Source: a virus | Length of the DNA: 25,432 nucleotides | Reading direction: 5' to 3' (one strand) | Virus record (IMG/VR): IMGVR_UViG_3300005613_000379 | Location: 1 to 25,432 of that record | Shown: one piece after another, positions 1-25,432 of the stretch | How positions within the stretch are numbered: the first letter of the stretch is position 1 | Layout of the letters: every line of letters starts with the position of its first letter | The notes under the pieces: generated by a model | Databases searched by the model: none | What the model was told of the DNA's origin: nothing | Seen by the model: the letters and a program-made list of their open reading frames with translations, nothing else | Translations under genes and position numbers: made by a program

Positions 1-1491
1 GATGAGGATGAGGTGGATAGCCCTTGGGCGATTTGCATTTCTAGCTTCAAGGAATCTCATGGGGTTAATGATGCTGGAGACGGCTGGATAAAGAAGAAAG
101 AAAAAGCCCTGGGCCAAGGACAAGGCGTAGGCAACGAGAGACAGGGCGAGGGTGGTACGAGCTGGTGTATCTGTACAGAGTGTAAGCATTTAGCAAAACA
201 TGAGCGTGACGTGCCCTGCGCCGAGACCCCTTGCCCAGAGTGTGGCGGCGAGATGAGAGGGGCAAAGCCAGAGGAAGTTGAAGCTGGAGGCAAGAGCATG
301 TGGAAAATAGATGGCATTGAAGTGTCTGAAGAGGAACTTGTTGAGTCTTGGAAGGCATTGAATGTACAGAAGGAAGCGCAAGCGAAGCGCGCCGAGAAGT
401 ATGGAATTTCTGTTCTTGAAGATGGCCACATAACGAAGCCCTCAGATATTCCTGATGCGCAGTGGGGCGATCCGGTGAACTATGCTTATCCGTGCCCGAA
501 TCAGGAGAAAACACGGGCCGCATTGCGGCGTTGGGGAGAGAATAAGAGCAGGTATTCTGAGTCTGATCAAGGAACTGTTACTTCTCGTCTCAAGAGGTTT
601 GCTAAGAAGTTTGAGATAAGCGAGAAGTCGATGCGGCTGGCGGATCTATCGTATCACATAGAGCAGGCATGGCGCGAACAGTTTGGCGAGCTAGTCGATC
701 CAGACGAGCCCATTCTTGAACCCGCCTACTACTACCTGGATGTACTGGATGACCGGGTAATTCTAGAGGCGCGCGGCAGTCTTTGGTCTTATGCCTACGA
801 GGTCGCCGATGACGATGCAGTAACATTTGGAGATCCTGTGAAGGTGCGCAAGGTTGAAAGCTACGTGCCGATATCCGAGAAGTCTCTGGCCGACGAAGTG
901 AAAGTGCAAGAAGATGATGAGCACTTGATTGCGTTCGGTAATTCGGTCAAGGCTTTAGGTGAGGGCAGAATAGGCGAGCATCTCGTCTTGTTTGGCAAGC
1001 CAGACAAGAAGGATTTGGAAGGTGAGTATTTCACTTCGGATACCTGGTATGGCCCGGCAGACGGTAGTGGCGCTGATGTGCTGGTGCATCATGGCGTACC
1101 GTTAAAGGAGGGCCTTGAAGGGCTGTCTGGGCACATCTTCAATCCTATGGAAACTCGGCGCACTGATTTAGGTATATGGGCCGAGACGGTTCTGGATATG
1201 TCGGACGAGTACGAGAAGATGGTCTATGAAATGGCAGAGTCTGGCGCGCTGAAGTGGTCAAGCGGTTCAGTTTCTCGGCTTATCCGGCGAGAAGATGATG
1301 GCGAAATAACTCGCTGGCCTATAGTAGAGGGATCGCTTACGCCTATTCCGGCTGAAGCAAGAATGAAGCCGGTGATGCCATTGAAATCATATATTAAGTC
1401 TTTCGAACCTGAAGAAGAAGAAAGCCTAGAAGCAATTCGGCTAGCAGCACAAATTGAGCTGGACTTGCTTGAACTAGCGATGGAATCCTGA
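1..1491 (+). CDS. Phage prohead maturation protease with N-terminal zinc ribbon (5' partial)
   Basis: The frame is open to the left edge (codons for DEDE precede the GTG at 13), so the gene probably starts outside the window. The N-terminal part has a CxxC...CxxC zinc ribbon (CTEC and CPEC, Cys codons near 172-250). A middle part (about 410-615, motif DPVNYAYPCPNQEKTRAALRRW) is of a type found in phage protease-region proteins. The C-terminal part looks like an S78/XkdF-type prohead protease: a His pair (VLVHHG, 1087-1092), Ser in KWSSGS (1258-1263) and Glu in VEGSLTPIPAEAR (1327-1329) are candidates for a catalytic His/Ser/Glu set. The family cleaves scaffold or capsid N-terminal segments during head assembly. 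Position directly before the capsid gene supports this. The assignment of catalytic residues is inference. Confidence 0.82.
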   Translation, partial: DEDEVDSPWAICISSFKESHGVNDAGDGWIKKKEKALGQGQGVGNERQGEGGTSWCICTECKHLAKHERDVPCAETPCPECGGEMRGAKPEEVEAGGKSMWKIDGIEVSEEELVESWKALNVQKEAQAKRAEKYGISVLEDGHITKPSDIPDAQWGDPVNYAYPCPNQEKTRAALRRWGENKSRYSESDQGTVTSRLKRFAKKFEISEKSMRLADLSYHIEQAWREQFGELVDPDEPILEPAYYYLDVLDDRVILEARGSLWSYAYEVADDDAVTFGDPVKVRKVESYVPISEKSLADEVKVQEDDEHLIAFGNSVKALGEGRIGEHLVLFGKPDKKDLEGEYFTSDTWYGPADGSGADVLVHHGVPLKEGLEGLSGHIFNPMETRRTDLGIWAETVLDMSDEYEKMVYEMAESGALKWSSGSVSRLIRREDDGEITRWPIVEGSLTPIPAEARMKPVMPLKSYIKSFEPEEEESLEAIRLAAQIELDLLELAMES

Positions 1492-1597
1492 ACGAGATGT
1501 AATGGCAGAGGCAGCCGAGGGGTTGCGCCGAGAAGTCGAGTTCCGGTTGACATAAAACAACATAATCAAAACAGAAGACTTTTGGAGGTAAATAGAA

Positions 1598-2956
1598 ATG
1601 AATATCAAGGAACTGTACGCTAAGGCCAAGGAGCTTTACGATGAGGCTAAGGCGTTGCTGGCTGGCGAGGAGCCAGACGTAGAGAAGGCCAAAGAGCTTC
1701 AGGTAGAGGCTTCTCAGCTGAAAGAGCGTGCTGATGCAATGAAGGCCATTGATGCTGACATGGCTGATATTGTTATGCCGCAGCTGCCGGCTGATCTTCC
1801 GACCGATCCTGCGCCAGAACCGGAGACAAAGACATTCAATCCAATCTACCAGATGCGATATGGTGACGAAACCGATGCTGTAAAGGCTATTCTGAGGGAT
1901 CTGCACGGCGAGAACTATGAGCAGAAGCGCCTCGATCAGGCGCGCGGCTTTGCCAAGTACCTGCGCACTGGAGTTGGTGAGAGCAAGGAGTTCGTCTGGA
2001 CTCCTGAAGAGGTGAAACTGGCTATTCGTGAGGGCCAGGACGTAGAAGCACTGAAGACCGTCATGGTCGAGGCCCAAGATACTTTGGGCGGGTACCTTGT
2101 CCCGGCTGACTGGCGCTCGGATGTTATCACTCGGATGCAGGGTTACACCTGTATGCGTGGGCGTGCTCGGACGATTACTACCACGCGCGACGCGGTTGAG
2201 CTGCCAGTTGTGACCGGTGGTGGCGATCAGTACATCGGTGCTGTTCGTGTCACCTGGGTGGATGAAACGCCGACTGCTGGAACTGCTGCTACCAATGCCA
2301 CGTTTGGGTTGGAGCGTATTCCGGTTCACACCGTGATGGCAGAGACGTTCCTGTCTCGAAACTTGGTCGAGGATGCTGGATTCAACTTGGTGGCGCACCT
2401 GGCGGAAGAGTTCGCCCGTGCGCAGGCCATTGACGAAGACAACCAGTTTCTGGTTGGTGATGGCAATGGTCGGCCAAGGGGCTTGCTGCCCAGCTCGGCT
2501 AATGGTGAGTCGTTGACTGAGGCCAACAGTGGTAACGCTTCCGCCCTAACAGGTGACGGTGTTATCGATCTAGTATATGCGTTGGCATCTCAGTATCGGC
2601 AGAACGCAGTCTTTATCGCGGAGCGTGCTACGTACAAGGCAATTCGCAAGCTGAAGACTGGCGATGGTGAATATCTGTGGCAGCCGAACTACCAGGCTGG
2701 AGAACCAGAGCGACTGCTTGGGTTCCCTGTTCTGGAGCAAGAAGCAATGCCGACTATCGCGAGTAGTGCTTATCCAATCGTGTTCGGTGACATGCGTCAG
2801 ACGTACTGCATCGTTGACCGAGTGGGTATGAGCATCGAGCGATATCTGGACTCTGAGACTGCACGGATAAACCAGGTTCTCTATGTGGCACGCAGGCGAC
2901 TGGGTGGACAGGTAGTTGCGACCTGGGCGAGCGTGGCGCAAAAAGTTTCCGCTTGA
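1598..2956 (+). CDS. HK97-fold major capsid protein
   Basis: The product is 452 aa. Residues 1-60 form a charged, helical, coiled-coil-like segment (KELYAKAKELYDEAKALL) like the delta/scaffold domain of HK97-type capsid proteins, followed by a Pro-rich acidic linker. The rest has the family layout: an N-arm, then DTLGGYLVPADWRSDVI, the TVMAETFLSRNLVED segment before the spine region, the FLVGDGNGRPRGLL segment, and a C-terminal part with FGDMRQTYCIVDRVGMSIERYLD. These are typical of HK97-fold capsid proteins. A good ribosome site (GGAGG, 1583-1587) precedes the ATG. The upstream protease probably removes the N-terminal helical domain. Nothing is truncated. Family assignment is firm; the cleavage point is not visible. 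Confidence 0.95.
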   Translation: MNIKELYAKAKELYDEAKALLAGEEPDVEKAKELQVEASQLKERADAMKAIDADMADIVMPQLPADLPTDPAPEPETKTFNPIYQMRYGDETDAVKAILRDLHGENYEQKRLDQARGFAKYLRTGVGESKEFVWTPEEVKLAIREGQDVEALKTVMVEAQDTLGGYLVPADWRSDVITRMQGYTCMRGRARTITTTRDAVELPVVTGGGDQYIGAVRVTWVDETPTAGTAATNATFGLERIPVHTVMAETFLSRNLVEDAGFNLVAHLAEEFARAQAIDEDNQFLVGDGNGRPRGLLPSSANGESLTEANSGNASALTGDGVIDLVYALASQYRQNAVFIAERATYKAIRKLKTGDGEYLWQPNYQAGEPERLLGFPVLEQEAMPTIASSAYPIVFGDMRQTYCIVDRVGMSIERYLDSETARINQVLYVARRRLGGQVVATWASVAQKVSA

Positions 2957-2988
2957 TCTTAGCGGGATAATATAGTGGAGGAAAACAA

Positions 2989-3450
2989 ATGAGAAACGCT
3001 TTTTCTAAGGACTATCTAGTAGTTGCAGGGCAGACTTCGCCTGAAGACGCTCTGAGTTCGACGGCGTATCCTGCTAGTGGCAGCTACATTGATGTGTCGG
3101 CATATGAGTGGGTTAATGTGGTGGTTCACCTTGGCGCTATTGATTCTTCTGATGCACCAAAGTTGGTGTTGAAGCAGACCACGGCGACCAATGGTGGCAC
3201 CCTGGATACCATTAACAGTGCGATGACGCATACCGCTGCGGCTGATGATGACGATGAAGTTGTGACGTTCTATCTGGAGACCGCGAATCTTGCAGATGAC
3301 CATCACTTCGTTACTCTATCGGTCGCTAGCGGCGTTAGCAACGCCAGTTACGGCGACATCATGTTCTATCTTGGCGGCGCGCGTCATCAGCCAGTGACAC
3401 AGACTACAGCTCTGCTGCCTACTGCTTCTCAGAACATTTACGCAGGATAG
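2989..3450 (+). CDS. Small head protein, possible capsid decoration protein
   Basis: A 153-aa protein without a domain I can name. It is rich in Ser, Thr, Ala and Asp and looks all-beta, with alternating hydrophobic strands (YEWVNVVVHLG, EVVTFYLETANL, FVTLSVASGV) and an acidic ADDDDE stretch. It starts 32 bp after the capsid stop, with a clear GGAGG ribosome site, and ends 1 bp before the next ATG. In HK97-like phages this position, just after the capsid gene, often holds a decoration or head-stabilising protein. The role is inferred from position and fold style only. Confidence 0.6.
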   Translation: MRNAFSKDYLVVAGQTSPEDALSSTAYPASGSYIDVSAYEWVNVVVHLGAIDSSDAPKLVLKQTTATNGGTLDTINSAMTHTAAADDDDEVVTFYLETANLADDHHFVTLSVASGVSNASYGDIMFYLGGARHQPVTQTTALLPTASQNIYAG

Positions 3451-3451
3451 A

Positions 3452-4291
3452 ATGTCTGAGATTGAGTGGAAGGGGTATGAATCTAATCCAACTAACAACT
3501 TTGCTGCCAAGTGGTATCTTAATGGCTTTCCGAAGTCAGGGTTGCACTTAGCGGTACAGTTCATCAAGAGGTTGACAAAGAAGATGCCCCTCGGACAGCT
3601 TCACCCGCGCCCTTGGGTGGGGACGTTTAAGCACAACTCATGGTCTGAAGAGTGGCAAGACATACAGATGCAACTGTATAACCTATCACGCTGTATGCCA
3701 GGTCATTACTTCAAGGGCCATTGTGCTTACAAGCCTGAAATTGAACACTTTATGTGGTATCTTGGCTTGGCGCATGTCTTTATCTACAGAGACTTAAGAG
3801 ACGTTGCGGTAAGTCAAGCATATCACATCTTGAGTGACAATGAAGACCTGAAGCATCCTGCTAAAGACCGTTATCGTGAATTGGGTGAGTTTGATGAGGT
3901 GTTAGAAGCCGTAATTGTGGGCCTAGATGAGTTTCCAGGCATAGTGCATAGATGGGAAGCGTATGCACCTTGGCTTGAAGTGGAGTGGGTATACAAGTTC
4001 CAGTTTGAGCGGGTGTTAAGCGATCCGAAAGAGACAGCGGGGGAACTCGTCATGTATGGCCTGCAAAGGATTTCTGACATATACAAGCTCAACTTAAAGC
4101 CTGCGCCTGAGAGTGTAGCAGCAATGGTAGATGCGATGACGGAATCTGCGGTAGACAGAAAGGAAGAGGCTTTAACGTTCCGCAAGGGCAAGTCGGGTGA
4201 GTGGAGAACCGAATTCACTCAAAGGCATATAGAGTTGTTCAAGGAAACAGACCAGGCTGGATGGATAGATAAACTTGGTTATAGGTGGTAG
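3452..4291 (+). CDS. Sulfotransferase-like protein
   Basis: A 279-aa protein with the two PAPS-binding signatures of sulfotransferases. The 5'-phosphosulfate loop is NGFPKSGLHL (residues 24-33; Lys28, Ser29, Gly30), and the 3'-phosphate motif is IYRDLRDVAVS (111-121; Arg113, Ser121). Between them lies HYFKGHCAYKP (85-95), like the KGH.xY segment near the acceptor site, and the C-terminal part has FERVLSDPKETAGEL. The family moves a sulfuryl group from PAPS to a hydroxyl or amine of a sugar, lipid or other acceptor. One oddity: the Thr usual after KSG (KSGT-H or KSGTT) is Leu31. It lies between head genes, so it may modify a virion component or a host glycan; the substrate is unknown. Confidence 0.85.
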   Translation: MSEIEWKGYESNPTNNFAAKWYLNGFPKSGLHLAVQFIKRLTKKMPLGQLHPRPWVGTFKHNSWSEEWQDIQMQLYNLSRCMPGHYFKGHCAYKPEIEHFMWYLGLAHVFIYRDLRDVAVSQAYHILSDNEDLKHPAKDRYRELGEFDEVLEAVIVGLDEFPGIVHRWEAYAPWLEVEWVYKFQFERVLSDPKETAGELVMYGLQRISDIYKLNLKPAPESVAAMVDAMTESAVDRKEEALTFRKGKSGEWRTEFTQRHIELFKETDQAGWIDKLGYRW

Positions 4292-4293
4292 TT

Positions 4294-4335
4294 CAAGGGG
4301 CGGGGAGTTTTTACTCCTTTCCTTCCCGCCCCTTG
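4294..4335 (+). terminator. GC-rich stem-loop after the sulfotransferase gene
   Basis: An 11-bp perfect inverted repeat pairs 4294-4304 (CAAGGGGCGGG) with 4325-4335 (CCCGCCCCTTG), leaving a 20-base loop. A competing inner hairpin pairs GGAGT (4304-4308) with ACTCC (4313-4317); the two share base 4304, so they could be alternative folds. There is no T-run after the outer stem, so a classic intrinsic terminator is not supported. Attenuation, RNA processing or mRNA protection are other options. The next gene has its own ribosome site at about 4342. Confidence 0.5.
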
Positions 4336-4351
4336 CTACATAGGAGAGACT

Positions 4352-4549
4352 ATGGCGACTGAATCTTCGAGAAGTGTGGATGTCTTCATTGAAGCCGACG
4401 ATGATGGTGATAAGCTCGTGTTCCGTTATAAGGATGGGTCGAAGTGGTTTAAGATACACTGTGACTCTACTGGGAACCTGATTATCACTGACAACGACGG
4501 CAATGAAGCGACCATAGTAACATCAGCGGGCACAATAACGCCTGCTTAA
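4352..4549 (+). CDS. Small acidic hypothetical phage protein
   Basis: The 65-aa product has no named domain. It is acidic and looks like a short beta protein (VDVFIEADDDGDKLVFRYKDG, then a GNLIITDNDGNE turn). A ribosome site (AGGAGA, 4342-4347) precedes the ATG, and the stop lies 13 bp before the start of the large lipobox gene. The wording is like segments of phage fibre proteins that describe repeats of the type GNLIITDNDGN, so it might be a virion accessory protein. Function is unknown. Confidence 0.6.
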   Translation: MATESSRSVDVFIEADDDGDKLVFRYKDGSKWFKIHCDSTGNLIITDNDGNEATIVTSAGTITPA

Positions 4550-4562
4550 TGGAGGAATGGTA

Positions 4563-6551
4563 ATGAAAAACAAAGCTTATGCGGCCCTGGCTATTCTTTT
4601 GATCTTGGTTGTCATTCTCGCTGGATGTGAGGGCGACACCTGGCAGAAGATAGACCAGGCGGCACAGACCTATGGCTGCAATGTGTATCGTGAGCAGGGT
4701 TGCGGCAAAATGGTTATCGCGTCTGGGGGCGAACTTGAGGCACAGAGTGGGGCTACGATAGACTTTCAGTCTGGCGTAACGCTTGGCCTTGACGATCTGA
4801 CCCTCAATGGCACGACCACTGCTACCCTTGGAGCGGCAGATAGGATGTTGCTTGACGGCGATACTACGAACCAGACTCAAACGTCTGGGGCGCTAGATAT
4901 CAATGTCGGTACAGTTACAGCTGATGTGAGTGCTCTCAATGTTGCATTCACTCAGGATAACGGGACGGCGACGGGGACGGACGGCTACGCGGCCATCTTC
5001 ACTCTTACCCAGAACGACGCCGACGCTGACATGCGGGGCGTCAAGGTTGAGGCGGCTGCCACGACCAACGCCGCAGCAGATTCCTATGAGTACCTGCTGA
5101 GCCTGATCTGCTCGGAGAACACCGACGGAGCATGTGAGGACGCGCTGCTGGTGACGGCTGGCAGCACGGACGGCGCGGTAACGGATGCCATTGACGTGTC
5201 TGATGGCGAGATAGACAACGCTATCAATGTCGGGGCGAACGACATCATGTTCGAGGACGACACGGTTGACATGGATGTTGATGATTCGTTCCGTGTGACC
5301 CGTAATGATAGTGGCGCGGTGACGTTCACCTGTGCCGACAACGACACTGACGCCACCTGTATCTATGACACGGGTGGAGCTGGCGATTTACAGCTCGGCT
5401 CAGCTGATACGGGCAAGATCACGGCCTACGCCACCGACGACGTGACGGTGGATCTGACGTCTTCGACGGACGGCGAGGATATTATCATCTCGCAGGACGG
5501 CAATCACGACGCAAGCATCCTGATTAGTGCTGAGGGCAGTGGAACCGACGCACTGAAACTGGAGACCGTGACCAATGGTGGAGACATTGTTGTGTCTTCA
5601 GTGGACAATCTGCAACTGACTTCGGCTTCTGCATCTGGGGTCATCGACATCGATGGCACAGCCGGACTCGTCTACAGCATCGCTGAGGATGACACGGCGG
5701 CAGACGACATCGACATCGGCAGCGCCAAAGACGACGTGGATATTGAGGGTGAGGATATCACTCTTGATACCGCAGACGACATGGACTTCGCGGTGGCTGA
5801 TGATGTGAGCTTCTCGATGGAAGGCGCGGCTGGGATATGGGCCGTCAACGGTACGCTAGGTGCAGTCTACAACTTCGCCACTGATGATAGCGTTGCAGAC
5901 GACATCAATGTTGGTTCGGCCAAGGACGATGTGCTGATCAGCGGCGAGGACATCACGTTCGACACGGATGACGATGCTGATTTCTTGGTAAAAGATGACT
6001 TCACCTTCACGATGGAGACGGCGGCCAATATCTGGTCTGTGACCGGAACGCCGGGGTTCGTGGTCAACGTCTGTACCGACGATACAACTGCCGACGACGT
6101 GAATATCGGGAGTGCCAAGGATGACGTGGACGTAGTGGGTACGACCATCGACCTGACTGGCAGTGTTGGGCTAAATGGTGACACAACGATCGGCACTGGC
6201 GATATCGTCACTGTGACCTCATCGCTCGTATCTGTCGGCAAACTGTTCGAGGTGGAGCCTGGTGACTCCAATACAGCCGTCGCTTATGCCGGAACTATAG
6301 ATCCAGCGACATCCTACGTAGTTCTGGAAGCGGCAACCACCATCACCAATGCGACCATGTCGGCCTGCACGGAGGCAGGCGCGATTGTGTTCCTGACGTG
6401 CGTCAGCACTTCGAGCGACATCACCATTCTGGACGGCACGAATCTGGAGGCAGGGGCCAACATTGCCCTGGACGCCAGTGAGGAAGACGTGGTTCTCCTG
6501 TTGTGTAACGGCACGAAATGGCTGAAGGCAGCCACGTTTGGTGATAACTAG
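4563..6551 (+). CDS. Large repetitive fibre-like protein with lipoprotein signal
   Basis: The start at 4563 is chosen over the ATG at 4557 because the GGAGG at 4551-4555 is only 1 base from 4557 but 7 bases from 4563. The 662-aa product begins with a Lys-containing n-region, a hydrophobic stretch, and a lipobox LAGC with Cys22, so it has the form of a bacterial lipoprotein precursor. The rest is a Gly/Asp/Thr-rich beta protein. Imperfect repeats of about 65 residues are built on DDxxIGSAKDDVxIxGEDIT, seen three times (about 5698-5760, 5896-5958, 6094-6150), with many Asp pairs that might bind Ca2+. The C-terminal end (ALDASEEDVVLLLCNGTKWLK) resembles ends of phage fibre proteins. A virion fibre or a lipoprotein shown on the host surface are both possible. 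Base composition looks GC-richer than in flanking genes. Confidence 0.75.
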   Translation: MKNKAYAALAILLILVVILAGCEGDTWQKIDQAAQTYGCNVYREQGCGKMVIASGGELEAQSGATIDFQSGVTLGLDDLTLNGTTTATLGAADRMLLDGDTTNQTQTSGALDINVGTVTADVSALNVAFTQDNGTATGTDGYAAIFTLTQNDADADMRGVKVEAAATTNAAADSYEYLLSLICSENTDGACEDALLVTAGSTDGAVTDAIDVSDGEIDNAINVGANDIMFEDDTVDMDVDDSFRVTRNDSGAVTFTCADNDTDATCIYDTGGAGDLQLGSADTGKITAYATDDVTVDLTSSTDGEDIIISQDGNHDASILISAEGSGTDALKLETVTNGGDIVVSSVDNLQLTSASASGVIDIDGTAGLVYSIAEDDTAADDIDIGSAKDDVDIEGEDITLDTADDMDFAVADDVSFSMEGAAGIWAVNGTLGAVYNFATDDSVADDINVGSAKDDVLISGEDITFDTDDDADFLVKDDFTFTMETAANIWSVTGTPGFVVNVCTDDTTADDVNIGSAKDDVDVVGTTIDLTGSVGLNGDTTIGTGDIVTVTSSLVSVGKLFEVEPGDSNTAVAYAGTIDPATSYVVLEAATTITNATMSACTEAGAIVFLTCVSTSSDITILDGTNLEAGANIALDASEEDVVLLLCNGTKWLKAATFGDN

Positions 6552-6556
6552 CATCA

Positions 6557-6592
6557 AGTAGGGTGGGTGCCCTCACGGGCATCTGCCCTACT
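6557..6592 (+). other. Intergenic stem-loop
   Basis: AGTAGGG (6557-6563) pairs with CCCTACT (6586-6592), and inside it TGCCC (6568-6572) pairs with GGGCA (6577-6581), giving a two-part stem with a short loop and a small asymmetric bulge. It lies between the two lipobox genes, directly after the stop of the first. The bases that follow are not a T-run, so an RNA stability or partial termination role is as likely as an intrinsic terminator. Confidence 0.45.
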
Positions 6593-6596
6593 ACAA

Positions 6597-6615
6597 TTGT
6601 CATTTCCAAATGACA
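6597..6615. repeat. 19-bp dyad, copy 1 (left border of accessory island)
   Basis: The sequence TTGTCATTTCCAAATGACA contains an 8-bp perfect dyad (6598-6605 with 6608-6615). It ends 3 bases before the AGGAG ribosome site of the 6630 gene. A second copy at 12126-12144 matches at 17 of 19 positions with the same length and spacing, and lies just before the ribosome site of the 12156 gene. Possible roles are operator, recombination border or translation-control hairpin; the sequence does not decide. Confidence 0.5.
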
Positions 6616-6629
6616 TCTAGGAGTTGAAC

Positions 6630-7613
6630 ATGAAGCAATTCCGATGGATTATCCTTGCTTGCGTGGTTGCTGTTGTAGGCGCGAGTGCATTACTGGTTGC
6701 CTGCAATGGCGTAGAAACACAATCACAGGGCCTGTTTGTAGATTGGCACTCGTTCCACAGCGCGGCCACGGCATCTGCAAGCGGAACAGCTATGGATACA
6801 GAAGGCTACCCTGCATTGACTATCAGCGTAGAAGGCATCAGCGGTGATACTGTACAGTTTGAGCAGACCGTGGATGCGAGCACGTGGTATTCGTTGCCGG
6901 TAGTAAACATGGTAACAGGTGCAGTGATTACGTCTACTACAGCAGATGGTATGTTCTATGCACCGATTAATGCCGATCAGGTGAGGTGTGAGCTTGCGTA
7001 TTCTGCTGGCACGGTTACGGTATTAGGAATAGCCAGCACCAACGATGCGGACATACTAACACGTAACGAGGTAGATGGTGTGCAAGTCGTAGACGCCACG
7101 GGCCAAGGCGATGTGCCCATCACTCTCGACAGCGAGGTGGTGTCCGCTGACGTCACAGGCCAGGGCGACGTGCCTATCACGCTGGATGGCGAGGAGCCAA
7201 CCATTGCCGACATCGAGGACGGCGGCGGGACGAGCATCATGGACTCGACGCTGAATGCAGCCCAGGTAGTCGTTCAGGCCACTGCCACCGTGACCAACGT
7301 CACGGGCAGTAGCACCATCAACATCGACTATGCGCCAGGCGTCACCTTCTGGCTGGAGTCTGTAACGCTGCATCTTAGCAGTGCGCCAACCACCAGCGAG
7401 AACTTCACCGTCGTGCTGAACGCTTCGGATGGTGCGGCATACGACACGACACTGGTAAGCGAGGACTTGTCCTCCGGGTCAGAGTCCAATTTGCTGTACC
7501 AGCCCGAAGGCGGTAGTCTGCTATGCGAGAGTGGAGATCAGATTGACGTAGATTTCGCCAACAGCGACAGCCGGACGTATGGCGTTCGCATTGTAGTGAG
7601 ATTGGCGGAATAG
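6630..7613 (+). CDS. Lipobox-bearing beta-rich phage protein
   Basis: The ATG at 6630 is preferred over the in-frame TTG at 6624 because AGGAG (6619-6623) is well spaced only from 6630. The 327-aa product has a lipoprotein-type signal: MKQFRW, a hydrophobic core, then LVAC with Cys25. The mature part is Ser/Thr/Val-rich and probably all-beta, with a discoidin-like or fibre-like look (FEQTVDASTWYSLPV). Around residues 155-190 there are two copies of TGQGDVPITLDxE, about 51 bp apart in the DNA. The C-terminal half (about 7255-7613) is a beta-sandwich-type region ending in SRTYGVRIVVRLAE. It directly precedes the DGR target gene (stop 7613, next ATG 7622), so it may be made with it. Function is unknown; a surface or virion protein is inferred. 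Confidence 0.7.
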   Translation: MKQFRWIILACVVAVVGASALLVACNGVETQSQGLFVDWHSFHSAATASASGTAMDTEGYPALTISVEGISGDTVQFEQTVDASTWYSLPVVNMVTGAVITSTTADGMFYAPINADQVRCELAYSAGTVTVLGIASTNDADILTRNEVDGVQVVDATGQGDVPITLDSEVVSADVTGQGDVPITLDGEEPTIADIEDGGGTSIMDSTLNAAQVVVQATATVTNVTGSSTINIDYAPGVTFWLESVTLHLSSAPTTSENFTVVLNASDGAAYDTTLVSEDLSSGSESNLLYQPEGGSLLCESGDQIDVDFANSDSRTYGVRIVVRLAE

Positions 7614-7621
7614 GAGGAATA

Positions 7622-9214
7622 ATGCCTATAGTACTGGATGGCAAAGAAGTTGTTGACCAGATGAACGTTCGTCGTGACGCAAGCGCGTCGGGCGAGGTGT
7701 TGCGCTGGGATCAGATGCTAGACGAAGACGATATGGCGTCTGACTCCGCAACCAAGGTAGCCACTCAGCAGTCCGTTAAGGCATACGTGGACGCACGACA
7801 GTATTACGGCCTCACGTGGGATGAGGACGCGGACAGCTATGCTCGCACGGGGATGTTGGCTGGTATAGCTGCTGGCAGTTCGCCAGGTGATGCCGCGCTG
7901 CCTATTCATGCGAGGATGCGTCGTTGTATTATCAGTGATGCTGGTGAAGTGCAATACTATCTCAACTCGAACGATAGCACCAAGAAGGTAGACGGTAGTG
8001 CAGCGGACTTGACAGGCGCAGACGGCCAGGTCATGGTGGAGATTCCATGCTTTTGGTACAGGTATTCGTACTCTGGCACGACCCACCGTTGGGACATCAG
8101 TGAGTTTCCATTGCCTGGGTTTACTCGCCATCCTGCCTTTGTCAAGAATGGCGCCAATGTGGATGTCCGCTATGTGGGCGCTTACGAAGGCGTGTTATAT
8201 GACACATCTGAAAGCAAGTACGTGAACGGACTATACCTGCCGTCGGATGCCAGCTACAAGATGACGTTCACCAATGTTGATGACAAGATTGAGTCGGATA
8301 CGTTGACACACCCATTCACCAATATTGAGGTGGGCGTGGACAAGATCGTCGTCAGCGGCACGGTGAACAACAACGGTACATACGATGTGGTTACACAAGG
8401 CGATGATTTCATCACAATTGGCGCGGGCGGAACGCTCACGGATGAAGCGAATGTTGCCTGTGTGATTCAGGTGCAACGAGACTGGACAGCGACTACGGGA
8501 GATGTGTTAGGGTCTGTGTCGGGCAAGGCTCCCATGAACTATGGCACGCGGGCCAACTTTCGCGCTGCGGCAGCCACGCGCGGGACAGGCTGGCGACAAC
8601 TTGATTTCTACTTAGTTTCAGCCATTCAATTACTTTATCTGGTAGAGTACGCCGACTTCTACTCCCAGTCCATGATCGGGAGCGGGTTGACGGATTGGAG
8701 TTCAGCCTGGCCTGCGTGGAATAACTCCAATCCAATCGAGACAACGGGGAACAGCAACTCAGACGGTGATGCAACTGCCAATACGAGTGGGGGTGACGGA
8801 GCAACTGGTTCGTACATGTCCTACCGTGGAGTTGAAAACTGGTATGGGCATGTTTGGGCGTGGGTTGACGGGTTCAACATCAACAGCAACGTGCCTTATT
8901 TCAGCAACACTGATACGGATTTTGCTGATGACACGGCGACGAACTACGATGATCCTGGTGTGACGCTGGCAGCTGCCAATGAGTATCAAAACACGCTTGA
9001 GCAGATAGACGAAGGTTTCTTGCCTGCGAGTGTGGGTAGTCCTGGCACTGCGACGACGAAGATTACTGATTATTACTATCAAAGTACCGGTTGGCGGGTC
9101 GCTCTGATGGGCGGGTGTGCGCTTAATGGCGCGTTTGCGGGCGCCTTCTATTGGTATCTGAATGACGCCTCCTCCTATCTGAATCGGCATTTCGGCGGTC
9201 GGGTCTCGTTTTGA
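7622..9214 (+). CDS. DGR-diversified tail/surface protein with C-type-lectin-like C-terminus
   Basis: A 530-aa protein with a strong AGGAGG site. Residues 36-57 (DDMASDSATKVATQQSVKAYV) match a short motif common in phage tail-fibre N-termini, which suggests virion attachment. A beta insert lies at about 215-285. From about residue 320 (RGTGWRQLDFYLVSAIQLLYLVEY) to the end it has the layout of the C-type-lectin fold of DGR targets, related to the formylglycine-generating-enzyme fold. The last 41 residues (490-530) are the variable repeat, which is nearly identical to the template repeat 164 bp downstream. Compared with the template coding, residues 491, 492, 499, 512, 515, 516, 519, 522, 523, 524, 526 and 527 differ through adenine changes. 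These residues probably form the ligand-binding face. A receptor-binding role is inferred from known DGRs. Confidence 0.9.
   Translation: MPIVLDGKEVVDQMNVRRDASASGEVLRWDQMLDEDDMASDSATKVATQQSVKAYVDARQYYGLTWDEDADSYARTGMLAGIAAGSSPGDAALPIHARMRRCIISDAGEVQYYLNSNDSTKKVDGSAADLTGADGQVMVEIPCFWYRYSYSGTTHRWDISEFPLPGFTRHPAFVKNGANVDVRYVGAYEGVLYDTSESKYVNGLYLPSDASYKMTFTNVDDKIESDTLTHPFTNIEVGVDKIVVSGTVNNNGTYDVVTQGDDFITIGAGGTLTDEANVACVIQVQRDWTATTGDVLGSVSGKAPMNYGTRANFRAAAATRGTGWRQLDFYLVSAIQLLYLVEYADFYSQSMIGSGLTDWSSAWPAWNNSNPIETTGNSNSDGDATANTSGGDGATGSYMSYRGVENWYGHVWAWVDGFNINSNVPYFSNTDTDFADDTATNYDDPGVTLAAANEYQNTLEQIDEGFLPASVGSPGTATTKITDYYYQSTGWRVALMGGCALNGAFAGAFYWYLNDASSYLNRHFGGRVSF
9089..9206 (+). repeat. DGR variable repeat (VR)
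   Basis: This 118-bp segment at the 3' end of the target gene aligns without gaps to 9253-9370 (offset 164). There are 14 differences. Thirteen are at positions where the template has A: 9093, 9096, 9117, 9155, 9164, 9167, 9176, 9186, 9188, 9191, 9197, 9201 and 9206. The changes are A to G (8), A to T (4) and A to C (1). One is not at A: template C9287 is T9123 here. The GC-rich 3' end (about 9193-9205) is the likely region for initiation of mutagenic homology; just after it the two copies differ by TCG versus AGC. Confidence 0.95.
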
Positions 9215-9231
9215 TACATTACATAATATCT

Positions 9232-9401
9232 TGGTTTTCCATATAGTACTCAGGTTAGCAGGTCGCTCTGATGGGCGGGTATGCGCCTAATGGCGCGTTT
9301 GCGGGCGCCTTCTATTGGAATCTGAATAACACCTCCTCCAATCTGAATCAGAATATCGGCAGTCAGGTCAGCTTATCTCAATCTGTAGATATGGAAAACC
9401 A
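9232..9401 (+). ncRNA. Putative DGR template RNA core closed by a 13-bp inverted repeat
   Basis: TGGTTTTCCATAT (9232-9244) is perfectly complementary to ATATGGAAAACCA (9389-9401), and the two arms enclose the whole template repeat with short spacers on each side. This would let the template RNA form a closed stem next to the start of the spacer that leads to the reverse transcriptase gene (9371-9485). In the Bordetella phage DGR, the RNA downstream of the template repeat is structured and needed for priming cDNA; an equivalent role here is inference. Confidence 0.55.
9253..9370 (+). repeat. DGR template repeat (TR)
   Basis: The invariant donor copy of the variable repeat, lying in the gap between the target gene and the reverse transcriptase gene. 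It has 25 adenines, many as AAT or AAC codons in the frame of the target gene (NLNNTSSNLNQNIGSQ), the usual design of a template repeat, because AAC/AAT codons give wide amino-acid choice and no stop. Thirteen of the 25 adenines are changed in the variable repeat. In the target frame it carries a TAG stop at 9256-9258, which is TGG in the variable repeat. Confidence 0.95.
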
Positions 9402-9485
9402 TGCCTCTTGGCAAAACACAAAGCAAGGCTCCATAAGTGCCGGTAGGATGGACGCATCTCGAAGGCTCTGGAGCAAAATAAGCAG

Positions 9486-10550
9486 ATGAAAAGATACGGT
9501 TACTTGTATGAAAAGATGTGGGATATGGATAATATCCGAGAGGCTCATCATAACGCACAACGTGGCAAGCGGTATTATCGCGAAGTGCAGATGGTGAACG
9601 CAGACACAGAGAAGTATCTGAGTCAAATCCAAGCTATGCTGCGGGACAAGACATTCCACACCTCAGAGTATGAGGTGTTCACCAAGGCTGACGGTAGTAA
9701 GGAACGAGAGATTTACAAGCTGCCATACTTTCCAGACAGGATTGTGCACCATTGCATCATGCAAATACTTGAGCCTATCTGGATGAAGACGTTTATTACA
9801 GATACCTATTCATCGTTAAAGGGGCGCGGTATCCATAAGGGCGTCCAGCGGATGAAATTGGCATTACAAGACAGGAAAAATACTCAATATTGCTTGAAGT
9901 TTGACATTCGCAAGTTCTATCCGTCAATTGACCATGATGTTCTTAAAGCAATCATCCGTAAGAAGATAAAAGACCCTGGTGTTCTATGGCTGTTGGATGA
10001 AATCATTGATTCAACTGAAAGTGGTGTGCCGATTGGTAACTATCTCAGTCAGTACTTTGGCAATCTATATCTGGCATACTTCGACCATTGGATGAAAGAA
10101 GAAAAGCGTTGTAGGTACTATTTTCGTTATTGCGATGACATGGTTATACTACATAGTGATAAGCAATTTCTACGCCAATTGTTTGAAGATGTGCAGGAAT
10201 ATCTATTTACCAATTTGAACTTGGTGGTCAAATCCAATTATCAAGTATTTCCAGTAGAAAAGCGAGGTATTGACTTTTTGGGTTATAGATTCTTTCACGA
10301 TTACACGCTTTTGCGTAAAAGTATTGCGCAACGCTTCAAAGCTAAGATACTGAAGATTAGGCAAAGTTGGAGAAACATGAGGCCCAGCCAGATTATAAAC
10401 GGCATTATGAGTTATTGGGGCTGGATGAAATATGGGAATTGCTTTAATCTTGCCAAGAGGTACATTGATAAGGAAATTGAGCAGATTGTGGCAGAAACCT
10501 GCGAGGCTAATGGAACGAAAAATCCATTGAGGAGATTAAAATGGCAGTAA
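9486..10550 (+). CDS. DGR reverse transcriptase
   Basis: A 354-aa reverse transcriptase of the group-II-intron/DGR type. Motifs in order: YKLPYFPDRIVHH (77-89), SSLKGRGIHKGVQRM (109-123), LKFDIRKFYPSIDH (137-150, catalytic Asp140), GVPIGNYLSQYFGN (180-193; the GxPxGNxxSQ form is typical of DGR enzymes), YFRYCDDMVIL (212-222, catalytic Asp217 and Asp218), and GIDFLGYRFF (261-270). It lacks maturase and endonuclease domains, as expected for a DGR enzyme. It makes cDNA from the template RNA with errors at adenines, which then replaces the variable repeat. The ATG overlaps the end of a reading frame that runs out of the template repeat. The gene looks more AT-rich than the glycosidase gene downstream. 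Confidence 0.96.
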   Translation: MKRYGYLYEKMWDMDNIREAHHNAQRGKRYYREVQMVNADTEKYLSQIQAMLRDKTFHTSEYEVFTKADGSKEREIYKLPYFPDRIVHHCIMQILEPIWMKTFITDTYSSLKGRGIHKGVQRMKLALQDRKNTQYCLKFDIRKFYPSIDHDVLKAIIRKKIKDPGVLWLLDEIIDSTESGVPIGNYLSQYFGNLYLAYFDHWMKEEKRCRYYFRYCDDMVILHSDKQFLRQLFEDVQEYLFTNLNLVVKSNYQVFPVEKRGIDFLGYRFFHDYTLLRKSIAQRFKAKILKIRQSWRNMRPSQIINGIMSYWGWMKYGNCFNLAKRYIDKEIEQIVAETCEANGTKNPLRRLKWQ

Positions 10551-10942
10551 GCGAAAGCGGTACTTACCCAGAAACGTTCGCCAAATCACGCGGGCGCACG
10601 CTGTTTCGGTGGAATATCCAAGAGGAGCAGGTAACTGACCCTGTGACTGGCGAAGTGACCACCAAGTATGTCTACGATGAAGTAGCAATTGAGGGCAATG
10701 TCACCAAGGCCAAAATCCTGGAGGCCATGCGCCTGGCGGACATCGAAAGTGCAGACTCGGAAGGGAGCGCACTGGCAGAATACGAGGTCGCAAATACCAA
10801 GCTCGCCAAGATAGCCGATTTGACCTATGCGCAGCTGGATTCATACATAGACAAGAATGTGACTGACTTGCCTTCTGCGAAGGTCTTTCTGAAGGACTTG
10901 GCGGCCGTGGTTCTGGCGGTTCTGAAGCGCCTGGGGATCTAA
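10541..10942 (+). CDS. Phage hypothetical protein downstream of the DGR
   Basis: The 133-aa product overlaps the reverse transcriptase gene by 10 bp and has a ribosome site (GAGGAG) inside it. Its N-terminal half is beta-like and acidic (TLFRWNIQEEQVTDPVTGEVTTKYVYDEVAI). The C-terminal half is helical: LAKIADLTYAQLDSYIDKNV, then DLPSAKVFLKDLAAVVLAVL. This helical end is a recurring pattern in small phage proteins coded beside tail-fibre genes. I looked for Avd, the usual DGR partner (a basic four-helix-bundle protein); this is acidic and half beta, so I do not call it Avd. Function is unknown. Confidence 0.7.
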   Translation: MAVSESGTYPETFAKSRGRTLFRWNIQEEQVTDPVTGEVTTKYVYDEVAIEGNVTKAKILEAMRLADIESADSEGSALAEYEVANTKLAKIADLTYAQLDSYIDKNVTDLPSAKVFLKDLAAVVLAVLKRLGI

Positions 10943-12039
10943 TGCGAGGAGTAGCCATCCTTTGCTTGCTCGTCGTCATCACCGCAGGCTATCTGATAGC
11001 GCATACTGACGCGCCAGTTCAGGGCATCGGCGTCGGCTGGGACGAGGGCACGCAGCAGGAGATTGACGCTGTGGCAGAGTGGTACTACAACTGGGGACAC
11101 AACCGCGTCCACGCCGACTACCACCCGATGGTGTGGTGTGGCTTGAGGCAGTCCGTTCTGGACTACGCCGCGGCGCATCCGGGCAAGACGTGGCTGATCT
11201 CAAACGAACCGAATTGTCCGTACCAGTGTGGCAAGTATGTGGAAAGCGCGGCTGAGGCCGGCGCACAGGACAGAGAGACGATTGACAATATCCTGGCCGT
11301 AGACCCATCGGCCATGTTCCTGATGGGCGGCCTGTACTCGTTCGATCCAGACTGGATCAGCTACTCAGAGGACTATTGGCAAGCATTGCGTGGCTGGGAG
11401 ATACCGGAGATCATCGGCTGGCACATCCACATCTACCATGAGTGGAATGCTTGGGGCCCGTATCAGGAGCACCGCGACAGAGTGTACGGCGAGTTTGTGG
11501 ATGGCATCACGGAGTGGCGGCAGCGATGGCCTGACGGTGAGCTGTGGCTGACCGAGTGGGGGCCGCTGGGGTGGTATGCGCTGACGTGGCCTGACAGCAT
11601 CCTGGACTACATGGAGCGGACGATTGACTGGATGGAGAGCAGCGGCAAGGTAGATCGTTACGCCTGGTTCGCGCTAAAGCAGGTGCCCGATTACGCGGAC
11701 TATGCAGCCTACTTGTTCGGTATGGAAGGCAACCTGACGGTGTATGGTCAGCAGTATGCCAGTTACCTGAGCGGCGCACCGCCGACGAGTATGCCAGAGC
11801 CAACGCCAACGAACACGCCACAGCCAACACCGACCAGCACGCCCATGCCTGCGCCAGACTACCCTGATCACGACTTGAACGAGGACTGTGTGGTGGACAT
11901 TCAAGACGTGATGCTGGTAGCGGCTTGCTGGCGAGACTATAGCGGATACTGCATGGCGATGGATCTGAACGGAGACGGGCGGATCAACGTGGTGGACATC
12001 ATGCAGGTGGCGGCGCATTGGGGAGAGGTGTGCGAATGA
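10942..12039 (+). CDS. Secreted glycoside hydrolase (GH128-like) with C-terminal dockerin
   Basis: A 365-aa protein in three parts. Residues 1-20 are a signal peptide or N-terminal membrane anchor. Residues 27-275 look like a TIM-barrel glycosidase of the Glyco_hydro_cc/GH128 type: YYNWGHN (48-54), HPMVWCG (61-67), ISNEPN (86-91, candidate acid/base Glu89), GWHIHIYHEW (159-168), LWLTEWG (201-207, candidate nucleophile Glu205), and YAWFALK (240-246). The known family cleaves beta-1,3-glucans; the substrate here is unproven. A Pro/Thr linker (284-305) leads to a type I dockerin with two Ca2+ loops: D311, N313, D315, D319, D322 and D341, N343, D345, N349, D352. The gene overlaps its upstream neighbour by 1 bp. 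A dockerin in a phage structural region is very unusual. Confidence 0.85.
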   Translation: MRGVAILCLLVVITAGYLIAHTDAPVQGIGVGWDEGTQQEIDAVAEWYYNWGHNRVHADYHPMVWCGLRQSVLDYAAAHPGKTWLISNEPNCPYQCGKYVESAAEAGAQDRETIDNILAVDPSAMFLMGGLYSFDPDWISYSEDYWQALRGWEIPEIIGWHIHIYHEWNAWGPYQEHRDRVYGEFVDGITEWRQRWPDGELWLTEWGPLGWYALTWPDSILDYMERTIDWMESSGKVDRYAWFALKQVPDYADYAAYLFGMEGNLTVYGQQYASYLSGAPPTSMPEPTPTNTPQPTPTSTPMPAPDYPDHDLNEDCVVDIQDVMLVAACWRDYSGYCMAMDLNGDGRINVVDIMQVAAHWGEVCE

Positions 12040-12152
12040 GGTGTCCGATTTGTGGTCACAGGGTAGACGACGCGGATTATTGGTGGAACGACTGTTGTCT
12101 GCGGTGTGCGTTGGAGCGAGAAGAGTTGTCATCTCAAAATGACAAGGAATAA
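12036..12152 (+). CDS. Very small zinc-ribbon protein (38 aa)
   Basis: An ATGA overlap links this ORF to the glycosidase gene, and GAGAGG upstream can serve as ribosome site. The product begins MRCPICGHRVDDADYWW and has a second cluster CCLRC, so CxxC (Cys3, Cys6) and CxxC (Cys21, Cys24) with 14 residues between could bind one Zn2+. It ends 3 bp before the connector gene. Proteins this short with two CxxC pairs are common in phages as unknown DNA-, RNA- or protein-binding factors. Function is unknown. Confidence 0.6.
   Translation: MRCPICGHRVDDADYWWNDCCLRCALEREELSSQNDKE
12126..12144. repeat. 19-bp dyad, copy 2 (right border of accessory island)
   Basis: TTGTCATCTCAAAATGACA matches copy 1 (6597-6615) at 17 of 19 positions. 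The arms TTGTCAT (12126-12132) and ATGACAA (12139-12145) can pair over 7 bp. It lies inside the end of the zinc-ribbon gene, directly before the AAGGA ribosome site of the connector gene. The repeated position just upstream of a ribosome site argues for a regulatory or border role, but coding constraint and chance remain possible. Confidence 0.45.
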
Positions 12153-12155
12153 GTT

Positions 12156-12995
12156 ATGGCACAACGAGACTTTCGCTTTTATATTTCAAGAGAAGAATGC
12201 AAGCGTTCTTTCCTGAACGTGCCCAGTGCAATTACGGAGGAAGACATCAAGACAGATCGTTGTATCCGCATGGCGACGATGGATATTGAGCGGTACACTG
12301 GTCTAAGATTTCTTCCGTATACTGACACGAAGTATTTCGACCATCCAGAAGATGATACCGTATTGGTGGTTGGGCCAAGATTGCTTAGCATCACTACTTT
12401 TACTACAGCCAACACAGATACCACCGTTACCAGTGGGCAGTATTACCTGATGTGTGGCGATAGATATGATCTAAAACCGTATGACCGCATCGTGATGAAG
12501 AGCGATGGTGGCAGGCCCAATCTGTACTATTCTGGCACGCCACAGAAAGCCAATGCCATTACTGGTGTATGGGGCTGGACAGATGATTTTGACAATACGG
12601 GTACGACGTTAGGAGCGGCGATTAGCTCCACTACGGCTACCAGTTTTACTTCCAGTAATGGTTCTGCATTAGAAGTTGGATGGATGTTGTTAATAGACAG
12701 CGAGCAGATGTTCGTGTCTGGTATTAGTGGCAACACCGTGACGGTAAAGCGCGGGCAGGGTGGCACTACGGCGGCCACACAGTCCGATGGCGCTATAGTA
12801 TACAGGTATCCGCCGCCATTTGATATAGAAGAAGCGTGTGGCGTTATTGCAGCACGGTTATATGAGCGCGGCGCTACAGCATGGGCAGATATTTCTGGTA
12901 GCAGGGAAAGTGGGTTGCAGTATACTTTCAGGATGCCGGAGGAGGCGCGGATGATCTTGGAAGCTTACAAGTGGCGATATGGGAGTGCAATATAG
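12156..12995 (+). CDS. Head-tail connector protein (gp6-like)
   Basis: A 279-aa protein. Its N-terminal part (FYISREECKRSFLNVPSAITEEDIKTDRCIRMATMDIERYTGL) and C-terminal part (PPPFDIEEACGVIAARLYERGA...PEEARMILEAYKWRY) are the two helical ends of gp6-like/HK97 connector proteins, which start with a short helix, have a helix for monitoring the portal, and end near a YK..R motif. The middle (about residues 70-225) is a larger beta insert with LLIDSEQMFVSGISGNTVTVKRGQGGT, a small domain often seen in phage proteins. Members of this family usually have about 100-200 aa, so the insert makes it long. It forms the ring between portal and tail. Position after an accessory island instead of directly after the capsid gene is odd. 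Confidence 0.75.
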   Translation: MAQRDFRFYISREECKRSFLNVPSAITEEDIKTDRCIRMATMDIERYTGLRFLPYTDTKYFDHPEDDTVLVVGPRLLSITTFTTANTDTTVTSGQYYLMCGDRYDLKPYDRIVMKSDGGRPNLYYSGTPQKANAITGVWGWTDDFDNTGTTLGAAISSTTATSFTSSNGSALEVGWMLLIDSEQMFVSGISGNTVTVKRGQGGTTAATQSDGAIVYRYPPPFDIEEACGVIAARLYERGATAWADISGSRESGLQYTFRMPEEARMILEAYKWRYGSAI

Positions 12996-13604
12996 ATGGC
13001 TACTTTGACCTTGCAGCCAGCCAGTGGAATTGATGCCGCCATTGACTCATACAGGCCAACCACCAATCTTGGCTCAGACTACTTGTTTGCTGTTGGATAT
13101 GACAACCAGAGAATTTATAGGCAGCTGATCAAGTTCGATTTGTCTGCGTTGCCAAGTGGCGCTGACATCACATCCGCCACATTGTCATGGTATGTGAACA
13201 TTGATGTTTCTACTAATCAGACGACTTATCGCGTCTATCGTCTGAAGCGCGCCTGGGTAGAGAGCCAAGTGACATGGAGCATCTACAGTACAGGCAACAG
13301 CTGGCAAGTTGCTGGTGGATTTGGTGCTAACGATTGTGAACAAGTGGACATAGGAAGCCGCATATTTACAGCTGCTGAGACCACAAATGAGTTCAAGGAT
13401 TTTGCACTAACGCCAACTACAAAGGCTGGTCTTGATTTAGGGAATGGCTGGCTAATCAAGGCAGACAACGAGAGCGTGCAGGCACAATATCGTGGCTTTT
13501 CTTCTGATTGGGACACAGCGGCTCAAAGGCCCAAGCTGGTCATAGAATACACGGGCGGCGTCGTGCCAGTAGCTATGAGTTCTTATAGGCGCAGGAGAGT
13601 ATAA
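12996..13604 (+). CDS. DNRLRE-like (CBM96-type) carbohydrate-binding protein
   Basis: A 202-aa protein of one domain. The pattern DAAIDSYRPTTNLGSDYLFAVG, then QLIKFDLSALPSGADITSATLSWYV, VYRLKRAWVESQVTWSIY, and a final QRPKLVIEYTGG is the DNRLRE/CBM96 beta-sandwich pattern found in secreted and cell-wall proteins that bind glycans. The C-terminus ends with basic SSYRRRRV. There is no signal peptide. The gene abuts the connector (TAGATG) and overlaps the next gene by 1 bp (TAATG), so it is probably a virion protein. Glycan binding is inferred from the family. Confidence 0.7.
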   Translation: MATLTLQPASGIDAAIDSYRPTTNLGSDYLFAVGYDNQRIYRQLIKFDLSALPSGADITSATLSWYVNIDVSTNQTTYRVYRLKRAWVESQVTWSIYSTGNSWQVAGGFGANDCEQVDIGSRIFTAAETTNEFKDFALTPTTKAGLDLGNGWLIKADNESVQAQYRGFSSDWDTAAQRPKLVIEYTGGVVPVAMSSYRRRRV

Positions 13605-14569
13605 TGTCTTGGCTTAGGCAATCGACTTCTGTAACTGTAATCATAGGGCCTTTTCTGGATGCTACGACGGGCGTGGATGAGGAGACAGGGCTAACTCCTG
13701 GAGTTGAGTTGAGCAAAGCAGGCGGAGCGTTTGCCAGCGCCAATGATGGCACAGTGTCTCATGATGCTGAGGGCTGGTACACATGCGACTTGGACGAGAC
13801 TGATACGAACACATTGGGGCGGCTGGTGCTTAAGGCGCAGGACAGTGCCAACCATCTTCCTGTATGGCACGAGTTTGAGGTGGTTCCGGTCAATGTTTGG
13901 GACAGCTACTTCAGCACTGACAAGCTTCAGGTAGATGTAAGAGAGCTTGGCGATAGCACATTGGCACTTACAACACAGATGAAGACTGATGTGAATGCCG
14001 AGGCTGACACAGCGCTGACTGATTATGATCCGCCAACCAAGGCGGAGATGGACACGGCTCATGCTCTTTTAGCTACCGAAGCCAAGCAAGATATCATTGA
14101 CACTAATATAGATGCAATTCTGGTCGATACTGGAACGGATGGTGTGGTGGTGGCTTCTCACTCCACAGCGGCGAAGGCAGAGATCCAGAGCGAGTGCGGT
14201 GATGCATTGGACAGCTACGATCCACCAACGAAGACAGAAATGGACACGGCTCATGCCTTATTGGCCACTGAAGCAAAGCAGGACATAATTGACACCAATG
14301 TAGATGCTATCTTGTCTGATACTGGCACAGACGGCGTGGCTATTAGTACTGTTGTTGCTCAGGCAATAGCAGATGAGATATTGAAGCGTGACGTATCGAG
14401 TGTTGAAGATGCCGCTGGCACACATTCACTAACTACTATCATACTGGCGGCCCTGGAATCTGCATTGAGCAGCACGACATGGACTATCAAAAAGACTGGG
14501 GGCGGCACGTTTACCACCAAGACGGTGACGCTTGATTCTGGTGCTACTCCGATAACGGCGGTAACGTGA
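13604..14569 (+). CDS. Phage neck/tail protein with 64-residue repeats
   Basis: The 321-aa product has three parts. The N-terminal beta domain (1-95) has the form STSVTVIIGPFLDATTGVDEETGLTPGVELSKAGG, with EGWYTCDLDETDTNTLGRL, known from many phage proteins. The middle has two copies of a 64-residue helical repeat starting YDPPTKxEMDTAHALLATEA and containing KQDIIDTNxDAIL.DTGTDGV; the period in DNA is 192 bp and the second copy is cut short. The C-terminal end (TWTIKKTGGGTFTTKTVTLDSG) is a small beta unit. Such helical repeats probably form elongated trimeric or coiled structures. A fibre or whisker-like protein is likely; the role is inferred. Confidence 0.6.
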   Translation: MSWLRQSTSVTVIIGPFLDATTGVDEETGLTPGVELSKAGGAFASANDGTVSHDAEGWYTCDLDETDTNTLGRLVLKAQDSANHLPVWHEFEVVPVNVWDSYFSTDKLQVDVRELGDSTLALTTQMKTDVNAEADTALTDYDPPTKAEMDTAHALLATEAKQDIIDTNIDAILVDTGTDGVVVASHSTAAKAEIQSECGDALDSYDPPTKTEMDTAHALLATEAKQDIIDTNVDAILSDTGTDGVAISTVVAQAIADEILKRDVSSVEDAAGTHSLTTIILAALESALSSTTWTIKKTGGGTFTTKTVTLDSGATPITAVT

Positions 14570-14790
14570 GTACAGTAAGAAGCATACTAAGGTGGACGCT
14601 GCATTGGCTACAGGAACCTTCTGTTCCCACGAGGTCATTGACGCTGCTCAGCCGTTCGCTTGGCCTAACACTTGACAATCGCTCACCTGGCTTGGCCTTA
14701 TTGAGTCGGTCTTTGGGATTAACATTGGACAGTCGTTCTGTGGCATTATCTCTGGCTAGTCGCTCGTTGGGATTGACGGTGGAGTCATGA
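14566..14790 (+). CDS. Small protein of nine-residue repeats
   Basis: The start is GTG at 14566, overlapping the previous stop (GTGA), and the stop overlaps the next ATG. The 74-aa product ends with five repeats of nine residues with consensus SRSLGLTLD, each with Arg-Ser followed by alternating hydrophobic residues, which suggests stacked short beta strands. Similar RS-LxLTL repeats occur in small phage proteins of unknown role. The overlaps with both neighbours support a real gene. Function is unknown. Confidence 0.55.
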   Translation: MSTVRSILRWTLHWLQEPSVPTRSLTLLSRSLGLTLDNRSPGLALLSRSLGLTLDSRSVALSLASRSLGLTVES

Positions 14791-15095
14791 CATCAAGAAG
14801 GGTAACACAAGGCACGCAGATACAGGGTGAAGACGAGAAGATCATCTACACAGTTACGACCACGAATTGGGCGTCGAGCCCTACTAATGTTGTTGTCGCT
14901 GTTAAGGATGTGGACAATCGTTACGCTGATGTGACTTCTGACGTGACGAGCGGATCGTCTAGTGTTGATAGCGACGTAATAACTCTGCCCATTATTCAGA
15001 CACTAACAGCTGGTCACACATATCGTGTAGAAGTCCAGTTTGCTTCTGGTGGCAGTACGTATGAGTGCTACTTTGATATTGAGGCAGAGCGATAA
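14787..15095 (+). CDS. Ig-like small phage protein
   Basis: A 102-aa protein, ATGA overlap with the gene before it and TAATG overlap with the gene after it. The sequence reads as one immunoglobulin-like beta sandwich: EDEKIIYTVTTTNWASSPTNVVVAVKD, SSVDSDVITLPIIQTLTAGHTYRVEVQFASGG. There is no signal peptide. Its location among neck and tail genes suggests a head-tail joining or decoration part. The role is inferred only from fold and place. Confidence 0.6.
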   Translation: MTSRRVTQGTQIQGEDEKIIYTVTTTNWASSPTNVVVAVKDVDNRYADVTSDVTSGSSSVDSDVITLPIIQTLTAGHTYRVEVQFASGGSTYECYFDIEAER

Positions 15096-15517
15096 TGGCT
15101 GAAGAACTAATTACCTGTCGCAACGCGGTAAGAGATTTGCTGGATGAGATCACTACATATGAGATCGTGCATACAAGAGAACCGGACAACATCCGCACTC
15201 GGTGTGAAGTGGCTGTGCTGATGGATTCTGGTATGCATGGGCAAGGTGGTTGGTCTATCTCTATGGGGCAACACAAGTTTTTGTTGCGGTCATATTTGCC
15301 CCTTGGGGCATATCCAGATGGCGCAGAGAACACGATCTGCGAGTTATGGGATTTATTGAGAGACAAATTCAACTCTCATGTAACTCTGGATAGTACAGCC
15401 TCGCGGTCTAATTTGGAGAGTTACAACACTGGATATTTGCTTATTTCTGGAGTTAAGTGTAGAATATTAGACGTAGTGTTGGAAGTAACACTTGCTCTAT
15501 CAGAGGCTTATGAGTGA
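15095..15517 (+). CDS. Probable tail terminator/tail completion protein
   Basis: The 140-aa alpha/beta product has an N-terminal helix (CRNAVRDLLDEIT), a beta sheet (RCEVAVLMDSGMHGQGGWSISMGQHKFLLRSYL), a helix (TICELWDLLRDKF) and C-terminal strands (GVKCRILDVVLEVTLA). This order and length fit tail terminator or minor tail proteins that cap the tail tube, and the gene lies between the connector region and the tail tube gene where such a protein is expected. Sequence motifs alone are weak. Confidence 0.5.
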   Translation: MAEELITCRNAVRDLLDEITTYEIVHTREPDNIRTRCEVAVLMDSGMHGQGGWSISMGQHKFLLRSYLPLGAYPDGAENTICELWDLLRDKFNSHVTLDSTASRSNLESYNTGYLLISGVKCRILDVVLEVTLALSEAYE

Positions 15518-15645
15518 TGAAACAAAGTATGCATGAACTGGACGACCAATTGATATTAGTGGCAATATATGACAGGCTGGAGGCTATAGTGGCATTACTG
15601 GATAGCATCAATAGCAAACTAGACAAGCAGGAGGAGTTACAATGA
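15517..15645 (+). CDS. Very small helical protein (42 aa)
   Basis: The ORF begins with an ATG that overlaps the previous stop and ends with a TGA that overlaps the next ATG, the same coupling as its neighbours. The product, starting MKQSMHELDDQLILVAIYDR, is one amphipathic helix (LEAIVALLDSINSKLDKQEE) that may form a coiled coil. No family is recognised. It may be a small chaperone or structural peptide of the tail; this is a guess from position. Confidence 0.5.
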   Translation: MKQSMHELDDQLILVAIYDRLEAIVALLDSINSKLDKQEELQ

Positions 15646-16616
15646 CTACAAAGTATTGGGATGGTTCTACGAGTGGCGACTTGAATGTAGCTGGCAATTG
15701 GACGCCGTCCGGCGTGCCGGAAGCGGCAGACGATGTGGTTTTTGACGGTCGTACCACACAGGCAGTGACTGCTTCTCTAAGTACGTTTAATAATGTTGAC
15801 TTAGGGAGCCTTACTGTTGAGAGTGGATATACGGCGGCGATTGGCACTGTGGATGCACCATTTGAGTTCATTTGTAGTGCGGGGCTGGTATACCTAGCTG
15901 GTACTGGTACGTCATACTTCCAGTGCGATGCTGGGGCGGATGTCGATGGAGCGGTGCTTAAGACGATCATCAATGGTGGAACGGTTTATCTTTCTAGTCA
16001 GGCGAACGATAATACCAACGCGGCCGTGTGGACTACTGTGGAGGTGTTGGCTGGCACCGTTTACATCCAGGGTGATAGCGAGAAATCCGATCATGGTGGT
16101 GATGCTGGAGCGGCAATAACTACTCTAAGGGTTATACCCATTGCCAACTGCACTGTTCGCATTGGTGATAAGTGTGTAAACTACAAAGGCACGGACGCTC
16201 CTATAACGCTTATCATGAGTGGCGGGACGCTAACGTGCAGTAGCAATCTAGGCGCGGTGCTGCTCACCGGCGGCACGTTGAACTATGGTTCTGCATCTAT
16301 AGACATGAGTACGACCGATGATGATATTACTACCTTGTGGCTTGCTGGTGGCACATTCAATTGGATACCACAGTCTACTACGGGGACGGTACTATCTGAC
16401 AGCCCCACGATTACAACTGCGTACATCGTGAAGGGGTTATTCGATGCTAGTGACACAAAAGATACGGCTTCGTCTGCTCCGACAATAACAACTGTGTGGC
16501 AGTATGGCGGTGTTGTTGATCTTAGAAACGTCTATGCTAATTTTGTAGTCACAACGTATAATTCTGAGGGCGGCGATCTGCATTACAGCCCTGGACAGGT
16601 TTTGTCTTTGAGTTAA
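15642..16616 (+). CDS. Beta-helix-like virion protein
   Basis: The 324-aa product starts with YWDGSTSGDLNVAGNWTPSGVPEAADDVVFDG, a motif typical of autotransporter/beta-helix proteins and of phage proteins with the same layout. The rest is regular beta, with repeated GGTVYL, LAGTVYI, MSGGTLTC, LTGGTLNY and LAGGTFNW rungs, as in right-handed parallel beta helices. A ribosome site (GGAGG) lies upstream in the preceding small gene. It has no signal peptide. It lies directly before the tail tube gene and is probably a virion part, perhaps a spike that binds or rests on glycans. Confidence 0.6.
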   Translation: MTTKYWDGSTSGDLNVAGNWTPSGVPEAADDVVFDGRTTQAVTASLSTFNNVDLGSLTVESGYTAAIGTVDAPFEFICSAGLVYLAGTGTSYFQCDAGADVDGAVLKTIINGGTVYLSSQANDNTNAAVWTTVEVLAGTVYIQGDSEKSDHGGDAGAAITTLRVIPIANCTVRIGDKCVNYKGTDAPITLIMSGGTLTCSSNLGAVLLTGGTLNYGSASIDMSTTDDDITTLWLAGGTFNWIPQSTTGTVLSDSPTITTAYIVKGLFDASDTKDTASSAPTITTVWQYGGVVDLRNVYANFVVTTYNSEGGDLHYSPGQVLSLS

Positions 16617-16636
16617 GCTAGCGAGGAGGAGAGAAT

Positions 16637-17476
16637 ATGGCTACAATAGTTGGAATACCAAGTTCGTTTAACACCGTGTCTATTGGTGGCTCAGTAGATC
16701 ATGGTACACATGTGACGAACTATGGGTTGGATAGAAACTTTCATGTGTTTGAAGATGACAGCTCTGGGTATCTTGGAATAGGAACGCGCCCGGCGTTCAT
16801 CAAGCAGAATCCGCAGCTAACGTTTGCTGGGTATCTGAGCACTGTCAACGCGCCGCATCTTCGCGGCGCCGCGTGTCCATCTGGGACTGGCGGAACAGCA
16901 ACAACCGACCCCACAGAAGTTGCTATGGTATATGGGAGCTCTGGGCAGGGGTATACTACATCTGGCTGTGTTGTTTCTAGTATCCAGATCACTGGAAGGC
17001 CAAACGAGCTTGTTTCCTTCAGTGCGGAGATGTTTGGCGAGCAAACCACGGTTACGGGCGGCCCTGGAGCGGATAACTCAACGGTAGGATTTTATCCGTG
17101 GGAGCTAGGGACTTATGGCACGGCCAACACGCTGTTTGGTTTTAGCATAAACTACACGACGGGGTACTATCCACTTTATGCTATGGATGGGAATCAGTAC
17201 TACTCTGGAGTCGGCGAGAGGCTTCATACCGGGACGGTCGAAATAACCATGGCGGCTGGCGCAACCGCTGCTGCCGAGTATACCAAGTATACTACTAGGG
17301 CTGCGGCACAGTTCTCCATTGTGCTTGCGGCTGATAATGGTGGCAGTGGCGTAACTCTTACAGCAAATGGATATTACACAGACTTTAACGCAGGTGATCA
17401 AGATGGGCTCTACGTAGCTACTGCCACACTGACAATGCACTATACTGCTGCCGCGTTGCCATTTATCTGGTCGTAG
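16637..17476 (+). CDS. Major tail tube protein (probable)
   Basis: A 279-aa beta-rich protein with a strong GAGGAGGAG ribosome site, suited to a highly made structural protein. Features fitting tail tube proteins: start in SIGGSVDHGTHVTNYGLDRNFHVFED, a SSIQITGRPNELVSFSAEMFGE strand pair in the middle, and a C-terminal half with LHTGTVEITMAAGA and TLTANGYYTDFNAGDQDGLYVATATLTMHY. The gene lies directly before the frameshifted assembly chaperone and near the tape measure, as the tube gene does in most siphoviruses. I infer the identity from position and fold; individual motifs are not diagnostic. Confidence 0.7.
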   Translation: MATIVGIPSSFNTVSIGGSVDHGTHVTNYGLDRNFHVFEDDSSGYLGIGTRPAFIKQNPQLTFAGYLSTVNAPHLRGAACPSGTGGTATTDPTEVAMVYGSSGQGYTTSGCVVSSIQITGRPNELVSFSAEMFGEQTTVTGGPGADNSTVGFYPWELGTYGTANTLFGFSINYTTGYYPLYAMDGNQYYSGVGERLHTGTVEITMAAGATAAAEYTKYTTRAAAQFSIVLAADNGGSGVTLTANGYYTDFNAGDQDGLYVATATLTMHYTAAALPFIWS

Positions 17477-17516
17477 TTATGTGAACAAGCCAATTCCATA
17501 GAAAGGAGCAAGAGCA

Positions 17517-17969
17517 ATGGGTCGATTTGTAGTAAAGGGTGACACCAAGATTGTGCGTGCTGAGTGGTGGGATGCGGATGAATCGGTGACTGTCCGCAAA
17601 TGGACGATAAGGCAGAAAGACGAGTTGGATTCCGCCATTCTTCATGTAGCTGGAATGGCTGGCGAAATCCCAGAGATAGTTGTGAAGAGTGTCACGATAC
17701 CATATCTTATAGCCGGAATTGCAAGCTGGACTTTTTGCGATGATAATGGCAATAGGGTGCCGGTCAACGAACACTGGATTGGGCAACTGTCTGAGGATGA
17801 CGCTGACTTTATTGCTACTGAAATAAGAGCGTTTAACGGAGGGAGAAGTCCTGCCGAGCAGCAGGACTTTCTTCATCAGGATGCAGGCAGCGATGGTGGC
17901 CGGGGGGAAGCTCCCGTCGGAGATCTCGCCAATACTGATAATGCGGGAGATGGGGTGGAGCTGGAGTGA
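17517..17969 (+). CDS. Tail assembly chaperone, short product (gpG-type)
   Basis: A 150-aa soluble protein: an N-terminal beta part (VKGDTKIVRAEWWDADESVTVRKWTI), a helical middle (EDDADFIATEIRAFNGG) and a flexible acidic tail. Place between tail tube and tape measure genes, with a second overlapping frame downstream, is the layout of tail assembly chaperones (lambda gpG/gpGT). The family binds the tape measure protein and loads tail tube subunits. The zero frame ends at 17969; the other frame continues to 18060. Confidence 0.75.
   Translation: MGRFVVKGDTKIVRAEWWDADESVTVRKWTIRQKDELDSAILHVAGMAGEIPEIVVKSVTIPYLIAGIASWTFCDDNGNRVPVNEHWIGQLSEDDADFIATEIRAFNGGRSPAEQQDFLHQDAGSDGGRGEAPVGDLANTDNAGDGVELE
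17902..17907 (+). promoter_or_regulatory. Candidate programmed frameshift site (run of six G)
   Basis: The run CGGGGGGAAG has six G. In the zero frame the codons are CGG GGG GAA, so a Gly-tRNA on GGG could re-pair with GGG one base on (a +1 shift) or slip by -2; both reach the frame that stays open to 18060. The shift must occur between 17827 and 17969 because of stops in the two frames. The TTTC at about 17868-17871 is a weaker alternative. Confidence 0.45.
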
Positions 17970-18060
17970 CTACCTAGATTGTCCTGCACACATCATCGAT
18001 GACCTGGTAGTATTTCTCAATGCCAGGGCCGCCGTACAGAATAGTGGGCGCAAGAGCTAG
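17908..18060 (+). CDS. Tail assembly chaperone, frameshifted extension (gpT-type)
   Basis: The frame +1 relative to the short product is open from 17827 to the TAG at 18058-18060 and reads as a real protein: PSEISPILIMREMGWSWSD, then YLDCPAHIIDDLVVFLNARA. Extensions of this kind, with a Trp-rich start and a CPA...DDL helix, are usual for the T part of GT chaperones. If the shift is at the G-run, the joined product is about 180 aa (130 + 50). The ATG at 18020 of another frame lies inside this segment, which argues against it as a gene start. Confidence 0.7.
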   Translation, partial: KLPSEISPILIMREMGWSWSDYLDCPAHIIDDLVVFLNARAAVQNSGRKS

Positions 18061-18088
18061 CCAAGAGATATGTACGGGAGATATTAAG

Positions 18089-18511
18089 ATGCCTGTAATT
18101 ATCACTATAAAGTCGCGTGGCCTGACAGAGCTGTGTCGGAGGTATCATGAATCTCCAGCGATAGTGCAAGGGCTAATTACTTTGGCGCTGACTAATAGTG
18201 CAGGAGCGGTGCATAAGAAACTGCGTACATATACGCAGTCATATCCACGTCAACGCGAAAGCGCATATATTCGTACCTTTGCCTTGATGCAGTCTGTGGA
18301 TTGTAAAGTTGAGCTAAATACTGCATGGATTACGGCGGGCCGTGGCATAGATTATGCTAGCAAGGTATGGGGTTATGATGAGCAGCTGGAAATGCACAAA
18401 CACATGGGTTGGTGGACGAATAAAAGTGTGGCAGAGGATATGCGTGGTGTGATAGGAAAGCATTTTGTGAATTCTGCAAAGAAGATGTCGGAGTATCTGA
18501 GCGGTGGCTAA
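18089..18511 (+). CDS. Small protein before the tape measure
   Basis: The start at 18089 is chosen over the in-frame ATG at 18020 because GGGAG (18076-18080) sits 8 bases before it and because the 18020 start lies inside the frameshifted chaperone. The 140-aa product is basic and has a helical start (SRGLTELCRRYHESPAIVQGL), then NSAGAVHKKLRTYTQSYPRQRESAYIRTF, and ends in helices. The layout (helix, TPYRTGxLRxS-like segment here as YPRQRESAYIRTF, KxWGxxE-like YASKVWGYDEQL) is reminiscent of HK97 gp10-type morphogenesis proteins. It overlaps the tape measure gene by 8 bp. Confidence 0.6.
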   Translation: MPVIITIKSRGLTELCRRYHESPAIVQGLITLALTNSAGAVHKKLRTYTQSYPRQRESAYIRTFALMQSVDCKVELNTAWITAGRGIDYASKVWGYDEQLEMHKHMGWWTNKSVAEDMRGVIGKHFVNSAKKMSEYLSGG

Positions 18512-21182
18512 TTCTACTGTGGTAGAGATCATCTTAAAAGCCAGGAACGAGGCATCCGAGGCGTTGAAGCAGGTAGGCGTGGCAGCCAACAACCTGCGCG
18601 CTCAGATGAGTCAACTTGGAGTTGAGATTGCCTCTGGTCGTAATGCCTGGGAGCAGCTCACTCTGCCGACTTTTACATCACATGTAACTAAGCTTGGCAG
18701 CTCATTTAAGTCAGTTGATAATACCATGAAGCAGTCCGTTTTGCCAGGATACGATGCTCTGATGCGCAAGACCAGTGGCGCCATGACGCAGCAAGATCGT
18801 GCGGCACAAACGAACAAGATGTTGGGGCAGGCCATGCGCGATATGGCCGCGCGCCAGACAGAAGCTGCTGAGGTGGCAACGATCATGGACGGTGTATACC
18901 GCGCCCTGACATTGACTTTCTTGGCTGTTGGGGCGGCAGCTTCCAAACTCGCGTTATCGGCAGTTATGACTGCGGCAAGGACAGAAGAGTTGGCGTTGAT
19001 CACAGAGCGCATGGCCACAACACATGGTTATGGCGTGCAATATGTACAGCAATTGGAGGAATCCATAAAGGAGCTCGGTATCACCACGCAGGGTGCCAGG
19101 CTAATTCTAACTCAGTTTATGGGTTCTAACATTGGTCTGGCAAAATCAACAGAGATGGCGCGTGCTGCTCAAGACCTAGCCACACTGGCCATGGTGGACA
19201 GCTCGGAAGCAGCTGCCGACCTAGCATATACCGTGGCGTCGTTACAGCCGAGATTGCTAAGAAAGTATCGTATTTACATTAGCCTGGTCGATGTTTATAG
19301 AGAGGCGGCGCAAGAGTTAAACAAAACTGTTGTAGCATTAACTGATTATGAGCGCCAACAGGCATTTGTGAATGCCATCTTGGAGGAGGCGGCAGATTAT
19401 ACTGACTTGTACGAACAGAAGATGCGCACCGCTAGTGGGCGCGTGCGGTCTATGCCGAGATATTTGCAGGAGCTACGCAATGAGCTTGGTGAAGGCTTGA
19501 TACCGGTGCTAGATGGCGTAGCTTTAGGTTTCAAAGATGTCACCGATTTGTTGCGTGGGCTACCAGATGTTGTACAGACAGCAATAGCAAGTCTGGCTGC
19601 AGTTGCTGGAGTTCTCACCACGATCACGGCGGCTACGCGCATGATAGTTGGTGCAAGTGTCTTTCAGGCTATTGCATTACCATTCTTGAAGCTGGCAATA
19701 CCCATCGCAGTTTTGACTGGATTGTTATTGGTGTTACGCAGCCGGTTTCAGGATGTTCAGGAGGCTATGCAAGATATTAGTATAGAGGGTGAGAAAATTC
19801 GCAAAGAGTACATACAAAAAGGACAAACATACGATTCGCTTTTAGGGAAAATCGAAGAGGTTTACAATACCGAGTTGGGCCTTGCGGACAAGGTTGTTAT
19901 TTTTGTCACCGGCGGATTAGACCAATGGAAGCTAGCCCTAGCCGGAACTCGCGAAGAGTACGAAAAGCTCAAGCGTGAAATGGAGGCGGCCGTGGAGGCC
20001 GCAAAGAGGACGGGGCTTGTCGCCGATGATGTCAAGCGATCTTGGCACGCTGCTACAACAGGTGTGAAGCAGCACATTGTTTCTTTAGAAGGTTTGGAAT
20101 CAGCATATGGTGATGTGTGGATTGGCATGGCCAAGTTTTTCACTGATTCTTGGCGAGCCGCACAGGATAATGCTGCTGGATTGTTAACCATTCAGCGTCG
20201 GCGACAACGCATTGAGTCTGAGATAGCCAAGAGTGGATATAGTGAGAGACTGGCAAGCCAGCACGACGCCATATTGGAAGAGCAGCATGCCGCCGAGGAG
20301 GCGGGGAAGAGACTGCAACTGGAGCAGCGTCGCCAGCTAGGCGCAATGTTAGCTCAAGCTGCCGAGACAGCCGGATTAAGCGTGGGCTTCCAGTTTGATA
20401 TTATGGAACAGTTTGGCACGATTAGCAAGGATGCGCGCATCGAAGCGGAGAAATATATCAACATAATTGACTCCGTAAAATCTCAGGCTTTGACAGAGGC
20501 TGAGGCCCTACATGCTATAATGTCAGAGGCGATGCCAGCAGACGAGATGCAGATAGCAGCTGAGGCGGCTGATATTTTGGCTACGAGTATGGAAGAACTG
20601 GATGAGGCTATAGTAAGATTTAGGACGCGACTTGATGCATTGCAATTCGTTACTGAATCTGGTGTCGAGGTGCCCGGTTTTGAGGAGGCGATGGCTGGAA
20701 CACAGGTGCAGAAACAGTTCGAGGCACAGCAATTGGTAGAGGCGCTCAACCGTTATCACACCAAGGGCGTGCTGACGCCTGGATTCTATCGCAACCTGCT
20801 AGGCAGTGTAGCGCCCATTTCTGATATTGGCACTAGTGCAGAGCAAACATTATCGGTTAGTCAGGTTGCCACTGACGCTCTTTTGGGGGCGCTCCGTCAC
20901 TATCATACTGAGGGGCTGATGACGCCCGGGTTTATGCGTGACGAGAGTGGCAATATAATTCGTATACCGGGATTTTCTAGTGGCGGCGTTGTGCCTGGGG
21001 CCCTTGGGCAACCACAGCTCATTTTGGCACATGGGGGCGAAACAATTACGCCACTTGGCATGTCAACTCCTGCGCTGTCTATAAACATAGGCTCTCTGTA
21101 TGGGACGGATGAAAGCACCGCGATGAATTTTGGACGCTTTCTTGCTACAGAAATGCGGAGGCAGAACGTAATAACGAGGTAG
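18504..21182 (+). CDS. Tail tape measure protein
   Basis: An 892-aa protein starting with GTG, 8 bp inside the previous gene. It is mostly helical with coiled-coil stretches at the N-terminus (about 1-130), a first hydrophobic segment (131-157) and a large hydrophobic hairpin (357-411, IASLAAVAGVLTTITAATRM...LTGLLLVL), the arrangement of siphovirus tape measure proteins that enter the host membrane at infection. The C-terminal part has two similar units, RYHTKGVLTPGFYRN and HYHTEGLMTPGFMRD, and ends with the common GFSSGGVVPGALGQPQLILAHGGE motif. At 0.15 nm per residue the tail would be about 130 nm. It sets tail length; the family call is firm. Confidence 0.92.
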   Translation: MANSTVVEIILKARNEASEALKQVGVAANNLRAQMSQLGVEIASGRNAWEQLTLPTFTSHVTKLGSSFKSVDNTMKQSVLPGYDALMRKTSGAMTQQDRAAQTNKMLGQAMRDMAARQTEAAEVATIMDGVYRALTLTFLAVGAAASKLALSAVMTAARTEELALITERMATTHGYGVQYVQQLEESIKELGITTQGARLILTQFMGSNIGLAKSTEMARAAQDLATLAMVDSSEAAADLAYTVASLQPRLLRKYRIYISLVDVYREAAQELNKTVVALTDYERQQAFVNAILEEAADYTDLYEQKMRTASGRVRSMPRYLQELRNELGEGLIPVLDGVALGFKDVTDLLRGLPDVVQTAIASLAAVAGVLTTITAATRMIVGASVFQAIALPFLKLAIPIAVLTGLLLVLRSRFQDVQEAMQDISIEGEKIRKEYIQKGQTYDSLLGKIEEVYNTELGLADKVVIFVTGGLDQWKLALAGTREEYEKLKREMEAAVEAAKRTGLVADDVKRSWHAATTGVKQHIVSLEGLESAYGDVWIGMAKFFTDSWRAAQDNAAGLLTIQRRRQRIESEIAKSGYSERLASQHDAILEEQHAAEEAGKRLQLEQRRQLGAMLAQAAETAGLSVGFQFDIMEQFGTISKDARIEAEKYINIIDSVKSQALTEAEALHAIMSEAMPADEMQIAAEAADILATSMEELDEAIVRFRTRLDALQFVTESGVEVPGFEEAMAGTQVQKQFEAQQLVEALNRYHTKGVLTPGFYRNLLGSVAPISDIGTSAEQTLSVSQVATDALLGALRHYHTEGLMTPGFMRDESGNIIRIPGFSSGGVVPGALGQPQLILAHGGETITPLGMSTPALSINIGSLYGTDESTAMNFGRFLATEMRRQNVITR

Positions 21183-21186
21183 TTAT

Positions 21187-21669
21187 ATGGCTAACTGGCC
21201 AGGGACACTGCATACATTTACGCCGAAGATAGTCGGTGATACAATTGTCATTGGCGATGTCAATGCGCCACATGAAGAGATCATAGCTTTAGAAACCGGC
21301 CTTGGTGCTGGGACACCAGTCACGTCCAAGGGGGGATTGCGATTAACAATTCAGGGAGTTGGAACGAGCACAGATATCGGTTACAGTGGCGAGGTGGCTA
21401 TCAGTGCCGCCGCTGGAACGCCTGTGACGCTAATACCTGGCGGAGACTGGGATGTTGCCAAGGGCATGATCATAGCTGGGCTGATTAGCGCAAGTGATGG
21501 GCAGGTTCAGGGCGGAACTTCCGTGGTATTGAATGGTGAAAGTGTCGTGCTTTTTGATGACGGAACGAATAGCTACACAGTGACGTGTAATGCTGGTGGA
21601 GATGTTACTGGAGTTCGTACTGGTGGCGCACTCACATATGATGGCATATTTCGCATTTTGTGGTTCTGA
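21187..21669 (+). CDS. Distal tail-associated hypothetical protein
   Basis: A 160-aa protein starting 4 bp after the tape measure stop. Its N-terminal part (GDTIVIGDVNAPHEEIIALETGLG) matches a short unit seen in phage tail appendage proteins, of the type 'VNDLQDEIVAIETELG', which connects to fibres. The rest is a Gly-rich beta region (YSGEVAISAAAGTPVTLIPGGDWDVAKGMIIAG). It overlaps the next gene by 1 bp or more. A tail-tip or fibre role is inferred. Confidence 0.55.
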   Translation: MANWPGTLHTFTPKIVGDTIVIGDVNAPHEEIIALETGLGAGTPVTSKGGLRLTIQGVGTSTDIGYSGEVAISAAAGTPVTLIPGGDWDVAKGMIIAGLISASDGQVQGGTSVVLNGESVVLFDDGTNSYTVTCNAGGDVTGVRTGGALTYDGIFRILWF

Positions 21670-23465
21670 TGGGTATCTATGGAACTGACGTTTACGGGAC
21701 GGGCACATATAGCACTGAAGCCTATGATGTAGTACGTGCTTCTTTACAGATAGGCGGGTCTGACTATACTGGATATGCCGCTCCGGAAAGCTATCGTATA
21801 GAAAGCAATCTTGGAAATAGGGTTGACAGATTTTACTTCACTCTGCGGACGGAAGGGCTTTCTGGCATTGATGATCATGACGAAGTGATTCTTACTAGCG
21901 AGCATCAGGGTGCTATGTTTAGGGGGTTTGTAGACAGCTTTACGGAGCGCGCGGAAGTCGGCCCCATAGTAAGAACAGAAGTGGCATGTACGAACTATGT
22001 ATGGCTACTAGAGCATCCTACGCGTGCGAGCAACGGTGGCTCCGCCATTGATAAAATCACCAAGATATACTTGGATGGTACTTCTGACAAGGATATCATA
22101 GAAGATATCATCGGCACTTATGTGCCGGAGATCGATGGTGAAACATATGTTGCTACTGTTGAAGAAGAACTGGCCGAGCAATACTTTCAAAATGTAACTC
22201 CGCGTGATGTGCTGGATCATATATGCACTCTAACTGGTGCAGAGTGGTATATAGGATATGATGGCGCTGGTTCATATAAGGCGGCGCTGCATTACTTTGC
22301 GCCAGGCGCAAGTGCAGATACACCATATGATATTGTAAGTGGCGCACAACCTGGCGCTGGCGAACACTTTGGCTTTGACCTTGAGCGAGTGCGACAGCAT
22401 GGTGTATGCAACAGAGTTGAGGTTGAGGGTCTCCCGCAGCTCGTAAGGAACCAATCGCGCTGGTTACAGGGAAATGGCACCACGGCGCTTGATATGCCAT
22501 ATAAGATCGTACCGCGTGATGGGTATAGTGTGCCGAAGATCTACGTCGCTGGTGAAGAGCTAAGAGTTGGCATAGGGAACACAAGCGATTCGCTTGATGC
22601 GGGTGATGGCTATTTTGATGTACTGTGGTATCCCAATGAGCTCTACTTGGAATTTCTGGAGGCTCCGCCAGAGCTATTATTGACAGAAGTTCGGTGTCAT
22701 GAGTGGCAGGATAGTTATGGTTGGGCCGAGGACGGCACCGGAATTGATAAGTATGGCCGGCGGCTTGTAAAGAGAATCAAGGACAGTTCAATTAGGTCGA
22801 GCACGGATGCATTTCGCATGGCCGAAATTATGCTGGACAGGTGGAAGGCGGAGCAGGACTCGTATAACTGCTCGGTGCTTGCATGCGGGTTGCGCGCGGG
22901 ATTGGTGGTAGGCATTTCACATCCTGGGCTGGGGCTGGCGGAGAACCTTTTAATCAAGCAATGCACAACGTCTGGTGTAGGGCCGGGGGTGTGGCAGACA
23001 GAGCTTGTGTTGGGAGAATATACTCCAGATGTTGTAGATGTAGTGCGTGATCTGGACAGTGATAAACTAGCTCGACGTGAAGAAGAAGAATTGTGGGGTG
23101 AGCATGTTGTCTTGGGGCAAGTCATGTTTGGTGTCCCAGGAACACTTACGGTTGCCAATAGCGTAGCCCCATACCTTGTTGCCAGCACCGATCTAACCAT
23201 CTTGAATACTCGGCTGGTGTGCAAGACAGCTCCAACGGGGGCGATTTTGTACGCAGAGTTTATGTACAGTGCTCAGGGAGTTGGAGCGTGGACTGGAATA
23301 GATGTGGCGAAGATAGATCCAGGAGATACGGTGGGGCCAACATCAACAGACATGGTTATAACGAGTTTGAATGCGGGAGATGTTGTGCGGCTTGACATTA
23401 CACAAGTTGGCTCAATCATCGCAGGGGCAGACTTGACAGCCATGATGGCAGTAAGACATAAATAG
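21669..23465 (+). CDS. Tail-tip/baseplate hub-like protein
   Basis: The start at 21669 (TGATG overlap) is preferred; an in-frame GTG lies at 21660. The 598-aa product has an N-terminal part with strands like distal tail and hub proteins (IGGSDYTGYAAPESYRIESNLGNRVDRFYFTL, then DHDEVILTSEHQGAMFRGFVDSFTER), a middle with NVTPRDVLDHICTLTGAEWYIG, characteristic of hub/Tal-like baseplate proteins, and RVRQHGVCNRVEVEG. The C-terminal 90 residues (about 23195-23465, TRLVCKTAPTGAILYAEFMYS...) are a separate beta sandwich, possibly a glycan- or receptor-contact domain. It follows the tape measure, as hub genes do. Protease or lysozyme motifs are not seen. Confidence 0.7.
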   Translation: MGIYGTDVYGTGTYSTEAYDVVRASLQIGGSDYTGYAAPESYRIESNLGNRVDRFYFTLRTEGLSGIDDHDEVILTSEHQGAMFRGFVDSFTERAEVGPIVRTEVACTNYVWLLEHPTRASNGGSAIDKITKIYLDGTSDKDIIEDIIGTYVPEIDGETYVATVEEELAEQYFQNVTPRDVLDHICTLTGAEWYIGYDGAGSYKAALHYFAPGASADTPYDIVSGAQPGAGEHFGFDLERVRQHGVCNRVEVEGLPQLVRNQSRWLQGNGTTALDMPYKIVPRDGYSVPKIYVAGEELRVGIGNTSDSLDAGDGYFDVLWYPNELYLEFLEAPPELLLTEVRCHEWQDSYGWAEDGTGIDKYGRRLVKRIKDSSIRSSTDAFRMAEIMLDRWKAEQDSYNCSVLACGLRAGLVVGISHPGLGLAENLLIKQCTTSGVGPGVWQTELVLGEYTPDVVDVVRDLDSDKLARREEEELWGEHVVLGQVMFGVPGTLTVANSVAPYLVASTDLTILNTRLVCKTAPTGAILYAEFMYSAQGVGAWTGIDVAKIDPGDTVGPTSTDMVITSLNAGDVVRLDITQVGSIIAGADLTAMMAVRHK

Positions 23466-23474
23466 GAGGCGGCA

Positions 23475-23690
23475 ATGACAAGGCATAGGGAGAGAGTTTG
23501 GCATATAGAAGGAGATGGGAAGTACCGCTTGATGGTAGAAAGGGCGGCTATAGAACTTCAGGATCAGGGCTTTGAGGATGTCGATAACGAGCCGGATGAA
23601 CCCATGGATGTGCCGAGTGATGATGTTGAACAATTGCTTGATGAAGAAGTAGAAGGGCGGCTCGATGTATCTGTGAGTGACGAGGACTAA
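23475..23690 (+). CDS. Small acidic hypothetical protein
   Basis: A 71-aa protein with a GGAGG ribosome site and 9 bp after the hub gene stop. The N-terminal third is basic and may be helical (HRERVWHIEGDGKYRLMVERAAIELQDQG); the remainder is strongly acidic (FEDVDNEPDEPMDVPSDDVEQLLDEEVE). No family is recognised. The 70 bp after it up to 23760 hold no further gene that I can support. Confidence 0.5.
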   Translation: MTRHRERVWHIEGDGKYRLMVERAAIELQDQGFEDVDNEPDEPMDVPSDDVEQLLDEEVEGRLDVSVSDED

Positions 23691-23760
23691 TTGAAACTCG
23701 AACCTGTTTTTAGTCAGGTGATAGTATGGTGACTTTGGTAGAAATGTCAGAGAGGTAATC

Positions 23761-24822
23761 ATGCCAGATTGGACGATTGAGACAGTTGACACATCTGCTG
23801 ACATTGGGCGCTCGACTGGCATTGCGCTGGACAGTAGTGGGAATCCACATATCGTTTACGGCGACGATGATGCTGGGTCAGTCAAGTATGCTACCAGGTC
23901 GGGTGGGTCGTGGACGATTGAGGTGATTGAGGCGTCTATAGGTCGGCAGCGAACGCCCTATGGCATTGCTATTGATTCCAACGGCGTCCCGCACGTTTGC
24001 TACGGGCAAGCGGGTGATCAGGATCAGGTAAAATATGCCAATCGCAGTGGCGGCTCTTGGAGCACAGAGATAGTGGACGCGACGGTTGGTTCGTATCCCT
24101 ACTGTGATATTGCAGTTGATGATAGCGACGTACCTTACATCAGCTACTTGAATGGAGCTAATGTTAAATGTGCTTACAAGAACGGTAGTTGGACTATAGA
24201 GACGGCTGGCAGTAAGGGCCATGCGCACATATTCAAGGGCCGAACGCGGATAGCAATTGATTGTGACGGATATCCACACATTGCGTTCGTGTACGTAGAC
24301 CCTATTTCTCCCTATGACCCATCCGTCAAGTATACCTACAGAGATATTGGTGGCTGGAGTGTTGATGAAGGGGTTGGCGAAGCGGCCGCCGAAAGTTGGC
24401 TCGGCGGGATGGTATTGGATGGCGATGACTACCCGCATATCAGTTACAGTATAACGGGAGCCCTGAAGTATGCCTACAAGGACGCAGCTGGGTGGACACT
24501 TGAAGTTGCTGATAGTAGTCATAATACCTATGAGGACGGCATTGCTCTTGATTCTGACGGCTACCCGCACATTAGCTACGACGTTGAATCACCCAGTTAT
24601 GATCTGTGGTATGCGCATAAGGATGCAGATGGCTGGAATACTGAGATGGTGGATGACGGCGACCCGACATCGACAGACGTTGGTGAGTACACGGACATTG
24701 CGCTTGATAGCAATGATAGCCCGCACATTAGCTACAAGGATTGCGACAACGATGATCTGAAGTATGCGTATGTGGCTGCTGCCGAAGTATCAAACGCCGT
24801 AGTTTACTTCTTTCTAGCATAG
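23761..24822 (+). CDS. Seven-bladed beta-propeller protein
   Basis: A 353-aa protein made of seven repeats of about 45-55 residues with consensus WTIExVD...GIALDSDGYPHISYxD...KYAYKDxxG. Repeats start at W4, then near 51, 100, 144, 199, 245 and 292, and the last one ends the protein with a short hydrophobic tail (VVYFFLA). Each repeat has an Asp-Ser-Asp-Gly-type loop (DSSGNPH, DSNGVPH, DCDGYPH, DSDGYPH) that might bind Ca2+. Seven units give a complete propeller. There is no signal peptide. Similar repeats occur in secreted and fibre proteins; a receptor or glycan contact role is inferred from its place after the hub gene. Confidence 0.85.
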   Translation: MPDWTIETVDTSADIGRSTGIALDSSGNPHIVYGDDDAGSVKYATRSGGSWTIEVIEASIGRQRTPYGIAIDSNGVPHVCYGQAGDQDQVKYANRSGGSWSTEIVDATVGSYPYCDIAVDDSDVPYISYLNGANVKCAYKNGSWTIETAGSKGHAHIFKGRTRIAIDCDGYPHIAFVYVDPISPYDPSVKYTYRDIGGWSVDEGVGEAAAESWLGGMVLDGDDYPHISYSITGALKYAYKDAAGWTLEVADSSHNTYEDGIALDSDGYPHISYDVESPSYDLWYAHKDADGWNTEMVDDGDPTSTDVGEYTDIALDSNDSPHISYKDCDNDDLKYAYVAAAEVSNAVVYFFLA

Positions 24823-24830
24823 GAGATAAA

Positions 24831-25432
24831 ATGGACAAGAGAATCTGGATATTGATAGCAATTGTAGCGATATCTTGTGGGTTGCTAGGTGCCGTCATAG
24901 GCATCTTTGCCTATCCGCATGAAGATGTAGCTCCACAGTGGTTGAGCAGATTGCACAGCCTCAAGGTGGACAGCAATGCCAATGTTGTCGTTGCTACCTT
25001 TTCTGGTCATACAACTCAGACGAGAAATGTGCTTGAAGTAACTAACTCTAGCGATTCGCCCAAGTTCAGCGTAGATGTATCTGGAAATACGGTGATAACG
25101 GGGACTCTGAATATATCTGGCGCTATGACTTATGGTGGCGATTTGCGCATAGAAGATTTAGAAGCTACGGCTACTATTTCTGCCACGAGTGACATCACTT
25201 CACTAGCTACAGTCTATGGTGCTACACTGGATGCGCAGGATGGAGATATCAACAATGTTGCGGATATCGCTGTCGATACAATCAGTGCGGATGATGGTTC
25301 CAGCTTTACTATTAGTAACAACTGGACGAATGCTGGGAACACTGTAGCTGATTTGGGTTCGGTAACGACTGCCGACATCAATGGTGGAACGCTATCTGGC
25401 GCTACAGTGGATGGTGGACTGACCTGGAGTGC
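24831..25432 (+). CDS. Fibre-like protein with N-terminal membrane segment (3' partial)
   Basis: The ATG at 24831 has an AGGAG site and starts 8 bp after the propeller gene stop. The visible 200 codons start with MDKRIWILIAIVAISCGLLG, one hydrophobic segment without a clear lipobox, and then short strands with repeated GTLNISGAM, GDLRIEDLEATATISATSD and INGGTLSGATVDGG units, which are typical of phage fibre shafts. The gene runs off the right edge. The membrane segment recalls the other signal-bearing genes at 4563, 6630 and 10942. Confidence 0.7.
   Translation, partial: MDKRIWILIAIVAISCGLLGAVIGIFAYPHEDVAPQWLSRLHSLKVDSNANVVVATFSGHTTQTRNVLEVTNSSDSPKFSVDVSGNTVITGTLNISGAMTYGGDLRIEDLEATATISATSDITSLATVYGATLDAQDGDINNVADIAVDTISADDGSSFTISNNWTNAGNTVADLGSVTTADINGGTLSGATVDGGLTWS

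Follow-up and report, generated by a model that had tools for sequence, protein, structure and literature searches.

An Avd-less diversity-generating retroelement with target-TR-RT order in a tailed phage, with a putative RNA helix bracketing a template whose 5′ half is adenine-poor

Introduction

The diversity-generating retroelement (DGR) of BPP-1 comprises a target gene with a 3′ variable repeat (VR), a template repeat (TR), a spacer RNA and a reverse transcriptase (RT) with the motif SQ. There the RT is brought in by the spacer RNA, and cDNA synthesis starts from an internal adenine as primer and is halted by RNA lying upstream of the TR (PMC12875486). Furthermore, a hairpin behind the VR is needed (PMC3240598). 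TaqVP (5vf4) is a DGR variable protein with an FGE-type C-type-lectin fold (PMC6328139), whose DGR has been described as structurally similar to that of Bordetella. For DGRs of the target-TR-RT type, the absence of avd has already been reported (PMC7290462, on lineage 3 and crAssphage LMMB, citing Wu et al. 2018).

Here we describe a DGR of the virus record IMGVR_UViG_3300005613_000379. The window, i.e., the whole stretch of DNA analysed, is the entire record of 25,432 bases. Like lineage 3/crAssphage LMMB, the element exhibits the order target-TR-RT, no detectable avd, a predicted C-type-lectin target and a location among the structural genes of a tailed phage. Neither the RNA family RT-17 nor a helix bracketing the TR was found described in the accessible part of the LMMB paper, and the adenine-poor 5′ half of the template is a feature of the copy in the window. 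With BPP-1 the element has in common a target with a 3′ VR, a TR, a spacer RNA and an RT with SQ, whereas Avd, the RNA family RF03022 and the hairpin after the VR, all present in BPP-1, were not found in the window. The target resembles TaqVP in its predicted FGE-type fold and in its C-terminal VR (PMC6328139), at an identity of approximately 22%.

Results

An earlier note on this DNA had claimed a complete DGR with target gene, TR and RT, arranged as VR, TR and RT within 2.9 kb. All components were confirmed, their order was borne out on the + strand and all coordinates proved to be correct:

7622..9214, + strand: target gene encoding a 530-aa tail protein with a tail-fibre-like N-terminus (phrog_5302)
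9089..9206, + strand: VR, with 14 differences from the TR, 13 of them at TR adenines
9253..9370, + strand: TR, from the ungapped VR/TR comparison
9486..10550, + strand: DGR reverse transcriptase of 354 aa with IGNYLSQ (residue 183) and YCDD (residue 215)

The VR is located at the 3′ end of the target ORF, ending at the stop codon. Aligned without gaps at an offset of 164, VR and TR form the 118-bp pair proposed in the note, with 14 differing sites including 13 template adenines; the sole mismatch elsewhere is C9287 of the TR versus T9123 of the VR. As the TR contains 25 adenines among its 118 bases, the binomial probability of at least 13 of 14 mismatches residing at A is approximately 2e-8. 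Because the mismatch 9206/9370 is the outermost position of the repeat, the count for positions 9089-9205, with 13 mismatches, 12 of them at A, is the safer one. An exact 27-base stretch common to VR and TR matched no other viral contig. Out of 98 related loci, 77 disclosed an adenine-biased repeat whose end lies 98-169 nt ahead of the RT; the A bias of 97% across loci is partly selected, because detection demanded at least 75% of the differences at A. In seven of the 21 loci without such a repeat, fewer than 400 bases separate the RT from the end of the contig. Five related DGRs (L044, L051, L067, L078 and L080) possess two tandem VR-like copies, both matching one TR, and L078 additionally contains a 560-bp near-duplicate.

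The RT ORF matched RVT_1 (E 5e-15) and the reverse transcriptase family phrog_1423 (E 1.6e-126). Its closest PDB relative was 8ub7 (E 7.5e-40), which we take to be the DGR RT of BPP-1. Relatives with up to 87% identity were detected in viral contigs, others in crAss-like and further phages and in bacterial genome records, mostly of Bacteroidota; the identity to the RT of crAssphage LMMB is 44.5%. The DGR motif SQ was present at all 86 loci with an open RT frame. Weak NCBIfam matches to group II, Drt3a, Drt2 and retron RTs might be taken to indicate that the RT is of the retron, Abi or DRT kind, not of a DGR, and lies beside a chance repeat. These matches were all far below the cut-off, however, and the BPP-1 RT yields similar ones. 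Together with the phrog_1423 match, the adenine-specific VR/TR pair, found here and at 76 other loci, refutes this explanation, whose probability we regard as negligible.

That the element belongs to the structural region of a tailed phage, as had been supposed, was corroborated by a capsid gene, by weak tape-measure matches and by the tail-protein PHROG of the target itself:

1598-2956: capsid protein (Pfam match PF05065)
18504-21182: tape measure protein (weak PHROG matches)

The match of the target to the tail protein family phrog_5302 covers residues 48-530 (E 9e-90). Weak matches to tail fibre PHROGs (residues 22-134) and a weak phmmer match of the N-terminus to the PDB protein 9efk ('orf22') agree with the suggested phage fibre-type N-terminus. 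No Pfam family was matched by the target. A full-length model of the target, calculated with 11 sequences, was poor (pLDDT 42) and set aside. The last 241 residues gave an AlphaFold2 model with a pLDDT of 84 and a pTM of 0.84:

8489..9211, + strand: FGE-type C-type-lectin domain by predicted structure, residues 290-530, ending in the VR

This model matched TaqVP with a VIA-align Z of 17.8 (rmsd 2.8 Å over 209 residues) and Mtd with a Z of 9.2. A profile search with the domain returned 5vf4 as the sole match (E 5e-9). Thus, the C-terminal domain of the target has a predicted FGE-type C-type-lectin fold, in line with the C-type-lectin-like protein of the note.

Among named homologues of the entire target, the closest is that of Methanosarcina virus MetMV (43%), where no RT is annotated near the tail-protein gene. 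A short direct repeat occurs at 7114-7138 and 7171-7195 within the preceding ORF (6624-7613) and again at 7623-7647 at the start of the target gene; it is possibly a common N-terminal attachment motif. Other genes of the window include a 279-aa ORF with a sulfotransferase domain (3452-4291, PF00685, E 3e-8) in the structural block after the capsid gene and, likewise in the structural region, a glycoside-hydrolase catalytic core followed by a dockerin domain at the C-terminus (10942-12039). The protein encoded at 12996-13604 (Disaggregatase-related repeat/CBM96 domain) and the relatedness of the target to a Methanosarcina virus protein hint at an archaeal host but do not show it. A capsid protein 96% identical to that of the window is encoded by the 7.7-kb contig 3300005613_002734 (L135:4525-5880), which probably stems from a close relative.

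Between TR and RT, the whole 95-position Rfam model RF03020, which Rfam labels RT-17 RNA and nothing further, could be aligned:

9397..9489, + strand: spacer RNA, RF03020 (RT-17), 50.4 bits versus a gathering score of 40.4
9402..9413, + strand: spacer-RNA hairpin P2 (TGCC-TCTT-GGCA), from the RT-17 alignment, with compensatory changes

Out of 50 records of relatives, 42 matched RT-17 at E <0.005 and 16 exceeded the gathering score; in those with locus coordinates the match ends at the start of the RT. Sub-threshold RF03020 matches were also obtained beside the RT of crAss-like and Perkons records. In BPP-1 the equivalent position is occupied by RF03022 (Phage_DGR), for which no match was found in the window. 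RF03022 scored over the cut-off in ten of 12 BPP-1-type and none of eight RT-17-type records, RF03020 in none of 13 BPP-1-type records. TR and spacer, folded as a single sequence, were modestly better than shuffles (z -1.5). A search for promoter signals gave none above chance.

Inverted repeats of at least 7 nt were sought in the region 9180-9420. A single pair emerged, whose arms flank the TR and are 144 nt apart, and no hairpin or cruciform was found downstream of the VR:

9232..9244, + strand: left arm of helix P1, TGGTTTTCCATAT, an inverted repeat with covariation in relatives
9389..9401, + strand: right arm of helix P1, ATATGGAAAACCA, an inverted repeat adjoining the RT-17 hairpin

P1 is located outside the RF03020 model, the first positions of which are unpaired and correspond here to the 3′ end of P1. 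Among relatives the letters of the arms vary with the pairing retained, as in Psychrobacillus phage Perkons (GGCATTCAGCACTCA/TGAGTGTTGAATGCC), L022 (GGTTTCGGGCGG/CCGTCCGAAACC) and a Halanaerobiales record (GGCAAATAAATTC/GAATTTATTTGCC), and at most loci the right arm directly adjoins P2. Within an unselected, dereplicated set of 45 loci, the right arm paired best with the left arm of its own locus at 21 loci, with one expected. An alignment of 17 loci showed 93.7% of the cells paired and 11 of the 13 pairs changed on both sides, with a covariation of 0.836 versus 0.202 in shuffles and 0.10-0.22 with slid partners. As this set was hand-picked, containing arms that pair without bulge and are joined by an artificial linker, the test on 45 loci is the fairer one. 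The pair scores of own versus swapped arms amounted to 11.3 versus 8.0 for the RT-17 type and to 7.5 versus 7.3 for the BPP-1 type, a comparison that disclosed no P1-like pairing at BPP-1-type loci. It was clearer than an unanchored duplex-energy comparison, which splits the two types weakly since long loose duplexes dominate. BPP-1 itself revealed no perfect stem of at least 6 nt positioned like P1 beside the spacer hairpin; a 9-bp complement lies deeper in its spacer.

Target recognition in BPP-1 uses a DNA hairpin near the VR (PMC3240598), and P1 could by the same token be a DNA element, either a cruciform for target recognition or the remnant of a mobile element. We judge this to be very unlikely, as the arms flank the TR at their distance of 144 nt instead of lying behind the VR, no further inverted repeat accompanies them in the region scanned, the right arm directly adjoins the RT-17 hairpin in relatives, and the conserved cells include G-U pairs, as expected of RNA. 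On the evidence of the compared sequences, the template RNA would be closed by a conserved, covarying helix, P1, that brackets the TR.

The Avd families PF22296 and PF05635 were absent from the window, although an accessory gene might be located beyond the ends of this 25-kb fragment. bAvd was found in BPP-1 and in none of 38 other records (the window and 37 relatives). The Avd profile matched 57 of 59 BPP-1-type and none of 98 RT-17-type loci, though the association between P1 and a missing Avd reflects a single split between two clades and is thus confounded by ancestry. A family of unknown function, phrog_19665 (~100 aa), was present at 68 of the 98 RT-17-type loci, mostly right after the RT, and at none of the 59 BPP-1-type loci (L010:3467-3760, L024:9050-9337, L058:8947-9255 and others). 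It is a candidate accessory of Avd-less DGRs. The family was found neither in the window nor in the closest relatives of the latter, whose records comprise 40-75 kb, so that the DGR may need RT and RNA alone, or host factors. The ORF following the RT was tried as another accessory gene:

10541..10942, + strand: 133-aa ORF with a homologue beside the MetMV tail protein (E 1e-12)

This candidate was rejected because its homologue adjoins the tail-protein homologue of MetMV, a gene with no DGR; the ORF probably goes with the tail fibre and is not part of the DGR.

The two halves of the TR differ in composition. The 5′ half includes a block that is nearly identical to the VR:

9261..9318, + strand: adenine-poor, VR-like 5′ block of the TR, 56 of 58 bases equal to the VR

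In an overlapping 60-nt codon block the A fraction is 0.12, the lowest of 32 distinct templates, compared with 0.27-0.31 in the closest relatives, and there are four VR/TR differences as against 6-16 in other templates. Relatives have AAT/AAC codons at the variable positions of the 5′ half. That of L007 reads GTA GCT CTA CTT AGT GGC AAT GCA AAT AAT ... AAC ACT GAG GAG, that of the window GTC GCT CTG ATG GGC GGG TAT GCG CCT AAT ... TTT GCG GGC GCC, i.e., with VR-type letters; AAT, AAT and AAC of L005/L007 are replaced by TAT, CCT and TTT. The TR of L035 represents a milder case (K, T and Q replacing N). The 3′ half of the window TR retains its AAY codons, and its 45-nt block is normal, with all seven differences at A. 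These data suggest that the 5′ half of the TR was overwritten by an older VR allele (VR-to-TR conversion). Several formerly variable codons would thereby be fixed and diversification concentrated in the 3′ half, the still-diversifiable region being narrower than the 118-bp repeat suggests.

The main alternative is an assembly artefact by which a VR allele of the population was joined into the TR. The contig is metagenomic, and VR and TR have identical runs of 20 and 31 bases, which might favour such a join. Inside the block, however, TR and VR differ at 9281 and 9287, and the block is thus not a copy of this VR. Moreover, the A bases proper to the TR are preserved at 9257 and 9260 5′ of the block and throughout the part 3′ of it, which would demand two separate joins. 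We therefore hold an artefact to be unlikely. A decaying or inactive DGR, in which the adenines of the 5′ half were lost once diversification was no longer selected, would agree with the low A fraction, the few VR differences and the one non-A difference within the block. It is quite improbable in view of the intact RT ORF with SQ and YCDD, of intact P1 and RT-17, and of the 3′ half with its AAY codons and its differences confined to A. Overwriting by a VR allele is the reading we prefer.

Discussion

We consider it highly probable that the locus is an Avd-less target-TR-RT DGR, which would rewrite its VR from a helix-closed template RNA and whose TR has probably been partly overwritten. Pairwise similarity to the RTs of crAss-phages points to a new member of a known Avd-less lineage, putatively lineage 3. 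TR and downstream spacer would be transcribed as one RNA, in which RNA just upstream of the TR pairs with RNA just downstream, P1 closing the TR into a loop directly beside hairpin P2 of the RT-17 spacer. The RT would bind this RNA, prime in or near the spacer, copy the TR with errors at adenines and stop near P1. The mutated cDNA would then take the place of the VR that terminates the tail-protein gene and so change the exposed face of the C-type-lectin tip, which probably binds the host surface and may act in receptor binding. In BPP-1 the RNA flanking the TR matters on either side, and by analogy P1 may hold both ends of the TR by the RT and mark the stop of the cDNA.

A more far-reaching idea, which we put forward as a tentative and rather doubtful one, is that in Avd-less DGRs the RNA (P1 and RT-17) takes over the template positioning and stop for which BPP-1 has Avd and its RNA, and that this phage has returned an earlier VR allele to its template, a 'template assimilation' fixing selected residues in the template copy.

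P1 is the newest part of this description; it was not found described in the literature searched, though other papers may already have described P1, or RT-17 as a DGR RNA. Our data connect RF03020, labelled just RT-17 in Rfam, with the spacer behind the template in a large group of Avd-less DGRs. With its strong covariation, P1 makes DGR function without Avd directly testable through one helix. Finally, judging by the VR-like half of the template, even the memory copy may be rewritable, a point relevant to the ways in which DGRs narrow or shift the search.

Follow-up and report, generated by a model that had tools for sequence, protein, structure and literature searches.

How is mutagenic copying in a diversity-generating retroelement (DGR) restricted to exactly one segment? 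This central question is raised by a stretch of viral DNA of 25,432 nucleotides (the window), in which an inverted repeat encloses the template repeat (TR) of a DGR. We propose that the repeat encodes a long-range helix, P1, in the DGR template RNA, which holds the template as a closed loop and may thereby fix both template ends. We put the probability of this reading at about 0.8.

The surrounding element is an ordinary DGR, with a spacer that is an already catalogued RNA (Table 1). Its reverse transcriptase (RT) matches both RVT_1 and phrog_1423, and the relatives found with it by tblastn include published DGR RTs such as those of ANMV-1 and BPP-1-type phages. The mismatches between TR and the variable repeat (VR) are adenine-biased (13 of 14), and the target gene carries VR at its 3′ end, with 9 nt remaining after it. 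No Avd-like ORF is present in the interval between the target gene and the RT of the window. A gene soon after the DGR (10942-12039) encodes a glycosyl hydrolase catalytic core and a type I dockerin domain, which is unusual for a phage.

Table 1. Positions in the window of the DGR components and of the RNA elements discussed in the text.
Feature	Position	Strand	Basis or remark
DGR target gene, phage tail protein family phrog_5302	7622..9214	+	phrog match
Variable repeat (VR), 3′ end of target gene	9087..9205	+	offset 164 to TR
P1 left arm, 5′ side of TR-closing stem	9232..9244	+	exact inverted repeat, predicted fold, covariation
Template repeat (TR), inside P1	9251..9369	+	14 mismatches to VR, 13 at TR adenines
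P2 left side, GCTTAT, TR 3′ end (IMH*-like region)	9371..9376	+	group-level covariation
P1 right arm, 3′ side of TR-closing stem	9389..9401	+	exact inverted repeat, predicted fold, covariation
Rfam RF03020 RT-17 RNA, spacer RNA (Sp), TR to RT	9397..9489	+	covariance model
Hairpin TGCC-TCTT-GGCA, then AAA	9402..9413	+	directly 3′ of P1 right arm
P2 right side, ATAAGC, Sp 3′ end, just ahead of RT start codon	9478..9483	+	group-level covariation
DGR reverse transcriptase	9486..10550	+	RVT_1 and phrog_1423 matches

The left arm, TGGTTTTCCATAT, has its exact reverse complement on the far side of the TR, with a gap of 144 nt, and the perfect 13-bp repeat described in the initial annotation was found at the same positions. 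That annotation began the feature at 9253, which is roughly the start of the TR; the re-measured limits of the TR are slightly different (Table 1). The 13-mer has no other match in the window, even when up to two mismatches are allowed. Both the minimum-energy and the centroid predicted folds contain the stem, whose pairing probabilities range from 0.79 to 1.0. Chance might have placed an AT-rich 13-mer and its complement on either side of the TR, and when the whole window was shuffled by dinucleotides, 10 of 200 shuffles contained at least one perfect 13-bp inverted repeat with a gap of 50-250 nt. Shuffling the TR region alone (9207-9485) gave no such repeat in 3000 trials. By the sequence of the window alone the repeat is mildly unusual and the evidence for P1 modest, and it is therefore the comparative evidence that establishes the helix.

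The right arm directly precedes a tetraloop hairpin that has a counterpart in nearly all relatives, with a stem of 3-5 bp, a loop usually of 4-5 nt and then AAA. The spacer matches the Rfam RT-17 model over its full length (1-95) with a score of 50.4 bits against a gathering threshold of 40.4, and the model also matches three relatives (L003, L010 and L055). Since the hairpin and AAA form the 5′ end of RT-17, RT-17 represents the 3′ portion of the DGR template RNA. The 5′ boundary of the model falls on the final few nucleotides of the P1 right arm, which it treats as unpaired. Both the left arm and the TR are outside the model and the closing stem is therefore absent from it, the helix having been missed because the partner arm lies beyond the TR. 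A literature search for the source paper of RT-17 returned nothing useful. A stem that fixed where the spacer RNA starts, as had been suggested, would fit this anatomy, because the P1 right arm abuts the first RT-17 hairpin.

Related loci were collected by RT searches, which gave 80 IMG/VR loci and 16 genome loci together with phage records, and IMG/VR loci were added by searching with the RTs of BPP-1, BalMu-1 and LBR48. Automatic detection yielded TR/VR pairs for 195 loci, almost all of them strongly adenine-biased. The left arm, lying ahead of the TR, mostly starts GGTT, and the right arm, lying ahead of the first spacer hairpin, mostly ends AACC, while the sequence between these ends varies. 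The left and right arms are, for example, GGTTTTTATATC and GATATAAAAACC in L010, GGTTATCATAA and TTATGATAACC in L009, GGTTTCGGGCGG and CCGTCCGAAACC in L021, and AGGCATTCAGCACTCA and TGAGTGTTGAATGCCT in L090. In L055, of the crAss-like type, they are GGTTGTACACCGG and CCGGTGTAAACC, with one bulged G.

Covariation in related DGRs had been proposed as the way to check the stem, and we examined it in several ways. In an alignment-free swap test, native arm pairing was scored against arms exchanged among loci using a strict helix scorer, the controls being maximized by the same procedure as the native arms. For 57 non-redundant representatives of the window's clade the native score was 26.3 compared with 17.2 when swapped (0 of 20000 permutations), for LBR48-like loci (n = 24) it was 24.3 compared with 18.3 (0 of 20000), and for BalMu-like loci (n = 5) p was 0.016; such permutation p-values overstate independence because the sequences share ancestry, but the effect sizes are nonetheless large. 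Pairs were counted in 37 distinct arm pairs, from which the crAss-like bulged base had been removed beforehand. The cells were 96.6% paired compared with 60.6% in shuffles, although the raw percentage is inflated because the arms were placed by maximal complementarity. Both sides change at 11 of 12 pairs, and there are 160 double-change cells compared with 43.7 in shuffles. The covariation score is 0.965 in register, and falls to 0.149-0.195 when the arms are slid by one to three columns. By parsimony on the RT tree we count about 104 both-sided canonical changes, compared with a mean of about 16.5 (maximum 26) when the right arms are shuffled. A position scan over pairs of segments in the window's clade peaks chiefly at two places, at P1 (z about 8.9) and at a second helix discussed below (6.6). 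RNAduplex on 80-nt flanks and a permissive local aligner were dropped as too noisy, since long weak pairings dominate their output, and the stricter scorer was used instead; early unrestricted scans picked up self-pairing between VR and TR.

On these comparative grounds we regard P1 as a conserved RNA helix with compensatory changes in both arms, and their abundance supports the proposal that a stem holding the template in a loop is a structural element of the template RNA. Pairing that is kept over dozens of relatives while the sequence changes refutes a chance origin, the likelihood of which we regard as negligible. Relatives in which the arms are not complementary would have counted against the stem, and no inspected relative clearly lacks the pairing. 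Three loci (L014, L105 and L107) looked like exceptions when scanned automatically, but their complementary arms lie immediately beyond the segments that the scan covered.

An inverted repeat could also act at the level of DNA, as a cruciform or a protein-binding dyad. Published DGRs have a short hairpin or cruciform just 3′ of VR that aids target recognition (PMC4372165, PMC12875486). This is likewise an inverted repeat near a DGR repeat, and the left arm begins only 26 nt past the VR end in the window, so that a displaced form of the recognition hairpin might be considered. However, that hairpin has a short loop, lies at VR and acts on the DNA target, whereas P1 encloses the TR in a 144-nt loop; the window arms do not form a short-looped hairpin immediately 3′ of VR. 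The P1 arm remains at the TR in loci where VR is 480-1020 nt distant. When the flanks of VR were used as a control, nothing significant was found in the window's clade (clade A, p = 0.09), p was 0.31 and 0.47 in clades C and D, and there was a small, weak effect in the BPP-1 clade (clade B, p = 0.024). The pairing tracks TR and not VR. Among mismatches there are 97 G-U compared with 18 A-C, where the background ratio is 0.61 (p about 3e-8). This excess is strand-specific and points to RNA of the RT-coding strand. Internal loops and bulges in P1 also differ among subclades, and we consider a DNA-level element very improbable.

Perfect inverted repeats are typical of the ends of mobile elements, and the arms might bound a mobile DGR cassette as its terminal repeats, or be sites of recombination. 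Yet they enclose the TR only, including neither the RT nor the target gene, and their sequences vary among relatives with complementarity retained. In no locus did we see the segment bounded by the arms missing, or moved as a unit. We give this explanation almost no weight.

The initial annotation had placed the stem in this DGR lineage. It is present there, but it is not restricted to it, and P1 appears also in LBR48-like, BalMu-like and canonical BPP-1-like DGRs. In the BPP-1 lineage covarying arms flank the TR in BPP-1 itself (L082) and in loci L108-L170. The first scan of this clade, limited to +70 after the TR, gave a weak result (p = 0.035), and the arm emerged on extension to +90. With the right-arm window adjusted in this way, a choice made after looking at the first scan, the native score is 25.0 compared with 19.5 (n = 35, 0 of 20000 permutations). 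Here the 3′ end of avd supplies the left arm, which in BPP-1 is AGGGCAGGCTGG at TR -19 to -8 and lies within coding sequence, while the left arm of the window, like those of other loci lacking an upstream avd, is intergenic. The avd arm would pair with CCGGTTCTGTCCT in Sp, after which comes a TTCG hairpin. In BPP-1 the right arm is situated about 57-70 nt past the TR, and in its lineage about 57-90 nt, compared with about 20 nt in the window type. The single-sequence fold of BPP-1 does not predict the helix (pairing probability about 0.01). The priming adenosine of BPP-1 is Sp A56, and by our count on the sequence this base would immediately precede the right arm of P1. The BPP-1 RT is included in solved structures in the PDB, namely entries 8ub7 to 8ube and a further one with an identical RT sequence.

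The second helix, P2, would be formed between the 3′ end of the TR and the 3′ end of Sp. It covaries in the window's clade and in the LBR48-like clade, comprises only six contiguous pairs in the window, and is weaker than P1. P2 crosses P1, and therefore the two together would form a pseudoknot. We regard it as a candidate priming duplex for cDNA. In crAss-like loci such as L057, L059, L074 and L100, the complementarity between the Sp 3′ end, for example AGCAAAGGC, and the VR 3′ end, GCCTTTGCT, is perfect, while the TR version leaves an A-A mismatch. Given this better fit to VR, the RNA portion of an RNA-cDNA product may help to find VR. Unlike in the window's clade, a P2-like helix at the Sp 3′ end was not detected in BPP-1. 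It is conceivable, though we hold it at somewhat less than even odds, that DGR RNAs share an architecture absent from Rfam, based on a covarying template-closing stem to which window-like lineages add the crossing helix. The result would be a template-enclosing pseudoknot in which the Sp end may be the priming site for cDNA, unlike the internal spacer adenine of BPP-1.

How might P1 act? Sequence just 5′ of the TR would pair with the start of the spacer RNA, leaving the whole template in a loop at the base of a structured RNA that runs from P1 through the tetraloop hairpin into the RT-17 domain. Within the RT-RNA complex both ends of the template would then be fixed. On the 3′ side, P1 could keep the RT-binding spacer domain and the priming region a set distance apart. 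Most probably it would also be a roadblock on the 5′ side that ends cDNA synthesis at the edge of the TR, with the result that the TR alone is copied. According to PMC12875486, the folded Sp of BPP-1 recruits the RT complex, and reverse transcription is terminated by a motif in the avd 3′ end; a role for P1 as an RT stop at the TR 5′ edge would be consistent with this terminator.

Alternatively the stem may be real but serve the stability or processing of the RNA, protecting or releasing the TR-Sp RNA, and have no part in reverse transcription. P1 would delimit a compact TR-Sp domain separable from the flanking mRNA, and the intergenic position of the left arm in loci such as the window would suit such a role. 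The retention of the left arm inside the avd coding region in the BPP-1 lineage argues weakly against a processing signal. We think this explanation unlikely, but with a real share of the probability, and favor the template-closing helix acting in reverse transcription.

There is a parallel in the retrons, where a long a1/a2 inverted repeat joins both ends of the self-primed RT template RNA (msr/msd). Retrons have a different RT family and no mutagenic homing. In the literature that we searched, the closing stem is not described as a general covarying feature of DGRs, but for BPP-1 the pairing may already be shown by Handa and colleagues (Nature 2025, cited in PMC12875486).

A conserved helix closing the template would offer a concrete and testable answer to how copying is confined, at both template ends. 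It would explain why sequence 5′ of the TR is retained even where it is coding, as in avd. P1 should help to delimit complete DGR RNAs for detection, and the RT-17 model could be extended upstream over the TR. In engineered systems it would indicate which flanks to retain when the template is replaced.

Follow-up and report, generated by a model that had tools for sequence, protein, structure and literature searches.

Why a phage should carry, directly behind a DGR and amid its head and tail genes, a gene for a glycosidase that ends in a dockerin is the question raised by the DNA analysed here. The window, i.e. the whole stretch under study, covers a complete IMG/VR virus record (25,432 bases) and represents a fragment of a phage, comprising runs of head and of tail genes as well as a DGR; no genome ends were recognised within these 25,432 bases. 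An earlier note on this DNA had described the gene as encoding a signal peptide, a GH128-like barrel with two catalytic glutamates, a Pro/Thr linker and a dockerin with two Ca loops. Its observation is correct in each detail that was checked, and the open reading frame spans exactly positions 10942–12039 (365 amino acids; this and all other features lie on the + strand).

The open reading frame, its translation and Pfam matches define an exported-looking GH128-like glycosidase with a C-terminal dockerin, whose domain order is directly visible in the translation. Hydropathy analysis identified an N-terminal hydrophobic segment (residues 1–21, approximately; 10942–11004), with the highest Kyte-Doolittle mean over 19 residues (2.27) at residue 3. 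The segment is a putative signal peptide, which may be a cleaved signal or an uncleaved anchor. The catalytic barrel (residues 41–272; 11062–11757) was recognised by the Pfam family Glyco_hydro_cc (PF11790; E 6.4e-17, 62.4 bits, cut-off 21). Both proposed catalytic residues, E89 (SNEP) and E205 (LTEWG), are invariant in 3/3 phage homologues. A profile combining the window protein with two homologues from phages matched the sequences of GH128 crystal structures (6uaw, E 3.4e-16; 6uav, 6uax and others) and placed E89 and E205 at the NEP and TE motifs that are conserved in a GH128-type structure sequence. In GH128 enzymes, the catalytic glutamates are located at the ends of strands 4 and 7. A full-length AlphaFold model, generated with an alignment of three sequences only, was of low confidence (pLDDT 53.3). 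When this model was used for fold searches, Foldseek ranked the GH128 structure 6uax_A first (E 5.9e-6), and GH128 entries occupied the first nine rows of the VIA-align output (Z 11.8–12.2), led by 6uaz_A (Z 12.2, rmsd 3.5, 186 aligned residues). Other barrel glycosidases followed closely (Z ~11), so that the fold matches back up the sequence evidence and cannot stand alone. A Foldseek comparison of the enzyme model with viral models gave no match at E 0.001 or better. No peptidoglycan-hydrolase family was detected in the protein (Pfam, E up to 0.1; PHROG, E up to 0.01), and by family it is therefore not an endolysin. GH128 enzymes of known structure carry the title beta-1,3-glucanase; the substrate of the barrel may be a beta-glucan or a similar glycan.

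The barrel is followed by a Pro/Thr-rich linker, apparent from the translation (residues 280–306, approximately; 11779–11859), and by a type I dockerin (residues 310–357; 11869–12012) that matches Dockerin_1 (PF00404) with 28.1 bits (E 2.3e-6, cut-off 22.9). Since this E value comes from a comparison of a single protein with the whole of Pfam, the match is not due to chance, and a six-frame search of the whole record placed a dockerin at the same site (E 5.4e-9). Both Ca-loop motifs are present: loop 1 comprises D311–D322 (DLNEDCVVDIQD) and loop 2 D341–D352 (DLNGDGRINVVD), with D1, N3, D5 and D12 kept in each. Loop 1 carries a Cys at position 6, where Gly is the usual residue in dockerins. A single-sequence structure model of the dockerin alone had a pLDDT of 54.1. 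Bacteria employ dockerins as plugs by which enzymes are attached to scaffolds on their surface, and the contact between cohesins and dockerins ranks with the strongest and most specific ones known between proteins. The window dockerin may plausibly dock to a cohesin. As no cohesin was found among the window proteins scanned or in any of ten phage records (0/10; the window and nine relatives), the partner would be a cohesin of the host. Matches of the reverse transcriptase in genome contigs comprised 16 loci, 13/16 from Bacteroidota by record title, at 42–56% identity, which is too distant for naming a host; the style of linker and dockerin may be reminiscent of Chloroflexota.

The gene was confirmed to adjoin a DGR and to lie within the structural run, with head genes upstream (major head protein, 1598–2956) and a head-tail adaptor (12156–12995) and tape measure (18504–21182) downstream (all PHROG). 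The DGR consists of a target gene for a tail protein of family phrog_5302 (7622–9214; PHROG), a variable repeat at the end of this gene (9089–9206) and a template repeat (9253–9370), both with approximate ends from repeat comparison, and a reverse transcriptase (9486–10550; phrog_1423 and RVT_1, by PHROG and Pfam). Between 9093 and 9206, 13/14 mismatches between template and variable repeat fall at a template A, and the DGR, judged by its sequence, is intact. Behind it lies a small gene (10541–10942), referred to as g10541, whose blastp matches comprised 20 fetched loci, including the window's own (L001); among the matches listed, its homologues stand directly behind a DGR reverse transcriptase of the same type wherever this was seen. 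The ATG of the glycosidase gene overlaps the stop codon of g10541 by one base (TAATG), which couples the two genes. The gene directly downstream of the enzyme is that for the head-tail adaptor, of which no relatives were found. Base composition sets the glycosidase gene apart: its GC3 of 0.751 is the highest of the 22 window genes tested (z 3.8), and its GC content of 0.596 ranks first as well (z 2.6), which suggests recent acquisition. Neither a holin nor an endolysin was identified within the 25 kb window, the window proteins that were scanned included no recognisable integrase, and megablast of bases 1–25000 against GenBank phages gave no match.

Several neighbouring genes merit mention in their own right. 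Directly before the DGR target, 4557–6551 and 6624–7613 encode large proteins with lipobox-like N-termini (LAGC and LVAC, respectively), for which partial homologues exist in L004–L006 and in L007/L008. A sulfotransferase gene (3452–4291; PF00685, 33.6 bits) lies amid the head genes and is also found in L002 and L003. Close to the glycosidase, a further protein is related to carbohydrates: the gene directly after the head-tail adaptor (12996–13604) encodes a Disaggregatase-repeat/CBM96 protein (58.6 and 44.9 bits).

Single-sequence scans of viral contigs and genome contigs with the enzyme recovered no relative, tblastn returned a single weak match to a phage record along with five plasmid records, an alignment-based scan detected G008 only, and a further scan detected only G009 and its near copy L013. 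G009 (L010:11609–12592) is an N-terminally anchored GH128-like homologue (50.2 bits) that lacks a dockerin. The same holds for G008 (L088:9168–10382; 77.9 bits), which possesses a Pro/Thr linker and is encoded ~40 kb away from the DGR of its genome. Taken together with the window enzyme, three phages have this type of enzyme and direct it to the membrane, two share its slot and one has the dockerin. None of 50 related virus records (50 of 85 related loci) contained a dockerin match, a tally that may undercount; the module is accordingly not conserved in the group, and a dockerin as group-wide trait was rejected. The corresponding count for PF11790 (1/50 related records) is an undercount, as it missed L010, for which hmmscan yet gives 50.2 bits. 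On the same record as G008, L088:26–2566 encodes a repeat-rich phage protein with Pro/Thr linkers and, by eye, a DNRLRE/CBM96-like end.

In L010, the reverse transcriptase is followed by the g10541 homologue, a small open reading frame, the anchored GH128-like enzyme, a SpoIID protein (60.3 bits), a 606-residue barrel-type protein with glycosidase-like motifs and no Pfam match, and a 97-residue hydrophobic protein that was read as holin-like without a family match. The order of reverse transcriptase, g10541 homologue and GH128-like gene is the same in L013. L011 carries in this slot a 678-residue protein with an SLT transglycosylase domain (PHROG lysis/tail), followed by a small membrane protein. 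By gene content, the slot reads as lysis-type in L010 and L011. As a control in more distant relatives, 80 reverse transcriptase loci were clustered at 90% identity and the 41 with at least 1.5 kb of downstream sequence were kept, yielding 165 open reading frames, of which 15 (11 large, 4 others) were left out. Wall-hydrolase families matched 10 of the remaining 150 downstream frames and 3 of 147 upstream frames from 37 loci (in both cases among the matches listed, 25 of 34 families). This enrichment is weak evidence for a lysis slot in distant relatives, too weak to lean on.

The search for dockerins in phage genomes that the earlier note had proposed was productive. A scan of IMG/VR, with a canonical dockerin placed first in the alignment, confirmed dockerin-like domains in at least 40 contigs. 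Nine proteins were scanned against Pfam (L121, L123, L126, L127, L141, L143, L148, L131 and L138) and the remaining 31 contigs were inspected by eye; some of these may be bacterial sequence, and L122 is the contig of L121. Among the matches listed, 5/40 contigs encode lysins of the CHAP or GH25 type with dockerins, three with a full dockerin and two with a single repeat. L121 combines a CHAP domain (25.4 bits, just below the cut-off of 26) with a dockerin (57.9 bits) when TAG is read as Gln, L123 GH25, dockerin and LysM, and L126 GH25, dockerin and CW_7. The single repeats are located at the ends of L127:3362–3904 (CHAP; 22.0 bits versus a cut-off of 22.9) and L141:7362–8102 (GH25; 21.9 bits versus 22.9), each directly followed by a terminator-like hairpin recognised by eye; these half-dockerins might pair with a second copy. 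The L126 contig is otherwise unrelated to the window and has a DGR-type reverse transcriptase with 47% identity to that of the window, followed by the GH25/dockerin/CW_7 endolysin and then by two further genes, one for a small membrane protein and one for a holin-like product. In gene order it repeats the plan of the window, i.e. a reverse transcriptase and a dockerin hydrolase, with small membrane proteins after it in L126. Apart from these features, no clear relationship links the dockerin contigs to the window, and phage proteins therefore seem to have acquired dockerins on several occasions.

The same scan yielded further dockerin-like proteins and observations. The 178,943-base record of L121 has genes that are open when TAG encodes an amino acid, and this phage therefore seems recoded. 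In L143:7518–8459, a dockerin (39.9 bits) is joined to a crAss-like tail ring protein (CrAss_Ring_3_4, 199.7 bits), and L148:7545–8255 contains a dockerin (38.7 bits) behind a long tape-measure-like gene, with an N-terminus that by eye resembles distal tail proteins. Among the matches listed, 12/40 contigs (L131, L136–L139, L145, L150, L155, L157–L159 and L161) encode a short protein of 85–165 residues that has EF-hand/dockerin-like loops in a pair and a tail rich in Lys/Ala. By eye, many of these proteins have a hydrophobic segment at the N-terminus; for those of L131 and L138, EF-hand families match as well (Pfam). A GenBank 'phage' entry, MT839894.1, was rejected as a dockerin phage, since it contains genes that appear to encode bacterial NADH-linked oxidoreductase.

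We favour, with a probability of about 45%, the reading that 10942–12039 encodes a late exported glycosidase that would cut envelope or sheath glycan of the host and be retained on the cell by its dockerin. The gene would have been captured recently and placed in the slot after the DGR, which in two close relatives appears to be filled by envelope-degrading or lysis-type genes. Judging from its position and from the homologues, the enzyme would be expressed late, alongside the structural genes, and presumably exported through Sec, after which it would cut beta-glucan or a comparable glycan in the envelope, sheath or matrix of the infected cell and aid the escape of progeny. The dockerin would serve as a retention module on the cell surface, most simply via a host cohesin, in parallel to the lysins of other phages, on which dockerins seem to stand beside or replace wall-binding repeats. 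The product may work beside lysis. This reading is supported by the homologous anchored GH128-like enzymes G009 and G008, by the SpoIID and holin-like proteins near the enzyme in L010 and the SLT protein in the slot of L011, by the plan of L126 and the five lysins with dockerins among the 40 contigs listed, as well as by the outlying GC3 of the gene and the fact that dockerin-bearing wall hydrolases are known in bacteria. It is weakened by the lack of a peptidoglycan-hydrolase match in a protein whose GH128 relatives of known structure are titled beta-1,3-glucanases, by the head-tail adaptor as next gene and a 25 kb window in which no holin or endolysin was found, by the distance of the G008 enzyme from its DGR and the weak lysis slot of distant relatives, and by the tallies for dockerins (0/50 related records) and cohesins (0/10 records).

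It is unlikely, if worth serious consideration, that the enzyme is instead cargo for the benefit of the host or for remodelling of its surface, loaded by a phage, perhaps a prophage, onto a cohesin scaffold of the host in order to feed it on beta-glucan or to strip a glycan used by competing phages. The combination of barrel, linker and dockerin resembles a cellulosomal enzyme, the GC3 value suggests a captured cellular gene, and the lipobox-like genes before the DGR target look exported as well; however, the enzyme gene is coupled to the late structural run rather than set in a separate module, none of the scanned window proteins was recognised as an integrase, and the homologues in related phages are devoid of dockerins. 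Appreciably less probable is a dockerin that docks to nothing and persists as a Ca-binding stabiliser or relic, an idea prompted by the Cys in place of Gly in loop 1, by the related enzymes without dockerin and by the low confidence of the module in both structure models. It is at odds with the presence of both repeats, with the conservation of D1, N3, D5 and D12 in both loops and with the fact that unrelated phages, too, have lysins bearing dockerins, which suggests a function. The earlier note had also considered a role of the dockerin in attachment, and a virion-associated depolymerase that opens a sugar layer at entry, tethered through its dockerin to the particle or to a cohesin receptor, would suit a gene set amid those for tail and head proteins, next to the DGR target and the CBM96/disaggregatase-like product of 12996–13604, and would agree with dockerins in the crAss-like tail ring protein (L143) and among tail-type genes (L148). 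The N-terminal hydrophobic segment of the enzyme and both phage homologues, by contrast, misfits cytoplasmic assembly, and no cohesin was present in the phage records tested; since the protein looks built for export and related enzymes have no dockerin, virion attachment by the dockerin is unsupported, which leaves it a little less probable still and makes an exported lysis or release enzyme more likely than an attachment part of the virion. An assembly artefact in which a gene of bacterial origin became attached to the contig of a phage, as the highest GC3 in the window and a junction with the relative-less adaptor gene lacking independent support might suggest, is very improbable given the one-base overlap with the upstream phage gene and the repetition of the order of reverse transcriptase, g10541 homologue and GH128-like gene in L010 and L013, which reduces, without removing, the worry about a chimera.

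More broadly, several unrelated phage lineages may independently have put dockerins on envelope-cutting enzymes (GH128-like in the window, GH25 and CHAP in other contigs), turning host cohesin scaffolds, which serve to assemble food enzymes, into their docking site, a generalisation that we put forward tentatively and consider rather doubtful as yet. The interpretation in the earlier note is partly supported: the phage does encode a dockerin enzyme, which seems to be one case of a wider phage habit, unremarked in the literature searched, of placing dockerins on envelope hydrolases. If true, this would constitute a new targeting route for phage lysins alongside wall-binding repeats, retention by the dockerin would spare bystander cells from the enzyme, and the module would provide a sequence handle linking uncultured phages to cohesin-bearing hosts. 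Given the dockerin lysins, cultured gut or rumen bacteria that bear cohesins could serve to test the idea, with no recourse to the host of the window.

The literature searched, which lacked most subscription papers and bioRxiv preprints, yielded no published description of a phage-encoded dockerin enzyme. The claim that no phage system of this type has been described is in line with the literature searched, but the dockerins on five lysins, the crAss-like ring protein and others in IMG/VR detract from the singularity of the window phage. According to the accessible text of the respective sources, gene 40 of Vibrio phage VvAW1 resembles a dockerin type I protein by blastp (PMC3558961), a region of a phage protein has been modelled on 2wz8 (PMC5967307), and the CHAP lysin LysGH15 has an EF-hand-like calcium site that was likened to a dockerin (PMC4022735). 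VvAW1 gene 40 resembles the present case as a phage gene with dockerin similarity and differs in that the accessible text mentions no enzyme domain (PMC3558961). Ruminococcus champanellensis is described, in the portion of the report available, as possessing a 'lyticome' of dockerin-containing cell-wall hydrolases with lysozyme activity (PMC6403190); these likewise unite a lytic enzyme with a dockerin, although they are bacterial and, in that portion, lysozymes rather than members of GH128 (PMC6403190). The beta-1,3-glucanases of GH128 (PF11790) share with the window enzyme the family score, both catalytic Glu motifs and the best fold matches, whereas the latter is phage-encoded, membrane-directed and equipped with a dockerin. 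Cellulosomal enzymes with type I dockerins are similar as exported glycosidases with a linker and a C-terminal two-loop dockerin, but the window enzyme is encoded in a phage structural gene run, with no scaffoldin or cohesin identified in 10 records. The phage lysins of L121, L123, L126, L127 and L141 are likewise envelope-type hydrolases with a C-terminal or near-C-terminal dockerin; they are GH25 or CHAP enzymes in which a hydrophobic N-terminus is absent by eye, whereas the window enzyme is GH128-like and appears directed to export.
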